Position numbers and translations under genes: made by a program. The notes under the pieces were generated by a model. That model worked only from the letters and a program-made list of their open reading frames with translations, was not told the DNA's origin and did not search any database. From a virus, in the IMG/VR virus record IMGVR_UViG_3300047382_000480, positions 1-64,000 of that record: 64,000 nucleotides of DNA; one strand, given 5' to 3'. This document shows positions 1 to 64,000 of this stretch, piece by piece; position 1 is the first letter of the stretch; each line of letters opens with the position of its first letter.

Positions 1-413
1 CGAGCCTCAATCGTTTTATTGAGAAGTTCAGTGTCGTTCTGAGTTTCAGTTGTGAACCCATACATCCTTTCCCAGTTCTCAGGTAACTCTTGCGAGACAA
101 CTCCGTTATGCACGATTGATAAATCAGGGCTAGTTTGTATGGGTTGATTGAATCTGAGGTCACTGGTTGAATAACGACAGTGACCGATAAGGTAGAGGTT
201 GCCATCCTCATTTAACAAATGCTCCATATTTGAGAGAGGAGAGAAGTCAGGAGCAGGGACTGCTTCAATGAGGGTGACAACCTTACCATTCTTTACATAC
301 GACAATCCAGTCGCGTGTAATCCCCGAATACGAGATTCAAGGAAAACATTCCGCACCAAATCTAAATCTTCAGACGTGGGGGAATTTAATTGTGCGCCAA
401 TCACTGCGCACAT
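1..413 (-). CDS. Class-II glutamine amidotransferase (3' part outside window)
   Basis: The visible 137 codons are the front of an Ntn-hydrolase glutamine amidotransferase of the GlmS/PurF/AsnB type, which frees ammonia from glutamine for a partner domain. The ATG at 413 lies one base after the upstream stop and places Cys at position 2, the nucleophile exposed when Met is removed. Family motifs GHCRYST (residues 77-83) and HNG (102-104) are present. The gene runs off the left edge, so the domain that would show what is aminated is not visible. It directly follows the TET/JBP-like dioxygenase gene, so the two are probably co-transcribed. Confidence 0.85.
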   Translation of the reverse strand, partial: MCAVIGAQLNSPTSEDLDLVRNVFLESRIRGLHATGLSYVKNGKVVTLIEAVPAPDFSPLSNMEHLLNEDGNLYLIGHCRYSTSDLRFNQPIQTSPDLSIVHNGVVSQELPENWERMYGFTTETQNDTELLNKTIEA

Positions 414-414
414 A

Positions 415-1719
415 TCAGAACAAATCCTCGAGTGATGCGGATTCAACAGATGCTGTGGGATGATATGTATCAAGCATCTCTTGACCGCCCTGCTCTTTTA
501 GGTAATCATACCATTCAGTGGATTCCCACATCTTAGAAGATACACCATTCCAGAGAGGACGCCACTCGGGATGTTCCTGATTGAGTCGTCTGTAGTCAAC
601 GAACTGACGACGCAAGTTCTCGTATTCAAACGACCCAAGTAGAGCCATTTTCTCACGAGCATAGGCAACAATCGAGATACGATCAGAATTATCGCCAATG
701 ATTTCAGTATTGCCGTGAATACCATCGTGGTTATTCACAAGAAGAAGATCTCCTGGATGAAGTTCAACAGCAATGCGATACTCGGGAAGTACAAACAAAC
801 ACCCTTCCCAACTCTTTTTGCCATCAGGAGAGATACAGCTGATATTAGAGAAGCCATCTGAGAAGTCACCAGCATCTCTGTGTGCAGCAGTACGGAATGT
901 TCGGTTTACTGTAAGAGTTGTGTATGGTGTTCCAGGAACAACAAAAGCTGGATCAATTTTATCAGTGAATGCCTTTTGCTTTCCATACCTTACAGGGAGC
1001 AACTCTTCAAACTTACGAGACAAAGTCTGCAAATATGGGTACGACTTTGAAAATAACTCAGGATTCTTTTCAGTGTATGCTGTAGCACGACCATATGGTA
1101 TGCGAGGATACCGATCAAACCAACCGCAAATACCAGAATTAACTGTATTTGCATACGAGGTATCAGAGATATAAGTATCAACCATATCTTTTGCTGCAAC
1201 TTTTCGTTCAGCAGGAGACATCGGGCGAACACTTTCGAGCCAATGGTCAAAAAACCCAGTGTATTCAACACCAGCCTTTTTAATTTTTTCTCTCAGCCAA
1301 ACACTACCACGACCACCCCCAGATGGTTTGTGGCGAGCAATAGCATCTTCAATTGCATCAAAGTCACCATCAAGGGAAGAATCAGGGGCAGAGAAGATTG
1401 CGTCAAGGATCTCAGTTTGTAATGGCGTAACCCAGTCTCTATTACCTAACTGCTCTTGCCTTGGACCTGCAGCCATACCACGATTCTGTGTTTCTACTGC
1501 GGCAGGAGCCAACCCTTCCATTGCACCCTCTTGTTCTTCTTTGGAGAAAACTCCCTTACGGAACTTGAAGATTACGTTATGTTCACTGTTTTCCTCAAAT
1601 TTATCGAGGGCATACAAGTCAGTGTCTTCAGTAATGATTTGATCGTATGTGGAGTCATCAAGCCAGCCACCTAGTTTATCATCACAGTTTATCTTTTCAA
1701 TCGTTAGTTCTTTTATCAT
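415..1719 (-). CDS. TET/JBP-like 2OG-Fe(II) dioxygenase (putative DNA base hydroxylase)
   Basis: A 434-residue protein whose C-terminal half reads as a TET/JBP-type 2-oxoglutarate/Fe(II) dioxygenase. The iron triad is visible as H280-x-D282 (in AHRDAGDF) and a distal His near 335 (IHGN), and R347 (DRIS) is placed to bind 2-oxoglutarate. The segments PRIPYGRATAYT (about 205-216) and VPGTPYTT (261-268) before the HxD are typical of the phage, bacterial and fungal TET/JBP branch. Known members hydroxylate 5-methylcytosine or thymine in DNA. The substrate here is inferred, not shown. The first 150 residues are not recognised and may recruit DNA or a partner. It is one base from the amidotransferase gene. 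Confidence 0.75.
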   Translation of the reverse strand: MIKELTIEKINCDDKLGGWLDDSTYDQIITEDTDLYALDKFEENSEHNVIFKFRKGVFSKEEQEGAMEGLAPAAVETQNRGMAAGPRQEQLGNRDWVTPLQTEILDAIFSAPDSSLDGDFDAIEDAIARHKPSGGGRGSVWLREKIKKAGVEYTGFFDHWLESVRPMSPAERKVAAKDMVDTYISDTSYANTVNSGICGWFDRYPRIPYGRATAYTEKNPELFSKSYPYLQTLSRKFEELLPVRYGKQKAFTDKIDPAFVVPGTPYTTLTVNRTFRTAAHRDAGDFSDGFSNISCISPDGKKSWEGCLFVLPEYRIAVELHPGDLLLVNNHDGIHGNTEIIGDNSDRISIVAYAREKMALLGSFEYENLRRQFVDYRRLNQEHPEWRPLWNGVSSKMWESTEWYDYLKEQGGQEMLDTYHPTASVESASLEDLF

Positions 1720-1734
1720 AATATATCATCCCAA

Positions 1735-1917
1735 TCAATTTAGACCGATTAGTCCCCACCCATGTGTGGCGATCGCGTTGAGTATAATAAACCAACAAGT
1801 CGCCATATGAGTAATCCACCAAATAGTGCGAATACCAGCAACAGTATTGGCTTGTTTGTCAGTCTCTCCAACTTTCTCACCAAGACTTTTCGCCCATATT
1901 CTCCACCATTTATACAT
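1735..1917 (-). CDS. Small membrane protein
   Basis: A 60-residue protein with a basic, tryptophan-rich N-terminus (MYKWWRIWAKSLGEKVG) and one hydrophobic segment at about residues 32-57, so probably an inner-membrane peptide with the N-terminus inside. No function is recognised. A GGGAGAG ribosome site precedes the ATG, but the ATG overlaps the -10 box of a promoter at 1916-1944. It can therefore only be translated from a transcript starting further upstream. Confidence 0.65.
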   Translation of the reverse strand: MYKWWRIWAKSLGEKVGETDKQANTVAGIRTIWWITHMATCWFIILNAIATHGWGLIGLN

Positions 1918-1944
1918 TATACTCTCTCCCTTTTAAGAAGTCAA
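1916..1944 (-). promoter_or_regulatory. Early-type sigma70 promoter
   Basis: TTGACT (1944-1939), 17 bp, TATAAT (1921-1916), reading leftwards. The -10 box overlaps the ATG of the small membrane protein (1917), so this promoter more likely serves the dioxygenase and amidotransferase genes. Confidence 0.7.
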
Positions 1945-1958
1945 GCATTATTTCTAAA

Positions 1959-2228
1959 TTATTCTTCTTCAACAACTGCTTTGATGTATTTCTCTTGGAT
2001 AGAAACACCTTGCACATTATCCGCAACTTCAACTGCAGTCCCCTTACTCCAATCAAGGAATACTTTATCTTTTGGTTTCACCAAAGTAACTTCTGGTCCA
2101 ACTGCGACCACAAATGCAGGAATCGCACCTTTATTATCTAATGGAGCAGTAAGGATGATACCACCTGCTGTTTCTGTTTCCTTAGAACTCATTTCCTGCA
2201 CTAACACATTATCTCTTAACATTCTCAT
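1959..2228 (-). CDS. GroES-like co-chaperonin (gp31 analogue)
   Basis: An 89-residue Cpn10/GroES-family protein. The N-terminal strand MRMLRDNVLVQ, the mobile-loop region around ETAGGIILT (residues 19-27) and the barrel strands up to VSIQEKYIKAV match bacterial GroES. In T4 the co-chaperonin gp31 replaces host GroES so that GroEL can fold the major capsid protein gp23. This protein is the natural candidate for that role. Start at 2228 has AAGGG eight bases upstream. It lies between UDP-glucose dehydrogenase and the small membrane protein, not beside head genes. Confidence 0.85.
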   Translation of the reverse strand: MRMLRDNVLVQEMSSKETETAGGIILTAPLDNKGAIPAFVVAVGPEVTLVKPKDKVFLDWSKGTAVEVADNVQGVSIQEKYIKAVVEEE

Positions 2229-2243
2229 AAATTAAACCCTTAA

Positions 2244-3005
2244 TTAAATTTCTTTGCTCAAACGTATAACATTATTGTAGTTCGAAGCTATTCTTAAAAT
2301 CGACATATCAACGCCAAGTTGACCTGCAGAATATATCAAGGCATTGGTGTCTTTTGGAAAACAGTGACCACCATAACCTCTTTCTTCTGTTATTTCCATA
2401 TGACTAGTGCCTATTCTTTCGTCTCGGCTTACTAAATCTTTCACTGTATCATAATTTATACCTGCAGATTTACACACATCGTAGATCTGATTGAAGAAGG
2501 CAACCTTTGCTGCAAGGAATGAGTTTACAGTGTATTTCATAATTATGAGTTCTTCAGGGTCTCTAATTATCATTTCACAACCCTGCTTCCAAAACAATGT
2601 CGCCCAAAAAAGGTCGTCACCCCCACCAAAGTACATTGAAGTTCTATTGTTGAAATCTTCGAGTGCGTGTTCAGCTCGAAGGAACTCTGGACTAAATGTG
2701 ATGTTGTGGTCTGGGTAAACTTCTTTGATATATCTCCAGCCTTCCAAAGATATTGTACTTTTGATGAGAACTGGGATATCAGTGGGGCATTCATCAAGGA
2801 CATCAAAGACATTTGTCATATCACAAATACCAACATCAACATCAGACATTGGAGTGGCTACTGCAATGATAACCGCTTCTGGATCTCCAATAGTATTGTC
2901 GTTGAACGCTGGGTCTACGACTGTTATTTCGTTGCCCTTATTGACTGAAAGAGCCATTTCGTGCGCTCTCCCGACAAACCCATACCCGAAAACTGTTATC
3001 TTCAT
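2244..3005 (-). CDS. UDP-glucose/GDP-mannose 6-dehydrogenase, short form
   Basis: An NAD-dependent nucleotide-sugar dehydrogenase that would oxidise UDP-glucose to UDP-glucuronate in two steps. The Rossmann motif GYGFVG is at residues 7-12, SPEFL with the catalytic-site Glu near 107, the Lys/Asn pair in VNSFLAAK near 160-167, and the catalytic Cys in GGHCFPKD at 215. At 253 residues it is far shorter than the usual 380-450 and lacks the C-terminal UDP-binding domain. It may therefore work as a trimmed enzyme or with a partner. Its ATG overlaps the dCMP deaminase stop (ATGA), so translation is coupled. Confidence 0.85.
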   Translation of the reverse strand: MKITVFGYGFVGRAHEMALSVNKGNEITVVDPAFNDNTIGDPEAVIIAVATPMSDVDVGICDMTNVFDVLDECPTDIPVLIKSTISLEGWRYIKEVYPDHNITFSPEFLRAEHALEDFNNRTSMYFGGGDDLFWATLFWKQGCEMIIRDPEELIIMKYTVNSFLAAKVAFFNQIYDVCKSAGINYDTVKDLVSRDERIGTSHMEITEERGYGGHCFPKDTNALIYSAGQLGVDMSILRIASNYNNVIRLSKEI

Positions 3006-3475
3006 TCGTATTTCTCCACAACTATCCCATCACATTTATCAAGAAACTTGACACCATCATCATTTCTTAGATGAGGTTTCTCCCAAACAACACGTTTTAT
3101 CCCAGATTGATATATCAATTTAGCACATTCAATACAAGGTGCTGTTGTTGTATAAATCGTAGCACCCTCGCAATTATCAGAAGATTTAGCAACTTTAGCA
3201 ATTGCATTTGATTCAGCGTGAAGCACTTCTGGTTTTGTCTCTAGGAATTGAACGTCGCCATTTGGCCATTTGATTTCATTTTCACACACATTGTCCCAAC
3301 CAGAGGGCATACCATTATAACCAATGGAGATAATGCGGTTATCTTTTACGATAACGGCACCAACCTGTAATCTTTTTGCGGTAGAAAGTTTAGAGTAAAC
3401 TCGGGCAACTTTCATATGCGCCCTGTCCCATTTATTGGGTAGAATACCCCAAGTTCTTGTGTATGTATCAGTCAT
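3002..3475 (-). CDS. dCMP deaminase
   Basis: Zinc-dependent deoxycytidylate deaminase (157 residues) that makes dUMP for thymidylate synthesis, fitting the ThyX gene at 16834. The family's N-terminal VGAVIV strand, GYNGMPSG loop, HAE zinc/proton-shuttle motif and PCIEC zinc motif are all present. The start MTDTYTR at 3475 is preferred over a non-ATG extension, because it sits two bases from the stop of the upstream SGNH gene. In T4 the homologue is cd. Confidence 0.9.
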   Translation of the reverse strand: MTDTYTRTWGILPNKWDRAHMKVARVYSKLSTAKRLQVGAVIVKDNRIISIGYNGMPSGWDNVCENEIKWPNGDVQFLETKPEVLHAESNAIAKVAKSSDNCEGATIYTTTAPCIECAKLIYQSGIKRVVWEKPHLRNDDGVKFLDKCDGIVVEKYE

Positions 3476-3477
3476 TC

Positions 3478-4260
3478 TTAGACATCCCACTCATATCCAG
3501 CTTTCCTCAATAGGTTCATCGCAATGTATATGTGCCTGTTTGAACCATAATATTTTAAATCTCTAGAGAGATCGTGTTCTTGAAATATAGAAAAATAGTC
3601 GTCGCCACAGCAATCATCTTGGATTAAAGGAGTATCAAATTGATCACATAAATGTTGCATGGCTCGCAAAACCTTTTCTTTGTGTAGTATCCACTCATCT
3701 TCTGTTGTTGCTAATGGATACCCTGCATTGAGGATACCAGAATGTATGTGGTGTTCATAACCCTCGAATGGAGTGCACATAAACACATGAGATGGTTTTA
3801 TCTTGGGCAACCAGTACATTAAAACTCTAAATGCAGAGTCTAGAGAACCATTTGGTATGCCTAGATTATATGATCTCACCTTTAAAGTATGCCCGATACG
3901 AGTAGACCAAAGTTTGCCCTCTGGCATGCCAATCCCAAATGTATTTGAATCACCGAGACAGATAATACTACGTTTCTTTGGTTCTGTGGGCATTTCTTCA
4001 CCCCTGAACCCATGAGAATTAATTCTATAAGAAAGGTTGACCCAATCGCCCTGCTTAGGATCCATGGTATTGTAGTCATATTTGTAACCGACTACATCTT
4101 CTGCTCCCTCAGGTTCTTGAAAAATCCATCCATTTCTGAGTAACTCGTCGTAGTTATGTGACCAATTCAGCGCATACTGTTCTTCGCTGTCGTCCATATA
4201 AAAAGGCAGTTCTTCTGGAGTATGGTCTTTTCCGTTTGCTTTTCCCCAACTTTCTTTCAT
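3478..4260 (-). CDS. SGNH/GDSL-type hydrolase-like protein (copy 1)
   Basis: A 260-residue protein with the block-I motif IICLGDSNTFGIG (about residues 99-111), in which GDS is the usual SGNH nucleophile context. It is preceded by YRINSHGFRG. Members of this fold cleave acyl, acetyl or other ester groups. A C-terminal Asp/His dyad is less clear than in copy 2. It is a clear paralogue of the gene at 6053-6775, sharing the N-S-H-G-F-R stretch, the GDS region and the segment YWLPKIKPSHVF / YWVPILKPENVY. Substrate is unknown; a capsular or envelope polysaccharide ester is plausible. Confidence 0.7.
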   Translation of the reverse strand: MKESWGKANGKDHTPEELPFYMDDSEEQYALNWSHNYDELLRNGWIFQEPEGAEDVVGYKYDYNTMDPKQGDWVNLSYRINSHGFRGEEMPTEPKKRSIICLGDSNTFGIGMPEGKLWSTRIGHTLKVRSYNLGIPNGSLDSAFRVLMYWLPKIKPSHVFMCTPFEGYEHHIHSGILNAGYPLATTEDEWILHKEKVLRAMQHLCDQFDTPLIQDDCCGDDYFSIFQEHDLSRDLKYYGSNRHIYIAMNLLRKAGYEWDV

Positions 4261-4263
4261 CGA

Positions 4264-4452
4264 CTACTCTTTCTCTTCTCGGTCTTGTTGAACCCACTCA
4301 TTAAATTGGGTTGTACCTACTTTATCCTCAACCCATTCTAAAACAACTTGGGCACCTATTTGAGAACCCTTTCTCTCACCATAATAATGACCGATAACAT
4401 ATGCAACACCAATGCAAGTCCATGCTATAAACGTATGTGTTAATGAATCCAT
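4264..4452 (-). CDS. Small membrane protein
   Basis: A 62-residue protein with one N-terminal membrane segment (about residues 6-24, AWTCIGVAYVIGHYYG) and a charged C-terminal tail ending QQDREEKE. A strong GGAGAG site lies upstream of the ATG. No family is recognised. It precedes SGNH copy 1 by three bases. Confidence 0.6.
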   Translation of the reverse strand: MDSLTHTFIAWTCIGVAYVIGHYYGERKGSQIGAQVVLEWVEDKVGTTQFNEWVQQDREEKE

Positions 4453-4492
4453 ATACTTCTCTCCAATTAATGTTACATATCTATAACAAAAA

Positions 4493-4705
4493 TTAAGGTT
4501 TACTCCCTACCCTAATAGTTTCGACCCAATTAGCTGAGCTTTCTTTGGCTAATTTTTCGCGATATTTTTCTAACAAGAAAGTCTCATTATTCTGGACATA
4601 ATCATTAAAGGTATAGATGCACTCTCCGAACATATCACGTTCGGTACAATTTTTGTGCCACATACGTTTCGCCCATTCATAAAATTTACGATCTTGTAAC
4701 TTCAT
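4493..4705 (-). CDS. Hypothetical protein, 70 aa
   Basis: Small, charged, aromatic-rich protein starting MKLQDRKFYEW. The ATG at 4705 is chosen over 4714 because the GGGAGG ribosome site would abut 4714 but is well spaced for 4705. Its start lies inside the 3' end of the HAD-type gene (overlap 20 bases). No function is recognised. Confidence 0.55.
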   Translation of the reverse strand: MKLQDRKFYEWAKRMWHKNCTERDMFGECIYTFNDYVQNNETFLLEKYREKLAKESSANWVETIRVGSKP

Positions 4706-5276
4706 TATAAACATCCTCCCAATTCTTCATTGTCTTGAAATCACCTTTGGAATGCATATTATGACCATGCTCAATTAAAAGACTTTCAAAACCAACATCG
4801 GCACCGACATTTGCATTTTCAGGTTTATCTTCAATCCAATAACAACCACGATATTTTTTACTCAATTCAGCAAGAATCTCGTCTTTATCGGCACCAGTAT
4901 CAAGACAAATAACTTTCTCAAAAGTGTTCTCACCGAATAATTTATTCAGGTTTCTTTCTCGAAGTTTTTGGGCATAAGGATCTAGTGACAGACTAGTGAC
5001 AGCAATAAATTTATATTTATGCTTTTCGTGTAGCTTCTTGATGTAGTATTGAGCATCTCTGAGTGGCGGTAGAAAACCAATCGCAGCAGATTCATTAAAC
5101 ACACTGACGATTTTTCTGGCTTCGGATCTCTTCATATCGAATCTTTGGTTTACACTATAAACCTTTTTGTAATCTTCAATAGGAGATTGTCCTCTGTTTT
5201 CCATCCAAACCATGAACGCCTCTTCCCAGTCGAGGCAAACTCCATCACAATCTGTGAGGATATACTTATCTTTCAT
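4686..5276 (-). CDS. HAD-superfamily phosphatase / 5'-nucleotidase-like
   Basis: A HAD-fold protein of 196 residues. Motif I is TDCDGVCLDW near residues 6-15 (DxD nucleophile pair), motif II is in VTSLS near 105, and the late acidic motif is WIEDKPENA near 155. The overall pattern resembles phage and mitochondrial-type 5'(3')-deoxyribonucleotidases, which trim nucleoside monophosphates. The ATG at 5276 shares its A with the TGA of the preceding gene and is better spaced from GGGAGG than the alternative ATG at 5279. Confidence 0.7.
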   Translation of the reverse strand: MKDKYILTDCDGVCLDWEEAFMVWMENRGQSPIEDYKKVYSVNQRFDMKRSEARKIVSVFNESAAIGFLPPLRDAQYYIKKLHEKHKYKFIAVTSLSLDPYAQKLRERNLNKLFGENTFEKVICLDTGADKDEILAELSKKYRGCYWIEDKPENANVGADVGFESLLIEHGHNMHSKGDFKTMKNWEDVYNEVTRS

Positions 5277-5473
5277 CATACCTCCCACACACTGGAGAGA
5301 TCTTGTTGGATAACATCCCACTCAGCCATTGTTGTTTCGAGAGCATAGTCTCGAAGTTCAGGTCTATCAGCGAACTGCTCATAAACCTGATAAGCCAAAA
5401 TATCAGACGGCTCATTCCAGTTATTTGCAGCCAACTCTTGACACTCAAAAACAAACTGACTCATCTTACTCAT
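5276..5473 (-). CDS. Hypothetical protein, 65 aa
   Basis: Acidic helical protein (MSKMSQFVFECQEL...), not recognised. It is the first gene after a perfect early promoter at 5508-5536 and has a GGAGAG ribosome site. Early, strongly expressed small proteins of this kind are often host-takeover factors in T4-like phages, but nothing in the sequence proves that here. Confidence 0.6.
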   Translation of the reverse strand: MSKMSQFVFECQELAANNWNEPSDILAYQVYEQFADRPELRDYALETTMAEWDVIQQDLSSVWEV

Positions 5474-5507
5474 AATTATCTCTCCAAGTTATCATTTCAA
5501 TACAGCT

Positions 5508-5536
5508 ATTATACAATAAAACAACGCAAAAGTCAA
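5508..5536 (-). promoter_or_regulatory. Early-type sigma70 promoter
   Basis: TTGACT (5536-5531), 17 bp spacer, TATAAT (5513-5508) reading leftwards, about 35 bases before the ATG at 5473. It belongs to the GTGTTGACTTTT promoter family of this genome. Confidence 0.85.
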
Positions 5537-5549
5537 CACTTTTCTTCAA

Positions 5550-5557
5550 TATAAATA
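5550..5557 (+). promoter_or_regulatory. T4-type late promoter (plus strand)
   Basis: TATAAATA, the exact T4 late-promoter octamer, on the plus strand 30 bases before the only plus-strand gene (5588). It is the only late promoter in the window that points right. Confidence 0.75.
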
Positions 5558-5587
5558 GATGAAACATATGTATTAAGTGAGGTTATT

Positions 5588-6106
5588 ATGGAAAGAGCAT
5601 CCCGATTTTTTGCGTTTCGTACAAGGGATGAGTTCTGGATTGTAGACGAAAAGACCCTCCAAGACGTTCCAAAACCAAGAGAAATGCTAATCAAAAAAGC
5701 GAATATAGAATCTATTCGCGAGTATGTTCTCACCCAAAATAAAACAGATTTACCAATCGTTGATAGATGTCGCGACAGAACCGAATGGCATACACCAGAA
5801 GGTCGAGAGAGGATACGCCAAGCCAAACTGGGGAATAAGCACCCCCATAAAAATGGTTTGTCGGATACGCATCGAGAAAGGATCAGTAACACTATGTCAG
5901 GAACTCGTGTTGGTGAATTTAATCCAATGTACGGAAGAAAACATTCTCCCGAAACAATCGCAAAGATCCGTCAAAAAGCATATGAGAGACCGAAGCGAAA
6001 ATGGTGCGTTGAACCAAACGGAAATATGCATCTAATAGAAGCAACAGCACAATTACCAGAAGGATGGCAATGGGGAAGATTTTTTGACCCTTATAAACCT
6101 GTCTAG
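5588..6106 (+). CDS. NUMOD3-motif protein, orphan homing-endonuclease-type DNA-binding protein
   Basis: The only plus-strand gene in 64 kb (172 residues). Its middle carries NUMOD3-like repeats: GNKHPHKNGLSDTHRERIS (about 82-100) and NPMYGRKHSPETIAKI (about 113-128). These are the DNA-binding modules of GIY-YIG and HNH homing endonucleases. No GIY-YIG or HNH catalytic core is seen in the first 65 residues, so it may be a binding-only remnant or use an unrecognised catalytic domain. It has its own late promoter at 5550 and a GAGG ribosome site. Its 3' end overlaps SGNH copy 2 convergently by 54 bases, the pattern expected of an inserted mobile gene. Confidence 0.7.
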   Translation: MERASRFFAFRTRDEFWIVDEKTLQDVPKPREMLIKKANIESIREYVLTQNKTDLPIVDRCRDRTEWHTPEGRERIRQAKLGNKHPHKNGLSDTHRERISNTMSGTRVGEFNPMYGRKHSPETIAKIRQKAYERPKRKWCVEPNGNMHLIEATAQLPEGWQWGRFFDPYKPV

Positions 6107-6775
6107 TATTTTGTCTTGTTGTTCTGCTCCAGGGTGAAAACCATCTCTAGATGCTCCAATAAATTCACTATTGGTTGGAAACAGATCAGCGAAGTGTAGT
6201 TTAGTGTCTCTACAAATCCATTGAATTGCGTCTAAGTTCTTTTGTCTTTGGACAGTTACCTGTGGTTCTTGCGATACCAGATCAATAAACAATTTTTCTC
6301 TGAAGTGACTTTCGTCAGTAATCTCTCGGTCACCAAACTTTTGAATACTTATTTGATCCCAGTAAGCGGAAGACCACCCTACTCCATCAGCATTCAAAAA
6401 CTCTTGTCGGTTTGGTGCTGTCTCTTGAATGTAAACATTTTCTGGTTTGAGTATCGGAACCCAGTACCCAAGAAGTCTTGTAACAGTATCTAACCCAGAA
6501 CCTGCTTGGGATAAATTCACAAACTGCTCTTTAGTGTTGTGCTTATATGCCCAACCTTCTTCAGGATTAAGACCAAATGCAAGAGTCGTACTGTCTCCAA
6601 TGTAAATGTCACACCCTTCTTCAATCTCCCACATTTCGATGTCCATCCGAAATCCATGAGAATTGAAACGATATTCTATTGGTGCTTCGTATTGAGCACG
6701 TTTAGGATTATCAACTGAAAACCACTTTAGGGTCTTTCCCCTAACTTCGTGGTGGTAATCAATCGCTTTTTGCAT
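6053..6775 (-). CDS. SGNH/GDSL-type hydrolase-like protein (copy 2)
   Basis: A 240-residue paralogue of the gene at 3478-4260. The nucleophile block is IYIGDSTTLAFGL (about residues 57-69), and the C-terminal DGFHPG holds a D-x-x-H arrangement typical of the SGNH catalytic dyad. The motif pair makes hydrolase activity more likely than in copy 1. Its last 54 bases are overlapped in antisense by the NUMOD3 gene, so the C-terminus PLPSFW could have been altered by that insertion. Its start overlaps the upstream gene by 17 bases. Confidence 0.7.
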   Translation of the reverse strand: MQKAIDYHHEVRGKTLKWFSVDNPKRAQYEAPIEYRFNSHGFRMDIEMWEIEEGCDIYIGDSTTLAFGLNPEEGWAYKHNTKEQFVNLSQAGSGLDTVTRLLGYWVPILKPENVYIQETAPNRQEFLNADGVGWSSAYWDQISIQKFGDREITDESHFREKLFIDLVSQEPQVTVQRQKNLDAIQWICRDTKLHFADLFPTNSEFIGASRDGFHPGAEQQDKILDRFIRVKKSSPLPSFW

Positions 6776-7256
6776 TTTTCTTTTTGCGGGGTTTCTTTTT
6801 CGCTGGCTTATTGTATTCCTCGATGCCGAGTGGCTTCATCAACTTCTCAAGTTTGGGATACATTTCTAATAACTTGCCATCTTTGACGCTTGTGAGAATA
6901 TCTGCCTCTTTAAAATGAAGACCTTCGAGTATTTGAACCCAATTCATTTCTTGTTTCCAAGTCGGAAGATTCTTTAGGTTTCCATTAGGATCGAGGAATG
7001 AGTTAATTCTACGCCACTCCATTTGAATAGTCGTATCACCCATACCAACTGGAATATCTCTATCCAACTTTACATTTTCTGGCATGCCGTCGGGAAGACC
7101 CCACTCAATTTCCTGCGCTCCAACCCCTGCCCTAACTAGAGGGACAATTGTTTGATTTGTTGATGCCCATTTTTTGAGACGATCAACCTGATCTTCAATT
7201 GTTTTTGCTTCGAACACATAGTCGAACCCTTCATCTACTTGCCTAAATTTTATCAT
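6759..7256 (-). CDS. Conserved hypothetical protein, 165 aa
   Basis: A soluble protein starting MIKFRQVDEGFDYVFEA with a very basic tail (KKKPRKKKNAK), suggesting nucleic-acid contact. The ATG at 7256 is preferred to a GTG at 7268. It resembles a protein seen beside rnh in marine T4-like phages, but I cannot assign a function. Confidence 0.6.
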   Translation of the reverse strand: MIKFRQVDEGFDYVFEAKTIEDQVDRLKKWASTNQTIVPLVRAGVGAQEIEWGLPDGMPENVKLDRDIPVGMGDTTIQMEWRRINSFLDPNGNLKNLPTWKQEMNWVQILEGLHFKEADILTSVKDGKLLEMYPKLEKLMKPLGIEEYNKPAKKKPRKKKNAKSD

Positions 7257-7497
7257 TTTTTTCCTCACGAAGATGTGTTATTACATCTGCTTCAGTTTCA
7301 ATAACCACCCTTGCACCACACGCTAAGATGGGGTTTCCATTATCAGAGTATCTGACCACACTTGGTCCGAGAATCTCTACGTCGTGGCAGTATTTATTAG
7401 ACCTGCCTTCCTTCACTGTTATGACAGGTTCGTCAGTTCCGTGTTTTAAATTAGCACGAATCTTATGCTGATTTACATGGATATACTTCTTCGCCAC
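7243..7497 (-). CDS. Conserved hypothetical protein, 84 aa (GTG start)
   Basis: Small beta-rich protein (start V/MAKKYIHVNQHKIRAN). It begins with GTG at 7497, whose G overlaps the TAG stop of rnh, and GGAGG lies seven bases upstream, so translation is coupled to rnh. The internal stretch GRSNKYCHDVEILGPS followed by GARVVIET suggests a compact barrel. Function unknown. Confidence 0.6.
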   Translation of the reverse strand: MAKKYIHVNQHKIRANLKHGTDEPVITVKEGRSNKYCHDVEILGPSVVRYSDNGNPILACGARVVIETEADVITHLREEKNDKI

Positions 7498-8378
7498 TAG
7501 AAGTCCTCCGCAACTTCCATCATATTTCGCAATCTAAACTTCACAAAATAGTTCAATAAGTTTGCACGGCTCTTACCTTTTTGTGCCTCGTACTCGTTGA
7601 TCACATTTTCTTTAATTTCTTGCGGTGTCATTGCAAGATCAACAAGTTGACGATTTCTAATATACCCAGAAGCCATCTCACCCGAAACGAACTCTTCAGG
7701 TTTTTGTTTTTTCCACTCAGCAAGTAGAGTCTTTCGTATCGGCTTTTGACGTTTACCCTCTGTGACAAATGTATCATCGTCGCTTAGAATATTGGGGACA
7801 CCATCACCCTTATCTCCAGTGATGATGTGTTCCATCAATACTTCTTCTGGTGTACCATCCAACTTCACCCACTTTTTCTTGATAGGTGAAAACTGTTGTA
7901 CATTAGAGAACTTTTGTAATTGCTGGAAGTCGTGGTCTCCAGAAAGGATAAGGAAAGGTTCTGATTCTTCAAACAAAGCACCTTCTTTAGATGTTTGGCT
8001 GTACTCAGCAAGTGCACCAATAACGTCATCAGCTTCTGCGCCATCAATGTCAATTACAGGATAAGGTAGATACTCATCTAACTCATTTCTTATCTGATGT
8101 AATGCATCAAAAATAGAAGACCAGTCATGACCGCTAGACTCTCTAGATTTTTTACGAGATGCCTTGTAGTAAGGATAAATATCTCTGCGCCAGTAATGGC
8201 GATTATCACAAGCGATAACCACCTCACCATATTCATTACCAAATCGCTTTCTATAGTTTCTGATTTGATTTAAAATCATATGACGCAAAAGATCAATGTT
8301 CATCTCAACATCTGGATGACCACGTGTTTCCGCCATATAATTAGAGATGAAAGTTTGGTTGTAATCAATAACAATCAT
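7497..8378 (-). CDS. rnh: Ribonuclease H / 5'-3' flap exonuclease (T4 Rnh)
   Basis: T4-type RNase H of the FEN family, which removes RNA primers from lagging-strand fragments with gp32 and gp45. The acidic cluster is visible: D5 (MIVIDYNQTF), the ACDNRHYWRRDIYPYYK stretch, IDIDGAEADDVIG (about 109-121), LSGDHDFQQL, and TGDKGDGVPNI as the helix-3-turn / H3TH region. Length 293 matches the T4 protein (305). The ATG overlaps the upstream stop (ATGA). Confidence 0.92.
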   Translation of the reverse strand: MIVIDYNQTFISNYMAETRGHPDVEMNIDLLRHMILNQIRNYRKRFGNEYGEVVIACDNRHYWRRDIYPYYKASRKKSRESSGHDWSSIFDALHQIRNELDEYLPYPVIDIDGAEADDVIGALAEYSQTSKEGALFEESEPFLILSGDHDFQQLQKFSNVQQFSPIKKKWVKLDGTPEEVLMEHIITGDKGDGVPNILSDDDTFVTEGKRQKPIRKTLLAEWKKQKPEEFVSGEMASGYIRNRQLVDLAMTPQEIKENVINEYEAQKGKSRANLLNYFVKFRLRNMMEVAEDF

Positions 8379-8893
8379 TCTTCATCCTCCGTTGGTTCAT
8401 ATCCCCAAGTATATCCGAGGTCTGGGTAAAACACACCATGCGAGCGTTTGGGGTTTCCATCTTTATCAAACGCCATCGCAGTACAAACCCAATTAGTTCG
8501 TTTGTCTGCGTTCTCACCATAGAAGTTGTGAACCCACTCACCATCTCGAAGATATGCATTCATATGTTTAATGTAACCTTCAAGAGACTTCACTTTAGCT
8601 TCAGCACCTTTGACTGAAGATCTAAGTTCAGACCTCGCACACACGAGTTTGTCTTGGTTGGATTTTATCCACTCTTTGACTTTTTTATATGAAAGATAGT
8701 GCTCATCATCTAACTCGAGCACTTTCTTACATACGTTCTTGGGTTGGGTTGGATTTGCTGCTTGACGAGCTGCACGTGCTTTTGCCAACCTCTCACCTGC
8801 AGCCTTTCGTTGTTCCTCCGTCATAGGTTTACGCTTGCGCTTCACCTTTTTGGGAGTTTTACGAAAATCGTCTATTGATATACGCTTTGCCAT
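8375..8893 (-). CDS. Hypothetical basic protein, 172 aa
   Basis: The first 55 residues are very rich in Lys/Arg (FRKTPKKVKRKRKP; ERLAKARAARQ), followed by a helical middle and an aromatic C-terminus (GYTWGYEPTEDEE). It is the first gene after the early promoter at 8920-8948. The basic N-terminus suggests nucleic-acid binding. No family is recognised. Confidence 0.6.
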   Translation of the reverse strand: MAKRISIDDFRKTPKKVKRKRKPMTEEQRKAAGERLAKARAARQAANPTQPKNVCKKVLELDDEHYLSYKKVKEWIKSNQDKLVCARSELRSSVKGAEAKVKSLEGYIKHMNAYLRDGEWVHNFYGENADKRTNWVCTAMAFDKDGNPKRSHGVFYPDLGYTWGYEPTEDEE

Positions 8894-8919
8894 TTAAGGA
8901 CTCCTTAGTTAATATAGCA

Positions 8920-8948
8920 AGTATATATCATAGAGTCAAAAAAGTCAA
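8920..8948 (-). promoter_or_regulatory. Early-type sigma70 promoter
   Basis: TTGACT (8948-8943), 17 bp, TATACT (8925-8920), followed by AAGGAG and the ATG at 8893. Drives the basic protein and rnh. Confidence 0.85.
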
Positions 8949-8957
8949 GCACTTTTT

Positions 8958-9176
8958 TTACGCAACCTTTTTGATTCGGTCTACGATGATGGTTCTCCAA
9001 CCGCTTTTATCAACATCATACACAACTAAATGTGTATCTGATTGTTTAGAAGCTGAAGTAGTTTCAGGAACAACACTATCCTGCAACGTGCAATTCATTA
9101 CACGTTCTGTGCCGTCTAGTTTATCAAAGGTGATTTCAACTACTCGATTATTAAGTTCATTTACAATATCAGTCAT
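8958..9176 (-). CDS. SH3-barrel-like small protein (WYL_2/DUF2693-like)
   Basis: A 72-residue beta-barrel-like protein (MTDIVNELNNRVVEITFDKLDG ... TLVVYDVDKSGWRTI as a pattern of strands). It resembles the small SH3-like proteins called DUF2693/WYL_2 that are common in T4-like phages. The ATG at 9176 is chosen because GGAGATAAAA precedes it. Family assignment is tentative. Confidence 0.55.
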   Translation of the reverse strand: MTDIVNELNNRVVEITFDKLDGTERVMNCTLQDSVVPETTSASKQSDTHLVVYDVDKSGWRTIIVDRIKKVA

Positions 9177-9218
9177 TTTTATCTCCATAATATAAAAGGT
9201 TCAAGTTAAAGTTAGATA

Positions 9219-9247
9219 ATTCTAAAACATTTATTCACAAAAGTCAA
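9219..9247 (-). promoter_or_regulatory. Early-type sigma70 promoter inside the 3' end of the radical SAM gene
   Basis: TTGACT (9247-9242), 17 bp, TAGAAT (9224-9219). The -35 box lies in the last codons of the radical SAM gene and the start of transcription falls before the SH3-like gene. Confidence 0.75.
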
Positions 9248-10529
9248 CATCTTTTTTACATAGGTTGTAAAAGTTTTTTAGTTCAGGGAAGGTTTCGTGC
9301 CAATCAGTTCCCCTTCTAGAATCGTGTTGGTCAACAAAATCAGCAAAATCTTTACGATGTTTGTCGATGTCGTCACAACTGCTATTTTTTACCCAGTCTA
9401 CGCAAGACTTAAATTTAGAGAATTCATAATCGCTAAATCCTAGTTCTTTCATATACAGCAAGGAATCTTGAGCCATATATTTCAGTTCGTCGTCAGCAAT
9501 TGCAGCCGATAGGTGCACAGGACTCGTCATATGAGGTGTGTCAATTATAACTTGGTCAGGATACTTTAGTTGTAACTCTCGTATTTTCTCTAAGAGTTCG
9601 TTGAAATTGGGGATTGAGAGCAAACAAAACGTAACCATAAACCCTATCTTTTCGCCTGCATCTAGTAACTTATACAAATTACTTTCAAATAGTTCTAGAT
9701 TCAATCCGTGACGTATCCACTCAGCCTGCTTACCCCAAGAATCTATGCTCACATAAACCTTGGAATCCAGACCCTCGCTCGCCTCGATGTATTTGTTAAT
9801 CCTGCGTTCTGAGACACAGAGATTACTATTGACGTGAAATTCAATTGGTTTTGGATTACAGCGTATGTAGTCTATTAGACGATAGACGTGGTCGGATAAG
9901 AATGGTTCGCCACCTGTGACACGCAAAGTATCTAAGTGTTCATATGCTTCAGGGAACCAATCCCAAAACTTTTTTATGTAAGGATTAGTTTCTTCCTCAT
10001 ATAAAGTCCACCCTGCGTCTAAACTATACTGCTTTTTATTATCTTCAGAAAGGTCATAATCACCATGCTCTTTCATTTCGTTAAACCACGCTGAGCTTTT
10101 TTGCGGTGCGCAATAACTACACTTCAATTGACAGCGATTGCTGAAACTCAACTCAAGGTATTTTGGATAAACATTTTCATTCCAAGGGATTTTTGCAGTA
10201 TCATCTATGATGTCTAACGACATTTTCTTTTTCAAAAACATTGTAGTTAGAACTTGCCGTGGAGATGCAATATCACCAGTATCCTCAAGATCCCAGCAAC
10301 GAGAACACTCTGATGGTTTACCGCCTTCCAACATTGTTTTTCGTTGCTGTTTCTTGAAATCCGTATTATGTAGGTCTTGATCTAAATTTAGATTGTGTGG
10401 CGGGCAGTGGTAACAAGACATGTTGATGCCCTCTGCTAGATGCATCTCAGCATGCCACCATTTCAAAATACAAAACCCAGAACCTTTAGAATCGTTCTTG
10501 GATTTTACTACATCAAAAAGACCATCCAT
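9231..10529 (-). CDS. Radical SAM protein with N-terminal cysteine motifs (twitch-type)
   Basis: A 432-residue radical S-adenosylmethionine enzyme. The [4Fe-4S]-binding CxxxCxxC is CQLKCSYC (about residues 133-140), followed by the GGEP motif (VTGGEPFLSD, about 204) and a VSIDSWG strand. Two further Cys pairs lie upstream (CYHCPPHN near 39 and CSRCWDLE near 74), which could hold an auxiliary cluster as in SPASM/twitch enzymes. Such enzymes modify peptides, sugars or RNA; the substrate is not visible. Its ATG overlaps the stop of the upstream membrane-protein gene. Confidence 0.8.
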   Translation of the reverse strand: MDGLFDVVKSKNDSKGSGFCILKWWHAEMHLAEGINMSCYHCPPHNLNLDQDLHNTDFKKQQRKTMLEGGKPSECSRCWDLEDTGDIASPRQVLTTMFLKKKMSLDIIDDTAKIPWNENVYPKYLELSFSNRCQLKCSYCAPQKSSAWFNEMKEHGDYDLSEDNKKQYSLDAGWTLYEEETNPYIKKFWDWFPEAYEHLDTLRVTGGEPFLSDHVYRLIDYIRCNPKPIEFHVNSNLCVSERRINKYIEASEGLDSKVYVSIDSWGKQAEWIRHGLNLELFESNLYKLLDAGEKIGFMVTFCLLSIPNFNELLEKIRELQLKYPDQVIIDTPHMTSPVHLSAAIADDELKYMAQDSLLYMKELGFSDYEFSKFKSCVDWVKNSSCDDIDKHRKDFADFVDQHDSRRGTDWHETFPELKNFYNLCKKDVDFCE

Positions 10530-11488
10530 TATTTCTTTTTATCAATCAACCATTCTAAATTAGATCTGAAACTTTTTCTTTCAGATGGGTTTAGTGCATC
10601 ACCAGATTCAATCTTATCAACCACGCTCTCATAATCCGACATTATATCTGCAGCATCGTCTACTGCAGAAGGAGGACTTGGATCGGGTTCAATGATTTCT
10701 TCAGCAGTCTCAGTAGAAGTTTCATCGAGAGACATAAACTCAATTCTTTTACCTGTTGCCGAGTTTAGTTGCATATTTGCTGCTACAACAAGAAGAATTG
10801 CCAGTGGGTCAAATACTAATACAAGTAGTATAATAACTGCTCTAACAGCTTGCTCCAGGTTCTCTCGCCCTTTCTCGTATAATAGATCAGCTATATACTT
10901 AATTGGTCCAACTTCTACCTCGAATGCCCTTACCTCAGAAGATAATACAGATCGTTTGTCAAATAGCTTATCATTTTCAACTTCCGCTTCGTCAATGATA
11001 GCACGCATAGCAATACGTTCCTCTGATTGTTCTTTACGAGCATTGAGACCACGTGTAACATATCCCAATTCAGTATATCTGTCAAGTGCTTCGTCAAACC
11101 CATCTAATGTCTTTTGAGCACGAGAGATAGCTTTATCATTTGAAGCGATACGAATGTCAAGTCTTTCTATCTTGGCAGTTGCATCTCCGCTTTCTATTCC
11201 TTGATCAATGTGTGCCTTTGATAGAAATCCAAAGATACCCATAGATGTGATGATAGAAAGTATTGCCACTGCTGGGACAAAGTACAGTTTCATCAATATG
11301 TTGGCTCGCGACCAGTTTTGATATAGCCACGAAGCTGTAACCAGTTTTGCAATTTCAAGGACAACACCCATTGCTAAAATAGACATTGCTGCTGCAGGAA
11401 ATATCGCCATAAGTCCTACAATTGAGAAATAACCAGCCACTGCTGATACACCCAATGCAGATGCGAATAGTAATGCTACATATCCCAT
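10529..11488 (-). CDS. Membrane protein with central coiled coil, 319 aa
   Basis: Three hydrophobic segments at the N-terminus (about residues 3-22, 26-48, 68-88), a long charged helical stretch (about 100-200) and another membrane segment near 215-238, then an acidic Pro-rich tail (EPDPSPPSAVDD). Similar proteins occur in marine T4-like phages without known role. A host membrane function, such as superinfection exclusion or ion-channel control, would be guesswork. Confidence 0.65.
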   Translation of the reverse strand: MGYVALLFASALGVSAVAGYFSIVGLMAIFPAAAMSILAMGVVLEIAKLVTASWLYQNWSRANILMKLYFVPAVAILSIITSMGIFGFLSKAHIDQGIESGDATAKIERLDIRIASNDKAISRAQKTLDGFDEALDRYTELGYVTRGLNARKEQSEERIAMRAIIDEAEVENDKLFDKRSVLSSEVRAFEVEVGPIKYIADLLYEKGRENLEQAVRAVIILLVLVFDPLAILLVVAANMQLNSATGKRIEFMSLDETSTETAEEIIEPDPSPPSAVDDAADIMSDYESVVDKIESGDALNPSERKSFRSNLEWLIDKKK

Positions 11489-11498
11489 AGTTTCTCCT

Positions 11499-12320
11499 TT
11501 AAGGTTTGATTTCTTCCATCATATCGCTGAAAACGGCTGGATCCATCAAAGGTTTCTCTCTCAAGAATTTTTGATATAATTCGTTTTCCTCATCAAATGA
11601 AATATCACCATAATCTGTAACTCCAATCCAATCAGAAATTGTGATATTCTTTTCCCCTTTTACCCTTTGCATTTGAACCCAGTTACTGGCTAGAAGTTGA
11701 AATTCGTCAACAGAAAGTTTTCCTGGATTCTCCTCGTTCTCTGGTTTTAGTTCAGGCATATCAGGTAGTTCCCCGAAATGTAAAACACCAAAGTCAGTTT
11801 TAAGTAATGCAGATAAAAATTTATATTTTACTCTGTCAGTTTCTTCGTGTATTCCACTGAAAACTCTTACTAGTTCTTTGTTTCTTAATTCTTTCACGCT
11901 TTCATCATTCTGGTCTAATTTTGACTTATCGCTGTCAGAGATAAATCCTTCGTGAGAATCAAAATACAATGGTAAATCTTCAAACCTGATTATATGCGTG
12001 ATGGTATCAAAATCTATATTGGATAAAAACGGATGACCATGATACTCAGGGTGTAAACCTAGTCTCTGTCCAGATGCAGCACGCTCAACTGGATCTCGTA
12101 GCACTAGGATATGGGGAATTGAACCAAGATCTTTTTGGTAGTCTCGGTTGTTGAAATCAGAAAACGATTCAAATAATGCTGCGTGAGAACAAGTCCCGCC
12201 AAGAATATCTGACATAATTGTTCTACTGCCAGTGCGACCCATAAACCCTATAATGAATTTATCAGTTCTTATTGCTGTGATAGCATACTTCGAATATTCT
12301 AAAAGGTTTTCGGTTCCCAT
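11499..12320 (-). CDS. Sulfotransferase-family protein
   Basis: A 273-residue protein with the two PAPS-binding signatures of sulfotransferases. FIIGFMGRTGSRTIMSD (about residues 22-38) is the 5'-phosphosulfate loop. ILVLRDPVERAASGQR (about 71-86) is the 3'-phosphate motif with the R-D-P-x-E-R core. The acceptor is unknown; carbohydrate or a small host metabolite are typical. An APS-kinase-like gene at 53225-53644 could supply PAPS. The start at 12320 overlaps the GIY-YIG gene by 22 bases. Confidence 0.75.
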   Translation of the reverse strand: MGTENLLEYSKYAITAIRTDKFIIGFMGRTGSRTIMSDILGGTCSHAALFESFSDFNNRDYQKDLGSIPHILVLRDPVERAASGQRLGLHPEYHGHPFLSNIDFDTITHIIRFEDLPLYFDSHEGFISDSDKSKLDQNDESVKELRNKELVRVFSGIHEETDRVKYKFLSALLKTDFGVLHFGELPDMPELKPENEENPGKLSVDEFQLLASNWVQMQRVKGEKNITISDWIGVTDYGDISFDEENELYQKFLREKPLMDPAVFSDMMEEIKP

Positions 12321-12637
12321 ACTATTCCCTCAAATTCTGCTAATGGCTCTTTGTTCAAACGTATGTTCAACATAGAGTTTAGGCATTTTGGGTCATGCCT
12401 CTGTTGCCATTGCAGCAAAAACTCCTGCATCTTCGCCCAAGATTTCTTGTCGAATTCAGCAATCGTTTCTTTCACTAATTCACCTTCGTATTGTAGCACA
12501 TACTTTGACGAGCCATAATACTTCTCATACAGTTTCTGCGGTTTTCCCGAATAACCTATGTAATAGTCACCATTCGGGAAATATGTGCAGTAAACTCGAT
12601 GAACCTGTTTTTCTTTAGGTTTTCGTTTTTTAGCCAT
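12299..12637 (-). CDS. Small GIY-YIG-like nuclease-domain protein
   Basis: A 112-residue protein with a degenerate GIY-YIG core: VYCTYFPNGDYYIGYSGK (about residues 14-31), where YCTY and YYIG stand for GIY and YIG, followed by KLYEKYYGSSK. The GIY-YIG fold is used by homing endonucleases and repair nucleases. It is too short for a DNA-binding tail such as NUMOD3, which here sits alone at 5588. A late promoter (12642-12649) directly abuts the ATG without a ribosome site. The catalytic Arg and Glu cannot be fixed by eye. Confidence 0.65.
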   Translation of the reverse strand: MAKKRKPKEKQVHRVYCTYFPNGDYYIGYSGKPQKLYEKYYGSSKYVLQYEGELVKETIAEFDKKSWAKMQEFLLQWQQRHDPKCLNSMLNIRLNKEPLAEFEGIVWEPKTF

Positions 12638-12641
12638 GCAC

Positions 12642-12649
12642 TATTTATA
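12642..12649 (-). promoter_or_regulatory. T4-type late promoter
   Basis: TATAAATA reading leftwards, only four bases before the ATG at 12637. The expected start of transcription falls on that ATG, so the mRNA would be leaderless. Confidence 0.7.
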
Positions 12650-12663
12650 GCGCATTTAACAAC

Positions 12664-13092
12664 CTATATTTGCATATCCAGACGTTCTATCAGGATTTGG
12701 CGATTCTTCAGATGTTCGGCTTCGATGTCATCTTTAGATTGACCATGATAGGCAACGGCAAGATTATCACGAATCATAATATCGTTTACAGTCATTTCCC
12801 TATCTTCTTTCGAATCGTAGACCAAAAACTCCCCGAGTATACGACCGAACTTACCCTTTCCATCCATTCTAGTGCGAAGGGTGCATTTTTCTCCAAGTTT
12901 TTCTTTGAGGAATTCACCTGCCATCTTTCCGAAAACCTTTTCGATAGGATCCCGTGTACGAGACTCAGGGGTGTCAATACCATATAACCGAACACGCTGA
13001 TTAGCAAACACGACACCGAAGCCAAGATCAATATCGACATCCACAGTGTCACCATCAACCACCCTCTTAATCTTTGCAGTATATTCATACAT
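12664..13092 (-). CDS. Staphylococcal-nuclease-like (thermonuclease) protein
   Basis: A secreted-type nuclease fold without a signal peptide (142 residues). Motifs VVDGDTVDVDI (about residues 11-21), RLYGIDTPESR (about 35-45) and GKFGRILGEF (about 80-89) contain the Asp, Arg and Glu residues that bind calcium and cleave phosphodiesters in SNase. A cytoplasmic phage copy may help degrade host DNA or process its own. The ATG at 13092 overlaps the end of the small zinc-ribbon gene. Confidence 0.88.
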   Translation of the reverse strand: MYEYTAKIKRVVDGDTVDVDIDLGFGVVFANQRVRLYGIDTPESRTRDPIEKVFGKMAGEFLKEKLGEKCTLRTRMDGKGKFGRILGEFLVYDSKEDREMTVNDIMIRDNLAVAYHGQSKDDIEAEHLKNRQILIERLDMQI

Positions 13093-13249
13093 CAAACTCT
13101 TCTCCGTAATCTAATTTTAATTCTTCTTCAAAATCCAACTCTTCACCGCAAAATACGCAGTTTTTTATTGGGTAAAATTGTGTTTCCATTTCGTGTTCAA
13201 CCCAAAAAATTGCATCGCAAGATGAACACTCACATCTAGTCTTATCCAT
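13085..13249 (-). CDS. Small zinc-ribbon protein, 54 aa
   Basis: A short reading frame that fits exactly between nrdB and the nuclease gene. It encodes MDKTRCECSSCDAIFW and later NCVFCGEELDFEEEL, giving C6-x-C8-xx-C11 and C31-xx-C34, a two-knuckle zinc ribbon with an acidic tail. Its ATG at 13249 abuts the nrdB stop (13250) and its stop overlaps the nuclease start by 8 bases. The tight coupling and cysteine pattern argue that it is real. Function unknown. Confidence 0.75.
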   Translation of the reverse strand: MDKTRCECSSCDAIFWVEHEMETQFYPIKNCVFCGEELDFEEELKLDYGEEFDV

Positions 13250-14236
13250 CTATGCTGCAGACCCCCAAACATCCCCCCAATCACCAGCAAGTGCTCCACG
13301 TGCATAATCCGTAGCACGATTTTCAAAGAAATTTGTGTGAGTTGGTGCGTTTATCATTTCTTCAACCCATAGAAGTGGGTTCTTCTTGACTTTGAAGATG
13401 CCTTTCATACCAAGACTAATCAATCTTCGATCACAGATATATCTGATATACTTTTTGACTTCTTCTGCTGTTAGTTCTTCCATTTCACCCATAGCAAATG
13501 CGAGGTCAATAAATTTGTCTTCAAGTTCTACCATTTTTTCAGCGATAGTGTAGATCTTACCTTTTAGATCGTCATTCCAGATCTCTAAGTTTTCCTCAAC
13601 ATATTGTCTGAACAATTTGATCATTGATTCAGCGTGCATTGTTTCGTCAACAATAGACCATGTAACAATCTGCCCCATGCCTTTCATCTTTCCGTGGCGA
13701 GGGAAGTTTAACAACATAATAAATGACGAGAATAACTGCATACCCTCAGTGAACGCACTAAATGCTGCAATGTTAGTTGCTACAGTTTTCTTATCTTGCG
13801 AGGCACTAGACATTTCCATAAAGTATTCGTGTTTGTCTTTCATTGCCTCATATTCTAAGAACTCGCTATAAGTCGACTCGGGCATACCCAGAGTTTCGAT
13901 TAAATGAGAATATGCAGCAACGTGTAATGCTTCACGTGCAGCAAACCCAGCAAGCATCATACGAACTTCGGGTTGAGGAAAGTGTGGAAGATAATTTGTG
14001 ACGTAACCACCAGCAACGTCAATATCTCCCTGTGTAAAGAAACGAAAGATATTTGTTAGAAACGACTGCTCAGCTTCGCTTAGTTTGTTTTTCCAATCTT
14101 TTACGTCTTCAGCCATAGGAACTTCTGTGTGAAGCCAATGAGATTGTTCGTGTTTTAACCACGCCTCATATGCCCATGGATAATTGAATGGTTTGAAGTA
14201 ATCTCGTTCGTCTTGAAGGTTTAGTTTTTTAGCCAT
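13250..14236 (-). CDS. nrdB: Ribonucleotide reductase beta subunit (class Ia)
   Basis: Small subunit that holds the di-iron/tyrosyl radical for reduction of ribonucleoside diphosphates. REALHVAAY gives the E102, H105 and Y109 pattern equivalent to E115, H118, Y122 of the E. coli enzyme, and VDETMHAESM supplies the second Glu/His pair. The ATG at 14236 (MAKKLN) overlaps the glutaredoxin gene by 8 bases. The order nrdA - QueC-like - glutaredoxin - nrdB forms one operon. Confidence 0.93.
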   Translation of the reverse strand: MAKKLNLQDERDYFKPFNYPWAYEAWLKHEQSHWLHTEVPMAEDVKDWKNKLSEAEQSFLTNIFRFFTQGDIDVAGGYVTNYLPHFPQPEVRMMLAGFAAREALHVAAYSHLIETLGMPESTYSEFLEYEAMKDKHEYFMEMSSASQDKKTVATNIAAFSAFTEGMQLFSSFIMLLNFPRHGKMKGMGQIVTWSIVDETMHAESMIKLFRQYVEENLEIWNDDLKGKIYTIAEKMVELEDKFIDLAFAMGEMEELTAEEVKKYIRYICDRRLISLGMKGIFKVKKNPLLWVEEMINAPTHTNFFENRATDYARGALAGDWGDVWGSAA

Positions 14237-14441
14237 TGAAGGTTTCATCCCATTCAGTTAGTGATTGTGAAAGTTCTAATAATTCTGTGTAGCCACCGAT
14301 ATGCTTTTCTCCCGCATAAATTTGTGGGACACTACCAGTTTCTTGATATTCTTCTTGGAATTCTATTTCCATGCCATTTAAAAATTGTTTTGCGTCGTTA
14401 CAGAAACTGCAGTTGTCTCTAGAATATATTTTAACTAGCAT
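14229..14441 (-). CDS. Glutaredoxin
   Basis: A 70-residue glutaredoxin with active site CSFC (residues 11-14), the cis-Pro loop SVPQIY (37-42) and the GGYTEL helix start. It would hand electrons to NrdA, like T4 NrdC. It sits inside the ribonucleotide reductase operon and starts at the TAG/ATG junction with the QueC-like gene. Confidence 0.9.
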   Translation of the reverse strand: MLVKIYSRDNCSFCNDAKQFLNGMEIEFQEEYQETGSVPQIYAGEKHIGGYTELLELSQSLTEWDETFNG

Positions 14442-15037
14442 TAGTTTGTTCCTTTATCTTGTTTATTAATTTGGGTGAATGCCCATTCTCTTTCTTTACA
14501 CCATGGGCAGTATCCACACCTACCCTCATCGAGTTCAGTGCAGCTGTGGGTTATATCCATAATGTCGTCGGCAATACCTAAATCAAAACCTAGCTGAACG
14601 ACCTTATCTTTAGTCATATCAGCAAATGGTTGTCTTACAATGTGTTCGAAAGGAGTATCTTTGGTTCCACCCCTATCATGGTCAGCGTGCATTTCATCAT
14701 AATACGCAGTCATTGCAACATACACTATGTCTGCATATCCCCTTGACAATATTTCAGCAACACCGCTTTTAACATAGTCCGAGGGATTCTCAGAGTCGAC
14801 TTGTCCCACCACAGTAGGATCTGCGTCATAACCTGAGTTCTTCAGGACTTTTTTTGCGTATTTTAATGCGCCATCAATTTTTGGGACAGTGTATGGTTTA
14901 CAGATTTGACCACGTTTCTTACATTCTTCGTAAATTATATGCCAAAGAACAGCACTATCCCAACCACCTGAAACACAAACTGCTATGCGTTTGCCATCAG
15001 GTATATCATCCCTCACACGCGATACAAGTTTCTTCAT
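14441..15037 (-). CDS. QueC-like 7-cyano-7-deazaguanine synthase
   Basis: A PP-loop ATPase of 198 residues. SGGWDSAVL near residue 24 is the adenylating loop. The C-terminal cysteine set SCTELDEGRCGYCPWC (about 166-181) matches the zinc site of QueC, which turns carboxy-deazaguanine into preQ0. No QueD, QueE or FolE gene is in the window, so the phage would need host or out-of-window enzymes. Its start overlaps the end of nrdA by 32 bases. The protein is a little short for QueC (about 220-230) and could act on a related nucleotide. Confidence 0.7.
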   Translation of the reverse strand: MKKLVSRVRDDIPDGKRIAVCVSGGWDSAVLWHIIYEECKKRGQICKPYTVPKIDGALKYAKKVLKNSGYDADPTVVGQVDSENPSDYVKSGVAEILSRGYADIVYVAMTAYYDEMHADHDRGGTKDTPFEHIVRQPFADMTKDKVVQLGFDLGIADDIMDITHSCTELDEGRCGYCPWCKEREWAFTQINKQDKGTN

Positions 15038-16805
15038 CAATTAATGCCTGCATATCAATTTCTTTGATCACGTTTCGCTCAATGCGCTTTGAGACTCTGT
15101 CGGCTTTACCTAGTTTTTCGGATCTACAATAATAAAGAGTTTTTAACCCTTGTTTCCATGCTAAATAATGAATTGCGTGAAGGTATTTGATATTCACGTC
15201 AGGACGGAAGAATAGATTGAGAGACTGGGCTTGGTCAATAAATGCCTGCCTATCTGCTGCATGCTCAATCAACCATCTCTGATCAATTTCCATTGAGGTC
15301 TTGTATATATATTTTTCATCATCTGTAAGACATTTCAAGTGTTGGACTGATCCATCATTTGCAATTATCGACGACCAAGTTTCGTCATAATCCAACTTTT
15401 TGTTTTGATCACATTTATCTTTAATGAGAGCATCAAGATACTTATTTTTGTTAAGAAAAGCTCCCGATAAAGTATCCTGTCTATAGGCATTCGCTCTAAA
15501 AGGTTCAATAGAAGGCGAAGTGTTTCCCATAATAATAGAGGAGGAAGCATTAGGAGCGATAGCCATAACATGACTAAATCGTTTGCCTGTTCCCACAGCG
15601 TCTGGGGCTTCTCCTCTCTGTTTACCCAACTGAATATTTGCTTCATCTAATTTACTCCTAACAAGTCTAAACATACGCATATTCGCACCTTTGGCGACTG
15701 CACTTTCCCAAGCGATACCCTTTCTTTGAAGATATGCGTGAAAACCTAGTGCACCAATACCAATAGAGCGTTCACGAGTCGCACTAAATTTTGCTCGTGA
15801 TACAGAGTCTGGAGCATTGTCGATAAAATATTGTAGCACATTATCAAGCATTTCTGCGGTATCTTTCAAAAACATAGGATCTTTTGACCAAGCATCATAA
15901 TTTTCTAAGTTCACAGAGGAAAGGCAACAAACAGCAGTTCTTTCTTCGCTTGTTGGTAAAATAATCTCTGAACAAAGATTAGACTGATGAATCTTAAGAC
16001 CGAGTTCTTTTTGGAACTCTGGCATTTGGCGATTACTTTGATCGATGAAATGTATGTATGGCTCACCTGTTTCCATTCGTAATTCTAGGATCTTTTGCCA
16101 AAGGTCTTTTGCCGATACTGTTTCTCGTATAGCACCTGAATGCGGATCTAGTAAGTTCCAACCATCATCTGCATCTGGATCTTGCATACAGCGTTCAACA
16201 ACTTCCATGAATCTATCGCTAATATTGATGCCATGATGAAGATTAAGCGCACGCATATTGGGATCGCCAGTCGGCTTACGCATCTCCAAGAACATCATAA
16301 TGTCTGGATGTGATATATCCAAATATGCAGCATAACTTCCACGTCTAGTCTTACCTTGACGATACGCAAGAGAAGAAGCATCATACGTTTTTAGGTGAGG
16401 CATAACACCAGTAGACTTATCGTCGGATGCACGTATACCAAAACCAATACCAACACCACCGCCAAGCATAGATAACCAAGCTGTTTCGCTGAAATTTTGA
16501 ACAAGACCTTCAGCGGTGTCTTCGATATAATTCAAGAAGCAAGAGATAGGCATACCACGCTTTGAACGACCATAAGAAAGGATCGGTGTAGAATACGATA
16601 GCCAATGTTTACTACTATAATCATATAGTCTTTGTGCGTGTTCTGGATTTGACGAGAACGATTTACTCACATATGCAAACCTCTCTTGAGGTGTAGTTTC
16701 TTCGTCTCGCATATAACTTTCTTGAAGACGTTGAAGACCTAATTTATCAAATAAATCGTCACGAGATTCATCAATCTGAATCCCCATATATTCTCGTTTT
16801 GCCAT
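15006..16805 (-). CDS. nrdA: Ribonucleotide reductase alpha subunit
   Basis: Catalytic subunit of class Ia ribonucleotide reductase, 599 residues. Visible landmarks are PISCFLN near 85 (redox Cys), the active-site loop NLCSEIILPT near 282 with the radical Cys and Glu, the second redox Cys in AVCCLSSVN, and the C-terminal CIACEG pair (CxxC) that accepts electrons from glutaredoxin. It starts directly with the catalytic region, so the N-terminal ATP-cone that gives dATP feedback in host enzymes is missing. Confidence 0.94.
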   Translation of the reverse strand: MAKREYMGIQIDESRDDLFDKLGLQRLQESYMRDEETTPQERFAYVSKSFSSNPEHAQRLYDYSSKHWLSYSTPILSYGRSKRGMPISCFLNYIEDTAEGLVQNFSETAWLSMLGGGVGIGFGIRASDDKSTGVMPHLKTYDASSLAYRQGKTRRGSYAAYLDISHPDIMMFLEMRKPTGDPNMRALNLHHGINISDRFMEVVERCMQDPDADDGWNLLDPHSGAIRETVSAKDLWQKILELRMETGEPYIHFIDQSNRQMPEFQKELGLKIHQSNLCSEIILPTSEERTAVCCLSSVNLENYDAWSKDPMFLKDTAEMLDNVLQYFIDNAPDSVSRAKFSATRERSIGIGALGFHAYLQRKGIAWESAVAKGANMRMFRLVRSKLDEANIQLGKQRGEAPDAVGTGKRFSHVMAIAPNASSSIIMGNTSPSIEPFRANAYRQDTLSGAFLNKNKYLDALIKDKCDQNKKLDYDETWSSIIANDGSVQHLKCLTDDEKYIYKTSMEIDQRWLIEHAADRQAFIDQAQSLNLFFRPDVNIKYLHAIHYLAWKQGLKTLYYCRSEKLGKADRVSKRIERNVIKEIDMQALIDEETCIACEG

Positions 16806-16833
16806 TTATTTCTCCTGAGGGTAAATCTGTTTA

Positions 16834-17493
16834 TTATTGTTCATCAAGTGCTTGTACGATGTCGGGGAAGTGTTGCCCTATGACATCCCAGCATTGATCA
16901 GCCACAATCATATGCTCTTTTTGCGTTCCATTGGCACGTCTTAGATCACAGTAATGAATCCACGATCGAAGAGAACCAGCCATGTAAAGAGTTGTTTCGG
17001 TAAGACCTTCGGGTAACAATGCTCTTGCTTGCTCTTTGGCGATACCCATTTTAAGTGCAGCCGTATATTCTTTCTTGGCGAAGTTTCTAACTCTTGCTTG
17101 AGATCTCCACCATTCATCGTTTAGATTTTTATCATCTGACACATTTGAATTTTGTCTGTTTTTCTCGTCTTGAGTTCTAGCTTCTCGGACAACGTCAATA
17201 TTTTCGCTGACTGCATATCGCTGAGAAAACTCTTGGAATGAAAAAGAGCGATGACGTAGAATCTGTCGAGCAATATCTCTTGTTGTCTTTATTTCTAACG
17301 TCATGTGAACCATTTCAAATGGAGACCAGTGATTCTCACGCATTAAATAGCGCAATAATCTTGGTGCAGTTTCTTTGTTTGATTGGTTAGTAGGATTACT
17401 GACTCTTGCTGTATATGCAATTAGTTCTGCAGCAGTACTACAATCGGTTGTTGCTGATGGTTTACTCAAAGCAACTAATTTTACTTCACTCAT
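16834..17493 (-). CDS. thyX: Flavin-dependent thymidylate synthase
   Basis: ThyX converts dUMP to dTMP using FAD and methylene-tetrahydrofolate. The signature RHRSFSFQEFSQRY (about residues 77-90) contains the RHRx7S core. YMAGSLRSWIHYCDLR and the final DQCWDVIGQHFP also match the family. The ATG at 17493 (MSEVKL) has GGAGAAAAAT upstream and is preferred over 17505. It replaces T4 td. With dCMP deaminase it completes a dTMP route. Confidence 0.92.
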   Translation of the reverse strand: MSEVKLVALSKPSATTDCSTAAELIAYTARVSNPTNQSNKETAPRLLRYLMRENHWSPFEMVHMTLEIKTTRDIARQILRHRSFSFQEFSQRYAVSENIDVVREARTQDEKNRQNSNVSDDKNLNDEWWRSQARVRNFAKKEYTAALKMGIAKEQARALLPEGLTETTLYMAGSLRSWIHYCDLRRANGTQKEHMIVADQCWDVIGQHFPDIVQALDEQ

Positions 17494-18506
17494 ATTTTTC
17501 TCCATAACGAGTATTTTGCCTTTGCGGAAAGACCAGAAAAAGTGTTTTCCATTATTAATTTATACGAGTCAATTCCTTCGTTTTCCATTTCGTTTATATC
17601 TTTACCGCTGATACTATTTGGCCAGATGACTACATTATAACCCAGATTAATGTATTTGTCAAGCAGTTTACAAACTTCTTTGTTACGAGGCTGATTGTCA
17701 AATACAATTGTTGTTTGATCCTTATTCAACCCCAACTCATCAATCTTGTTGAAAGAAGTGCCAGCACAAGCAATAGAGTTGGGGATGAATAAACTGTCAA
17801 GTGGTGCTTCAACGACGATAACTGGCTTGTTCTTATCGACTTTGTCCATACCAAAGACAGTAGGAGCATCCTCGTCTACCTTTACGAGTATGTACCTTAG
17901 AGCCTCTCCTCGCATGCCTCGCAGCGAAACAGCAGTCAACCTACCATACTCATCAATAAATGGTATGGCAAGTCTTGGCTCAGTAGTTTTAATTGATTCT
18001 TTATACTTCGGGTTTAGATTTGCTACGTTCTGGACATTATCCACGAAATATAGTTGATCTAAGGATTCTTTTGGTATACCTCGACCAAGGGCATATTCAA
18101 CTGCCTCGTGATCTCTCGGAAGAATGGATAACTTATCCATCAACTGATCAACGAGAGTCTTTTTCTCAAATTTTGGTTTGAAGTCTATGACCTTCTCAGG
18201 TTTAGAATGCCCCTTACCCTTTCCAGTCTCACCATCAGCAAATCTTTCTAAAACATACTGTTTATACAGGACTGAATCTATTTCTTTAAGAAGTTTGCCG
18301 AAAGAACCAGACCATTGACAGTTATGACATTTATAAAGAAGGTCGTTGTTTCTCTTGAATAGGTATCCACGCATTTTGCGCTTGTTCTTTTGAGAGTCAC
18401 CGCAGATAGGGCAACGGACATTAAAAAGATACTCCCCCTTTCGCTTGAATAACTCGAAGCGAGAGGAAGCCATGTTAAGGTATTTTACATCGACATATAA
18501 AGACAT
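17490..18506 (-). CDS. 61: DNA primase (gp61-type)
   Basis: Primase that makes RNA primers on the lagging strand with the gp41 helicase. The N-terminal zinc-binding domain has CPIC (32-35) and CHNC (60-63), and a Toprim core follows around PVIVVEAPLDSLF (about 229-241) and TIVFDNQPRN. Length 338 matches T4 gp61 (342). An early promoter (18514-18542) lies just before the ATG, and a second one lies inside the gene. Confidence 0.9.
   Translation of the reverse strand: MSLYVDVKYLNMASSRFELFKRKGEYLFNVRCPICGDSQKNKRKMRGYLFKRNNDLLYKCHNCQWSGSFGKLLKEIDSVLYKQYVLERFADGETGKGKGHSKPEKVIDFKPKFEKKTLVDQLMDKLSILPRDHEAVEYALGRGIPKESLDQLYFVDNVQNVANLNPKYKESIKTTEPRLAIPFIDEYGRLTAVSLRGMRGEALRYILVKVDEDAPTVFGMDKVDKNKPVIVVEAPLDSLFIPNSIACAGTSFNKIDELGLNKDQTTIVFDNQPRNKEVCKLLDKYINLGYNVVIWPNSISGKDINEMENEGIDSYKLIMENTFSGLSAKAKYSLWRKI
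17634..17662 (-). promoter_or_regulatory. Consensus sigma70 promoter inside the primase gene
   Basis: TTGACA (17662-17657), 17 bp, TATAAT (17639-17634): a perfect consensus pair within the 3' part of gene 61, placed to drive thyX (17493) and nrdA. Confidence 0.7.
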
Positions 18507-18513
18507 AATGCAT

Positions 18514-18542
18514 ATTATGCACTATTTTTGTTGAAAAGGCAA
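18514..18542 (-). promoter_or_regulatory. Early-type sigma70 promoter
   Basis: TTGCCT (18542-18537), 17 bp, CATAAT (18519-18514), ending 8 bases before the primase ATG. The leader would be one or two bases long, if it is used. Confidence 0.6.
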
Positions 18543-18550
18543 GGGATATT

Positions 18551-19039
18551 TTAGGAAAAGATTTCAGCGATCCAGTCAAAAGCACCTACGACAAAACCAC
18601 CCACGGCAGCAACACCCATCATAAAGTAACCTCTTTTTTCTAACTCATTTATTCGTTTCTCGAGTTCTTCTTGTTCTTGACGAATATTCTCGTCTCTAAT
18701 CTCAATAGATTGCTTTAAATCGTCAAGAGCATCCATAACTCTGGATGCAAAATCTTGCATATCCTTGGCCATCTCTTTATTTCCTGTGGTGATTCGAGAA
18801 TGAAGTTCTTTTAAATTTTCATCTCTTTCTAATCGCCTTTGCTCAACGAGATGTACTAGATTTTCGTAATCTTTTGCTTGGTCTTCTAGTTGTGAATCGT
18901 GTACTGCTAGCATTTGTTGAATGGCACCTGCTGCATCAGCCATTTTTTCTATCGACTCGTCCAACTTGCCGAACAAATCTTTCATCTGCTCGACTTCGGT
19001 TGATAGAACTGCTATTTTAGTTTCTGGGCTTTGCGTCAC
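18551..19039 (-). CDS. Coiled-coil membrane-anchored protein, 162 aa (GTG start)
   Basis: Mostly one long charged helix (residues about 8-138, with heptad-like EQMKDLFGKLDESIEKM and RQEQEELEKRINEL) ending in a single hydrophobic segment (YFMMGVAAVGGFVVGAFDW, about 138-156). It looks like a tail-anchored membrane coiled coil. The start is GTG at 19039, inside the preceding gene. Function unknown. Confidence 0.6.
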   Translation of the reverse strand: MTQSPETKIAVLSTEVEQMKDLFGKLDESIEKMADAAGAIQQMLAVHDSQLEDQAKDYENLVHLVEQRRLERDENLKELHSRITTGNKEMAKDMQDFASRVMDALDDLKQSIEIRDENIRQEQEELEKRINELEKRGYFMMGVAAVGGFVVGAFDWIAEIFS

Positions 19040-19550
19040 GTTTCTTTTTCCTTCTTCTTACGAGAGGCATGACACGTGGATCTCTTCCAGGCTCGCCCTT
19101 TGGTCCAACTCCGATACCATGAACAGCACCGCCACCCGCATTATTTGCAGCGAGGTCTTCTGATACGAAGTTGTTAAATGAAATTAGATTAGAACTCTCT
19201 AATAGTTCCGCTTGTTTTATTACATCATCGTCTTGCATAAAGACTTCAAGTAACGCATCAATATTATCTTCATCATCCTCTCTATACTCTTTTAGTATAG
19301 CCATCGCAGCAGCAAAAGTCAACAATCTTTTTGCGTTGCGATCGGGCGATTTCATAAGAGACTTTTGAACCTTGAACACAAACCGCTGAAGGAGAGAATA
19401 AGAATCAGCTTCTTGTGATGAGACAGGATCTTTTAACTTATTTCCGTCTTTGTCGATTATACCAAGTTTAAACGCATCACTGCGTTCAATTGGAGTTGCC
19501 AACATTCGCAGGAGTCTATATGCTACAACTGTATCTACAAACCTTGACAT
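19017..19550 (-). CDS. Conserved hypothetical virion-region protein, 177 aa
   Basis: Starts MSRFVDTVVAYRLLRML and ends in a flexible Gly-rich and then basic tail (GGGAVHGIGVGPKGEPG, then RRRKKKRDAKPRN). Proteins with this N-terminus and a GIGVGPxGEPG tail recur in marine T4-like phages next to structural genes, but I know no function. Start and stop overlap both neighbours by one to a few bases. Confidence 0.6.
   Translation of the reverse strand: MSRFVDTVVAYRLLRMLATPIERSDAFKLGIIDKDGNKLKDPVSSQEADSYSLLQRFVFKVQKSLMKSPDRNAKRLLTFAAAMAILKEYREDDEDNIDALLEVFMQDDDVIKQAELLESSNLISFNNFVSEDLAANNAGGGAVHGIGVGPKGEPGRDPRVMPLVRRRKKKRDAKPRN
19294..19322 (-). promoter_or_regulatory. Candidate internal early promoter
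   Basis: TTGACT (19322-19317), 17 bp, TATACT (19299-19294) within the 177-aa gene. It could drive the coiled-coil membrane protein and primase. The TTGACTTTTG context matches the genome's promoter family. Confidence 0.55.
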
Positions 19551-19918
19551 TATAGTTTCCTTAATTCGTCTAATATGTTGGCATCTAGCGGAATATCTGA
19601 ATATTCATTTGAGCCTATTGTTTCCAGTGGTACTCTATTTAAGTAAACTAGAAACGATTTTAAAATAGCAAAATGTTCTGGGTCTGTTTTATAAAACAAC
19701 AGTTCAGTTGCATTAGTCCCAAAAACATTGTACAAAACTATTAGGTGGTTAATGATCAATCTTTCACTTAAAACACCATTCTTCTCATAGCGACGAAAAA
19801 GACGTTTGAGATACTTGAATCTATTCAAGTCTTCTTCTAAGTCTTCCATTCCCTCGCATTGAGGGTTATTGTATTTTTTTATAGCATAGATCAAAAAATT
19901 TGATTCAGTCAATTCCAT
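19550..19918 (-). CDS. Conserved hypothetical protein, 122 aa
   Basis: A helical protein starting MELTESNFLIYAIKKYNNPQ with the segment ERLIINHLIVLYNVFG (about residues 52-67). This pattern is widespread in T4-like marine phages near head genes (DUF7207-like, from memory). The role is unknown, though the position suggests a virion or assembly role. Confidence 0.6.
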   Translation of the reverse strand: MELTESNFLIYAIKKYNNPQCEGMEDLEEDLNRFKYLKRLFRRYEKNGVLSERLIINHLIVLYNVFGTNATELLFYKTDPEHFAILKSFLVYLNRVPLETIGSNEYSDIPLDANILDELRKL

Positions 19919-19934
19919 ATTATATTTTTTTCTT

Positions 19935-20390
19935 TTAGTTGGTAACTGCAGCAGTGCCTCCAACGACCCACCACTTCTGATTTAAGTACATCAAAGTAGC
20001 AGTATCACCTTGCCCATCGAATACAACTGTGTCGTGCCCAAGATCAGTATCGTCTAAGGTCAACGTGTTATTAGTTGTATTCGCTACCATCACAATAAAT
20101 TTAATTTGCCCTTCAATTCCAGGAGCAATAGTCAATGTTCCCGATGCTGCTGGGCTGACTAGAACTGTAACAGTCTTAGTAACAGAAACAGCACCAGCAC
20201 CACTAATAACTTCACGATTTGCAGTTTCATCAAAAGTGAGTGTTGAGCCTAGTTTGACTGGAGTGTCAACGTCAGCAAACAGATTTGCTATTGATAACTT
20301 TTGACTCGCGCCACCCTTGACCAGATATAAGTTATCGGCAGGGGCAGCACTAGTCGCAGCAGTTAATTCACTTAGTTTTTGATCAGCCAT
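19935..20390 (-). CDS. Virion structural protein, tail-fibre-like N-terminus
   Basis: A 151-residue Thr/Ala/Val-rich beta protein starting MADQKLSELTAATSAAPADN, then a strand LYLVKGGASQKLSIANLF. The KxSELT...LxxVxGGxxxKxxxxxL opening is common in phage fibre and decoration proteins. The C-terminal part (TATLMYLNQKWWVVGG) looks like the end of a beta-sandwich. It is probably a virion surface protein; the exact place is unknown. Confidence 0.65.
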   Translation of the reverse strand: MADQKLSELTAATSAAPADNLYLVKGGASQKLSIANLFADVDTPVKLGSTLTFDETANREVISGAGAVSVTKTVTVLVSPAASGTLTIAPGIEGQIKFIVMVANTTNNTLTLDDTDLGHDTVVFDGQGDTATLMYLNQKWWVVGGTAAVTN

Positions 20391-20412
20391 TATTCAGAGT
20401 CCTCAGTTACGA

Positions 20413-21204
20413 TTAAGAATCTGGGAATTCAGTATCTTCAGCATCACCCATTGTTGAAGCAGAACCATCTGCTAGAGCAACAAGTGTTTCGTATTGCTTG
20501 CGTTCAGTAACGCCATCAACAGCGAATGTCAAAGCAGCAGCACCACCGCCACCAAGTTGCGCATCAGCAACTGTAACAACTTCATTGTTGGCAAAACCTG
20601 TTCCTGGATTCAATACAGTTACAGTTGCAGCACCAGTTGATGGAGCAACAACAATTTGGAACCTAGCACCAACGCCATTTGAAGCAGTTGAGTACATGCT
20701 TGGGTCTAGGATGTAAGTTCCTGCAGCACGATCAGTATCAGCTGCACCGATTGTATCAACAGCAGCAATACGACCTGATGCTACAGTTTTAACATTAACC
20801 CATCCTGTTTGAGCAATACCTTTACCATCGGCAGTTGCAGCAGCAACCTCCGCTTGATCAACACCAAAAATAGTTTCAGAAGAAACTCCTGATGTACTAT
20901 TGGCTTTGATCATACCGCTTGGCTTTTCACTTAGAGTGAAGTTTTCACCATCACTAATTGCTGACAATGATGGTGTATTGGATGTATCTGCATCTACTAC
21001 AGTACATGCTGTATTGGAAGCAATAGCTGTGATTCTAAAGTCAATAGAATTGGCAGTGAGAATATCACCGACTGCAGCTTCCGTTGTGAAGGCAGTTCCT
21101 GTCCCTGTCACAGCTCCAGGTGTTTGTAAATTGGTAATGGATGACCTATACCAAGCAATTGTGCCTGTTGACGTTTTATCGTCTTTTATTCCCCAACCTG
21201 ACAT
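20413..21204 (-). CDS. Virion structural protein, 263 aa
   Basis: Ala/Thr/Gly-rich, beta-type sequence beginning MSGWGIKDDKTSTGTIAWY and containing the fibre-like stretch VTGTGTAFTTEAAVGD (about residues 34-49) and GTGFANNEVVTVADA. It has a late promoter at 21246 and a GGAGAG ribosome site. Probably a decoration or fibre-associated protein. Not a recognised T4 orthologue. Confidence 0.65.
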   Translation of the reverse strand: MSGWGIKDDKTSTGTIAWYRSSITNLQTPGAVTGTGTAFTTEAAVGDILTANSIDFRITAIASNTACTVVDADTSNTPSLSAISDGENFTLSEKPSGMIKANSTSGVSSETIFGVDQAEVAAATADGKGIAQTGWVNVKTVASGRIAAVDTIGAADTDRAAGTYILDPSMYSTASNGVGARFQIVVAPSTGAATVTVLNPGTGFANNEVVTVADAQLGGGGAAALTFAVDGVTERKQYETLVALADGSASTMGDAEDTEFPDS

Positions 21205-21245
21205 TTTTTTCTCTCCTAAAATTGAGTGTTTTGTTTAATTCTTTC

Positions 21246-21253
21246 TATTTATA
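21246..21253 (-). promoter_or_regulatory. T4-type late promoter
   Basis: TATAAATA reading leftwards, 41 bases before the structural gene starting at 21204. It overlaps the end region of the 518-aa protein gene. Confidence 0.75.
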
Positions 21254-21256
21254 CAT

Positions 21257-22813
21257 TTATTTAAGATGACTTTGAAATGAATCGTGTGAGTCATGCGCAC
21301 TATGCATCTTCTCTTTATCAGCAGGTTTCGCTTTCATATATTTAGACATATATTTATGAGCGTCTGCCTTACTTACATTGTGAGAAGATCCATCTTTAAA
21401 TTTAACTGGCTTGTCTATTGTTACAGCTTTGCGTAGTTGCATAACTATATGACCGCCATGATCGTCTTTCTTTACGGCAGGTTTTGCAGGCGTTGAGTCC
21501 TTTTTAGTTGGAGCCAAACCCCTAGAATCAGCACGAGCATCCCTTTTTGCGTCTGCTGCTGCACTTTCTTTCTGTGCTGCTTGATAACCCTTATCAGTTT
21601 CCTTTTCTTGACGAGCCTTCATATTTGAAAGACGTTGCAGTTTTCGTTGCGTCTTTGCTCGCATTTCTTCAGAATCACTCGCCATATCTTCGTTAACACC
21701 ATGGACTGTGTACTTACCACCAACTTTATCTACCTTTTGCGCCTTCATGGCATGTGCTTTAGCTTTGTCAGATGTCATTGGTTTTGAGGAATTTACATGT
21801 TTACCCTTGCTGTCAGTATATTTTACAACATGGGTTGCGTCTTCGTTTGCAGTCTTCAATGCCTTTTGGGCTCCAGGATGGTTAGATAATCCTTTTTTGA
21901 TTTTCTCCATCTTTTTCACAGCACCAGTCATATCACCACCCTTGTGGCGTTTATCAAAGGCGATACCTTTAGCCATTTTGACTTGCTTGCCTGTGATATA
22001 TTCTTTGATGTCTGCTTCTTCTTTTGCCTTTTTCTTTTTTCCGTAACCTTCTTCAATTGATTCGTCTTTTGCTTTATGAGACGCATCAACTTTATTGAAA
22101 AATTCTTTCTTTTCGTCGTCCGACATATCTTTGAGAGACTTACCTGCTTTCTTCAGCATTGCGTCGAATTTGGCTTTGTATCCATCTTTGGCAGATGCTT
22201 TCATCATACCATACTCATCTAGTGAGTCTTCAACAACACTAGCATTTTTGCCGTGCTTCACAACATATTTTCCAGAAACGTCTTTGTGTGCAACACCTTT
22301 GGTTTTCTTAGCATGAATATCTGCAGTTTTCTTATCAAAGGTTCCAGCATTATGGTAATCTTGACCTTTCTCGCCTTTAGCACCAACATAGTTTTGTTCT
22401 TCAACTTCTTCTCGGCTATCCTTACCAATCATAGACCAACCTTGTTTTTTCATTCGGTCAGCAGTGGCGCCATCAACCTTACGTTGGAAAGAACCCTTCT
22501 TCATAACATAGATTTCTTCGCCTTCGACGATAGTTTCTTCAGTTTGATAGCGAGTTTTTTGAGTATGTTGTTTTGCCTTTTGGAAGACTTGACTGTCACC
22601 AGTAACGATGTAAAGCATAGATTGCATTACTTTGTTTACTGCTTCTCTTTCTTGTGGGTTCAATGCTTTACCAGATTGCATTTTATCCAACCCTCTATGT
22701 AACATAGGGAGTTGTGAAGAAGGAAGCATTCCTTGACGCACGAGCTGATCTAACTTTTTGTAATCTGCAGCTTCAGCAAGTAACTTTTCTCGGATTTCTT
22801 TCTCAAGTGACAT
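21257..22813 (-). CDS. Large Lys-rich virion (internal) protein, 518 aa
   Basis: A highly charged, low-complexity protein rich in Lys, Ala, Asp, His and Ser (for example GYGKKKKAKEEAD, KAKAHAMKAQKVDKV). Short repeated strand-like units occur, such as HAKKTKGVAHKDVSGKYVVKHGKN and HVVKYTDSKGKH-type motifs. The first 14 residues end in KLLAE followed by AAD, which fits the prohead-protease rule L-x-E|A. This suggests cleavage inside the prohead, as for T4 internal proteins. It has its own late promoter (22851) and is isolated by a terminator upstream. A packaged DNA-binding protein is the likeliest role. Confidence 0.6.
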   Translation of the reverse strand: MSLEKEIREKLLAEAADYKKLDQLVRQGMLPSSQLPMLHRGLDKMQSGKALNPQEREAVNKVMQSMLYIVTGDSQVFQKAKQHTQKTRYQTEETIVEGEEIYVMKKGSFQRKVDGATADRMKKQGWSMIGKDSREEVEEQNYVGAKGEKGQDYHNAGTFDKKTADIHAKKTKGVAHKDVSGKYVVKHGKNASVVEDSLDEYGMMKASAKDGYKAKFDAMLKKAGKSLKDMSDDEKKEFFNKVDASHKAKDESIEEGYGKKKKAKEEADIKEYITGKQVKMAKGIAFDKRHKGGDMTGAVKKMEKIKKGLSNHPGAQKALKTANEDATHVVKYTDSKGKHVNSSKPMTSDKAKAHAMKAQKVDKVGGKYTVHGVNEDMASDSEEMRAKTQRKLQRLSNMKARQEKETDKGYQAAQKESAAADAKRDARADSRGLAPTKKDSTPAKPAVKKDDHGGHIVMQLRKAVTIDKPVKFKDGSSHNVSKADAHKYMSKYMKAKPADKEKMHSAHDSHDSFQSHLK

Positions 22814-22850
22814 TATAGTAATCTCCTAGGATAATTCTTTTTATAATTAT

Positions 22851-22858
22851 TATTTATA
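22851..22858 (-). promoter_or_regulatory. T4-type late promoter
   Basis: TATAAATA reading leftwards, 38 bases before the 518-aa virion protein and just after a terminator hairpin. Confidence 0.8.
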
Positions 22859-22892
22859 AACTCAACTTCTTCCACTTATACTTATACGCATA

Positions 22893-22918
22893 AAGAAAAA
22901 GCCCCATAAGGGGCTTCT
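22893..22918 (-). terminator. Rho-independent terminator
   Basis: Stem AAGCCCC / GGGGCTT with loop TTAT, followed on the minus strand by TTTTTCTTT. It ends the transcript of the virion enzymes encoded at 22947-28893. The stem (22899-22916) is symmetrical and a T-run also exists on the other side, so it may work both ways. Confidence 0.85.
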
Positions 22919-22946
22919 TTTTGGTTCAATCAAACATTTAAATGTA

Positions 22947-23540
22947 CTAATCTGCGACCTTTGAGGTAGACCATTGACGACAAGACCAATAACCTGCTGT
23001 AGTCTTATCCTTCTTATTAGCACAATCGTGTCTTGCTCTAAAGTTTGCTCGTCTTCCTGGATCGTCTCGTTTGATTTCCATATTAGGATCACCGAAACGA
23101 ACTACTTTAATTTTCTTGGTTGATGGATCGCGAACATACACTTTGAATTTTTTATTTGGGTTTTCAGAAGTTCGGATAATTTTATTTAATTTAACACCTT
23201 TCTTTTCTCCGTCTTCCATAATGATCGCATCTTCTATATCCAACACTTCATCAAGATGTGAGCAATCATCGCAGCAAGAATCTTCCAAAACCATATTATC
23301 ATCATACTCAGTGTGGGCAAGATCAGTATCGTGATTCAAACCACCTTTTTTCTTTTTGGTGATGAATGCGTTTACACGAGCATGTCCCCATTGTTGTGGA
23401 GTAGTTCCTGGTCGGTGACCAGTCTTCCATGCAGCCATACCTCGATTGTAAACTTTACGCAATGTAGAAACTGAGATACCTGATTTCTTTGCTTTATCAG
23501 CTAACGCACCTTCAATTAAATGATCTTTAAAATTGTTCAT
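22947..23540 (-). CDS. Virion-associated protein with DUF5824-like domain and CTS-like N-terminus
   Basis: The first ten residues MNNFKDHLIE followed by G read as a T4-type capsid-targeting peptide with the protease rule L-x-E|G. Residues about 20-60 (STLRKVYNRGMAAWKTGHRP, then QWGHARVNAFI) match the DUF5824-type helical domain seen in large DNA viruses and phages. The C-terminal part (KVYVRDPSTKKIKVVRFGD, then RRANFRARHDCANKK and YWSCRQW) is a second recurring module with conserved Cys. Its ATG overlaps the kinase-protein stop (ATGA). Likely packaged in the head; function unknown. Confidence 0.65.
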   Translation of the reverse strand: MNNFKDHLIEGALADKAKKSGISVSTLRKVYNRGMAAWKTGHRPGTTPQQWGHARVNAFITKKKKGGLNHDTDLAHTEYDDNMVLEDSCCDDCSHLDEVLDIEDAIIMEDGEKKGVKLNKIIRTSENPNKKFKVYVRDPSTKKIKVVRFGDPNMEIKRDDPGRRANFRARHDCANKKDKTTAGYWSCRQWSTSKVAD

Positions 23541-26044
23541 TTCTTTGCCTTTTTGATCTTAAATTTCTTTGCTTTATATTTAGAAACACTACCGCCCTTC
23601 TTAACAGAAAACTTCTTCGCTTTCTGAGAGGTCATTGTTCCACGTTTGTTTTTAAGACGATTCAATTCAACCTTGCGCACCTGAGGTATAAGCCTCACAG
23701 CGATACGAGAAATAAGGGGTTGGAACCTTTTAATCATAGTTTCTAGTCTTGCCTTTTCTGCTGGTGGAAGACCTGCCTTATCTCTTCCGCGAAGAAGACG
23801 CTTATACATCATATTTCTAGCACCACGAGTAGCACGCATTTTAATACGAGTGTTACCGCCTGCACGTTTCGATGCACGAATGCGTGCGAGTTTTAATTTC
23901 GTTTTGTTTCTTCTTGCAGCCTGACGACGTTTAATTCTTCCCAGAGGTGTTAATGCTTCTGTGACTTGAATGTCATCTTCGTAATTACCTTCTTCGTCAT
24001 CTACCTCTACTTCTACCACTTCATCGGGTTCTAATATTCCAAGGTCTACCATATCATCAATCGTGACGTTGTCTGCCTGAAGCATCATATCTCGTATATC
24101 TTTTTCAGTCAATGCAGTGTCCATTGGCTCAGCGACAATTGGTTTTCCATTATCCTCTAGATTCTCAAGAATACCTGCGTACAAATTATTCACGTGTTCT
24201 ATTGCATCAGCAACACTTTCTCTGACAATGTATCCATCTCCGCGATCTTTATACCCCTCGGGAATGTCGACACACGCTTTACGTTGTCTACAGTAATACT
24301 TACCTTCGCCACACATTATACCATCTTCTTCGCAGATACTTTTCTCGTCTACTCTATAATGTCTTTTTGAGGATGTTTTATTTTTCTTAGTAGTTTTTCC
24401 TGGCTCTCCTGGAGTCATCGCTTTCATATATGCAGTAGCTTCAGGAGTTCCTCGTTCGTACTTGGCTTCTTCACCTAATAGGTCGACTGCCTGTTTACCA
24501 AGAATCTTTGTATTGAATTTGTTTGTCAAATTAAACTTGCGAAGTAGTTTTCCTGCATAAAAATACACATCATGCCTTGCTCTACCGCCTCGACTTTTTT
24601 TATCTTTCTTATAGTCGTCAAGAACTGATTTAGCCATTTGAGCATATTTGTCTTTATAGATCGTCTTGGATTTAACGATATCTGACATTGAAACTTCATC
24701 TAAGGAAGTTGATCTAGGAAGTTCGTTCTCGTCAATTTTAATCTTATCGAATACTTTGGTATCTTTCACACGTTGTTTCGAGACACGTTTCTGTACGTTG
24801 CGAAGTTTACCTATTTTGGGTAGAGCCATTGGGTCTTTCTTAGTCTTTGGATCAACCAAGACATCTTCTACCTTTTCTTTAACATCTTTCTTGTCGTGGA
24901 CGTAACCGAGTTTGTCGAGTCTAACGTGGTCTGCATACCTTTTCGCCATGATACCCTTTCCAGTCTTTGGGTGGTACATCATGTGTGGCTCAAACCCTTC
25001 TTCGTCCATCATACGTTGAACAAACTTTGTATACTTTGAAGGTTTAGTCTTCGCAGTTGCATCTCCAGGTGCTGGTTTATATGCCTTTGGATTACTATCA
25101 GACATTTTCGATTGGCGTTTGAATTGTGCATCCCGCTTTTGTTTGGTAGATTTACTCAAACCTGCGTGGTACTTGGCAGGTTGACTGCCTTTCCTCTTAG
25201 CGATATCGTTATCCTGTCTTACTTCTGTTTTCTCATCCATAGCATCCAACTTTGCTGCGACTGCCATTTGGCGTCGTTTCTTTTTATTCTTACCCTTGAA
25301 TTGTGGTGCATCAGACTTCTGGAAATCATCAATCCACTTACCCATTGAATCAGATGCGTCTAATTTTTCATTCATTCTGTTTCTAGAAGACTTTTGATCA
25401 GATATCCACTTCTTAGCAATATGTGATTGTATAGGTGAGTCAACAAACCTCTTAACATTTCTATATGCTTGTAACATATTAGCTTCTGTGTTTACGTTAT
25501 CACTGTTATCAACGATAAACATATTTTCTTTGAAGATCTGTTGAAATGCGCCCATATTATTCTGAACACCTTTCCACATCATTGTTACTTTTTCATCTGG
25601 GAGTTGTCTTGGTCTTTTTCTATTTCGTTCAATTGCAGTTTCTTTATCAGTATTTACAAATACTATCGCAGTATCATAGCCAAGACTCTTTAGTTTTTCG
25701 TTTTGGGTTTTAATCTTTGCGAGATTTTTACCAGTTCCGTCAATGACAAGACCCAAACGACCTTTTACAGCAATCTTTTGTTGAAGAGCAGTCAGTGCTT
25801 TAGCTGTATTTCTTATTTGCTGACCTCTAGGAGAATATATATTTTCTGGAGTTGGCGTCATCGCCTCTCTAGCAAGCAAGGTTTCAAAAAAGTTGTCTGA
25901 ATTTATCAGCTTCAAACCTTGTGCTTGTAATGCAGTATTACCAACAACAAAAGACTTACCGCTTCCAGGACCACCTGCAAGGAATACTGCCTTGAAAATG
26001 GCTGGGTCGTTTACGCCTTCTGAAATGAAGTCCTTAAACTCCAT
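23537..26044 (-). CDS. Multidomain virion protein with N-terminal P-loop kinase domain
   Basis: The ATG at 26044 (GGAGAG upstream) gives 835 residues. Residues 1-9 MEFKDFISE followed by G look like a capsid-targeting peptide. Residues about 17-200 are a zeta-toxin/AAA_33-type kinase domain: Walker A GGPGSGKS (24-31), an INSDNFFE stretch, LVIDGTGKN, and the Arg lid AIERNRKRPR. The middle is Lys-rich with modules such as SKYTKFVQRMM and ARHDVYFYAGKLLRKFN. A Cys cluster follows (CEEDGIMCGEGKYYC). The C-terminus is extremely basic (over 30 Lys/Arg in the last 100), suggesting DNA contact. It may be packaged and delivered with the DNA. Substrate unknown. Confidence 0.7.
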   Translation of the reverse strand: MEFKDFISEGVNDPAIFKAVFLAGGPGSGKSFVVGNTALQAQGLKLINSDNFFETLLAREAMTPTPENIYSPRGQQIRNTAKALTALQQKIAVKGRLGLVIDGTGKNLAKIKTQNEKLKSLGYDTAIVFVNTDKETAIERNRKRPRQLPDEKVTMMWKGVQNNMGAFQQIFKENMFIVDNSDNVNTEANMLQAYRNVKRFVDSPIQSHIAKKWISDQKSSRNRMNEKLDASDSMGKWIDDFQKSDAPQFKGKNKKKRRQMAVAAKLDAMDEKTEVRQDNDIAKRKGSQPAKYHAGLSKSTKQKRDAQFKRQSKMSDSNPKAYKPAPGDATAKTKPSKYTKFVQRMMDEEGFEPHMMYHPKTGKGIMAKRYADHVRLDKLGYVHDKKDVKEKVEDVLVDPKTKKDPMALPKIGKLRNVQKRVSKQRVKDTKVFDKIKIDENELPRSTSLDEVSMSDIVKSKTIYKDKYAQMAKSVLDDYKKDKKSRGGRARHDVYFYAGKLLRKFNLTNKFNTKILGKQAVDLLGEEAKYERGTPEATAYMKAMTPGEPGKTTKKNKTSSKRHYRVDEKSICEEDGIMCGEGKYYCRQRKACVDIPEGYKDRGDGYIVRESVADAIEHVNNLYAGILENLEDNGKPIVAEPMDTALTEKDIRDMMLQADNVTIDDMVDLGILEPDEVVEVEVDDEEGNYEDDIQVTEALTPLGRIKRRQAARRNKTKLKLARIRASKRAGGNTRIKMRATRGARNMMYKRLLRGRDKAGLPPAEKARLETMIKRFQPLISRIAVRLIPQVRKVELNRLKNKRGTMTSQKAKKFSVKKGGSVSKYKAKKFKIKKAKK

Positions 26045-26333
26045 GACTATCTCTCCACCTTTGAACATCTTTCTTAGCATCATTGACAGTTTTGTATGCT
26101 GTAACAGGATGTCTGGGTCTAAATGATGGAGGATGATTATCAAAAATTGTAGGCATCACTTTCTGACTACCATCTCTGTTCTTACGAGTACTATCCATAC
26201 CAGACATACGAATCTCAAACTTACCATCTGACGTCACGTGCTTGTAAATCATCCTACGTGCACTGTCGTATCCATCTGGTTTTTTGATCCAAGTGATTCT
26301 GGATTCTTCTAAGTAAGTTTTAAATGGCTTCAT
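26034..26333 (-). CDS. Small virion-type protein with CTS-like N-terminus, 99 aa
   Basis: Starts MKPFKTYLEES: the first ten residues match the T4 capsid-targeting pattern (MKTYQEFIAE) and end in L-E-E|S, a site form also found in gp23 of this phage. The rest is basic and aromatic (IKKPDGYDSARRMIYKH; RPRHPVTAY). The late promoter at 26339 places its transcription start on the A of the ATG, and no ribosome site is seen. Probably an internal head protein. Confidence 0.6.
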   Translation of the reverse strand: MKPFKTYLEESRITWIKKPDGYDSARRMIYKHVTSDGKFEIRMSGMDSTRKNRDGSQKVMPTIFDNHPPSFRPRHPVTAYKTVNDAKKDVQRWRDSHGV

Positions 26334-26338
26334 AGTCT

Positions 26339-26346
26339 TATTTATA
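26339..26346 (-). promoter_or_regulatory. T4-type late promoter abutting a start codon
   Basis: TATAAATA reading leftwards with five bases before the ATG at 26333. By the T4 rule (+1 six bases after the octamer) transcription starts on that ATG. Confidence 0.75.
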
Positions 26347-26347
26347 A

Positions 26348-26812
26348 TTATTCGGGAAGTCCAACACTGTATTGAGTCTTTCCGTCAACACGCTGAGCAG
26401 TTAGGCATTGTTTACGATTATCTTCTGGGCTTACATAAGAAACGTGAACCCACCCTGAAGAAGGATCGCCCTCAGTATAAAATTCGGAAATGAGTTGATC
26501 AAACTCTAGATTGTCTCGGATCCATTGAGCAACAACTAAATTATCTGCTTTGTCGCATTCAATATCAACCGCTTGACCTTTACTATGTTGAGAACGAGGA
26601 GAACCACCGATAGCTTCATTTAGTGCAGGAGAACGATACCCTGAGTTGATACGAGTTATGCCAAACTCATCTCTGACGTGTTGTACTACCTGTGTGAACA
26701 ACTCCTGTGCAGCACGCATATGCTCGCCTTCTGGAGTATTATCGATACCCAAACGAGTTGCAGTCTGTGACTTTGTAAACTCTTTAAGTGAGAAATTTTT
26801 ACTTAGTTTCAT
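26348..26812 (-). CDS. Peptidase M15-type D-Ala-D-Ala carboxypeptidase (endolysin candidate)
   Basis: A 154-residue peptidase M15A protein. It starts with the family opening NFSLKEFTKSQTA and contains NSGYRSPALNEAIGG, then SQHSKGQAVDIE (zinc His and Asp) and WVHVSY (third ligand His). Members cut peptidoglycan cross-bridges. No signal peptide or membrane segment is present, so it would need a holin if it is the endolysin. It could instead be a virion-borne wall hydrolase, because it lies among packaged-protein genes. Confidence 0.85.
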   Translation of the reverse strand: MKLSKNFSLKEFTKSQTATRLGIDNTPEGEHMRAAQELFTQVVQHVRDEFGITRINSGYRSPALNEAIGGSPRSQHSKGQAVDIECDKADNLVVAQWIRDNLEFDQLISEFYTEGDPSSGWVHVSYVSPEDNRKQCLTAQRVDGKTQYSVGLPE

Positions 26813-26814
26813 TA

Positions 26815-27402
26815 TTATTCCTTGATATATTGTGAAAATGATACATACGTTTCTTTCAATTGCATCCCATCTCGGACATCATTGAACAATTCTTTCGCTC
26901 CACGATATCCAGCAGGTAATCCACGCTTAAATCCGTTGAAGTCATTATTCTTTGCTAGGAGTCTCATCTTACTTGCACTCATACCAGTAACGCCATCAGC
27001 ATCAGGATCTCTCTCACCCGCAGATACAACTTTTACAGTCTTGAATGTGAAATCTTTTCCGTTGTATTTATCGAGCAATCGTTGGAAATCAGGTACGCGA
27101 TCAGAACCAGCAATCATTATTACATTATCATACTTGCCAGTCAACAATTTAAGTTGAGAGATGAAATTAGGATTCATTTTATCTGATAATTTAAAATTAG
27201 TATTTGGGAACATACCCTTTAGATGTTTCAACTTTAGTTTCGGATCTAGTGGGTTTTTATTTTTGTCAAAAGAGTGGCTGGCGATAATAAGGTGGTCTGC
27301 GCGATTAGTCGTTGCAACACGCTTTACCTTTGATACAAGTTTACCATGCCCAACTGTGGGAGGATTCATCCTACCAAATGCAAATACTAATGTTTTACTC
27401 AT
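26815..27402 (-). CDS. HxGH-type nucleotidyltransferase (NMNAT/cytidylyltransferase-like)
   Basis: A 195-residue Rossmann-type nucleotidyltransferase. FAFGRMNPPTVGHGKL (residues 8-23) carries the T/HxGH motif, IAGSDRVPDF is the middle strand, and GMSASKMR near 140 matches the ISSTxxR-type phosphate site. Relatives adenylate NMN or pantetheine phosphate or form CDP-compounds; the substrate is not decidable here. The last residues SFSQYIKE resemble a capsid-targeting peptide moved to the C-terminus. The ATG overlaps the stop of the KxDG protein (ATGA). Confidence 0.75.
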   Translation of the reverse strand: MSKTLVFAFGRMNPPTVGHGKLVSKVKRVATTNRADHLIIASHSFDKNKNPLDPKLKLKHLKGMFPNTNFKLSDKMNPNFISQLKLLTGKYDNVIMIAGSDRVPDFQRLLDKYNGKDFTFKTVKVVSAGERDPDADGVTGMSASKMRLLAKNNDFNGFKRGLPAGYRGAKELFNDVRDGMQLKETYVSFSQYIKE

Positions 27403-28643
27403 CTGTCCCATGCCTTTATAGCTGTGAAGTTGTTGAAGCTGAATTCCATTCTGTCTACAAGTTTGACCGCATTACCGCCCACACGATCAATAGCAACATA
27501 CCCCTCTGGATTTGTGACCTTGAAACCATTTGAAGTTCTAATAAATGTTCCCATACCCTTTACGCTGTCTAATTTTGTAACAATCATATTTTTGGCTTGA
27601 ACAATACCAGACATGAATTCAAATATATTTCCAAGTAATTCTTGATATTCATTAGCAAGTTTAATTGCAGCTTCTTTCTTATCAGAAAGTGCCTTTTGCG
27701 ATTTCTCGGTTTTTAATTTGGCGATTTCTTTATCATACTTGTCGGCAACAAACGCTGAGTACCCTGAAGCGTGAGATCTTTTCAAATCTTTTTGTTGTCT
27801 GACTTTAGAGTTTATATATGTCTTCACGCTCGCTCCAAGCATCTTACCAGTAAACCCTGCTTGATAGCGTAGAAATGAATTTAGTTTCGCGGAGTCTATT
27901 TTTCTGAATGTAGTGCCAACACCAGAAAGAACTGCAGTAATTGAAGCAGTTTCTGTTTGAGTGAAGGTTGCTTTACCAGATACATCTTTGTATGTTGCAT
28001 CGTCCATCCAGATAGAAGGAGATTTACGAAGATTGTTTATATTAGCACCAAACGATGCTTGCATTTCTGGTAGAGAGCGTCCAGAATATGACGTGTGCCA
28101 AACTACACCAATCTTTGCTTTTTTAATCTTGACGTCAAGTGGCGTTCCCTGAGGAACTGCATAGACGATTGTGTTAGGTTGGAAAGTTGTGTGACGTTGC
28201 CCATCAATCATATCGGACTCTAGATCACTTGATGTAAACATCAAATCACCTTGGAGAACATTAGTAATGCCCAACTTCGAGAACTCTCGAAGGGCAATAC
28301 TGAATTTGGGTTTCAGAGACGCAGGTAGTTTTGGGTCAGAAGAAATATCTGATTGCGTCTTATAAAGGAGTGGAGTTTTATTGAAAACTGATTTTTTAGC
28401 GACAAAAAATTTGCCGTCAGAAGGATCTATCCCTGCAAAAATGGCTGGTGCGCCATCCCACTTAACTGTCATGTTAATAGAGGATCGCGAATGACCAGCC
28501 AACATATCTCTGAGGGATCTGATGAAATTGATAGAACCTCTCGCCCCACCAATGCCATGATTGAGGATTTCGTCCTCAATATGCTCTAGATGCAGATTCT
28601 TTCCTTGTGCATCTTCATTCAGAAATGTCCTCAGACTTCGCAT
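27399..28643 (-). CDS. KxDG ligase/nucleotidyltransferase-like virion protein with CTS-like N-terminus
   Basis: A 414-residue protein. Residues 1-10 MRSLRTFLNE look like a capsid-targeting peptide with L-N-E before D. NMTVKWDGAPAIFAG (58-72) fits motif I (KxDG) of covalent nucleotidyltransferases such as RNA/DNA ligases and capping enzymes. FVAKKSVF fits the following basic strand, VLQGDLMFT fits motif III, and GYVAIDR / KLVDR near the end fit motifs IV-V. It resembles a family (DUF6267) of marine T4-like phages. Ligase activity is inferred from these motifs only. It is followed by a nucleotidyltransferase gene with stop/start overlap. Confidence 0.65.
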   Translation of the reverse strand: MRSLRTFLNEDAQGKNLHLEHIEDEILNHGIGGARGSINFIRSLRDMLAGHSRSSINMTVKWDGAPAIFAGIDPSDGKFFVAKKSVFNKTPLLYKTQSDISSDPKLPASLKPKFSIALREFSKLGITNVLQGDLMFTSSDLESDMIDGQRHTTFQPNTIVYAVPQGTPLDVKIKKAKIGVVWHTSYSGRSLPEMQASFGANINNLRKSPSIWMDDATYKDVSGKATFTQTETASITAVLSGVGTTFRKIDSAKLNSFLRYQAGFTGKMLGASVKTYINSKVRQQKDLKRSHASGYSAFVADKYDKEIAKLKTEKSQKALSDKKEAAIKLANEYQELLGNIFEFMSGIVQAKNMIVTKLDSVKGMGTFIRTSNGFKVTNPEGYVAIDRVGGNAVKLVDRMEFSFNNFTAIKAWDR

Positions 28644-28893
28644 TATTTTTTACACTCTTTTTTAATTTGTTAATTTCTTTATTCTTATGACTCAATTCTT
28701 CTTGAGCATTAATTAACGCTTCGTTTAACTCTTGGTTCGCTTTAAGAAGTTCGTTGTATTTATTTGCAATAACTTTACCTTGAGCCAACGCACCAAGTCT
28801 TTCCTTTGTCAAAGATGTGATGAGTGATGAAAGCATCTCTTCATATTCTACGTTTATCTCACCTTCAAGAGGATTTGTTTTTTCTTCAGCCAT
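28615..28893 (-). CDS. Coiled-coil protein, 92 aa
   Basis: Acidic N-terminus (MAEEKTNPLEGEINVEYEE) followed by a continuous helix with heptad spacing (NELLKANQELNEALINAQEEL) and a Lys-rich end. It has its own late promoter (28906) and overlaps the KxDG gene start by 29 bases. Possibly a small scaffold or core protein; not recognised. Confidence 0.55.
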   Translation of the reverse strand: MAEEKTNPLEGEINVEYEEMLSSLITSLTKERLGALAQGKVIANKYNELLKANQELNEALINAQEELSHKNKEINKLKKSVKNNAKSEDISE

Positions 28894-28905
28894 TATCTTA
28901 TCCTA

Positions 28906-28913
28906 TATTTATA
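28906..28913 (-). promoter_or_regulatory. T4-type late promoter
   Basis: TATAAATA reading leftwards, 13 bases before the coiled-coil gene at 28893. It opens the virion-enzyme transcription unit that ends at the terminator near 22900. Confidence 0.8.
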
Positions 28914-29249
28914 TCAGTTGTCTTTTGCATTTTTGGTTGAAATATCGCCCATTCTTTTCTGGACGTTTTGAACAGCTTCTCTCACGGCAACAGACTTTTT
29001 GTCTTTTTTACCATAAGTGTTAGCAAGTTTTGAGTTCGGGTTGGCATCAGAAATTTTAGAAAGGACTTCTTTGAAACCGCCATCATTCTTAACTCTGTCA
29101 CCCAAACCCCCCTGATTCAACGCAGGAGCATTAATGTGCACTTGCTTCAAATGAGGGTTATCTTTAAGAAACTGGTCAAACCCTGAGATACTTACAATCC
29201 TTTCTTCGACCTCACCAGTCTCTTCATTCATAAAATCATACAAGGGCAT
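28914..29249 (-). CDS. Conserved hypothetical protein, 111 aa (FmdB-like opening)
   Basis: Starts MPLYDFMNEETGEVEERI, the opening of the FmdB/regulatory zinc-ribbon family, but the cysteines are absent. It continues into a basic helical half (GGLGDRVKNDGGFKEVLSKI). A similar protein occurs in marine T4-like phages. Function unknown. Its ATG overlaps the TGA of the 52-aa gene upstream. Confidence 0.6.
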   Translation of the reverse strand: MPLYDFMNEETGEVEERIVSISGFDQFLKDNPHLKQVHINAPALNQGGLGDRVKNDGGFKEVLSKISDANPNSKLANTYGKKDKKSVAVREAVQNVQKRMGDISTKNAKDN

Positions 29250-29407
29250 CAGTTTTTATCCTTTTCTGCATCTAATATTTGTTGAGATGCCTTTACCCAA
29301 ACATCGACAGCACGAGTAGCAGTCTTATCTGAAAAATTATCTACTACCCACTGCGCCACATTTTTACTTTTACCATGTGGACATAATGTCCAAGTTAAAT
29401 CTTCCAT
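29249..29407 (-). CDS. Small hypothetical protein, 52 aa
   Basis: A short frame that exactly fills the gap between its neighbours. It encodes MEDLTWTLCPHGKSKNVAQ and later TRAVDVWVKASQQILDAE. The stop TGA overlaps the next ATG and its own ATG shares a base with the preceding stop, the same coupling seen for confirmed genes here. Not recognised. Confidence 0.6.
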   Translation of the reverse strand: MEDLTWTLCPHGKSKNVAQWVVDNFSDKTATRAVDVWVKASQQILDAEKDKN

Positions 29408-29673
29408 TAGTGTTTATCCTCTTCAGCCATTTCAAACACTGCATTAGTAATAATTGTAGGGACAACTAATGCTATGTGAACACCGATCGCTACTGGGATG
29501 CTATAACCCAACCAGCCAATATAATAGATCGCAATCAAACCAAAGAATCCTGACCACATAACAAACAGAGCCATCAGTAGATAACCTTGCATTACTGGGT
29601 CAGGAATAAATCTAAGAGGATTGAACCTCAAGTCCATTATCATACGATACATTTCAGAAACTTTTTTAAACAT
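29407..29673 (-). CDS. Membrane protein with two transmembrane segments, 88 aa
   Basis: The ATG at 29673 (MFKKVSEMYRM) has GAGGAA upstream and follows the previous stop by one base. It is preferred to a longer form. Two hydrophobic segments, about residues 28-51 and 56-78, form a hairpin; the tail is acidic (EMAEEDKH). Size and topology would suit a holin-like or membrane-remodelling peptide, without proof. Confidence 0.6.
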   Translation of the reverse strand: MFKKVSEMYRMIMDLRFNPLRFIPDPVMQGYLLMALFVMWSGFFGLIAIYYIGWLGYSIPVAIGVHIALVVPTIITNAVFEMAEEDKH

Positions 29674-29674
29674 A

Positions 29675-29938
29675 TTATAATTCCTCGTCAAATAATCGTT
29701 GCTCATTTAATTCATCAGTCATACTAATCAATTCAGAATCAGTGAAGTGATCAATAGAACCATTGTGCCGTACACCATAACACCCTATCCAAGCATCAGT
29801 AAATGCCACCTCTATAGCGTGACGAGCAAATTGCTCAATCGTTTCGACACCTTTATGGCGCCAATAGGTGGCAGTGTTCTGAAGTTTAAAAACTCTGTTT
29901 GCATTCAATTCATCAATATAATCAAGTAGTGCATCCAT
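29675..29938 (-). CDS. Hypothetical protein, 87 aa
   Basis: Soluble, acidic protein (MDALLDYIDELNANRVFKL...), first gene behind the strong promoter at 29964. A GAGG-type ribosome site is present. No family recognised. Confidence 0.6.
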   Translation of the reverse strand: MDALLDYIDELNANRVFKLQNTATYWRHKGVETIEQFARHAIEVAFTDAWIGCYGVRHNGSIDHFTDSELISMTDELNEQRLFDEEL

Positions 29939-29963
29939 AATAAAATCCTCATCACAAAGGACT

Positions 29964-29992
29964 ATTATACTACATTATAATGAAAAAGTCAA
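29964..29992 (-). promoter_or_regulatory. Early-type sigma70 promoter
   Basis: TTGACT (29992-29987), 17 bp, TATAAT (29969-29964), in the GTGTTGACTTTT context. Drives the genes at 29938 and leftwards. Confidence 0.85.
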
Positions 29993-30000
29993 CACTTTTA

Positions 30001-30114
30001 TTACTTGAATTTGCTATCTATCCAACATTTACCAGTGTAAAGTATACCCAACCAAATAGTGAACAAGACACCATCAAAGTAAGATAATGAGTTCCACGCT
30101 TCTACTGGATCCAT
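30001..30114 (-). CDS. Membrane micro-protein, 37 aa
   Basis: A 37-codon frame MDPVEAWNSLSYFDGV with one hydrophobic segment (LFTIWLGILYTGKCW) ending IDSKFK. Its ATG at 30114 shares a base with the stop of the EF-hand gene, and it ends just before the promoter at 29964-29992. Position and amphipathic composition support it, though at this size certainty is limited. Confidence 0.5.
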   Translation of the reverse strand: MDPVEAWNSLSYFDGVLFTIWLGILYTGKCWIDSKFK

Positions 30115-30434
30115 TACTTCTTACCTTTCATAGCTTGAGTACCAAAGAATGCAGCAACGATACCAGCAACAGCAACAAAATATGTTGGAGCCATATCACC
30201 TAGCGTTTCTTGTGCTTGATCTAATCCAGTGAGAGAAGCAATAACTACAGCGAATGGATAGAGTAACATTCCTCCAAGTGAGAACCATGCCATATTGCGT
30301 TGCGCATCACGCATTGCATCAGCATCTTCGAGTTCCTTACGTTTAAACTCAAGGTACATTTTTTCTTCTTCTTTTGATACCTTTCCATCACCATTTGAAT
30401 CTGCTGGGTGGAAAACCTTTTCTTCTTCAGACAT
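30114..30434 (-). CDS. EF-hand membrane protein, 106 aa
   Basis: Residues 12-23 DSNGDGKVSKEE form a canonical EF-hand/dockerin-type calcium loop (D-x-N-x-D-x-K-x-S-x-x-E). A charged helix follows, then two membrane segments (about 49-68 and 82-99). A calcium-sensing loop on a small membrane protein beside spanin genes could link divalent ions to lysis timing or membrane state; that is inference. Start overlaps the stop of the DUF1353 gene. Confidence 0.65.
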   Translation of the reverse strand: MSEEEKVFHPADSNGDGKVSKEEEKMYLEFKRKELEDADAMRDAQRNMAWFSLGGMLLYPFAVVIASLTGLDQAQETLGDMAPTYFVAVAGIVAAFFGTQAMKGKK

Positions 30435-31024
30435 TACTTAACCTCAACTTTGCAATTTGCTTTACGATGACCATTCCAAGCCACAAACCCACCAATAACT
30501 AGTGCCCAATAAGCAAGTTTATTCAAAACGTGGAATCCATTTTGTTCAATGTTTATATCTCTGAACAGTTGATCAGCTTCGTTTTGAGTCATAGGCTCAG
30601 AAGTAGATTTTTTGCCTTTCTTGAGAAGAACAGTGTACTTGTAGGCATAATCGTGGACAAGACCACCAATAAGTAATACGCCAGTTGGTGACAACCAAGA
30701 AGCTAGGAACTTAGGAACAGATGCACCATCAAACACGAAACCTTTTGGGATCACATATTTCTCACCACAAACTTCGAAGTTCCAGTCTTTAGCGATTTCC
30801 CACGTTCGGACACCAAGCAACCACATTTTAATTGCACTCCAAAAACCCTTACCAGCAGTTGGTATTGTGATTGGTTTCATATGTGGCATTTCTTTAAATG
30901 AAAGGTTTACAATAGGATCTTCTTGGTCAACACCGAAATAATTTACAACGAAGCCAACTATGATTAAAATACCTACAACAGTGAATTGCCAAAAGTTTAC
31001 TAACTGATCTAAAATGAATTCCAT
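30434..31024 (-). CDS. DUF1353-family membrane-anchored protein
   Basis: One N-terminal membrane segment (about residues 13-30), then the DUF1353 core: YVIPKGFVFDGASVPKF (about 90-106) and GGLVHDYAYKYTVL (about 119-132). A second hydrophobic segment lies near 170-188. DUF1353 proteins are common in phage lysis and tail regions but have no proven activity. It sits directly after the o-spanin, so an envelope role is likely. Confidence 0.7.
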   Translation of the reverse strand: MEFILDQLVNFWQFTVVGILIIVGFVVNYFGVDQEDPIVNLSFKEMPHMKPITIPTAGKGFWSAIKMWLLGVRTWEIAKDWNFEVCGEKYVIPKGFVFDGASVPKFLASWLSPTGVLLIGGLVHDYAYKYTVLLKKGKKSTSEPMTQNEADQLFRDINIEQNGFHVLNKLAYWALVIGGFVAWNGHRKANCKVEVK

Positions 31025-31602
31025 TACTTTTCCTCTTTATCTATCTTAATTTCAACCGCCTGTGCTTCTTCATCACCTATCGTCACATTTCTGTAATAAA
31101 TGATAACCTCACCTAGTTGGCTGATATATCGTTTAATTTCCTGAGTGTTATAAGCCATTAACTCATAATCCTCAACTGTCATTGCCACAAATACTACATC
31201 GCCAGAATACTTCTTTTTGATGTCGTCAATAAATCTATCCATGTATGTATAATCATCTGGCCAATCTGGGTTTTCTCTTCCCAGCTTACACACTCTTATG
31301 ACTCGACCTTTTTCATTAAGTAAACCATCAGGATGATCTACTTTAGGTCTTTTGTACCTTTCTTCACCATTATCATAAAACTGCGGTGGATCAAATGATT
31401 CTTTGTTACAAGGATTACTTGCCTTTGCATCAGAAACAACATACCACTTTGGTTCTTTCAAATCCAAAGGTCTGGGCATAACAGGTTGCGCGATGTCTAT
31501 CTTGATCGGCTTAGTTATGACTTCAACGTCTTTTGTCCCCAGCAGAGAACAGGCACTAGTCGTTGATAGTAGAAAGATCAGTGCTAATTTTTTCAATTGC
31601 AT
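31024..31602 (-). CDS. Lipoprotein, o-spanin candidate
   Basis: The ATG at 31602 has a strong AAGGAGG and gives MQLKKLALIFLLSTTSAC, a lipoprotein signal with lipobox TSAC, so the mature protein is a lipid-anchored outer-membrane protein of about 175 residues. The gene starts inside the last 46 bases of the i-spanin-like gene, the overlapped arrangement typical of Rz/Rz1 pairs. It is much longer than classical o-spanins and lacks a Pro-rich core, so the spanin role is inferred mainly from context. Confidence 0.65.
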   Translation of the reverse strand: MQLKKLALIFLLSTTSACSLLGTKDVEVITKPIKIDIAQPVMPRPLDLKEPKWYVVSDAKASNPCNKESFDPPQFYDNGEERYKRPKVDHPDGLLNEKGRVIRVCKLGRENPDWPDDYTYMDRFIDDIKKKYSGDVVFVAMTVEDYELMAYNTQEIKRYISQLGEVIIYYRNVTIGDEEAQAVEIKIDKEEK

Positions 31603-31924
31603 CAAAGACCTCCTTAGTTCTGTCATTCGCTCTCACCTCAATCATTCCAGGTTTTGCGCTTGCGAGTTGAGCGAGATTATGCCGTCTAAAGATATCAAGA
31701 TAATTAGCCATCTCTGCCTCATATTGTTGATTTTGAGATTGTAGATTTGCTAATGCTTTCTGAGATACAACCATTCTTTCTTGTATGGCTTGGATTGCTT
31801 CTCTTTGTTCGGCATCTCTTACCTCATAGGCAGTGTTCAACTGTATGAGTTCTTGATTCTTGTTATAGAGAAAATAACCCCCGAGACCCATAACAAAAAT
31901 TATTCCAATGAGTACCTTAGACAT
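31556..31924 (-). CDS. i-spanin candidate (membrane-anchored coiled coil)
   Basis: A 122-residue protein: N-terminal membrane anchor (VLIGIIFVMGLGGYFLY, about residues 4-20), periplasmic coiled coil (about 25-85), and the C-terminal motif RHNLAQLASAKPGMIEVRA with VFDAIEKIS. That motif recurs in small membrane proteins of marine T4-like phages next to lipoprotein genes. Topology and overlap with the lipoprotein gene fit an inner-membrane spanin. The ATG at 31924 touches the preceding stop. Confidence 0.7.
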   Translation of the reverse strand: MSKVLIGIIFVMGLGGYFLYNKNQELIQLNTAYEVRDAEQREAIQAIQERMVVSQKALANLQSQNQQYEAEMANYLDIFRRHNLAQLASAKPGMIEVRANDRTKEVFDAIEKISTDLSTIND

Positions 31925-32085
31925 TACTCGTCCATACAGATTGTCCATGCTCCATAACCAATGGCTGCAACAGCGACAATGTTAGCGATAGGTTTCAACA
32001 GTAAAAATGTAATTCCTGCTGCAATTAACACGATTCCATCGTGTCCCTTTCTGTTTCCGAGTTTACTTTTAATAAGATCAAGCAT
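31924..32085 (-). CDS. Small membrane protein, holin candidate
   Basis: The ATG at 32085 with GGAAAA upstream gives 53 residues (MLDLIKSKLGNRKGHDG...) with a long hydrophobic stretch (about 17-48) that can form two short membrane helices. It is the first gene after a late promoter (32150) and precedes the spanin pair, the usual place for a holin. A longer start at 32106 is possible. Holin function is inferred from position only. Confidence 0.5.
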   Translation of the reverse strand: MLDLIKSKLGNRKGHDGIVLIAAGITFLLLKPIANIVAVAAIGYGAWTICMDE

Positions 32086-32149
32086 AGTTTTTTCCTGTTT
32101 ATCCATTTTATTTTTAAGGATCATAATTTCAAATATCCCATAGGTTTTT

Positions 32150-32157
32150 TATTTATA
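32150..32157 (-). promoter_or_regulatory. T4-type late promoter (lysis genes)
   Basis: TATAAATA reading leftwards, overlapping the end of gene 41 and 65 bases before the small membrane protein. Gives late control of the spanin region. Confidence 0.75.
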
Positions 32158-33538
32158 ACTTAAAATTGTCATAATTAGAATTCATTTGAGTATTGAACGA
32201 ATAGTCAAGAGAAGCATTACTTTTGTTTTGACCGCTATCAACTATTTGATTCTGTACTTCTTCTGTTAAATCAAACAAACGCATCTTAGATCTATCAACC
32301 CCGATCATAAATCTTTTGTTAGAAGTGGGGTCGGCATATCGGTTTTTCAACTGTTTCACCATAATCTGCTGTTGTTCTTCAAGTTCTTCGGTGCTTATAA
32401 GGGCAAACATAAGATCTGCCGTGGCAGGAAGACCGAATGATTCCGAAGTATCAGTCAATTCAACATCGCTGTTACCATAACCAGAACGAGTAGTCTGTGT
32501 TGCAGAAACAATAGGAAGGTCGTGTTCAACGGCAAGACCTCTTAGTTCCTCAGCAATACTTTTGATAATAGTGTACGAGTTTGCATTAGAGCCTGATTTG
32601 AAACGACTGCTATTACAGATGTTCAAGTAATCAATGAATATAATATCGGGAGAGAATGAACGCTTGAGTTTGAGTTCTTGTATCAATGCTTTAAAGTGAC
32701 CAGCATGAGCAGATGCAGTTGGGTATTCTTTAATGATTAACTTACCATCAATCTTGTTTCTAATTTTATTTACCCGATCATCAAACATTTTCTTCGGAAG
32801 ATCTTTTAAATCACCGATGGGCACGTTCATCATATTAGCATCAATACGTTCAGCAATTCTTTCTTCAGCCATTTCTAGAGTGATGTAGAGAACATTTTTA
32901 CCTTGTGAGATACAAGCTGCAGCCATATGACACATGAACAAAGACTTACCAACACCAGTACCAGCCAAAGCAATATTCAGTGTTTTATTTGGAAGACCGC
33001 CATCAGTAATTTTGTTGAAGTAATCAAGATCAAATGGAATCTTTTCTTCAACACGATTATAGAACTCAAACCGATCATTTGCATTTTCAATATAATCGTG
33101 ACCAATATTATTATCAAACCCGACTGACAAAGCATCTGATAACAGAGAAGGTAGAGCATCTTTAGACCTTTCCTTGTCTGATCCGTCAATAATCTGAATA
33201 CTATCCATGATAGCATTATAGACTGCTTTATCTTTACAAAACTTCTCGGTTTCATCTATAAGCCATTGTTCATCGGCTTCAAGAGTATTCAACCCATTTA
33301 TAAGGGTCTCGCACTGAACATACAAATCTTCGCTAATTTTTCTATCGTCTTGAAGAGCAATCAACAATACACCTTTAGTTGGTGGATTATTATACTTCGC
33401 AACATAGTCAAAGATTTTCTCGAATACAATCCTGTCATCTGATTCGGTAAAATAACTTGACTTTAGGAAAGGAGTGACCTTACGGACATACTCTTCATTA
33501 GTCACTAGATTCGATAAAATTTGTGTCTCTATTCTCAT
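32153..33538 (-). CDS. 41: Replicative DNA helicase (gp41)
   Basis: DnaB-family hexameric 5'-3' helicase of the T4 replisome, 461 residues. Walker A AGTGVGKS is near 192-199, Walker B-like IIFIDYLNI near 300, SATQTTR is the sensor strand, and GVDRSKMR the C-terminal arginine region. The ATG at 33538 lies inside the small zinc-protein gene (overlap 41 bases). Gene order uvsX - (zinc protein) - 41 matches T4, where gene 40 occupies the middle position. Confidence 0.93.
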   Translation of the reverse strand: MRIETQILSNLVTNEEYVRKVTPFLKSSYFTESDDRIVFEKIFDYVAKYNNPPTKGVLLIALQDDRKISEDLYVQCETLINGLNTLEADEQWLIDETEKFCKDKAVYNAIMDSIQIIDGSDKERSKDALPSLLSDALSVGFDNNIGHDYIENANDRFEFYNRVEEKIPFDLDYFNKITDGGLPNKTLNIALAGTGVGKSLFMCHMAAACISQGKNVLYITLEMAEERIAERIDANMMNVPIGDLKDLPKKMFDDRVNKIRNKIDGKLIIKEYPTASAHAGHFKALIQELKLKRSFSPDIIFIDYLNICNSSRFKSGSNANSYTIIKSIAEELRGLAVEHDLPIVSATQTTRSGYGNSDVELTDTSESFGLPATADLMFALISTEELEEQQQIMVKQLKNRYADPTSNKRFMIGVDRSKMRLFDLTEEVQNQIVDSGQNKSNASLDYSFNTQMNSNYDNFKL

Positions 33539-33677
33539 CAATAAATTCTCTTCTCACTCGTTCAACACAGTCTTCGCAAAGACCAATATCACCATCAGGT
33601 GTTTGAAACACAATAGCAGGTGTTTGTGTCTCTATTGTACACGAACAACTGTCACAAGTCAAGCATTCTTTACTCAT
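33498..33677 (-). CDS. Small zinc-finger-like protein, 59 aa
   Basis: A short frame between uvsX and 41: MSKECLTCDSCSC and later DIGLCEDCVERVRREF, giving C5-xx-C8-xx-C11-x-C13 and C34-xx-C37. The start overlaps the uvsX stop by 8 bases and the end runs 41 bases into gene 41 in another frame. The spacing and cysteine pairs support a real zinc protein. T4 has the unrelated small gene 40 at this place. Confidence 0.65.
   Translation of the reverse strand: MSKECLTCDSCSCTIETQTPAIVFQTPDGDIGLCEDCVERVRREFIDENRDTNFIESSD
33634..33662 (-). promoter_or_regulatory. Candidate early promoter inside the small zinc-protein gene
   Basis: TTGACT (33662-33657), 17 bp, TACAAT (33639-33634), placed about 95 bases before gene 41. 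Confidence 0.5.
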
Positions 33678-34725
33678 ATGCTTCTGCTATATCTTCGTCA
33701 GATACTTCATCCTGCATAATAGAACCAGAGGAAATCAAATACCTTGACTCAATCCAAGAGGTGAAGGAATGATCAGACAAAATAGGCAACCAGAAATCTT
33801 TGTTATGAGTTTCTTTTGCTCGATAATTCTTACTGTCTGGACCATTTGCAGCAACTTGATACCACCCGACTTTTGGTTTGACCACGTGACCAGATTCCAT
33901 AGCCATATCTAATAATCCAGACCACTTACTGATACCACCTTCAAATGATACCTCTACTGGAATCTTTGATTTCTCTCGAACATAACGTGACTTCTCAACA
34001 TTAATGATAAAATTATATCCTGTTATATCAGTACCAGTTTTTTCTTGCTGTCTACCAATGATATAGATGTTATCAGCAGAGTAGTAAATTCCTGTACCAC
34101 CCGATACAATTGCTTTCGGGAACATACCAATTTCCATATAAGTGTGATTCACAACTACAGCAGGGATATCTTTAATAGACAAATGGGGTGTGATCATACG
34201 GAATAAAGACTTCATCTGTTTAGCACGAGTCATATCAGCGACTGACTTACCATCTAGCGCATCATCTACTTCTTTCTTTGAAGCCAAATTACCGACTGAA
34301 TCAACAACTATAATGACGTGATCGCCACGCTCAATGTTATTAAGTTGAGACATCATATCGTGCTTTAGTTGCTCAATATCTGTAATCGGTGTATGCATGA
34401 TACGATCTGTATCAATACCGAAACTGTCGAAGTAACCCTGTGGCGCACCAAACTCTGAATCATAGAACAAAACAACAGCATCATCATATTTGTCTAGATA
34501 TGCTTTGATCATCAACATAGCGAATGCTGTTTTGAAGTGCTTACTTGGTCCAGCAAAAACTGTAAGACCAGGAGTTAAACCGCCATCAAGGCGACCACTC
34601 AATGCTACGTTCAACGCTGGAACTGATGTTTGAATCAAGTCCTTAGTGTTGAAGAACTTTGAATTTGATAGAACATTTGACTCTTTGATAGTCGAGTTCT
34701 TTTGTAGTTTATCTATAAGGCTCAT
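33670..34725 (-). CDS. uvsX: UvsX recombinase (RecA-like)
   Basis: Strand-exchange protein of the T4 type, 351 residues. Walker A has the UvsX form GPSKHFKT (59-66), Walker B is in VIIVVDSVGNL, and VNHTYMEIGMFPKAIVSGG corresponds to the L1/L2 DNA-binding region. It works with UvsY (57663) and UvsW (56182). The ATG at 34725 follows the previous stop by one base and has a GGAG site. Confidence 0.93.
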   Translation of the reverse strand: MSLIDKLQKNSTIKESNVLSNSKFFNTKDLIQTSVPALNVALSGRLDGGLTPGLTVFAGPSKHFKTAFAMLMIKAYLDKYDDAVVLFYDSEFGAPQGYFDSFGIDTDRIMHTPITDIEQLKHDMMSQLNNIERGDHVIIVVDSVGNLASKKEVDDALDGKSVADMTRAKQMKSLFRMITPHLSIKDIPAVVVNHTYMEIGMFPKAIVSGGTGIYYSADNIYIIGRQQEKTGTDITGYNFIINVEKSRYVREKSKIPVEVSFEGGISKWSGLLDMAMESGHVVKPKVGWYQVAANGPDSKNYRAKETHNKDFWLPILSDHSFTSWIESRYLISSGSIMQDEVSDEDIAEAYE

Positions 34726-34726
34726 T

Positions 34727-35191
34727 TTAATCTCCAATAATATAGGGAATTCTATTTACAAGGTCTTCATAACTTTCATCAAAAATACTTATTTTGAGGA
34801 GGATCCTTTCCTGATCTTCAGCATCAACCCCATGTAATCTAGTCGTATTGAGGATAGCTTGTTCATAAGTATATTCACTGTCCTCAACCTTAACAGGCGC
34901 AGGGTTATCTGTTAAAACAAAATTAATCGAACATGTGGTGTTGTTATCTACGTGCATTGGCAACGCAAAATTAGGTTGTTTCCAATAAAACCTCGGACTT
35001 CCATTCACTCCAAGGTCTTTCATAATCTCATCAATATAGTCATCAGTATACTCTAAAATCAACCAAGAGTCAAGTTCTAATCCTGGATATCTTGAATCAG
35101 TATATGGATCTGCAAGATGCTTAACGCTTTCTGCCAAAGCAAGCAACCTATCCTTGTCGATCGGGTAGTTTAGATGAGTGACTGGGGTCAT
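34727..35191 (-). CDS. 2OG-Fe(II) oxygenase-like protein, 154 aa
   Basis: A compact protein with H80-x-D82 (ALPMHVDNNTTC), a downstream H120 (TTRLHGVD) and R129 (ERILLKIS), the facial-triad-plus-arginine pattern of cupin-fold 2-oxoglutarate oxygenases. SINFVL and ILLKISIF are the matching beta strands. Substrate unknown; similar phage proteins resemble Asp/Pro hydroxylases. It sits between mazG and uvsX with coupled starts. Confidence 0.6.
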   Translation of the reverse strand: MTPVTHLNYPIDKDRLLALAESVKHLADPYTDSRYPGLELDSWLILEYTDDYIDEIMKDLGVNGSPRFYWKQPNFALPMHVDNNTTCSINFVLTDNPAPVKVEDSEYTYEQAILNTTRLHGVDAEDQERILLKISIFDESYEDLVNRIPYIIGD

Positions 35192-35541
35192 AAAACTTTT
35201 GCGATATCTGGTTTGAAATATGTATCTGGTTTCATTACCTTACCATTCTTATCTTTTATAACTTTACCATCAACACACTTGCTCATATTTGATTCTCTGA
35301 CTTCACGCCAGACATCATCAAAAGGAATACCTAGTGTATTAGCCATCCCCAAGATTACCCAGACCATGTCTGCTAACCCATCAGCAACCTCAACCTTGTC
35401 TCCCTTTTCAAACCCATCAACAGTTTCTTGCCATTCTTCTTTGATGAGTTCCATATACAAATATGCTTGCGCTGATTTCATACCAACATCGCTTGGTTGA
35501 TCACACGCATCCATAAATTTTTTAACGTCTATTTGATACAT
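35188..35541 (-). CDS. MazG-like nucleoside triphosphate pyrophosphohydrolase
   Basis: A 117-residue all-alpha NTP pyrophosphatase. The pattern ELIKEEWQE (about residues 31-39) followed by VADGLADMVWV (about 52-62) gives the ExxEE..12..ExxD-type metal site of the MazG/dUTPase-2 family, and WREVRESNMSK is typical of the third helix. Phage MazG proteins are thought to alter host ppGpp or dNTP pools. Start overlaps the gene 43 stop (35541). Confidence 0.85.
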   Translation of the reverse strand: MYQIDVKKFMDACDQPSDVGMKSAQAYLYMELIKEEWQETVDGFEKGDKVEVADGLADMVWVILGMANTLGIPFDDVWREVRESNMSKCVDGKVIKDKNGKVMKPDTYFKPDIAKVL

Positions 35542-38060
35542 TATCCGAATAAATCCTCTAGTGTGGCTACTGGTTTAGATTTCCAACCAATGCTCTCTGC
35601 GACAGTATTTAGCGGTTCGATAAATGCTTTTTCAAACATCAATTCATAATCGATATACTTATGCAAGTCGAACTCAGGTGGAACCTTTGAAGCGAATGCA
35701 ATAATATTCTCACCGAGAGTGTTTGGTTCTTTTAAATATACAAACTTGATTTTATCGCCCTCGTTTATTAGAGGATATTTCATATCAAGTTTGCGCTTTT
35801 TCAACTCGTGGTTATACAACAATGCTCCACGAACCTGAATTGGTGTTCCCTTTTGATAGATGTCAGAGGTAGAACTATACTTAATTAAATTATTACAACC
35901 TCGAGGGAATGAAATCTGCTCAACAGGTCTTTGTTTAAAGTCATTCCAATTAGTTTCAACAAAGTTCTGCAAGGCAGTTTGGTCTTTAGTCAAACAAATA
36001 TTTACTGCTTCTTTCAAACTTTCTCGCACAGGCGCAGGCGTAGAGGAACGAACAATCTCCAGACCCATAGCTTTCAATTTGGGTTGTTCATAACGAACAC
36101 CCTCGTTGTCCCAGACGTTCAGAGCATATCGTTTCTTGGCAACCCAAATACCTTTATCGGCAATCGCCTCACGTTTGAAGAAGATCTTCTCCTCGTATGC
36201 ATTTGTGTACTCAGCTAACTTAGTCATTGCCTTTGCGATTGCTGGTTCAATCTTTTCCTCGCCAATCTTATCCAAGACATCAACGACCTTTTCTGTGGGC
36301 ATATCCTTGAAGAACTTCTTAACAAGTTTGTCCATTGTAATATAACAAGAATCTGTGTCAGAATAGAAAGAGTAGACTTCACCTTCTGTACCACAAACCT
36401 CGTTTAAATATTCATCAAGTGCCTTTGCAGTTTCTCGGATAATAAACTGCCCTGATAATGTGATACCCTCGGCAATCCTGTCATCATAATATCTAAAATA
36501 CTGGTTAGCCATCGCACCATAAAGGCTGTTCAATTGAATTTTACGAGCCATTTGGAAGTTGTTGTATTTTGCGATCTTGGCTTTGAGTGAGGGATCTTTT
36601 GTTTTCTCAAACTCCCGCTCAGTTTCTTTCATCAACTTCTTATACTTTTGGCGATCATCAAAGAATGTTTGAGTAATCTCAGCAAAGACACCCTGTTTAT
36701 GCCGAGAAAACTTAGCACCATTTGCAGCAACAGCATGCTGAGTTTCAATAGTTGTATCTCGGCTTAACAATTTATCAACACTAGTATCGATAGATGCCTC
36801 ATCAGATACTAGAGTTTCGGGTGACATATTGTATTGCATAATGATAGAAGGATAAAGAGAGGTGGCGTCAAAACTCAGCACCCAATCATACCCACCCACT
36901 TTGGGTTGCTGAACATACGCACCCTCAATAGTTCTCCCTTGATTATCTTTCTTCTGAGGAATCATAATATTTTTCTTCAGAAGGTGATTATATAAGAGGC
37001 AATCCCAAGTACGAACTGACGAATAAATGTCGTTTAGATTACACTTTGCATCATATGCCATCGTAGCAATCAACTCTATGAGTTTCATCTTGTCTTCAAG
37101 CTCATCAACAAGTTTACTATCGATTATGTTATAGTCTACAAATCTATTCCAATCTTTCTCATAAAACTCTTTGAACGTATCATAATTGTTTTCAAGTTTT
37201 TTGTGACCAAGTTCTACCTCAGCAATATAGTCCAGCTTGTAAGACTCTCGGACTTGGTATGTAAACTTCTTATACAAATCAAGATAGTCAAGTTGAGCAA
37301 CACCCTTTATATCATACAAGGTGTGTTCACGACCCATCATTTTAATGCTTTTCTTGCGAGTCATATTGAATGGACTAAAACCATTCTTGACTTTATTTTG
37401 CTTTTGTTCGTCTTGACCACCGAGTACTCTAGCACATCGGCTCATAAGATACGGAATATCAAAAAACTCAATATTCCAACCTGTGATAATATCTGGAGTA
37501 TTTTGAAACCACCACGTACCAAATTTGGTCAACAACTCATATTCGTCAACACAAGACTCATACTTGATGTTTAGATCCTTAACTTCTTCAGATTGAGGAT
37601 CCCAGTCGCCTTCACCCCATGTAAGTATCTCTTTGGTGTTGTTATCAACCACAGTTATGAGGGTTATGCGCTCCTTTGGATTGTCAACATCGGGGAATCC
37701 ATGCTCGGTTGTGGTCTCAATATCCAAAGACTGGATATTCATAACCGACATATCAAAGGGAACTTCGTCAGGATATCGATCGGAAAGATATTGATAGGTC
37801 AGATCAGTCTGACCATATATCGGATAATTACCAATCCCTTCATAGCTTTGAACAAACTCCCGACAATCAGAAGCATTAGTAAACTCCACTGGTTTTAAGT
37901 TTTCGCCATAGAGTCCCTTGATGCCTGATTCTTCGGGAGATCGAACATATAACTTTGGTTTGAAAGAAGGGTCGCTTTCAGTGAACGCAACCCCATCGCG
38001 GTATCCTCTGGTCAATACGTTTTTTCCGTATTGCCAACAATATGTATAAAATTCAGTCAT
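35541..38060 (-). CDS. 43: DNA polymerase (gp43)
   Basis: Family-B DNA polymerase with 3'-5' exonuclease, 839 residues. Exo motif I is SLDIETT (about 111-117), and polymerase motif A is DATSLYPSIIM, motif B KIQLNSLYGA and motif C YSDTDSCYI. The C-terminal KPVATLEDLFG is the clamp-binding peptide. The early promoter at 38067 starts transcription on its ATG, so the gp43 mRNA would have no leader for RegA or gp43 repression, unlike T4. Confidence 0.95.
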   Translation of the reverse strand: MTEFYTYCWQYGKNVLTRGYRDGVAFTESDPSFKPKLYVRSPEESGIKGLYGENLKPVEFTNASDCREFVQSYEGIGNYPIYGQTDLTYQYLSDRYPDEVPFDMSVMNIQSLDIETTTEHGFPDVDNPKERITLITVVDNNTKEILTWGEGDWDPQSEEVKDLNIKYESCVDEYELLTKFGTWWFQNTPDIITGWNIEFFDIPYLMSRCARVLGGQDEQKQNKVKNGFSPFNMTRKKSIKMMGREHTLYDIKGVAQLDYLDLYKKFTYQVRESYKLDYIAEVELGHKKLENNYDTFKEFYEKDWNRFVDYNIIDSKLVDELEDKMKLIELIATMAYDAKCNLNDIYSSVRTWDCLLYNHLLKKNIMIPQKKDNQGRTIEGAYVQQPKVGGYDWVLSFDATSLYPSIIMQYNMSPETLVSDEASIDTSVDKLLSRDTTIETQHAVAANGAKFSRHKQGVFAEITQTFFDDRQKYKKLMKETEREFEKTKDPSLKAKIAKYNNFQMARKIQLNSLYGAMANQYFRYYDDRIAEGITLSGQFIIRETAKALDEYLNEVCGTEGEVYSFYSDTDSCYITMDKLVKKFFKDMPTEKVVDVLDKIGEEKIEPAIAKAMTKLAEYTNAYEEKIFFKREAIADKGIWVAKKRYALNVWDNEGVRYEQPKLKAMGLEIVRSSTPAPVRESLKEAVNICLTKDQTALQNFVETNWNDFKQRPVEQISFPRGCNNLIKYSSTSDIYQKGTPIQVRGALLYNHELKKRKLDMKYPLINEGDKIKFVYLKEPNTLGENIIAFASKVPPEFDLHKYIDYELMFEKAFIEPLNTVAESIGWKSKPVATLEDLFG

Positions 38061-38066
38061 GAGTAG

Positions 38067-38095
38067 ATTATACCCTCATCAGGCATAAAAGTCAA
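38067..38095 (-). promoter_or_regulatory. Early-type sigma70 promoter abutting gene 43
   Basis: TTGACT (38095-38090), 17 bp, TATAAT (38072-38067). With +1 seven bases after the -10 box, transcription starts at 38060, the A of the gene 43 ATG. Confidence 0.8.
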
Positions 38096-38103
38096 GCACT
38101 AAA

Positions 38104-38490
38104 TTAAGTAATTATACTTTGTTGTTTTGGAGCAATGATTTCTTTCTTTGGAGTGATAAGACTGCTACCATAGTGATTCTTATACTCACTCTTCATTTGA
38201 TCGCTTGGTTGCATAACACCAATAACGTGCTGAGGCATAATGTGAATTGTATTCTCGTGAGCATATGGAGCGTATGGCGCAAGACCGATACTAAACTTGC
38301 TTCCATCTTTGTCGTTGTCAGCAGGTTGAAGAATGATTACAGCTGGCTTTGATAATACGATGATTTGACGATCTTGAACAACAACGTCTTGTACTTCACC
38401 GATTACTTCTTCACCAGAAGCTAATTTAAGAATTTGAATATGGGGTTCAGCTTTAGCTTCGGGTGTTTCTTTTTCTTTATCTTTACTCAT
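38104..38490 (-). CDS. LSm-like small protein, 128 aa
   Basis: Residues about 18-60 (IQILKLASGEEVIGEVQDV, then QIIVLSKPAVIIL) read as an LSm/SH3 barrel: strand, GEE turn, strand, and a late strand IHIMPQHVIGVM. Tails are charged and disordered. The same strand pattern appears in the protein at 55772-56185. LSm folds bind RNA in Hfq, but RNA binding here is only a possibility. It is set off by a strong hairpin upstream. Confidence 0.55.
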   Translation of the reverse strand: MSKDKEKETPEAKAEPHIQILKLASGEEVIGEVQDVVVQDRQIIVLSKPAVIILQPADNDKDGSKFSIGLAPYAPYAHENTIHIMPQHVIGVMQPSDQMKSEYKNHYGSSLITPKKEIIAPKQQSIIT

Positions 38491-38507
38491 AATATAGTTC
38501 CTATGTT

Positions 38508-38529
38508 GGGGGAGCAGTATCGCTCCCCC
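38508..38529 (-). other. Intercistronic hairpin
   Basis: Perfect 8-bp stem GGGGGAGC / GCTCCCCC with a 6-base loop between hsp20 and the LSm-like gene. No T-run follows on the minus strand, so it is more likely an mRNA-stabilising or processing element than a terminator for these genes. The plus-strand side (TTATTTATT) could stop antisense transcripts. Confidence 0.65.
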
Positions 38530-38536
38530 TTATTTA

Positions 38537-38992
38537 TTATTCCTGGAGGAATTGTTTTTTGATTGAGATGTTTTTTGGCTTACGCTCCTCTGGGACAATA
38601 TGTTCTAGAGAAATAGTAAGAATGCCATCAGAAAAACCTGCACCTACGACTTCAACATCCTGATTCAATGCAAATGTCTTGGTAAAATTTCTAGAACCAA
38701 TACCTTTGTGAACGAAAGTTCGATCATCATCTTCTGATTGAATCCCCTGAACGACAAGTTTGTTCCCTTCTGGGACTTGCGTTATTGTCAACTCTTCATC
38801 GGTGAACCCAGCTGCAGCAAATTCAATTGTGTATTTGCTATCGCCTTCGTCGACAATATTATAGGGTGGATAATTATTGGAAAGTTCTGCCACATTATTT
38901 AGATTGTCAAACAAATGATCAAACCCAATAGTGAATGGGGCAATATTATTTGCGATATCGTGAAGATCGCGTGCTCTGAATTTAGTAACCAT
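38537..38992 (-). CDS. Small heat-shock protein (Hsp20)
   Basis: A 151-residue alpha-crystallin chaperone: N-terminal region PFTIGFDHLFDNL as in IbpA, then YNIVDEGDSKYTIEFAAAGF-type strands, EGNKLVVQG, IGSRNFTKTFAL and the core SDGILTISLEHIVP. It holds unfolded proteins during infection stress. It has its own promoter (39052) and a structured 5' leader, suggesting separate control from regA and 43. Confidence 0.9.
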   Translation of the reverse strand: MVTKFRARDLHDIANNIAPFTIGFDHLFDNLNNVAELSNNYPPYNIVDEGDSKYTIEFAAAGFTDEELTITQVPEGNKLVVQGIQSEDDDRTFVHKGIGSRNFTKTFALNQDVEVVGAGFSDGILTISLEHIVPEERKPKNISIKKQFLQE

Positions 38993-39024
38993 TTCGGTCT
39001 CCTTATATTAAGCGAGTTATGTTT

Positions 39025-39047
39025 ATGCGACCCAAATGGCGTCGCAT
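39025..39047 (-). promoter_or_regulatory. 5' leader hairpin of hsp20
   Basis: Stem ATGCGAC / GTCGCAT (7 bp) with two extra CC/GG pairs inside. The predicted transcription start (about 39045) lies at its base, so the mRNA would begin with this hairpin. It may protect the 5' end or act as a thermosensor. Confidence 0.55.
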
Positions 39048-39051
39048 GTTT

Positions 39052-39081
39052 ATTATATAATATTTAAAACTAAAAAGTCAA
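39052..39081 (-). promoter_or_regulatory. Early-type sigma70 promoter for hsp20
   Basis: TTGACT (39081-39076), 18 bp, TATAAT (39057-39052), directly after the regA stop. Confidence 0.75.
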
Positions 39082-39495
39082 TTACTTTTTGCCAATATTA
39101 TATTTGGTTATCAGTTCCCAATCGTTCTTTTCTTTGAACGAGAGAACCTTAATCTGAGATAGCGGTGCTTGTTCAGCATGCTTCTCTTCAGATACTATTG
39201 TCATCAAACCCCAATCTGAAAGTAACTTAGCAATCGTGTTTCGTCTTTCTAAGTCACCTTCACCAAAATCTGCTGCCTTACCATCAAGCGCAAACAGTTC
39301 TTTAAAGTGTGTGATGAAATATCTACCTTTCTTGTGTAATATGTGACAAGACTGGTATAAAATTTGTTCTTTTCTGGAGGCAACGCCAATGCGGGATAAT
39401 GTTTCTCTTATTTTTAGAAAGTCATCTGCATCTTTTAAAGTGATTTCTAGCGGTGCATATCCAGGATATTCAATCTGGAAGAAATCTTCACTCAT
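39082..39495 (-). CDS. regA: RegA translational repressor
   Basis: T4-type RegA, an mRNA-binding repressor that blocks ribosome loading on many early transcripts. The body LEITLKDADDFLKIRETL, LYQSCHILHKKGRYFITHFKELF and the end LITKYNIGKK match T4 RegA closely in arrangement; here 137 residues against 122, with an extended N-terminus. It has a late promoter of its own (39533), besides read-through from 45-44-62. Confidence 0.93.
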   Translation of the reverse strand: MSEDFFQIEYPGYAPLEITLKDADDFLKIRETLSRIGVASRKEQILYQSCHILHKKGRYFITHFKELFALDGKAADFGEGDLERRNTIAKLLSDWGLMTIVSEEKHAEQAPLSQIKVLSFKEKNDWELITKYNIGKK

Positions 39496-39532
39496 TATAA
39501 ATCCTTGTTATTCTTTTAAGAGTGTTCGGATT

Positions 39533-39540
39533 TATTTATA
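39533..39540 (-). promoter_or_regulatory. T4-type late promoter for regA
   Basis: TATAAATA reading leftwards, 38 bases before the regA ATG, in the gap after gene 62. Confidence 0.7.
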
Positions 39541-39558
39541 AAATTGAGTATATTGGGA

Positions 39559-40002
39559 TTACTTCCCACCCTTGTTCAGTTTCTTCTTAATAGCATCTAG
39601 TTGAGACTCTGTCAAGATTCTTAATGCGCCTTGAGCATGAGTATCATTGTATCCATAATATTCTTTGACTGTGGCTAAATCTTCTTCTTTGATTGGCTTC
39701 AGCCATTTATTAAATCTTTTTTTCGGACGAACAATACCACGAAGAAAATCAAACTGCGCTTTCTTATCAATATGTGGTCGGCTGTTCATTTCATTACAAG
39801 CAATGACAGTATCCGCACCATAACTCAGTGCCTTATTGATTATGAATGCATTGTATTGTTTTTCAGACCAGTCGTCTACGATTAAATTTTGTTTGGTGTG
39901 ATGGATAGCATTGACGAATTCAAAGGGACTGATTGCCTTTTTCTTTACTTTGAATTGTTCCTCGTCTAGCGATACAACTGGATCGCCCATACCCTCAAGC
40001 AT
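39559..40002 (-). CDS. 62: Clamp-loader small subunit (gp62)
   Basis: Small subunit of the sliding-clamp loader, 147 residues, divergent but recognisable: position between 44 and regA as in T4, and the segment QFDFLRGIVRPKKRFNKW resembles T4 HFNYLMAAVPRGKRYGKW in arrangement. AAGGGG lies nine bases before the ATG at 40002. Shorter than T4 gp62 (187). Confidence 0.85.
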   Translation of the reverse strand: MLEGMGDPVVSLDEEQFKVKKKAISPFEFVNAIHHTKQNLIVDDWSEKQYNAFIINKALSYGADTVIACNEMNSRPHIDKKAQFDFLRGIVRPKKRFNKWLKPIKEEDLATVKEYYGYNDTHAQGALRILTESQLDAIKKKLNKGGK

Positions 40003-40008
40003 TATACA

Positions 40009-40950
40009 TTACCCCTTGAGTTCAACATTCGCCATAATCTCTGTGAGGCAAGCTGTCAGATTAATTTCTTGATCGGCAACAAATGCTGCCTTGTATTGGT
40101 AATCTGCAATTAGAAGAACAAGCTGGGGAACCTGACTGACTTTATCTATCAAAGTGTCGTAAATTTTACGATATACACCTTGCGGATCTGAATCCACATT
40201 ATTAGCAACCCACTGTCGCATTTTCTTCCAGTCTTTGTCTCGAAGGCTGTCAACTAGTGCCTTCGTATTCACTTCAGCAAGGTTTGACAAAATACCTTCA
40301 TCAATCTTACCAGAAACACTATAGCGTTGCAATTCATTGAGGACACGTCGATAGTCTGGAAAATGTTTCATTAAAAGTTCAGCAAGGACTTTTTCAGAAT
40401 ATTCAACATTTTCTTGGTCGAGGATACCAGTCATTCGCTTCATAAAGCGAGAAGCCATTTGTTGGCGATTGGTTTTATCGAGTTTAAAATCCACGACAGT
40501 TGTTCGACTGTGTAGCGGTTCAATGATCCTGTTTCTATAGTTACAGGTAAAAATGAACCGACAGTTTTTAGAAAACTCCTCAATGAATGCACGCAAGGCA
40601 GGTTGTGTTGAATTGGGGTTCAGATAATCTGCTTCATCAAGTATGACCACCTTTGGCTTGCCCTCAAAGGACACAGTGCTGGCAAAGTCTTTTATCTTTG
40701 TCCGAAGAACATCGATACCAGACTCTTCAGAGCCATTGATAATAATATAGTCACACCCCAATTCGTTACACAAAGCACGAGCAACTGTCGTTTTTCCCGT
40801 GCCAGCAGTACCACATAATAACAAGTTTGAAATCTCTCCAGCGTCCACAAACTGTTGAAATGTATTCAAGAGAGAGGAGGGAAGGATACATTCCTCCAGT
40901 TTTTGTGGGCGATATTTCTCAACCCAAAGAAATTCATCTTGTTTTTTCAT
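40009..40950 (-). CDS. 44: Clamp-loader large subunit (gp44)
   Basis: AAA+ ATPase of the clamp loader, 313 residues. Walker A CGTAGTGKTT (about 46-55), Walker B VVILDEADYLN (about 100-110), sensor-1 RFIFTCNYRNRI, and the arginine-finger region HSRTTVVDF follow in order. It loads gp45 with gp62. Confidence 0.95.
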   Translation of the reverse strand: MKKQDEFLWVEKYRPQKLEECILPSSLLNTFQQFVDAGEISNLLLCGTAGTGKTTVARALCNELGCDYIIINGSEESGIDVLRTKIKDFASTVSFEGKPKVVILDEADYLNPNSTQPALRAFIEEFSKNCRFIFTCNYRNRIIEPLHSRTTVVDFKLDKTNRQQMASRFMKRMTGILDQENVEYSEKVLAELLMKHFPDYRRVLNELQRYSVSGKIDEGILSNLAEVNTKALVDSLRDKDWKKMRQWVANNVDSDPQGVYRKIYDTLIDKVSQVPQLVLLIADYQYKAAFVADQEINLTACLTEIMANVELKG

Positions 40951-40967
40951 ATAGTACTCCTAACCAC

Positions 40968-41573
40968 CTAACCAAGTTTATCTTCAGAACCTATGCCATC
41001 TGATAGGTTCAATGTTAATGCTTCACCACCTGCATCATACTCCCTTCCTTCCAAAAAGGCAAGGATATTTTGCGGAGAAGACACACCATATGGATCGTCC
41101 ATAGCATTTTGAGTGAACCCTCTTTCGACAAATCCTTGTTCAATTTCAAAGTTCTTGACAATTACTGCATAACGCCAAGAACGAACACCGAATCCAAGAT
41201 TGTCTTTTTGAACGTCCATTCCCATCGAGGCTGTAAACTTAGCAGACCCATCTGGAATAACTTTGACATTTTTAAGACCTTGATCCTCTGCCCACTTATT
41301 CATCACAAACGTATCATTAACCGATACGCAATAGATGTTTTCAATACCTGCCTTCTTGAACCGAGGATATAATTCCTCAAAGTCAGGAAGTTGGTATGTT
41401 GAACAAGTCGGTGTAAATGCTCCAGGAAGCGAGAAAATAATACACTTTTCACGACCCACTATTTCATGGCTCAACTGCATTTCCCATTTGTAAGGATTAT
41501 CACCACCCAGCGATTCATCTCGTACACGGACATGATGAATCACATTAGGTATGCGGTAAGGGAACGAACTCAT
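40968..41573 (-). CDS. Peroxiredoxin (Prx5-type)
   Basis: A thiol peroxidase of 201 residues with the active-site loop PGAFTPTCS (peroxidatic Cys57), the motif VNDTFVMNKW and a late RSWRYAVIV strand with the Arg of the active site. It reduces hydrogen peroxide or lipid peroxides. It lies between the clamp (45) and clamp loader (44) genes and is therefore made with the replisome. A glutaredoxin or thioredoxin is needed as reductant. Confidence 0.92.
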   Translation of the reverse strand: MSSFPYRIPNVIHHVRVRDESLGGDNPYKWEMQLSHEIVGREKCIIFSLPGAFTPTCSTYQLPDFEELYPRFKKAGIENIYCVSVNDTFVMNKWAEDQGLKNVKVIPDGSAKFTASMGMDVQKDNLGFGVRSWRYAVIVKNFEIEQGFVERGFTQNAMDDPYGVSSPQNILAFLEGREYDAGGEALTLNLSDGIGSEDKLG

Positions 41574-41582
41574 ATCTACTCC

Positions 41583-42239
41583 TTAGATTACTGAGTTTGG
41601 TTCTAGAGCCAACCAGTATTTAAGAGTTCCTGCTTCGTTCTCAAGGAACATAAACTTCTTTTGCGACAAGACGATCTTGTATGAATCCGCAATAACTTTG
41701 AAGTTCTCAACAGCAAGGCGACAATCAAACTCTTTATCAGTTTCTCCAATAACCTGACGGAAGGTATTGCTACGAGGTGTTGAGGGATCGCCAACAGACA
41801 ATGTAACCTTACCATCACGACCAACAACACTCATTACAGGTGCGCTGATAACAGATGCTGCACGGCTGATGTTTGTTACCTCATCTTTACTCAGAGAAAA
41901 CTCATAGAAGTTATCTACTTCAATAGTCTTGTCGGGAGCAGCAACAATAATTGAAGGGTCTGCATAATAATACTCAAACTCTGCACCACTGCTGTTGATT
42001 TTAAGACTCTCATCGCCAAGATCCAGATCTGGATTTTCAGTGAATGTAAGCAAACCTAACAGACTATTCAAGTCATAGATAGCAAACTCTTTGTCAAAAG
42101 ACTCGGACACTGTAGCACGAGAGAATATATTCTTGCCATTAGAAATCGTGGCAAGGGTGTTACCTTCACGAACTAGGATGTTCGTGTTAATCGTTGCGAA
42201 GTTTTTTAGGACTTCAAGGGTTGGTTTAGAAATGTTCAT
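41583..42239 (-). CDS. 45: Sliding clamp (gp45)
   Basis: DNA polymerase processivity clamp, 218 residues. It begins MNISKPTLEVLKNFATIN with VREGNTLATIS, as in T4 gp45, and shows the repeated strand-helix layout of the half-clamp domains. It is also the mobile enhancer of late transcription with gp55 in T4. Its promoter (42276) heads the whole 45-Prx-44-62-regA run. Confidence 0.93.
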   Translation of the reverse strand: MNISKPTLEVLKNFATINTNILVREGNTLATISNGKNIFSRATVSESFDKEFAIYDLNSLLGLLTFTENPDLDLGDESLKINSSGAEFEYYYADPSIIVAAPDKTIEVDNFYEFSLSKDEVTNISRAASVISAPVMSVVGRDGKVTLSVGDPSTPRSNTFRQVIGETDKEFDCRLAVENFKVIADSYKIVLSQKKFMFLENEAGTLKYWLALEPNSVI

Positions 42240-42275
42240 AATATAAGTTTCCTCTTTCTTTCACTTAGTTTCATA

Positions 42276-42304
42276 ATAATAAATCAATCATACATAAAAG
42301 TCAA
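42276..42304 (-). promoter_or_regulatory. Early-type sigma70 promoter for the 45-44-62 operon
   Basis: TTGACT (42304-42299), 17 bp, TATTAT (42281-42276), with GAGGAA before the gene 45 ATG. Confidence 0.8.
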
Positions 42305-42612
42305 GCACTTTCTTCAAAATACTCAATATTAATTTCAAATCCATCTTTAGCCTTGTCGGTGAAATCGATATCCATTGATTTCAACTCGTCAAACAGATTT
42401 TGATCTTCAGACCTTCCAATAACAGTTAGCGTTAATCCATCAACACTAAATTGATATTCTAATTTTACTTTACCGCTGTCAACATGACGACGAAAAATAC
42501 TCCTTGCGAGTTCGGCTTGCGGTCCACCCCAAGTATCAGCCCCAGAAAGAAAAATTTGTGAGAGATCTTTTCGTGTAACAGATATTTTCACACAGTAATT
42601 TGTTGAAGACAT
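42301..42612 (-). CDS. Hypothetical protein, 103 aa
   Basis: Soluble mixed alpha/beta protein (MSSTNYCVKISVTRKDL...; strand VKLEYQFSVDGLTLTVIG), acidic at the end (IEYFEESA). Starts inside the GNAT-like gene (overlap 25 bases). Not recognised. Confidence 0.55.
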   Translation of the reverse strand: MSSTNYCVKISVTRKDLSQIFLSGADTWGGPQAELARSIFRRHVDSGKVKLEYQFSVDGLTLTVIGRSEDQNLFDELKSMDIDFTDKAKDGFEINIEYFEESA

Positions 42613-43181
42613 TGCTTTACCTCATTTTCATAATCGCTAAAATCGATATACATCGCAGTTTGTTCTGTAAATTTATAATTAACCTTTGTATCAAAGGTCT
42701 TAATTTTAGGAACAAAAGACAAATATTTATTTTTTCTGACATTCATATATGCAATTGTAGCTTTTGCTCTCCAAAGATTATGATCGTTTAAGAAGAACAC
42801 TGCAGCCCGATAATTATCTTTTATTGCACGGATAAATGTGTGCTGAATTAATTTTCTCATCAACTGGATTCTTTCTTTCATTCCGAGATCGGTTGAAATA
42901 TATAACCGAACTGGGAAAACTGCTATTGAGTCATCTTGCTCAAAAGGATAACACCCAACACCGCAAACATATTTACCATCTTTTTCATAAACAAAATACC
43001 CACCATTTTCACAATCATATATCTTCTGAATAAAGATTTGATTGAGAACAGTTTCTGGGCGATTTTTCCAATCTAACACCTGCACATTTTCTGCAGTTAG
43101 ATCATCGCTAAACTCAGCAATTTTACACATATCAAACAATTTCTTGTCTTTTTCACAACTGCTATCTATTCTTACGAACAT
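42588..43181 (-). CDS. GNAT-like acyltransferase candidate
   Basis: A 197-residue protein whose middle (YFVYEKDGKYVCGVGCYPF, then VFPVRLYISTDLGMKERIQLM and AAVFFLNDHN) follows the strand order of GNAT acetyltransferases: antiparallel strands, a helix after strand 4, and an N-terminated strand 5. The acetyl-CoA loop Q/RxxGxG is not canonical. It is translationally coupled to the desaturase upstream (overlap 20 bases), so an acyl-transfer role in the lipid module is conceivable but unproven. Confidence 0.4.
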   Translation of the reverse strand: MFVRIDSSCEKDKKLFDMCKIAEFSDDLTAENVQVLDWKNRPETVLNQIFIQKIYDCENGGYFVYEKDGKYVCGVGCYPFEQDDSIAVFPVRLYISTDLGMKERIQLMRKLIQHTFIRAIKDNYRAAVFFLNDHNLWRAKATIAYMNVRKNKYLSFVPKIKTFDTKVNYKFTEQTAMYIDFSDYENEVKQCLQQITV

Positions 43182-43935
43182 CCAAAAACCTTATGAAAAA
43201 CTGATATGGCGAATCAAAAAACCCAAACTGTGCCTTTCCTGGATTATCGTGATGATTCTTATGGTACAACTCACCAACATAAAATATACTTAACCATGGA
43301 ACATTAATCGGTTCTTTTTTTAGATGACCAAAGATGTTTAATGTAACTTGGAAGATGTATGCGACCGCAATAAACGAAGCCCAGAACCCTCCTAATCCAA
43401 CTGCAAACATAAATGCAGCAGAGAGTATACCAAACTCCCAATACCACCTTGCTTGTAGTAGATACAGTTTGTCTCTTATCATCCACCTTGGAACCATATT
43501 AACAGGTGGAACATTATTAAAGACCATAAAATTATCAAAGATACTATGAACATTTCCATGAGGATCTTTTTCTGTATCAGTATGCTTGTGGTGTTGCCTG
43601 TGTATTCCTGCCCATCCCATACAGGGAGTGAGTAAGAAAAATGTTATCAATACCACAGTCAAAACCTCAACAAATCTATTTGGTTGCCAAGACTTATGTG
43701 AGCAGTAACGATGTTGAAACCCAGAGACAAAATATCCCACAAGAAGATTACTTAGTACTGCCCAAACAAAAACTTCTAAGAGTGATAATTTTGTTATCCA
43801 AAATACTGATGCGACAAGACAAGCTATGTACACAGCAGTGTGAACATATCCTGTTTTATTTCCTATAAACTTAGTCAAAGGAGCATTCAAACTTGCTTTC
43901 AAAAAAGCAAGGATAGTTATAATTGTAAGCATCAT
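43162..43935 (-). CDS. Fatty-acid desaturase (delta-9 type)
   Basis: An integral-membrane di-iron desaturase of 257 residues. The three His boxes are HRYCSH (75-80), HRQHHKH (112-118) and HKNHH (about 226-230), as in acyl-CoA/acyl-lipid delta-9 desaturases. Four or more hydrophobic segments surround them. It would introduce a double bond in host membrane acyl chains, raising fluidity. It overlaps the FabF stop (ATGA), so the two enzymes are made together. Confidence 0.9.
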   Translation of the reverse strand: MMLTIITILAFLKASLNAPLTKFIGNKTGYVHTAVYIACLVASVFWITKLSLLEVFVWAVLSNLLVGYFVSGFQHRYCSHKSWQPNRFVEVLTVVLITFFLLTPCMGWAGIHRQHHKHTDTEKDPHGNVHSIFDNFMVFNNVPPVNMVPRWMIRDKLYLLQARWYWEFGILSAAFMFAVGLGGFWASFIAVAYIFQVTLNIFGHLKKEPINVPWLSIFYVGELYHKNHHDNPGKAQFGFFDSPYQFFIRFLDVRKNR

Positions 43936-45092
43936 ACTCGTAAAACTATTGAAGAAGACCTTCCACCAAATGCAAACGAATTCTTCAATGCCAGTTTCCC
44001 ATTAACATTCTTTTTATATTTATAGACATATTCTAGATCGCAGTCTTGAATATTGAAATTTGCAGGTATAACAGAATCACGAAGGCACATCAAAGTATAA
44101 ATTGTTTCATTAATTCCACTAGAAGCAAGGGAATGACCAACCTTTGATTTAAAGCTGACAATAGGTTTGTTTGGAACTACCTTTTGAATTGCATCATATT
44201 CAAGGTCATCACCAATCGGTGTTGATGTTCCGTGCGCATTAATGAATGCGATATCGCCTTGGAGGTCTTTGGTAACATCTTTCATAGAAGCAATTGCGCC
44301 AGTCATATTTAGATCTGGAGATGTAGCACTACCTAATGCGCCATCTGTATGGTGCGCGATTGATTCAATGTACCCAAGTATATTAGCACCTCTCGCCAAA
44401 GCAGTAGACTCTTTTTCTAGCAACAGACAACCAGCACCCTCTCCCATGATGAACCCATCTCGGTTTTTATCAAAGGGGCAGGACTTTGTTCCCAGTGCAC
44501 CTAACTGAGAAAACAGATACATCTCATCTTCTACAGCAGGAGTATCTGTACCACCAACAACTACAAAGTCGTGTGTTTTAAGTAAGTGTGTCGCGTAGTC
44601 TAGAGAATATAGACCAGTTGCGCATGCGCCATCCATACTAACACAAGCACCACGAAAGTCAAATGCCTTTCCGATCAACCCAGCTGTAAAATCTTTTAAG
44701 TATTGAACGGAAGTTCTTGGGGATAGTCTTCTACCTTTATGCAATCTAGTAGAAAATGTTGTAGCCTGAGTTTCGGGTTTAGTCGCAAGGGAACTGAAAA
44801 CAACAGCGACATTAGTGCTGTCAATATCTTTAGTAGCTTCCTTGACTACGTGCAAGGCATTTTTAGATGCAACTGAAATTGAAGTATGTACTGGTTTTCG
44901 CACACCTTCAGGAATAGCATAATCAACTTCCATTGCCTTGAAACACTTTAAACCTTTGATAACATCAATATCTGTTTCAAACTCAATAGGCTCAATGTAT
45001 TCATCGCTCATCAGTCTAGCGTAACATTCTCCTGGAGAAGTCCCAAGAGTATCAACCATACCTAATCCTGTTATCACAATTTTATCGGTCAT
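43932..45092 (-). CDS. Beta-ketoacyl-ACP synthase (FabF/KAS II type)
   Basis: A condensing enzyme of fatty-acid synthesis, 386 residues. Catalytic Cys157 is in SMDGACATG, the first His in NAHGTSTPIGD and the second in KSKVGHSLASSG, with GEGAGCLLLE as the dimer-core strand. All three catalytic residues are present, so it should elongate acyl-ACP. FabF orthologues control the share of cis-vaccenate at low temperature. Standing directly before a desaturase, it suggests phage remodelling of membrane lipids. Confidence 0.92.
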   Translation of the reverse strand: MTDKIVITGLGMVDTLGTSPGECYARLMSDEYIEPIEFETDIDVIKGLKCFKAMEVDYAIPEGVRKPVHTSISVASKNALHVVKEATKDIDSTNVAVVFSSLATKPETQATTFSTRLHKGRRLSPRTSVQYLKDFTAGLIGKAFDFRGACVSMDGACATGLYSLDYATHLLKTHDFVVVGGTDTPAVEDEMYLFSQLGALGTKSCPFDKNRDGFIMGEGAGCLLLEKESTALARGANILGYIESIAHHTDGALGSATSPDLNMTGAIASMKDVTKDLQGDIAFINAHGTSTPIGDDLEYDAIQKVVPNKPIVSFKSKVGHSLASSGINETIYTLMCLRDSVIPANFNIQDCDLEYVYKYKKNVNGKLALKNSFAFGGRSSSIVLRV

Positions 45093-45104
45093 AATAAAAC
45101 TCGT

Positions 45105-45533
45105 CTATAGATGTTCAAAAAACTCATACATATTTAGGAAGTCTCCGTCAAGCGAAGGAATATTTTCTATATCAATGTTTGGTCTGTTTTTAAATTCAGC
45201 CTCAACATCATCTTTTTTGTAAAACGATGCTATACTATTATGTGAATTGTAATCGTCAGCATTCACATAAAAAAGATAATCTGCAGTAGTGGCGTGGAAA
45301 TAACGAAGAACAGACATTTTTCCTTTCACGGGATCATCGTCGCACTTCCCCTTCGCTACCGCATATCCATTATCAAAAGAAATTTGGGTCGCCAGAGAAG
45401 AAGACTCAGTGTCTGTTATATTAATAACGACAATCCGCTCATGAGGAGAGGAGTTTGAGTTCACGGATTTCAAACACCGATCTAACTTCTCTGGCTTCCC
45501 ATTGGTCAAAACCGCAACCAAAACTTTAGACAT
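45105..45533 (-). CDS. Short GT-A glycosyltransferase-like protein
   Basis: Starts MSKVLVAVLTNGKPEKLDRCLKS as a pattern typical of family-2 glycosyltransferases, with FYVNADDYNS (about 98-107) at the place of the DxD metal motif. At 142 residues it covers only the nucleotide-sugar half. It may be a remnant, or need a partner for the acceptor. The ATG at 45533 overlaps the DUF3310 gene by 8 bases. Confidence 0.5.
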   Translation of the reverse strand: MSKVLVAVLTNGKPEKLDRCLKSVNSNSSPHERIVVINITDTESSSLATQISFDNGYAVAKGKCDDDPVKGKMSVLRYFHATTADYLFYVNADDYNSHNSIASFYKKDDVEAEFKNRPNIDIENIPSLDGDFLNMYEFFEHL

Positions 45534-45804
45534 CTTCGTGTTCTCTATCGTGAACGTGAAGAGCAATCAAACCATAATGCAAAACTTTCAACAAGTCTTT
45601 GCGATTATATCCATCTTTGTTACCATAGCGTTGAGCATATTTCATAATATTACCGATACAAAACCCTTCGCCATGACCACCATCAATAATAAACTCGGTG
45701 GCTTGAAATTTATTTCTTGAGTAATGTTCGCCATATGTAGCATCAACATACTTTTGAAGGTCAGCCATCAACTGACCTTCGTTATATTTGTAATCAACCG
45801 CCAT
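45526..45804 (-). CDS. DUF3310-type protein
   Basis: A 92-residue protein with the DUF3310 pattern: EFIIDGGHGEGFCIGNIMKY (about residues 37-56), AQRYGNKDGYNRKDLLKV and HYGLIALH. DUF3310 proteins are frequent in phage genomes beside nucleotide or DNA genes and lack a defined role. GGGGA lies before the ATG. Confidence 0.7.
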   Translation of the reverse strand: MAVDYKYNEGQLMADLQKYVDATYGEHYSRNKFQATEFIIDGGHGEGFCIGNIMKYAQRYGNKDGYNRKDLLKVLHYGLIALHVHDREHEDV

Positions 45805-45806
45805 CA

Positions 45807-46961
45807 TTATTCCCCGAACAATTCGTCAAGTTCTGTTTCTGAAGCCAAAGGTATTTCTTCGTCACCTAACGCATCAGCATCAACCTTAGTATACAGATCA
45901 ATGAACGCAGCACGAGTATCTTCGTCAAAACGATTTACGCACATCTCTATCGCTTTCAATCGATCATCAAACATAGCATAAGCATTCACGATATGTTCAA
46001 TACGACGAGTTGATACGAGGTCATCAATAGCACCCTCAGCAAAAGTTTTTCGGATAACATCAGCCCAGCGAACTAGTTTCTCAGCAAAGTCTTCATCTAC
46101 TTTACCCACACGATGCATTTTACCCATAACAATTCTCTTTTCTTGAGACTCAGAAGGGAACTTTTGTTCGATAGTGATAGCAAAACGCTCAAGGAATGCT
46201 TCATCTAGAATCTGTGCCGAGATAAACTTACCATCATCCGAGCCACGACCTTTCGTATTAGCAGTAGCGACAACATTGAAGCCAGCTGAAGGATGAACCA
46301 TCTCACCAGTTTTCTTATTGAAGTATGGTTTACCCTCAAGGATGGCTTGCAAACACATCAACTTGTTAGAACCACGATCCAGCTCATCAAGAATCAAAAC
46401 AGCACCACGCTTCATCGCAGTCAAAACTGGACCCTCGCGATAAACAACATTTCCGTCAACTAGCGTATTACCACCGATCAAATCGTCTTCATCGGTCTCA
46501 ACAGAAATGTTAACACGGATCGCTTCACGTTTCAGTTTAGCACAGATTTGCTCAACCATGGTTGTTTTACCATTACCTGACAAACCAGAAATAAACGTGG
46601 GATAGAACAGACCAGATTTTACGATTTTGGCTAGATCTCGGTGGAAACCAAACGCCACATATGTGGGATCAACCACTGGGATAAGGTTATCAACCTTCAC
46701 TGCAAGTTTAGCTTGAGTCACTAATTTTTCATCCTGTACAGGGGCAGGGGTCGGAACAGGGGCATTATTGCTTTGAACAATTTTCAACCCTGCTGCATCA
46801 ACAGCATATTTGTTGTAACCCACTTTGTTCTCACGAAAAAACCAATGCGGGTATGGAATATCAAGACCTTGTTGTATCTCAACGATTTCAGGTCGGCTAA
46901 ATGTCTCTTTGTTTTGAAGCTTCAGTGCTTCAAGTAACTTCTCACGATTCAACTTACTCAT
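45807..46961 (-). CDS. MoxR/CobS-like AAA+ ATPase
   Basis: The ATG at 46961 (MSKLNREK, AGAGGA upstream) gives 384 residues. Residues about 1-75 are a small helical domain. The AAA+ core follows: Walker A GLSGNGKT (about 129-136), Walker B AVLILDELD (about 187-195), VVATANTKGRG as sensor 1. The C-terminal lid carries the MoxR/CobS features. Marine phage homologues are named cobS, but no other cobalamin gene is here. The next gene is a VWA protein, so a MoxR-VWA chaperone pair is the better reading. Confidence 0.88.
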   Translation of the reverse strand: MSKLNREKLLEALKLQNKETFSRPEIVEIQQGLDIPYPHWFFRENKVGYNKYAVDAAGLKIVQSNNAPVPTPAPVQDEKLVTQAKLAVKVDNLIPVVDPTYVAFGFHRDLAKIVKSGLFYPTFISGLSGNGKTTMVEQICAKLKREAIRVNISVETDEDDLIGGNTLVDGNVVYREGPVLTAMKRGAVLILDELDRGSNKLMCLQAILEGKPYFNKKTGEMVHPSAGFNVVATANTKGRGSDDGKFISAQILDEAFLERFAITIEQKFPSESQEKRIVMGKMHRVGKVDEDFAEKLVRWADVIRKTFAEGAIDDLVSTRRIEHIVNAYAMFDDRLKAIEMCVNRFDEDTRAAFIDLYTKVDADALGDEEIPLASETELDELFGE

Positions 46962-46992
46962 AACATAATCCTCTCTCATCAAGTTATAATAT

Positions 46993-47021
46993 ATTATCGC
47001 TCATTTCAATCCAAAAGTCAA
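46993..47021 (-). promoter_or_regulatory. Early-type sigma70 promoter
   Basis: TTGACT (47021-47016), 17 bp, GATAAT (46998-46993), between the VWA gene and the MoxR-like gene. It gives the ATPase its own supply. Confidence 0.8.
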
Positions 47022-49270
47022 GCGATTTTTTCAATAAATTTACCTAAAAATTTGCGCGATGTTGACTTAGTTTTTTGGAACTTTCTGAAACCACGAACAA
47101 GATCTCCCTTCTTATCGCTATTTACTTCCAACTCACTTTCTTCACCAAGATCTCTAGAACGCAAAACAAACGCAGTCGGGAAACCATCAAGACCATCGAC
47201 TTGAATATACCCATCAGGCAACCATTCAGATTTCCACTTCTTATCGAACTCACCTTCACTCTGCCAACCATAAATGTTTTTATATTTTTCTTTGATTTGG
47301 CTTCGTGTGGCATCAGAAAGGAAGTAGTTTACAGTCCGAGACCCAGTTGTTCTATCGTAGTGCTTGATTAAAGTTCTACAAACAACGTCATTGAATCTAG
47401 GGTAGTAAATACGATCTGCACCCTTATCGCTGATAGTCGTTATACCATTCTCTCTGATAGCGACACGATCTTTACCATAACCATAAGACCTTGTAACCGC
47501 ATGCTGATTACCCAAACCAATATGACCAGTGTTACCGCCATCAGTTAGGAACAAAGTATTCAGAACATCAACACGATTGTTATTTCTAAAGTCGATAGCG
47601 ATATCTCTCAATAACAATACCATAGAATCCAGCGGTGTACTGCCCAGACATAGGTGTTTCGGTATAGCATATTGGTCACAGTAAGGCAAACCACTCATAC
47701 GTGTCTTGTAATTACTGTACGAAGAACCAATCATAAGCATTGTCTTATGAGCATTTTTGTGTGCCGACGAGGACATACCCGAATGCAGTAGTCGGTTTAT
47801 CAACAGATCCGATTCAACTAACTGGACATCTCCATCCTTTTGATTATCTAGCTTACTGCCAATGTCTGGGTCTTTGTTGTGACCAGTAGTGAACGAATAG
47901 ACTTCGTATGGGATATTCACTTTACGACAAAAGGCAACCTGAAGAAGCATTTGTTCAATAGTGGCTTGAACCTTTTCATACATTGACCCAGAGAAGTCAA
48001 CAACCATAAGCATACCATGATTCTTTCCATCAGGAGTAACTGTGCTAGATAAGAAAACATCTTCAGTGAGTTTAGTCGCCCACAACTTATTCATATTCAA
48101 GTCGCCAGTTTTATGCTCACGGGACTTTGCCAATTGATTTGCTTTACGTTTTGCTTCAAACTGAGAGACCATTAAATTAAGGAATGGTCTGTTTTTCTTG
48201 TTGAAATTATTTACCAACATGGAACCAGCTTCATCAAAACTGATTGTATCGCCATCATCATACCAACGGCTAGAATGTCTACCGCTAACATAAAACTCAT
48301 TATCATTTCTAATAGCTTCGTCAACACCATCCAAAGCATTCATATTGACGAACTTAGTATAATCTAAATTCTTAGGAAAGTCTACCCAGTGAATATCGCC
48401 TTCATTTTTGTGATCAATCAGCTTTTCTTCGTTATCACGAAAGTTTTGATCTGTTACAGAGACAGGCTCATCAGAATACTCATTATCTAAGATAGAAGTC
48501 GAGTCTTTTTCTTCGCCTTCTTCATCATCAGAAGTTTCAAGTTTTTCACCCGAATCCTGCTGTTGCTCAGATTCAGCGGAGTCATCAGAATCGTGTTCTT
48601 CGTTTTGATCTTCTTCGCTCGGTTGACTGTCAGGACTTTCTGATTCTACTGGCTCATCATAGTCTCCCTGCTCAGGATCACCATGGAACGCATCAGGTAA
48701 CTCTTGATCAACATCCTCAGTCTCAGCATAAGCATAAAGTTTTTCAGCAACCTTAACAACATCGTCCCAACTTTCAGTAGAAGAAACGAGGTCAACAAAC
48801 TTTTGCTCCTCGTCAGTAAACTCTATGTTAGCAAACATACCGACTTTGAAGAAAAGATTTATGCGGTCAATCAGGGGATAATCGTTGATGTCGTTCTCAC
48901 CAAGACCAAAAAAGTCCATCTCATACAACTCACGATATCCTTTGAAGAAACTCTTTGTGAGTCCTGGAAAACGATTTTTGATGTCTCGCTCAATACGAGC
49001 ATCTTCAACGACATTAAGGAAAGACTTGAAGCCACGACCCTTTGTTTCTATCGAGTCGTGCCATCCTTCAAGTGGGGTGTTCAGCGCATGACTAACTTCG
49101 TGACCAATGAATAGGTCATACATCTCTGGGCTGATGTCAGATTTTAAAATAGGAAGAACAACCTTTCGGTCTTTAAGGTCAAAATATGCAGTTGGCACAT
49201 TCTTATGCTCAAGGCTGACATTCTCAGTAGCGAGCAATTTTGCTAGTGTACTTTTACGTTCAATATCCAT
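47018..49270 (-). CDS. VWA-domain protein with N-terminal HExxH metallopeptidase-like motif (CobT-like)
   Basis: A 750-residue partner for the MoxR-like ATPase. Near the N-terminus GHEVSHAL (56-63) is an HExxH zinc site and NVVEDARIERDI about 25-35 residues later supplies a possible third ligand Glu. Residues about 200-265 are an extremely acidic linker (Asp/Glu/Ser/Gln). The C-terminal half is a von Willebrand A domain with MIDAS MVVDFSGSM and a later FLTDGG strand. CobT has a related acidic plus VWA build. MoxR-VWA systems insert metals or remodel complexes; the client here is unknown. Confidence 0.8.
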   Translation of the reverse strand: MDIERKSTLAKLLATENVSLEHKNVPTAYFDLKDRKVVLPILKSDISPEMYDLFIGHEVSHALNTPLEGWHDSIETKGRGFKSFLNVVEDARIERDIKNRFPGLTKSFFKGYRELYEMDFFGLGENDINDYPLIDRINLFFKVGMFANIEFTDEEQKFVDLVSSTESWDDVVKVAEKLYAYAETEDVDQELPDAFHGDPEQGDYDEPVESESPDSQPSEEDQNEEHDSDDSAESEQQQDSGEKLETSDDEEGEEKDSTSILDNEYSDEPVSVTDQNFRDNEEKLIDHKNEGDIHWVDFPKNLDYTKFVNMNALDGVDEAIRNDNEFYVSGRHSSRWYDDGDTISFDEAGSMLVNNFNKKNRPFLNLMVSQFEAKRKANQLAKSREHKTGDLNMNKLWATKLTEDVFLSSTVTPDGKNHGMLMVVDFSGSMYEKVQATIEQMLLQVAFCRKVNIPYEVYSFTTGHNKDPDIGSKLDNQKDGDVQLVESDLLINRLLHSGMSSSAHKNAHKTMLMIGSSYSNYKTRMSGLPYCDQYAIPKHLCLGSTPLDSMVLLLRDIAIDFRNNNRVDVLNTLFLTDGGNTGHIGLGNQHAVTRSYGYGKDRVAIRENGITTISDKGADRIYYPRFNDVVCRTLIKHYDRTTGSRTVNYFLSDATRSQIKEKYKNIYGWQSEGEFDKKWKSEWLPDGYIQVDGLDGFPTAFVLRSRDLGEESELEVNSDKKGDLVRGFRKFQKTKSTSRKFLGKFIEKIA

Positions 49271-49294
49271 AACTTCTCCTCAACTCTTATACAT

Positions 49295-49323
49295 ATTATC
49301 GCGCATATTGAGGTAAAAGTCAA
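49295..49323 (-). promoter_or_regulatory. Early-type sigma70 promoter
   Basis: TTGACT (49323-49318), 17 bp, GATAAT (49300-49295), followed by GAGGAGAAG before the VWA gene ATG. The -10 and spacer end (GCGCGATAAT) resemble those of the MoxR-like gene promoter. Confidence 0.85.
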
Positions 49324-49372
49324 CACTTTTCTTGTCTTTTTTTAAAAAAAGTTTTATTGCAAAATCAACAAC

Positions 49373-49747
49373 TTAGCTAATTTGTTCAAAATATCTTGTA
49401 ATCGCCTTGATTTTTTCGATCTGTTTATCGATAATGACAGTTCGGTTTGGCCATTTGATAATATCTTTTTCAGGGTTCTTCTTTAGATTGAGTAATAACG
49501 GAAGGATCAGATCTTCGACATCTCTCAGTTTTCCCGCAACATCTTGTTCAACGAGATTGCGATGCTCATTAATCATACCTGAATTATCGGACGATAGGAT
49601 TCTTGCCTCGAGTTGCTCGAGTTTATCCATTATAGAGTCCATCTGGTCTGATGATACTTCTGCTGTTACAGTTTGAGGTGCTGACGTAGATCCTTCGATC
49701 TCGTCTTCGTCCACCATAGTGAACCCAAAATCATAGTCTTCTGACAT
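49373..49747 (-). CDS. Conserved hypothetical protein, 124 aa
   Basis: Acidic N-terminus (MSEDYDFGFTMVDEDEI), a coiled-coil helix (QMDSIMDKLEQLEARI) and a C-terminal helix (KQIEKIKAITRYFEQIS). This build with WPNRTVIIDKQIEKI is shared by small proteins of marine T4-like phages. Function unknown. Confidence 0.6.
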   Translation of the reverse strand: MSEDYDFGFTMVDEDEIEGSTSAPQTVTAEVSSDQMDSIMDKLEQLEARILSSDNSGMINEHRNLVEQDVAGKLRDVEDLILPLLLNLKKNPEKDIIKWPNRTVIIDKQIEKIKAITRYFEQIS

Positions 49748-49758
49748 ATTGCTTACTC

Positions 49759-49784
49759 CTTGATATTAGTATATTTATATCAAG
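49759..49784. repeat. Inverted repeat around a late promoter
   Basis: CTTGATAT (49759-49766) and ATATCAAG (49777-49784) form an 8-bp inverted repeat with a 10-base loop. The late-promoter octamer at 49772-49779 lies across the right arm. It may be an operator or a chance AT-rich palindrome. Confidence 0.4.
49772..49779 (-). promoter_or_regulatory. T4-type late promoter
   Basis: TATAAATA reading leftwards, 25 bases before the 124-aa gene, which has AAGGAG in its leader. Confidence 0.65.
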
Positions 49785-49974
49785 TGTTATCGCTGTCGCA
49801 ATATTTTACCTTGCTTTTATCGTACAACTTTACTTCTTTTCGGAATCTTTTGTTATACCCACGTTTGATTTTCTTTGCCACGCCTGACTTTGTAAGATAA
49901 CAGTAATATTTTCTTGCACTGGTTAGCGCATCAAACTCAGCAACACCTTTTAGTTTTATTCTCAGCTTTTTCAT
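49780..49974 (-). CDS. Small basic protein, 64 aa
   Basis: Very Lys-rich (MKKLRIKLKGVAEFDALTS..., KKIKRGYNKRFRKEVK), likely nucleic-acid or ribosome binding by charge. Located between deformylase and the 124-aa gene. Not recognised. Confidence 0.55.
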   Translation of the reverse strand: MKKLRIKLKGVAEFDALTSARKYYCYLTKSGVAKKIKRGYNKRFRKEVKLYDKSKVKYCDSDNT

Positions 49975-49984
49975 ATCAGCACTC

Positions 49985-50497
49985 CTACTGTATTTTGCTT
50001 CGAATTTTCCTCACGACCTTTTTCTTCATTGCTTTTATTGCTCGGTCTAGTTTCAACTTCGAAACACGTTGTGTGAAATTCTGACCCACCATGTGGTCAT
50101 ACTCATGCAGTACAACTCTTGCTGCCATACCCGCAAATTCCTCAACAACATCTGCACCTTCTGTATCTTGATATTTCACAGTTACTTTAGTTGGTCTCCG
50201 AATCATAAGAAAGACTCCAGGGAGAGAAAGACACCCTTCCTTCATCGCCTCAGTTTCTTCGCCCAATGCTATGATGACAGGGTTGATAATGTATCTAGTA
50301 ATATCTTTACCATCACCGAATGTAAATACTTTTGCATCTAAGCCGACTTGATTTGCAGAAAGACCTATACCACCAAGTTCTAGCTGTTTGGCAAATAACT
50401 TGTCACAAAACTCTTTTGCGTCATGTTCTTCAAAATCAAACTCTTTTGGCTCGCGCTTTAGTAATTCATTTCCAAATTCTATTAATTCAAGTTCCAT
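49985..50497 (-). CDS. def: Peptide deformylase
   Basis: Removes the N-formyl group from new proteins. The three motifs are GIGLSANQVG (43-52, usual form GxGLAAxQ), EGCLSLPG (about 88-95; Cys zinc ligand) and HEYDHMVG (about 129-136; HExxH). Length 170 equals bacterial enzymes. It carries a basic C-terminal tail (KAMKKKVVRKIRSK) that may bind the ribosome. It is coupled to gene 46 by a shared base. Confidence 0.93.
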   Translation of the reverse strand: MELELIEFGNELLKREPKEFDFEEHDAKEFCDKLFAKQLELGGIGLSANQVGLDAKVFTFGDGKDITRYIINPVIIALGEETEAMKEGCLSLPGVFLMIRRPTKVTVKYQDTEGADVVEEFAGMAARVVLHEYDHMVGQNFTQRVSKLKLDRAIKAMKKKVVRKIRSKIQ

Positions 50498-52167
50498 TAT
50501 ATCATTACCGAATAGTTTTGTCTTTTTTCAAATTTAATTACTGATCTAAACTTATCAAACAACTGGTCTCCCTTGTGGCTTATGACAAATACATTTGTAT
50601 CATCGCCTATGGTGTTCAATAAGGTCATAACATAATCTGTTCCGTTGTTATCCAGGGAACTGTCAAACACCTCATCAAGTATAAGAAGATTAGTGCTTGC
50701 ACTGTTTTTCATCTTAGCGATAGTTCTCCAAGTAAACAATAACGCCAAGTCAATACGCTGTTTCTCACCCTCACTGAACGAGGCATATGAGAATTTATCC
50801 CTGCCTCGAGACTTTATTGTTTCATTAAACTTTTCGTCAAGATTAAAGTTTACAAAGAAGTCCATTGCTGCAAGATACTTATTCGCCAAAGTATTGATGG
50901 CTGGTAGATATTGTTTGATAATCCTAGTCTTGATACCAGTATCTTTAAGTAATGCAGCAACTGCCTGCATATAATGCATTTGCTCGTTCTTCTCAGAACG
51001 ATTTTTGTTTTCTACTGTAACCTCTTTAGCGAGTTCTTTTAATTTAGTCTGTTCAGATTCAATGTCTGCAACACGACCTCTTGCGTCTCCGAGTTCTGCG
51101 TGCAAGCGTTGAAGGTATCTTTGCTGACTTGTGATTTCATTATTCGTTTCAATTATTTGATTCTGTAACTCTTGGTATTCTGTTATAAGAGAATCTACAC
51201 GATCAAACTCGTCTTTCATTTCAGTAGAAGCAGTTTCAAGTTCTTGTATCTTACCCTCACGCTCCGTTTGTATTTCTTTTTTATGCTCGTGAGGAATACC
51301 CTGCTTACAAGTCGGGCAATCATCATGCTTCTCATAAAATTCTAACTCTTTATTGAGCTTCTTGACCTGCGAAATAAATTTCTCATTAATCGCCTCGAGT
51401 TTTCTTTTTTTCGTAGTCGGATCGCCCATGCTCTGCGCCTTTTCTGACTTAGTGCCTGATTCCTTCTTAAGAACTTCGATCTTCTCATCTAACTCAGTTA
51501 TCTCCGATTCAATCTCGCTAATCTTATCAGCTTTATTGTTTTCTAGAGTTTCAATATACCTTTTTTGTATAGTGGCTTTTTGTTTTGCTACTTCCACCTT
51601 ACCCTCGATATCTCGAATCTCTCCCTGAATACCTGTAAGCTGTTGTTTGAGCAATCCATTCATAGTTGTGAAGATCTGAATATCTAAAATATCTTCAATG
51701 ACTTCTCGTCTAATATATGCAGGAAGTTGCATAAAGGGTGTGAATGATGCACTACCCAAGATAACAATCTGGGTAAACGATTTAAAGTTTAGGTTCAGTA
51801 CAGACTCTTCAAGGTATTTTTGCGTATCTCTGAGTGCAGCATCCTGATCGATCATCTGACCATCTCGATGAATCTCAAAAATGTTTGGTCTGATACCACG
51901 AACAACTTTGTATTCAGTTTTACCGATTCGGAACTCAACTTCAACCATCAACTCTTTTTGATTCACAGAGTTTACTAGCTGAGGTTTATTAATATTCCTG
52001 AATGGTTTATTGAATAGTCCAAAACACAGAGCATCTAGGAAAGTAGATTTACCAGCACCATTATCACCAACTATGAGAGTAGAAGGCGAGCGTGTAAAAT
52101 CAACTTCAGAGAATGCATTACCAGTAGAAAGAAAGTTTTTCCACCGCAGTTTTTCAAAGTAAATCAT
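50497..52167 (-). CDS. 46: Recombination nuclease subunit gp46 (Rad50/SbcC-like)
   Basis: SMC-like ATPase, 556 residues. Walker A VGDNGAGKST (about 33-42), long coiled coils interrupted by the zinc hook CPTCKQG (near 285), signature SFSEGEKQRIDLAL (about 455) and Walker B LLILDEVFDS. With gp47 it resects ends for recombination-dependent replication and degrades host DNA. Confidence 0.95.
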   Translation of the reverse strand: MIYFEKLRWKNFLSTGNAFSEVDFTRSPSTLIVGDNGAGKSTFLDALCFGLFNKPFRNINKPQLVNSVNQKELMVEVEFRIGKTEYKVVRGIRPNIFEIHRDGQMIDQDAALRDTQKYLEESVLNLNFKSFTQIVILGSASFTPFMQLPAYIRREVIEDILDIQIFTTMNGLLKQQLTGIQGEIRDIEGKVEVAKQKATIQKRYIETLENNKADKISEIESEITELDEKIEVLKKESGTKSEKAQSMGDPTTKKRKLEAINEKFISQVKKLNKELEFYEKHDDCPTCKQGIPHEHKKEIQTEREGKIQELETASTEMKDEFDRVDSLITEYQELQNQIIETNNEITSQQRYLQRLHAELGDARGRVADIESEQTKLKELAKEVTVENKNRSEKNEQMHYMQAVAALLKDTGIKTRIIKQYLPAINTLANKYLAAMDFFVNFNLDEKFNETIKSRGRDKFSYASFSEGEKQRIDLALLFTWRTIAKMKNSASTNLLILDEVFDSSLDNNGTDYVMTLLNTIGDDTNVFVISHKGDQLFDKFRSVIKFEKRQNYSVMI

Positions 52168-53228
52168 TATATATTCTTTGCTTCTACATAAAGACCTTTG
52201 ACTACATCCTTGAGTCTATTTCGGTCTAGGTCAGTGTGAATGTTGTCGATGTATTCATCAAGCAACGTGATCGTATCTTCAAGATTGAGGTTATCTGCGT
52301 CAATAGCTTCATCCTCGAACTCAGAGAAGTCTTCTATTATTTTTATCTCAATCAAATTACAAGATTCGAGCCTATCTATAAAGGAATCAAACTTAGAAAA
52401 ATCGCTTTTGTTTACTACAACTACTTTAACTGAACCCCCGACAATCCTATCATAATCGATAGCATCAATATCTGTTCCCATAGAATCGTCTGCGTCGTTA
52501 TAGTAGAATTTATGAAAGATGTTAAACGGATTTTCAATAAACTCAAGCTCATTTGTTTTCGTATCGTAGATATGAAACCCTCTAGGATCATCATAATCGC
52601 TCCATGTAATTTCGTAAGGATTGCCAAGATAGGTGATGTTTCCGTTACTGCTTCGGTGATGAAAATGACCAGAACACACTAACTCAAACTTGTTAAAAAT
52701 CGAAGGATCCATCCCATGATCGTTTGAATGACCTTTATACATCTGGAAACCAGATAACTCGTAATGCCCAAAACAAACTTCAGCATCTGTTTCGTCAATA
52801 GCTTCCATGGTTTGTTTGTAGTTATCGGAACATATCCAAGGAGTAAAAAGAATATCTCTATTGTCAAAAGATATCGTAGTTACCTCTGGGTAGATTGTGA
52901 TGTTATCGTAATCCTTTAACAACAACTCTGGTGAATTAACTTCATTGGTATTCTTAAAATATGTATCGTGATTTCCAGGAATCATATGCATATCAATTTG
53001 CATTTCTTTTGCTTTATCAAAGAAATACTCTCTACACTTTTTGTATGTGTTGAAGTTAATAAACTTTCTGCGATCGAAAATATCACCCAAGTGGATGACT
53101 GTTTTAATCTGACGTTTTTCTAGTTCGGGAAAAAACTTTTCAGTGTAAAATTTCTCAAAGAAATTATCGAAAGGTATGGAGTCAGATCTAGCACCAAAGT
53201 GCGTGTCGGTAATTAATGCTATTTTCAT
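52167..53228 (-). CDS. 47: Recombination nuclease subunit gp47 (Mre11/SbcD-like)
   Basis: Metallophosphoesterase nuclease, 353 residues. Phosphoesterase motifs DTHFG (8-12), HLGDIFDRR, IPGNHDTY and SGHFHHRS follow in order. Partner of gp46, with whose gene it overlaps by one base. Start ATG at 53228 overlaps the kinase stop (ATGA). Confidence 0.95.
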   Translation of the reverse strand: MKIALITDTHFGARSDSIPFDNFFEKFYTEKFFPELEKRQIKTVIHLGDIFDRRKFINFNTYKKCREYFFDKAKEMQIDMHMIPGNHDTYFKNTNEVNSPELLLKDYDNITIYPEVTTISFDNRDILFTPWICSDNYKQTMEAIDETDAEVCFGHYELSGFQMYKGHSNDHGMDPSIFNKFELVCSGHFHHRSSNGNITYLGNPYEITWSDYDDPRGFHIYDTKTNELEFIENPFNIFHKFYYNDADDSMGTDIDAIDYDRIVGGSVKVVVVNKSDFSKFDSFIDRLESCNLIEIKIIEDFSEFEDEAIDADNLNLEDTITLLDEYIDNIHTDLDRNRLKDVVKGLYVEAKNI

Positions 53229-53644
53229 TTCATATATTCCTTGATTCGCGATCTCAAAATTACCAACCTTTGTTCAGTAAGGTTCCAATCAGAAACACGA
53301 TAATCAAACTTCTCAGGTTCTTGAAATACTTTATTTGTATCTTCAAATCTACTTTGTTTGATGGTATCCATCCATATCATAAAGTCAGGATGGAAAGTTT
53401 TTCTTGCTTCCTCTGTAGGACAAACAAAATCTACGATTGCAACTTTACCTGACCTCACAACACCATCCGCTAAATAACACATTCTTTGCGCTTGCCTCAA
53501 ACGACCCTCGTCGCTAAAATCCCAATCATCATATTCTTCTCTGACTTGATCAGCGTTTATATGAACACTCTCAAAGATTCCACAAAGAGCTTCGGCAAGA
53601 GTTGTCTTACCAGATCCAGGAAGACCCATTATCAGGATCTTCAT
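53225..53644 (-). CDS. APS-kinase-like P-loop kinase
   Basis: A 139-residue kinase. Walker A is GLPGSGKTT (7-15), then HINADQVREEYDDWDFS (with the N-A-D-x-x-R pattern of APS kinase, CysC), RLRQAQRMCYLAD and IVDFVCPTEEARK, which matches the FVxPxxxxR element of APS kinases. CysC makes PAPS, the donor for sulfotransferases such as that at 11499. It is shorter than CysC (about 200), so another small-molecule kinase role is possible. ATG at 53644 is chosen. Confidence 0.7.
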   Translation of the reverse strand: MKILIMGLPGSGKTTLAEALCGIFESVHINADQVREEYDDWDFSDEGRLRQAQRMCYLADGVVRSGKVAIVDFVCPTEEARKTFHPDFMIWMDTIKQSRFEDTNKVFQEPEKFDYRVSDWNLTEQRLVILRSRIKEYMK

Positions 53645-54183
53645 GCAGCATAATACCAATCTGGAGTGTCACGCTTAGTCCAAACAGCCATCTTGGCTTT
53701 AGCGATGCGATAGTATTGACGATATGCTTCTATAGAATCTGATTGCTTGAATTCATCTGGCATAGCTTGAGGCATTTTCGTCATTGGACCAGATTTAATC
53801 CCTTCTGGTGGTTTATTTAGGATATGCTGCAACTTTTGTTGCGTTAGGTGCACTTTTCCATATCGGTATGTATACTCTTTACACAACTCTTGCCACAAAG
53901 AATGAAGCCACATATAGTTACTGTGAGATTCTCGAGCCCAAATACCAGATGGGTGATTGACGTGTGACGCTTTGTATAAAATTTGATCTTGCTCTGGGTT
54001 TGGGTGTTCCCATCTAGCAATTTTACGACCAGAAGAAGTTTTGTCGTACCATTGAGTTCCGTCAATAACACGATGTGCTGTTGACATAAGTTGAGCATAT
54101 TCGATAATCATCTTGACGACATGCTTGTCAAGGTGCTGTTTAGCAGCAGTTTCATAGTTCTCATGCAAGTAAAATATATTCAT
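53641..54183 (-). CDS. Conserved phage protein, 180 aa
   Basis: Starts MNIFYLHENYETAAKQHLDKH with the stretch MIIEYAQLMSTAHRV and later NHPSGIWARESHSNYMWL. This His/Trp/Tyr-rich pattern is a family shared by marine T4-like phages and some bacteria (at times labelled pyrimidine-dimer-glycosylase related, which I cannot support). It has its own promoter and a GGGAGG site. Confidence 0.6.
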   Translation of the reverse strand: MNIFYLHENYETAAKQHLDKHVVKMIIEYAQLMSTAHRVIDGTQWYDKTSSGRKIARWEHPNPEQDQILYKASHVNHPSGIWARESHSNYMWLHSLWQELCKEYTYRYGKVHLTQQKLQHILNKPPEGIKSGPMTKMPQAMPDEFKQSDSIEAYRQYYRIAKAKMAVWTKRDTPDWYYAA

Positions 54184-54206
54184 CTCATCCTCCCAATAAA
54201 GTAATG

Positions 54207-54235
54207 ATTATACAACAATTTTCTTGCTAAGTCAA
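54207..54235 (-). promoter_or_regulatory. Early-type sigma70 promoter
   Basis: TTGACT (54235-54230), 17 bp, TATAAT (54212-54207), 24 bases before the ATG at 54183. Heads the run through gp47, gp46 and deformylase. Confidence 0.85.
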
Positions 54236-54248
54236 GGTCTTTTTGATT

Positions 54249-54458
54249 TTAACTATATGACGTGCGACCTTCAAGGGCATCTGAAATTCTTTTACGAGCA
54301 TCTCTATCACCCAATTCATACGCTTGCAACACAATAGTATATATTTCTTTTGCTGAAAAGTCAAGCATATTTTTTAGTTGAGTAGTTCCCTCTTTGCTTC
54401 TTTCCTCGATCTGTAGCGTATCGGAGTCTAGCAACCTAATGTCCGAAATATCTTGCAT
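54249..54458 (-). CDS. Hypothetical protein, 69 aa
   Basis: Small acidic protein (MQDISDIRLLDSDTLQIEE... helical C-terminus YELGDRDARKRISDAL). Follows dexA by one base gap. Contains a promoter-like sequence at 54336. Not recognised. Confidence 0.55.
   Translation of the reverse strand: MQDISDIRLLDSDTLQIEERSKEGTTQLKNMLDFSAKEIYTIVLQAYELGDRDARKRISDALEGRTSYS
54336..54364 (-). promoter_or_regulatory. Candidate early promoter inside the 69-aa gene
   Basis: TTGACT (54364-54359), 17 bp, TATACT (54341-54336), in the GCTTGACTTTT context. A second start upstream of the 54207 promoter. Confidence 0.55.
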
Positions 54459-54459
54459 T

Positions 54460-55017
54460 CTATGTCCTTAGAATTGTAACTAGAGTGTTTGTTTGGCTAA
54501 TAGCGTCATCAAGAGCATTGTGGTGTGTGTCGTCTTCGTTTGCTCTGATTTTTGCGTTACTCACACCAACTAAATTGGTTGCAGTTTTAAAGCAATGAAT
54601 GTGCCAATATTTCCATGGTGGCTTCTCATATCCAAGAGCATACATAGCAGATTCTAATATCTGAACATCAAACCCAGCACTATTTCCCCAAATGGGGATA
54701 GACTTTGAACCATACCACTCTCGAAACTCAGGTATCGCTTTGTCGAATGGAATTGTATCAGTAGTCAATTGCTTCAACGCATGTTTATTCTGTTTGCTCC
54801 ACCAATTGATAGTTCCCTTATCTACATGGCGATTATATTTCTTACAGGTTGATGCATCTATGTTTTGATAATATGTATCAATTACACCGCTCTCAATATT
54901 AAATTTTGTGGCTCCAATAGATAAAATTGCAGCATCACCCCTTGTACTGAGAGTTTCTATATCAACCATAACTTGATACTGTTTCGGATCAGTAAAAAGT
55001 TGCGCACCATCTTTCAT
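54460..55017 (-). CDS. dexA: Exonuclease A (DexA-like 3'-5' DEDD exonuclease)
   Basis: A DnaQ-fold nuclease of 185 residues. Exo I is MVDIETLSTRGDAAILSIGA (17-36), Exo II lies in WGNSAGFDVQILES, and Exo III is THHNALDDA with the H-x4-D arrangement. T4 dexA encodes a 227-residue exonuclease of this type. The ATG at 55017 shares its A with the gp55 TGA. Confidence 0.85.
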   Translation of the reverse strand: MKDGAQLFTDPKQYQVMVDIETLSTRGDAAILSIGATKFNIESGVIDTYYQNIDASTCKKYNRHVDKGTINWWSKQNKHALKQLTTDTIPFDKAIPEFREWYGSKSIPIWGNSAGFDVQILESAMYALGYEKPPWKYWHIHCFKTATNLVGVSNAKIRANEDDTHHNALDDAISQTNTLVTILRT

Positions 55018-55631
55018 CAAGATTTATCTCCATCCATATCTTTCATAACTTCAAGTTTTTCTTTAGCGAGTTTTAATGCTTCTTTATCGTCTAAATATTT
55101 TGGTCTTCGTTTTTTGAGTTTTGCCTTTTGATCAGCATGCTTTTCTTCAAGTTGTGCTGCATCATCCACTGCTTTACGAATATACTCTAGATACTCACTG
55201 CTTCCATCGTTTCCATCAGAATCTGCAGTCATTAGTTCTTGAATATCTAAACTACCGATATATTTTTTCTTTGTATCCATTTGCCGTTTCTCTTTTTGGA
55301 TACGACGAATAAATGCATAATATGTGATTTGCGTAAAATATGCAAAGGGATTTTTTGATTTTGCTGGATCAAAATTATCAATATATGTAATGCAATTTTC
55401 TATACCATCAAGAATCATCTCGTCTCGAAAAGTATAGTTTACAAAGTTTGATTTATATGCGAGATGATTAGCGATTTTAACCATGCATTCACCAAGATAT
55501 TCTGGCACACGAGGTTTTTCCTCGCCAGATTCTTTTGCAGCAAGGACTTTCTCGCGATACTCAGTAATCGCTTCTAGGAATTCTTTGTTGTCAACGTAAT
55601 GTCGACTGTTGGGATCTCTTCTTTTAGCCAT
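55017..55631 (-). CDS. 55: Late-transcription sigma factor gp55
   Basis: T4 gp55-type sigma that, with clamp gp45, reads TATAAATA late promoters; such octamers are abundant here. The conserved part is KRRDPNSRHYVDNKEF, YRDEMILDGIENCI-like (here FRDEMILDGIENCITYIDNFD) and FAYFTQITYYAFIRRIQKE, the region-2 core that contacts the -10 element. Start at 55631 is set three bases after the predicted transcription start of the promoter at 55641. Confidence 0.92.
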   Translation of the reverse strand: MAKRRDPNSRHYVDNKEFLEAITEYREKVLAAKESGEEKPRVPEYLGECMVKIANHLAYKSNFVNYTFRDEMILDGIENCITYIDNFDPAKSKNPFAYFTQITYYAFIRRIQKEKRQMDTKKKYIGSLDIQELMTADSDGNDGSSEYLEYIRKAVDDAAQLEEKHADQKAKLKKRRPKYLDDKEALKLAKEKLEVMKDMDGDKS

Positions 55632-55640
55632 AATATCACC

Positions 55641-55669
55641 ATTATACATCAATGTTTGAAAATAGTCAA
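55641..55669 (-). promoter_or_regulatory. Early-type sigma70 promoter for gene 55
   Basis: TTGACT (55669-55664), 17 bp, TATAAT (55646-55641). Predicted +1 at 55634 leaves a three-base leader before the gp55 ATG. Confidence 0.85.
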
Positions 55670-55714
55670 GCAGTTTTTATAAAAAAGTTTTTTTAAAAAA
55701 GATCAAAATAATGC
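55670..55714. promoter_or_regulatory. A/T-tract spacer between divergent promoters
   Basis: 45 bases with A- and T-runs (such as AAAAAAGTTTTTTTAAAAAA, 55681-55700) between two back-to-back -35 boxes. It can serve as an UP element for both promoters. Confidence 0.5.
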
Positions 55715-55743
55715 TTGACTATTACATTGACCTTGGGTATAAT
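55715..55743 (+). promoter_or_regulatory. Rightward sigma70 promoter, antisense to genes at 55772-57663
   Basis: TTGACT (55715-55720), 17 bp, TATAAT (55738-55743) on the plus strand. No plus-strand gene follows. The transcript would start near 55750, form a hairpin TTGAAA/TTTCAA (55757-55774) before a T-rich stretch, or continue antisense to the next minus-strand genes. Confidence 0.7.
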
Positions 55744-55771
55744 CAGCGTGTCGCTGTTTGAAAGGACAGTT

Positions 55772-56185
55772 TCAATTTAATTTGTTTTTGTTTCTTGCTT
55801 CCATATATTTAAGAAGATCATCTGGACTAAGAGTTTCAGAAAGAAGTTCATCAGTAGCAGCATGCTTACGTTGTAACCTTTCTTCAAAGAAGATCTTTTT
55901 AACACACTGTTCATACCCTTCCTTGTGCGATTCAATCAGTTTAGATACAACCATAATAGAAGAAGTCGATACTGTGAACGCAACATCATCAGAAAGACCC
56001 ATCCAAGATTTCAGCATATAAGACTCACTAAGACTTTCGTCATATTCGTCAATTCCACCAGAATAAACTTCAATAGGATACATTATATTGATAAAGTCTT
56101 CAGATAAATCATAATCGTTTTGCACACAGGCGACGATCGTTATCCCGTCATTGAATCGAATAACTCTTATCTTATCGAAAGTCAT
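55772..56185 (-). CDS. LSm-like small protein, 137 aa
   Basis: N-terminal barrel-like strands (IRVIRFNDGITIVACVQND; INIMYPIEVYSG) resemble the LSm-like protein at 38104-38490, followed by a helical half with MVVSKLIESHKEGYEQCVKK. Family members occur next to uvsW in marine T4-like phages. Function unknown. The ATG overlaps nothing upstream, but the uvsW ATG region follows the usual coupling (its own stop lies in front of the divergent promoters). Confidence 0.55.
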   Translation of the reverse strand: MTFDKIRVIRFNDGITIVACVQNDYDLSEDFINIMYPIEVYSGGIDEYDESLSESYMLKSWMGLSDDVAFTVSTSSIMVVSKLIESHKEGYEQCVKKIFFEERLQRKHAATDELLSETLSPDDLLKYMEARNKNKLN

Positions 56186-57663
56186 TTATCAACCTTAACA
56201 AGTTTGTATTTAAACCCTTCTTCATTATATAATTTTACTCTCTCAACTAGATGTTCTAGTGTATAATTTTTCTTGGTCTTCCATGATAGATCATCGCCAA
56301 TATCAAACAGTTTACACGAAACCTTATTTTCTCCTAACCTCAACCCTCTACCGATAGATTGTAAGTTTCTTACTCTGCTCTTTGAAGGTGAAGAAAATAT
56401 AACATTATGTAAGTTTCTAATATTTATACCTGTAGAGAAAGTGCCATATGAGGCAACAATTATAGCGTTATCAGACTTTTCCGTCAACGATCGTATTTCT
56501 TCTCTTTGTTCGGTATCAGTTCCTCCGTATACAAAATAGACTGGTCTAGATTCTTCTACCTTTTTCTTTATCATATCAAACAGAACACTTCCGTGTTTCT
56601 CGACGAACTGAAAAAGAACCAAACTGTTACCTTTTTGATCAACGACAAGATTACTTATTAAGTTATTTCTCCAATGATCTCGAACTAACCAATCTACCTC
56701 CTCTTGGTATTTCATGGTCTTCATTGCTTTACATTCTTCATCTTTATGTTTTAAAACTAAACAAGTTATGTCTAGGTTTGCAACCTTACCATCTTCCATT
56801 AACTCTTTAGTGGTTATCACCTTAGTAACATTTCCAAAACACCCTTCTAAGACAAGGCGGTGAGTTTTTGTCCCATCAAGAGTACCAGTAGTTCCAAACC
56901 TCCAGTGTGCGTTTTCGCATTTGTTTAGAATAGAAGTTAAAGACTTTGCCTTAAATAAGTGAGCTTCGTCTCCATATACAACATCAAACTTTTCAAACCA
57001 TTTCTTTGGAAATTTATAGATAGATTGCCAAGTTGAGATTGTCACAGGAAACTCGTTTGACTTTTCTTTACCGCCATATATTCTATGGCAGTTCTCACTT
57101 ACTTTCCAATCAACTGCGCTTGCATAGTCTTGAAAATCACCATACATTTGTTCCACAAGAGATGTCGTGGGCACAATTATTAATTGCTTTTTATTTCTTT
57201 CTTGATAATAACGCATTAGAGTATAGATTATAAGAGACTTTCCTGATGCAGTAGGAGACAATAATAAAGACCTTGCACCCTGAATACCTTTTCTGACTGC
57301 TTGAACCTGATAATCTCGTATTTCAATGGGTTTGTCACCACTGTGAAGGTCTAATCCCTTTGCAAACTTATCAATAAATTCAGTTGATATAATATCGCCC
57401 TTTGACACCATTCGGTTGTCTACAGTGTACTCCAGCTGTCTCGCGAAGTCTAAAAGGTACTTTATTAACCCAACAGGCAATTCTTTATTGAACATATTGA
57501 ACAGCCTTGCCTTGCCATCCCACATACGGGATTTATAAGCAGGCATGAATCTTGCTCCAGGAACATCAAATGTGAAGAAGTCATTTAGTTCTTGGAGGAT
57601 TCCTGTGTCACACTCAACGTGCATATTCACAGCGTTTTTATATGTGACAATTATGTCAGCCAT
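56182..57663 (-). CDS. uvsW: UvsW helicase
   Basis: Superfamily-2 helicase, 493 residues, that unwinds R-loops and recombination branches and switches origin use in T4. Walker A SPTASGKS (about 133-140), DEAH as GDEAHLFK (about 231), GTTGTLDGT (motif III), and QSIGRGLRLG (motif VI) are in order. It is followed by its coupled LSm-like gene and preceded by uvsY. Confidence 0.94.
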   Translation of the reverse strand: MADIIVTYKNAVNMHVECDTGILQELNDFFTFDVPGARFMPAYKSRMWDGKARLFNMFNKELPVGLIKYLLDFARQLEYTVDNRMVSKGDIISTEFIDKFAKGLDLHSGDKPIEIRDYQVQAVRKGIQGARSLLLSPTASGKSLIIYTLMRYYQERNKKQLIIVPTTSLVEQMYGDFQDYASAVDWKVSENCHRIYGGKEKSNEFPVTISTWQSIYKFPKKWFEKFDVVYGDEAHLFKAKSLTSILNKCENAHWRFGTTGTLDGTKTHRLVLEGCFGNVTKVITTKELMEDGKVANLDITCLVLKHKDEECKAMKTMKYQEEVDWLVRDHWRNNLISNLVVDQKGNSLVLFQFVEKHGSVLFDMIKKKVEESRPVYFVYGGTDTEQREEIRSLTEKSDNAIIVASYGTFSTGINIRNLHNVIFSSPSKSRVRNLQSIGRGLRLGENKVSCKLFDIGDDLSWKTKKNYTLEHLVERVKLYNEEGFKYKLVKVDK

Positions 57664-58106
57664 TACATAAGTCCATTTGTGAATTTAGTCCACTCAATAC
57701 CATTCTTAATGTCCCACGTTCTACTATGTAAAGATCTCATAACACGATCAAGGAAATCAACAACAGTCCTTATGTACTCAACCTTATTCATTTGTTCTTG
57801 AAGGTCGGCATCTGATTCTATCATTTCTGCCATGTCATTTTTCAAAGGTTTGTTTCCAAGCCACTGATCCCACCCAAGTGCATCGAGTTCTTGTTTGGAT
57901 AACTCTCCACGCCAGTATTGTTGCTTTATTCTTCTGAGTTTAAAGAATGCAGCCTCAGACTTTCTGAGTTGTAGTTTGAAATTTGAGAGGTGATTGAGGT
58001 ATTTTGAATGGAGTTCGGCAGTCTTTATTGTTGCTTTGCCGAGTTCTAACTCATCGATCTTACAATCGATAGCCCACGATTCTTGAAGTTCTTTTAATGT
58101 AATCAT
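57663..58106 (-). CDS. uvsY: UvsY recombination mediator
   Basis: Helps UvsX load on gp32-coated DNA. 147 residues, T4 length 137. It opens MITLKELQESWAIDCKID and contains EAAFFKLRRIKQQYWRGEL and WDIKNGIEWTKFTNG, as in T4 UvsY. The stop/ATG junction with uvsW shares one base. Confidence 0.92.
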   Translation of the reverse strand: MITLKELQESWAIDCKIDELELGKATIKTAELHSKYLNHLSNFKLQLRKSEAAFFKLRRIKQQYWRGELSKQELDALGWDQWLGNKPLKNDMAEMIESDADLQEQMNKVEYIRTVVDFLDRVMRSLHSRTWDIKNGIEWTKFTNGLM

Positions 58107-58121
58107 AATATAATAATAATT

Positions 58122-58709
58122 CTATGTCAAATTTTCTATCTTATAAGTCCTATATCTAAAACCTGCGATACCAGTGAAGTAATCACCAGCACCTTGTGTT
58201 ATGTCAAAATCAAGACCTTCTAGACTAGTCGGGAATGCATCATAGAAAGTAATCTTGATAGTTGGGTTGTTGTTCGAATCAAGAACAAACAATGTAGCAT
58301 CACTTACTTGAGCGATGGCTTCTTTCTTGCTCTTTTGTGACGTAGCAGTTCTATACTCTTGAGAGTTTATGAAGTCAGTGAATTGACCAGTATTCTCTGG
58401 AAACCCTAATCCATACAACCAGTTATAAAGTTCTTGGTAGTTTGCCATATCTTCTTGAACAAGAAACCTTACCATTAGTTCACCGAATTGTATTTTGTCT
58501 CCAGGGAATGGTAATGTGGAAAGAGGTGTTTCCATCTGCGGTGCTCCCAAAGATATTTGTGGGATATTTGCAGCTTGACAGAAAAAAGAAACCTGAGGTA
58601 TATTAGCAATTTGAAATCTAAACCCATTCGGGCGCAAGAAATCTAATTCAGCAGGATTGTTCTGAGTGAATTCTGATTCGGTGATATTTGTTGTCGGGTT
58701 ATATGCCAT
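58122..58709 (-). CDS. Tail-tube (gp19) family protein
   Basis: A 195-residue beta protein. Landmarks shared with T4 gp19-type tube proteins are FLRPNGFRFQIANIP (about 24-38), FCQAANIPQISLG (about 43-55), the GDKIQFGELMVRFLVQED strand pair and a final LDFDITQG...YRTYKIE barrel end. It could be the tube monomer or a paralogue such as a tube-terminator. Its late promoter (58714) abuts the ATG with no ribosome site, and it lies between gp23 and uvsY rather than beside a sheath gene. Confidence 0.65.
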   Translation of the reverse strand: MAYNPTTNITESEFTQNNPAELDFLRPNGFRFQIANIPQVSFFCQAANIPQISLGAPQMETPLSTLPFPGDKIQFGELMVRFLVQEDMANYQELYNWLYGLGFPENTGQFTDFINSQEYRTATSQKSKKEAIAQVSDATLFVLDSNNNPTIKITFYDAFPTSLEGLDFDITQGAGDYFTGIAGFRYRTYKIENLT

Positions 58710-58713
58710 ACTT

Positions 58714-58721
58714 TATTTATA
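58714..58721 (-). promoter_or_regulatory. T4-type late promoter abutting the tail-tube gene
   Basis: TATAAATA reading leftwards with four bases before the ATG at 58709. It begins three bases after the T-run of the gp23 terminator. Confidence 0.75.
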
Positions 58722-58724
58722 CGC

Positions 58725-58752
58725 AAAAAAAAGGGGATCCGAAGACCCCCTT
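58725..58752 (-). terminator. Strong terminator after the major capsid gene
   Basis: Nine-bp stem AAGGGGGTC / GATCCCCTT closed by a TTCG tetraloop, followed by TTTTTTTT on the minus strand. Classic rho-independent terminator 32 bases after the gp23 stop. Confidence 0.92.
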
Positions 58753-58783
58753 AAAATGGTTGATTGACTCAACTCTTTTTATT

Positions 58784-60037
58784 TTACATAAGGTTTGTAA
58801 CCTTAACAGAACGATAGTACTGGTTACGATCAGCAGTGAACGTATCAGCATCAGTTGTGCCGTTAGCCTGTGTAACAAATGGGTTAGCAACCATGCCGTA
58901 ACGAGTCTTAAAGCCGATTTTTGGCTGGAAGTCTGTTGGGTCAATAGCGCGAACTTGTTGTAAAGGTACATATGGGCAGTAGAAAATACCAGCATCATAT
59001 GCGCTAGTTCCTTTATAACCAACTGTGTAGAACTGAGAAGAAGCACCAGTGTTAGCTGAGTATGGATCGATGTATACTTTATAACGACCATTCAATACAC
59101 CAGCAAAAGTGTTACCAGTATCATCAACGTTCAAGTCAGTGTTTAGTGCTGGAGCGTAATCAAGTACACCAGCCATTGCTAGAGCAGAAGCAACATCAGA
59201 AGAACAGATGATGAAGTTACCTTTACCGCGACGAGTGTCTTGAGCAATCACGTTAGCATCACGTTCGATGTTGAACAATAAGCCTTTGAAACGCTCAACT
59301 GACCAACGACCATTTGAATCAACGTCAAGGTCGAAAGTACCAGCAGTAGCAGTAGAAGCAGAACCAGTCTTAGCAACTTTGTAGATGGTTCGTACAACTT
59401 CGCGGTTGATTTCAGCCAAGATTTCTTGTGAAAGAATGTTTGACAATTCGCTCTCAGCATCAAGACCATGGATTGCTTTAAGATCTTGAGCAAGTTCGAT
59501 TGTGTACTCAGCTTTCAATGCGCGAGTCTTAGCAGTAACAGTAGTTTTCTCGATTGAGAACGCCATTTCTGCAGGGTTCTTACTTTCACCAGTAGCTGTA
59601 GACATACCAGCACCAGTTGTGTAAGTACCATCAACAGGGTTAGAACCAGCGTGAGTAGGTGAAGAGTTACCAGAGAAGTCTGTGTCAGCTTCGTTGAATA
59701 GAGCCTCATCACCAGTTTGGCTAGTGTAGTGTGACTTCATAGCAAAGATTAGCCCAGTAGGACCAGTCATTGGCTGAACACCACATACATCGTATGCCAT
59801 TAAGTTAGGAAGCGCACGACGAACAAGGCTGATCAATACTGGATCGTAGTTATCGACTGATGCGCCAGTTGCGTTAGCTGATTCAGACAACTGAGCTTTC
59901 TCTTCTTTAAGAGCTTTCTCTTGGTTTTCAAGAACAACAGCAGTCACATTTCTGCGGTGTGCGTCCTTAATTTGAGGAAGTTCTGGGTGATCCAATACGG
60001 GACCCCATTTTTCCATTTGTGATTCTGAAAGATACAT
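58784..60037 (-). CDS. 23: Major capsid protein (gp23)
   Basis: HK97-fold shell protein, 417 residues as made. Start MYLSESQMEKWGPVLDHPEL, then a charged delta region, and AQLSESANATG with L50-S51-E52|S53, the expected gp21 cleavage site. The mature body begins near YDPVLISLVRRALPNLMAYD, the typical gp23 opening. The C-terminal KIGFKTRYGMVANPF is also typical. Shorter than T4 gp23 (521), as in marine T4-like phages. Confidence 0.95.
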   Translation of the reverse strand: MYLSESQMEKWGPVLDHPELPQIKDAHRRNVTAVVLENQEKALKEEKAQLSESANATGASVDNYDPVLISLVRRALPNLMAYDVCGVQPMTGPTGLIFAMKSHYTSQTGDEALFNEADTDFSGNSSPTHAGSNPVDGTYTTGAGMSTATGESKNPAEMAFSIEKTTVTAKTRALKAEYTIELAQDLKAIHGLDAESELSNILSQEILAEINREVVRTIYKVAKTGSASTATAGTFDLDVDSNGRWSVERFKGLLFNIERDANVIAQDTRRGKGNFIICSSDVASALAMAGVLDYAPALNTDLNVDDTGNTFAGVLNGRYKVYIDPYSANTGASSQFYTVGYKGTSAYDAGIFYCPYVPLQQVRAIDPTDFQPKIGFKTRYGMVANPFVTQANGTTDADTFTADRNQYYRSVKVTNLM

Positions 60038-60082
60038 CTTTCGTCTCCTTGCTTTTTAGTTATTAGTTGTGTTAACTGTTAT

Positions 60083-60090
60083 TATTTATA
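60083..60090 (-). promoter_or_regulatory. T4-type late promoter for gene 23
   Basis: TATAAATA reading leftwards, 46 bases before the gp23 ATG, with AAGGAG in the leader. Confidence 0.85.
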
Positions 60091-60095
60091 AAAAA

Positions 60096-61277
60096 TTATC
60101 TTTTTACCGATTTAGAAATCGCTTGAGCATAAATGCTGATTGGCGAAGTTGAATCTTCACTGATAACGACTGAATCATCATCAATCAGTTTATCTTCTTC
60201 AATTACAGCTTTTTGTGTTGGGAAATAATTTTCCTTAATCACAGCCAGCTTGTCAGAGTAATCGTTATCAAACTCAACGTCTTCAACGAGTTTCGCAAAC
60301 TTTTCAGCTTCAGTTACAGTCAAGTCAGCAGTCGCTTCTTTGAGTGCAGCATCTTTTGATAGGTCTACATTGGCAGCAGACAAGGCAACTTTTTCGTCAG
60401 TTGATTCGTCCAGCTTGGTTTTAAGTGAATTAATTTCACTCTGCATTTCGCCCAGAACATCATACTTTTCTTCAGGAATGTCGATGTAATGCTCGGCAAA
60501 AACTTCTTTCAAGGAGCCGATGAAGGATTCAGAGATCTCGTTGCGCAGTCCACGCTCAATAGCGAGTTCGTTTTCTTTCATCCAGTTCTCAGCTACATAG
60601 TTCAGATAACCATCAATTTTCTGTACCATACCTTCCACGAATGTTTCTTGTGCAAGTGCAGCTTCTTCGGCTAGTTCAGTTTTAATTTCTTCGATTTCAG
60701 AAGCGACGCGAGCCGTAACAACTGCTTCAAATAAACCTGCAGCCTTAACTTTAAACTCTTCGGATAGATGCTCTTCGTCAGCGAATAAATTGGTCATGTC
60801 GTCTTGGAATAATGTATCTTCTTCGATAACTTCTTCAACTTCTTCAGCAGACTCTTCTAATTCAGCTTCAACATCTTCGTCTGTGATTTCTTCTTCAAGA
60901 ACTTCGTCTTCTGATTCAGCGTCTTCAGCTTTAACATCAGCTTTAGTTCCAGGCATATTAACCTGACCTTCAGTCGATGCAGTTTCAGAAGAACCCTGTG
61001 TTGGTGAGGTTTGATCTCCAGCTTCGGAAGATGCAGCAGATTTACTGCCGTCTTTCTTTGCTTTTGAAGAGGCAGATTTACCTGCATCAGCTTTTAGACC
61101 ATCGGATTCAAGCGAGTCACTTGAAGCAGTTTCTGATGAGCCTTGTGCTGGTGCAGAAGCATCGCCTTGTGATTTGTCTGCAGGTCGTGCAGCAGACTCG
61201 TCTAGTTCATTAACTTCTTCGGTTACCATTTCTGGCTTACCCTTGAGAAGTTCTCTGATTTTGCTTTCTACAGCCAT
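60096..61277 (-). CDS. 22: Prohead core scaffold (gp22)
   Basis: Acidic scaffold, 393 residues, placed between 21 and 23 as in T4. Residues about 30-115 are a low-complexity Ser/Ala/Lys linker with two copies of a QGSSETAS unit. Residues about 115-155 are Glu-rich, then helical segments (EEFKVKAAGLFEAVVTARV; QSEINSLKTKLDES) form the core. The end is IYAQAISKSVKR. It would be cut to peptides by gp21. Longer than T4 gp22 (269) because of the linker. Confidence 0.88.
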   Translation of the reverse strand: MAVESKIRELLKGKPEMVTEEVNELDESAARPADKSQGDASAPAQGSSETASSDSLESDGLKADAGKSASSKAKKDGSKSAASSEAGDQTSPTQGSSETASTEGQVNMPGTKADVKAEDAESEDEVLEEEITDEDVEAELEESAEEVEEVIEEDTLFQDDMTNLFADEEHLSEEFKVKAAGLFEAVVTARVASEIEEIKTELAEEAALAQETFVEGMVQKIDGYLNYVAENWMKENELAIERGLRNEISESFIGSLKEVFAEHYIDIPEEKYDVLGEMQSEINSLKTKLDESTDEKVALSAANVDLSKDAALKEATADLTVTEAEKFAKLVEDVEFDNDYSDKLAVIKENYFPTQKAVIEEDKLIDDDSVVISEDSTSPISIYAQAISKSVKR

Positions 61278-61310
61278 TTTATTCTCCTTGTAGAGTTCGT
61301 TTGCTAGTTT

Positions 61311-61318
61311 TATTTATA
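61311..61318 (-). promoter_or_regulatory. T4-type late promoter for gene 22
   Basis: TATAAATA reading leftwards, 34 bases before the gp22 ATG, in the gap after gene 21. Confidence 0.85.
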
Positions 61319-61323
61319 ATAAA

Positions 61324-61977
61324 TTAAATCTTTGAAACCTTATTTAGGAATGAGCTAAACACCGCCATCTTGGTGGCTTCTAGTTCATGGGAAGAGGCTT
61401 CCTTAATTATTTTCTGAGCCTGTTCCATTTCCCTTGCTTGCCAAATACCATCAACCATAACCCACTCACGGCTTTCCATAATCCCTTGAACAAAGGCATC
61501 TGGAGCGGATGGATCTGATACAATATCGGCAGCAGTTGCAAGCATGAAATCATCTTGGACTTCACTTATACCCGACTTCTCTCGGATAGAACCCAAACCA
61601 CGAGAACTAACACCGAGTTGTGCGCCTGCTTCAATTAAATTTGCAGCAATCTTACCCATTGGAGTATCAAGAACTTTCGCCTTACCGATCCAATTATCTC
61701 CATCTTCTTTCAGAGAGACAATCATATGAGAGACACGATCCAGATTTACTGTTGGACCATCTGGGTGACCAAGTTCTCCCAATGCTCTGTTCTTGTCGAT
61801 TTGTTCTGCTGTATAACGTGCAACTTCTTTTTGCATAACCTCTTTAGGATATACACGACCATTGCGGTTTTTTAAATTGGATTGTAAGAAAACTCCTTCA
61901 ATGAAGAGTTCTCTTTTTCCATCTTTTTCTTCTGAGATGTATTGAACATTCTCGTTAATTTCTTTTATAAGTCTCAT
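61324..61977 (-). CDS. 21: Prohead protease (gp21)
   Basis: Serine protease of the herpesvirus-assemblin type, 217 residues. Landmarks are NRNGRVYPKEVM (about 38-49), catalytic His71 in GELGHPDG and the catalytic Ser in GVSSRGLGS (124/125), with AADIVSDPSAPDAF typical of phage prohead proteases. In T4 it cuts after (L/I)-x-E. Several proteins here carry such sites near their N-termini. Its ATG overlaps the stop of the next gene upstream by one base. Confidence 0.94.
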   Translation of the reverse strand: MRLIKEINENVQYISEEKDGKRELFIEGVFLQSNLKNRNGRVYPKEVMQKEVARYTAEQIDKNRALGELGHPDGPTVNLDRVSHMIVSLKEDGDNWIGKAKVLDTPMGKIAANLIEAGAQLGVSSRGLGSIREKSGISEVQDDFMLATAADIVSDPSAPDAFVQGIMESREWVMVDGIWQAREMEQAQKIIKEASSHELEATKMAVFSSFLNKVSKI

Positions 61978-62369
61978 TAGCCTAGATCTCCTTGGTTCTG
62001 ATGCTGTTGCGAACCATAACCAGAAACCTTAGAAGTTTGCACTATAACTGTCCCTGCACCACCTGTAACCGAGACAACAATATCTGACGCTTGTTCTCTG
62101 ATGTCGGCAAACCCATAAAATTCTAATTTGCCTGACATGTGCATAGTATGTAACAACACGCTATTTCTTGTTACAGTTGCTGTGGCGCCACTCCCTAGTG
62201 TCCAATAAAGTGCACTGATGTTGACCAATGGAGTAGAAACAGTTTCTGATGATTTCTTTAGGTCAGCTGATATATCGATAGTTTGGGCTGCAGGTGTGCT
62301 TCCGTTTTCAGAAACAACAGTGACACCTTGAACCTGTGTTAACTTTAAATTTGCTTTGGTGGACGCCAT
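61977..62369 (-). CDS. Structural or head-accessory protein, 130 aa
   Basis: Thr/Val/Ser-rich beta protein (MASTKANLKLTQVQGVTVV; ASDIVVSVTGGAGTVIVQT), ending in a Gln-rich tail. It sits between the protease and the small core genes. A decoration or vertex protein is plausible. No T4 counterpart is recognised. Confidence 0.6.
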   Translation of the reverse strand: MASTKANLKLTQVQGVTVVSENGSTPAAQTIDISADLKKSSETVSTPLVNISALYWTLGSGATATVTRNSVLLHTMHMSGKLEFYGFADIREQASDIVVSVTGGAGTVIVQTSKVSGYGSQQHQNQGDLG

Positions 62370-62375
62370 TTTTTA

Positions 62376-62744
62376 TTATTCTCCTACAGGTTCAAGTTCC
62401 CAAACAGGAACACGTTTTAAAGATTCTTTAAACATAACCTCAGCAACCGCATCAACCCCTTCCCCATAAGTAGCAAGAACTGTTCCTTCGCCTTCTTTAT
62501 GGTGCATTATTGTAGCGTTTGGAGCCATATAAAACTTTTCTGTATTTGAGCTTCCTTGAGTTGGAGGAGTTTTATCCCCTTCTTCCCCTTTATCTGCTGC
62601 ACCATGATTAGCTGTAGGTTCTTCAGCTTCTGGTTTGTTGACACATTCTTCTTCCTCGGTAATCATTTCTTCCGAAACGATTTCTTCCCCTGTGAGGATT
62701 TTAAAGACTGTGTCTACTAGGTCTTGTGGTATACTTGGTTTCAT
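62376..62744 (-). CDS. Small head-region protein with PTQGSS linker, 122 aa
   Basis: An acidic first half ending GDKTPPTQGSSNT (about residues 55-67), a motif also present twice in gp22 (QTSPTQGSSETAS). A compact second half follows (GTVLATYGEGVDAVAEVMF ... VPVWELEPVGE) that looks like a small SH3/KOW-type barrel. Probably a prohead core component. Confidence 0.6.
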   Translation of the reverse strand: MKPSIPQDLVDTVFKILTGEEIVSEEMITEEEECVNKPEAEEPTANHGAADKGEEGDKTPPTQGSSNTEKFYMAPNATIMHHKEGEGTVLATYGEGVDAVAEVMFKESLKRVPVWELEPVGE

Positions 62745-62748
62745 TTTC

Positions 62749-63027
62749 TTATTCCGTTTCTGGTTCTGCCTCGGCAGTAGTTTCTGGAACTGCGACTTCT
62801 CCCGCAGTCGGTTCTGGTAAATCTATTTCTTCGACCGATTGATTAAACATACCAGAAGCAACTTCAGCCTTTCTATCAGCTACCATTGAATCGGCACGAT
62901 CATTCATCATGCTATTAAAAGTATCCTGAGCATCTGTCAGTTTACCATCTTTCCACTGATCCATCATTTTACGGACAGCATCAGCACGTTCATTTTCTAC
63001 ATTGCGTTCTGCAGTTTCTTCACTCAT
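62749..63027 (-). CDS. Acidic prohead core protein (gp67/gp68-like), 92 aa
   Basis: Helical, strongly acidic protein (MSEETAERNVENERAD; tail PEPTAGEVAVPETTAEAEPETE) directly after the portal gene, the place of the small core proteins 67 and 68 in T4. Contains possible gp21 sites of weak form. Assignment rests on position and composition. Confidence 0.55.
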   Translation of the reverse strand: MSEETAERNVENERADAVRKMMDQWKDGKLTDAQDTFNSMMNDRADSMVADRKAEVASGMFNQSVEEIDLPEPTAGEVAVPETTAEAEPETE

Positions 63028-63029
63028 AA

Positions 63030-64000
63030 TTACTCACCTTCTTGGTCTTGATATTGTTGCGGTTCGGCTTGAAGTGCCTCCCCCTCTATTTGTTTATTGA
63101 TGACATTTATTTCATCATCTCGCATCTTAAGAATTTCTTTTTGCACATATTCTTTAGAGAAGTATTCGCCTACATAATTTGAAAGACCATTTAAAACTTC
63201 TACTCGGCTTCGTAGGATTTCTTGTTCTTTTGACTCAGTATAATATGCGTCAGAAGAATAAACATACCTTATGCCGTCTCTTAGTTCTGGCCATTCGGCT
63301 TCGGTTATAACACCCTTTAGAATAAGTTGCGTTTTCAGCAAATCGTCAAATAATGCTGAAAAACGTCTACGAAGTTTAGCGATAAACTTGGTAAACTTTA
63401 ATTCGTCTCGGCTGATTTCGGCACTACGACCAAAATTTAACCCTTGTTGGGCACCTTCTAATCTAGAGATCGGGACATTCAACGCTTGATATAATTTGCG
63501 TTGGAAATAGTCTACGTCACCAGTTTCTCCAAGGTTTTGACCTCCAGGAAGTGTTTGAATCTCTGTACCTCGACCGCCTTCGCGTCTTGGCATCCAGAAG
63601 TCTTCAAGCATAGACATAAACTTCTTGTCGTCTCTAATCTCTCCCGATTCGCCATCATAAACCAATTTGTTTCGATAGCGGTTCATTATATCTTTTAGAT
63701 ACTGTTCTGCCTTCATTGTTGGGAGATTACCAGTATCAACATAAAACACTCTGCGTTCTGGAGCACGAGTAATACGATATACAACAACAGCATTCTCCAT
63801 CATTCTCAGCTGATTCGCTGGTCTGATTGCTTTGTGTAAATATGACAAAGGTATATTTTTATCTTGATCTAACAAACCTGAAGGAATATATGTAATTGCA
63901 TCCTTCGATATTTTTAGGGATTTATCGTTAGCGTTCCCTGCTTTATACATTCCAGGTTTGTTCGCTATTCCCTTGTCATCGTAAATGAAATACTCATTTA
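63030..64000 (-). CDS. 20: Portal protein (gp20), C-terminal part
   Basis: The frame is open to the right edge (323 codons visible) and begins outside. Portal landmarks: KDAITYIPSGLLD, IRPANQLRMMENAVVVYRI, RRVFYVDTGNLP, TLPGGQNLGE, KLYQALNVPISRLE and LRRRFSALFDDLLKTQL, all typical of T4-type gp20. The dodecamer forms the DNA entry vertex and tail attachment site. It ends in a Gln-rich acidic tail (QQYQDQEGE). Confidence 0.95.
   Translation of the reverse strand, partial: NEYFIYDDKGIANKPGMYKAGNANDKSLKISKDAITYIPSGLLDQDKNIPLSYLHKAIRPANQLRMMENAVVVYRITRAPERRVFYVDTGNLPTMKAEQYLKDIMNRYRNKLVYDGESGEIRDDKKFMSMLEDFWMPRREGGRGTEIQTLPGGQNLGETGDVDYFQRKLYQALNVPISRLEGAQQGLNFGRSAEISRDELKFTKFIAKLRRRFSALFDDLLKTQLILKGVITEAEWPELRDGIRYVYSSDAYYTESKEQEILRSRVEVLNGLSNYVGEYFSKEYVQKEILKMRDDEINVINKQIEGEALQAEPQQYQDQEGE

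Follow-up and report, generated by a model that had tools for sequence, protein, structure and literature searches.

A candidate acyl-chain module in a marine T4-like phage: a ketoacyl-ACP synthase coupled to a fatty-acid desaturase

A large marine T4-like phage carries a beta-ketoacyl-ACP synthase (KAS) gene that overlaps a membrane fatty-acid desaturase gene, which in turn overlaps the gene of a probable GNAT-fold transferase. Intact active sites, purifying selection, adjacency in many phages, co-variation of the two enzymes and their joint divergence or exchange in one lineage give good support to a two-enzyme acyl module, as a first-pass annotation of this DNA had proposed. At odds slightly better than even (about 0.55), the module would use the host's acyl carrier protein (ACP) and make longer and/or unsaturated chains, probably for membrane lipid. 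The usual account of a single viral desaturase is that it helps to keep the membrane fluid. Here a synthase and a desaturase stay next to each other, diverge in step and were seemingly exchanged together, which suggests that phages carry two matched steps of one acyl pathway, with a product that is open to lipidomics after co-expression.

Gene order at the locus

The window, meaning the whole stretch of 64,000 nucleotides that was analysed, is positions 1 to 64,000 of the viral record IMGVR_UViG_3300047382_000480 (138,660 bases). The DNA polymerase of this record is 49% identical to that of marine Synechococcus phages (tblastn), and a search for the photosystem gene Photo_RC, a cyanophage marker, gave no match. 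The module spans window positions 45092 to 42588 on the minus strand as three overlapping ORFs, placed and flanked by replisome genes as the first-pass annotation had described:

43932..45092, minus strand: beta-ketoacyl-ACP synthase (KAS I/II superfamily, phage-specific clade), 386 aa, PF00109 + PF02801
43162..43935, minus strand: membrane fatty-acid desaturase (PF00487 at 5e-9, predicted SCD1-like fold), 257 aa
42588..43181, minus strand: probable GNAT-fold transferase, 197 aa, 20-base overlap with the desaturase, Acetyltransf_1 in homologues
42301..42612, minus strand: 103-aa ORF that overlaps the GNAT gene at its end, with weak conservation (~30-40% identical in L002 and L045)
44017..44024, minus strand: TATAAATA, a motif resembling the T4 late promoter, within the KAS gene and 82 bases ahead of the desaturase start

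In minus-strand order, a MoxR-type ATPase gene, a DUF3310 gene and a 153-aa ORF precede the KAS. After the desaturase, the 197-aa ORF and the 103-aa ORF comes a T4-type replisome block made up of the sliding clamp gp45, peroxiredoxin, the clamp-loader genes gp44 and gp62, RegA, HSP20, a 128-aa ORF and the DNA polymerase gp43, so that the module is upstream of the genes for the clamp and its loader. Profile searches bear out the names of the MoxR-type ATPase, DUF3310, peroxiredoxin and gp62, and tblastn that of gp43; several of the remaining neighbours were named by reading their translations by eye. No ACP gene was detected in the window's phage record. A 268-aa glycosyltransferase-like protein of L002 matches the 153-aa ORF (window 45105-45566), which seems shortened in the window.

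The two enzymes and the third ORF

The KAS matches PF00109 at 1e-24 (87.9 bits) and PF02801 at 4e-20 (72.5 bits; gathering score 20.8), and its best PDB match has an E-value of 2e-40 (phmmer). Its residues C157, H287, K315 and H320 are invariant among 14 phage homologues and align to C163, H303, K335 and H340 of E. coli FabF, whose gating Phe (F400) is likewise conserved in the phage proteins. The phage protein thus has the domains, the catalytic Cys-His-His-Lys and the gating Phe of FabF and FabB, but it falls in its own tree clade, and in the window's KAS clade Ile108 of FabF is replaced by Ala. Against the FabF equivalog NCBIfam TIGR03150 it scores 214.9 bits, far under the curated cut-off of 493.75. 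With 215 bits against 494, the name "FabF-type" used in the first-pass annotation is fair for its domains and residues, whereas "FabF" is not. FabF (KAS II) activity is the elongation of C16:1 to C18:1. The effect of FabF on cis-vaccenate, however, is E. coli physiology and need not apply in the host of the window phage.

The KAS stop and the desaturase start share ATGA, an overlap that is real, since the sequence reads gtATGATG. The desaturase has the three His boxes HRYCSH, HRQHH and HKNHH, and its metal-site residues H75, H80, H112, H115, H116, H204, H225, H228, H229 and N200 are invariant across 15 diverse phage homologues. Its predicted model (pLDDT 87) matches the stearoyl-CoA desaturase 4zyo (Foldseek E 4e-6, TM 0.69), which points to an SCD1-like fold. 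The "delta-9" label of the first-pass annotation goes further than this, since a sequence does not reveal at which carbon the double bond is placed. The catalytic Cys and two His of the KAS, the ATGA coupling and the three intact His boxes had all been read correctly the first time. Loss of catalytic residues in relatives, which would have spoken against the module, was looked for, and the residues are kept.

The earlier description of an overlapping, GNAT-like third ORF stands as regards the overlap, and the protein is probably a GNAT transferase. The window's own 197-aa protein has no Pfam match, yet three of the four aligned members of its family match Acetyltransf_1 (best 3e-4), and all the top PDB matches of its low-confidence model (pLDDT 49) are GNAT-fold enzymes (Foldseek). 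The acyl-homoserine-lactone (autoinducer) synthase profile gave no match in a search reported up to E 10, in which HMMER filters remove most matches above about 0.1 and from which weak Acetyltransf_1/7 matches alone came back. The gene is kept in the window's lineage and in that of L274, where a homologue follows the desaturase, and is a lineage-specific partner of the KAS-desaturase pair. A second family of ~200 aa lies next to phage desaturases (L272 4604-5200, L382 6797-7420, L387 6808-7413 and L389 6818-7423). The GNAT-like ORFs beside the desaturases of these four contigs were considered as the same third gene and rejected, profile comparison giving E 0.02 at best.

Selection and pairing across phages

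Among close pairs of phages, dN/dS lies at 0.07–0.19 over the module genes, as expected under purifying selection. The closest informative pair (L002-L043) gives 0.065 for the KAS, 0.11 for the desaturase and 0.16 for the 197-aa gene, and L003-L004 gives 0.15 for the KAS and 0.19 for the desaturase. The T4-like replisome context, the phage relatives and the low dN/dS together mark these as viral auxiliary metabolic genes.

On 25 IMG/VR contigs the KAS and desaturase genes lie no more than 3 kb apart, and on 20 they are direct neighbours; some of these contigs are near-identical to one another. The pair occurs in several contexts, some of whose genes were named by eye:

Context 1 (L002, L043, L045, L046): window type, beside gp45, with the GNAT gene
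Context 2 (L003, L004, L047-L054): another T4-like lineage, beside DUF3310, without the GNAT gene
Context 3 (L005, L341): clusters with oxygenase-like, methyltransferase-like and sulfotransferase-like genes (named by eye)
Context 4 (L373, L382, L387, L389): close to a tail-fibre-like gene, KAS and desaturase separated by a 265-269-aa gene

In a tree of 104 desaturases, 14 that are closely linked to a KAS fall in one 18-member clade (SH-aLRT 99), and of the many phage desaturase clades this one takes in most of the closely linked desaturases. The exceptions are L298, whose KAS is ~2 kb off on the opposite strand, L388, with 3.3 kb between the two genes, and the multi-desaturase cluster of the viral record G667. 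Over 14 pairs, the KAS and desaturase distances correlate with a Mantel r of 0.90 (permutation p 5e-5), and within the nine closest pairs at 0.86, part of this correlation being due to shared phage ancestry.

The pairing is not universal. In many phages no desaturase lies beside the KAS (L006, L007 and a freshwater clade), and four members of the 18-member desaturase clade lack a KAS on their records, which are fragments; neither gene therefore clearly depends on the other throughout these phages. On the linear record of the freshwater phage G001, the KAS is at 18.6 kb and the desaturase at 110 kb, ~90 kb apart. This unlinked desaturase (L186 1393-2663, at 110 kb) is directly followed by a 182-aa ORF that looks GNAT-like by eye. 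The first-pass annotation had also held that such a module is not a standard T4 feature. This is true of T4 itself, whereas the KAS family is widespread among aquatic T4-like phages, and for freshwater pelagimyophages both fabF and a stearoyl-CoA desaturase have already been noted (PMC7029224).

Joint divergence and origin of the pair

Judged by the sequences of their neighbouring genes, L274 and L275 belong to the window's own phage type. Their MoxR, DUF3310, gp45 and peroxiredoxin are 79%, 77%, 89% and 73% identical to those of the window, as is gp44 at 93% (L275), and their upstream ORF and GNAT are 48% and 50% identical, the GNAT of other members being 52-55% identical. The two enzymes tell a different story: KAS identity to the window is 42% and desaturase identity 31%, as against 70% and 67% in other members, and in the KAS tree L274 joins another phage branch (support 93). 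On inspection, the active-site motifs are still present. The simplest reading of these comparisons is that the KAS and desaturase were exchanged together while their neighbours were retained, although both enzymes may instead have diverged jointly and faster.

The 31 phage KAS form one clade (SH-aLRT 99) apart from bacterial FabF, and bacterial KAS are about 28-35% identical to that of the window. A search of ~650 genomes from two bacterial phyla recovered distant desaturases alone, the best at 62 bits, and no source of the module was found in the bacterial genomes searched. With bacterial homologues this distant and a separate phage KAS clade, the module is old in phages. One match inside a Flavobacteriales genome (L100, NYWQ01000054.1; 37% for the KAS) was considered as a host source and rejected: the 6.5-kb contig carries a phage baseplate-like protein (by eye), and it is therefore taken as a mis-binned phage contig. 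It also holds IscU-, IscA- and TusA-like genes along with its phage-clade KAS. KAS-like matches in an annotated phage collection were set aside, all being <35% identical, most lying in unannotated records and some being labelled host-type fab.

A late-promoter-like motif inside the KAS gene

The window holds 14 copies of the T4 late-promoter core TATAAATA where 3.9 would be expected; 13 of them are on the coding (minus) strand, and 11 of these 13 are 50 bases or less before an ORF start. The copy within the KAS gene recurs in seven of ten relatives examined, 89-99 bases before the desaturase start. It mostly coincides with a conserved Tyr-Lys-Tyr, whose codons produce it by chance ~41% of the time; in L005 a motif stands at about the same place in a different reading frame. 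This recurrence suggests that the desaturase and the GNAT may be separately expressed late, from a candidate promoter inside the KAS gene.

A proposed pathway and its alternatives

We infer a series of steps that includes the use of host ACP and reductase, the position of the double bond, the membrane-lipid destination, the late timing and the benefit. The KAS would condense malonyl-ACP with acyl chains carried on the host acyl carrier protein, and host reductase and dehydratase steps would complete the added elongation cycles. The membrane desaturase would then put double bonds into the resulting acyl-ACP, acyl-CoA or lipid. The acyl pool of the infected cell, most likely its membrane phospholipids, would shift to longer and/or unsaturated chains, and the putative internal promoter of the KAS gene would boost the desaturase and the GNAT in the late phase of infection. 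The benefit might be fluidity for growth in cold water, for entry or for lysis.

The main rival to this membrane-lipid reading, one that the first-pass annotation had not raised and that we regard as unlikely yet live, is an N-acylated product. The KAS and desaturase would build the chain and the GNAT would take it off acyl-ACP or acyl-CoA and attach it to an amine, such as an amino acid, an amino lipid, a signal molecule or a protein, and the membrane would not be the main target. It is consistent with the overlap of the GNAT gene with the desaturase gene, with purifying selection on the GNAT gene and with its retention in L274, where the KAS-desaturase pair is most divergent. It would also accommodate the oxygenase-like, methyltransferase-like or MaoC genes of related clusters, and G667, in which a KAS, an ACP, a phosphopantetheinyl transferase and seven desaturase ORFs accompany a distant GNAT of the same family. 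Most KAS-desaturase pairs, however, have no GNAT of the window type, ordinary acetyltransferases are common in phages, and both the low-confidence model and the match to Acetyltransf_1/7 rather than to autoinducer synthases tell against so specific a role. The GNAT and the neighbours in related clusters agree with a tailored acyl product no less than with bulk membrane lipid. On a broader and equally tentative proposal, aquatic T4-like phages would carry a family of acyl-metabolite clusters, small in the window operon and large in G667, that make and transfer a specific unsaturated product and do not adjust bulk membrane lipid.

The two enzymes could also act apart. The KAS would stand in for host FabF/FabB and sustain fatty-acid synthesis once the phage has shut down host expression, the desaturase would independently keep membranes fluid, and their proximity would reflect a shared slot for accessory genes. 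Such an arrangement agrees with the many aquatic T4-like phages whose KAS has no desaturase nearby, and with the wide separation in G001; the joint divergence in L274, the Mantel correlation and the single clade of KAS-linked desaturases point to a shared job and make it rather improbable. Phages often pick up host metabolic genes, so the idea that the genes came recently from a host and serve no selected function was considered as well. The distance to bacterial homologues (the KAS at most ~35% identical and in a clade apart, the desaturases matched distantly in the two phyla searched) and the low dN/dS led us to reject it, its probability being very small. If the membrane is the target of the acyl-chain module, these phages set both the chain length and the unsaturation of the infected cell; a chain handed to the GNAT would instead mean that they make an acyl product of their own. 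Both outcomes would sharpen the view of what "lipid" auxiliary genes do for marine phages.

Relation to known systems

Roitman et al. are said to have described cyanophage lipid desaturases in 2018. Viral desaturases are by now an established class that includes sea-ice viral FAD genes (PMC7300359, citing Roitman et al., 2018). As far as the available text of that source goes, the cyanophage and sea-ice enzymes are likewise virus-encoded, of the membrane type with three His boxes and proposed to remodel host membranes, but no linked KAS is described there. Closer to the window, a single sentence lists fabF and a stearoyl-CoA desaturase among the unique genes of freshwater pelagimyophages (fonsimyophages; PMC7029224), which are also T4-like aquatic phages with both enzymes. 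The L008-L041 clade of KAS may belong to these phages. The window pair is an overlapping operon, whereas in G001 the two genes lie far apart and the desaturase is in another clade. The desaturase of Pelagibacter phage Mosig (MT647606) is of the PF00487 type and comes from a marine T4-like phage in which oxygenase and N-acetyltransferase genes lie close by; it differs in being 27.6% identical to the window's, in belonging to another cluster and in having no KAS annotated beside it. In Rhodobacteraceae prophages, fabF is also found on phage-like elements, as fabG-acpP-fabF (PMC8224337), but in the order of a host-type fab operon and without a desaturase, unlike the window. In the literature searched, which took in few subscription papers, no description of a linked KAS-desaturase operon or module was found.

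Other acyl clusters

A large related gene set is that of G667 (L395 5692-17006, IMGVR_UViG_3300027712_001262), a viral record of 112,863 bases with an acyl gene cluster within 12 kb. The cluster holds a KAS with its catalytic residues, seven desaturase ORFs, an ACP, a phosphopantetheinyl transferase and two ORFs that are weakly ferritin/rubrerythrin-like. The window's GNAT family has a distant member just upstream, at 3003-3539. The cluster resembles a polyene/polyyne-type pathway. We know of no phage with a gene set like this one; G667 itself may be a phage genome, as far as its neighbouring genes were checked. HSP20- and DnaK-like ORFs were also seen by eye in this record. On the phage contig G678 (L397 14558-17203), two desaturase ORFs lie close to an ACP gene, together with radical-SAM-like genes. 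In L347 (3998-7959, IMGVR_UViG_3300021375_001646), a KAS is followed by genes for a 269-aa oxygenase-like protein, a MaoC-type dehydratase, a cupin-like protein and a desaturase, a run that is possibly a larger acyl cluster.
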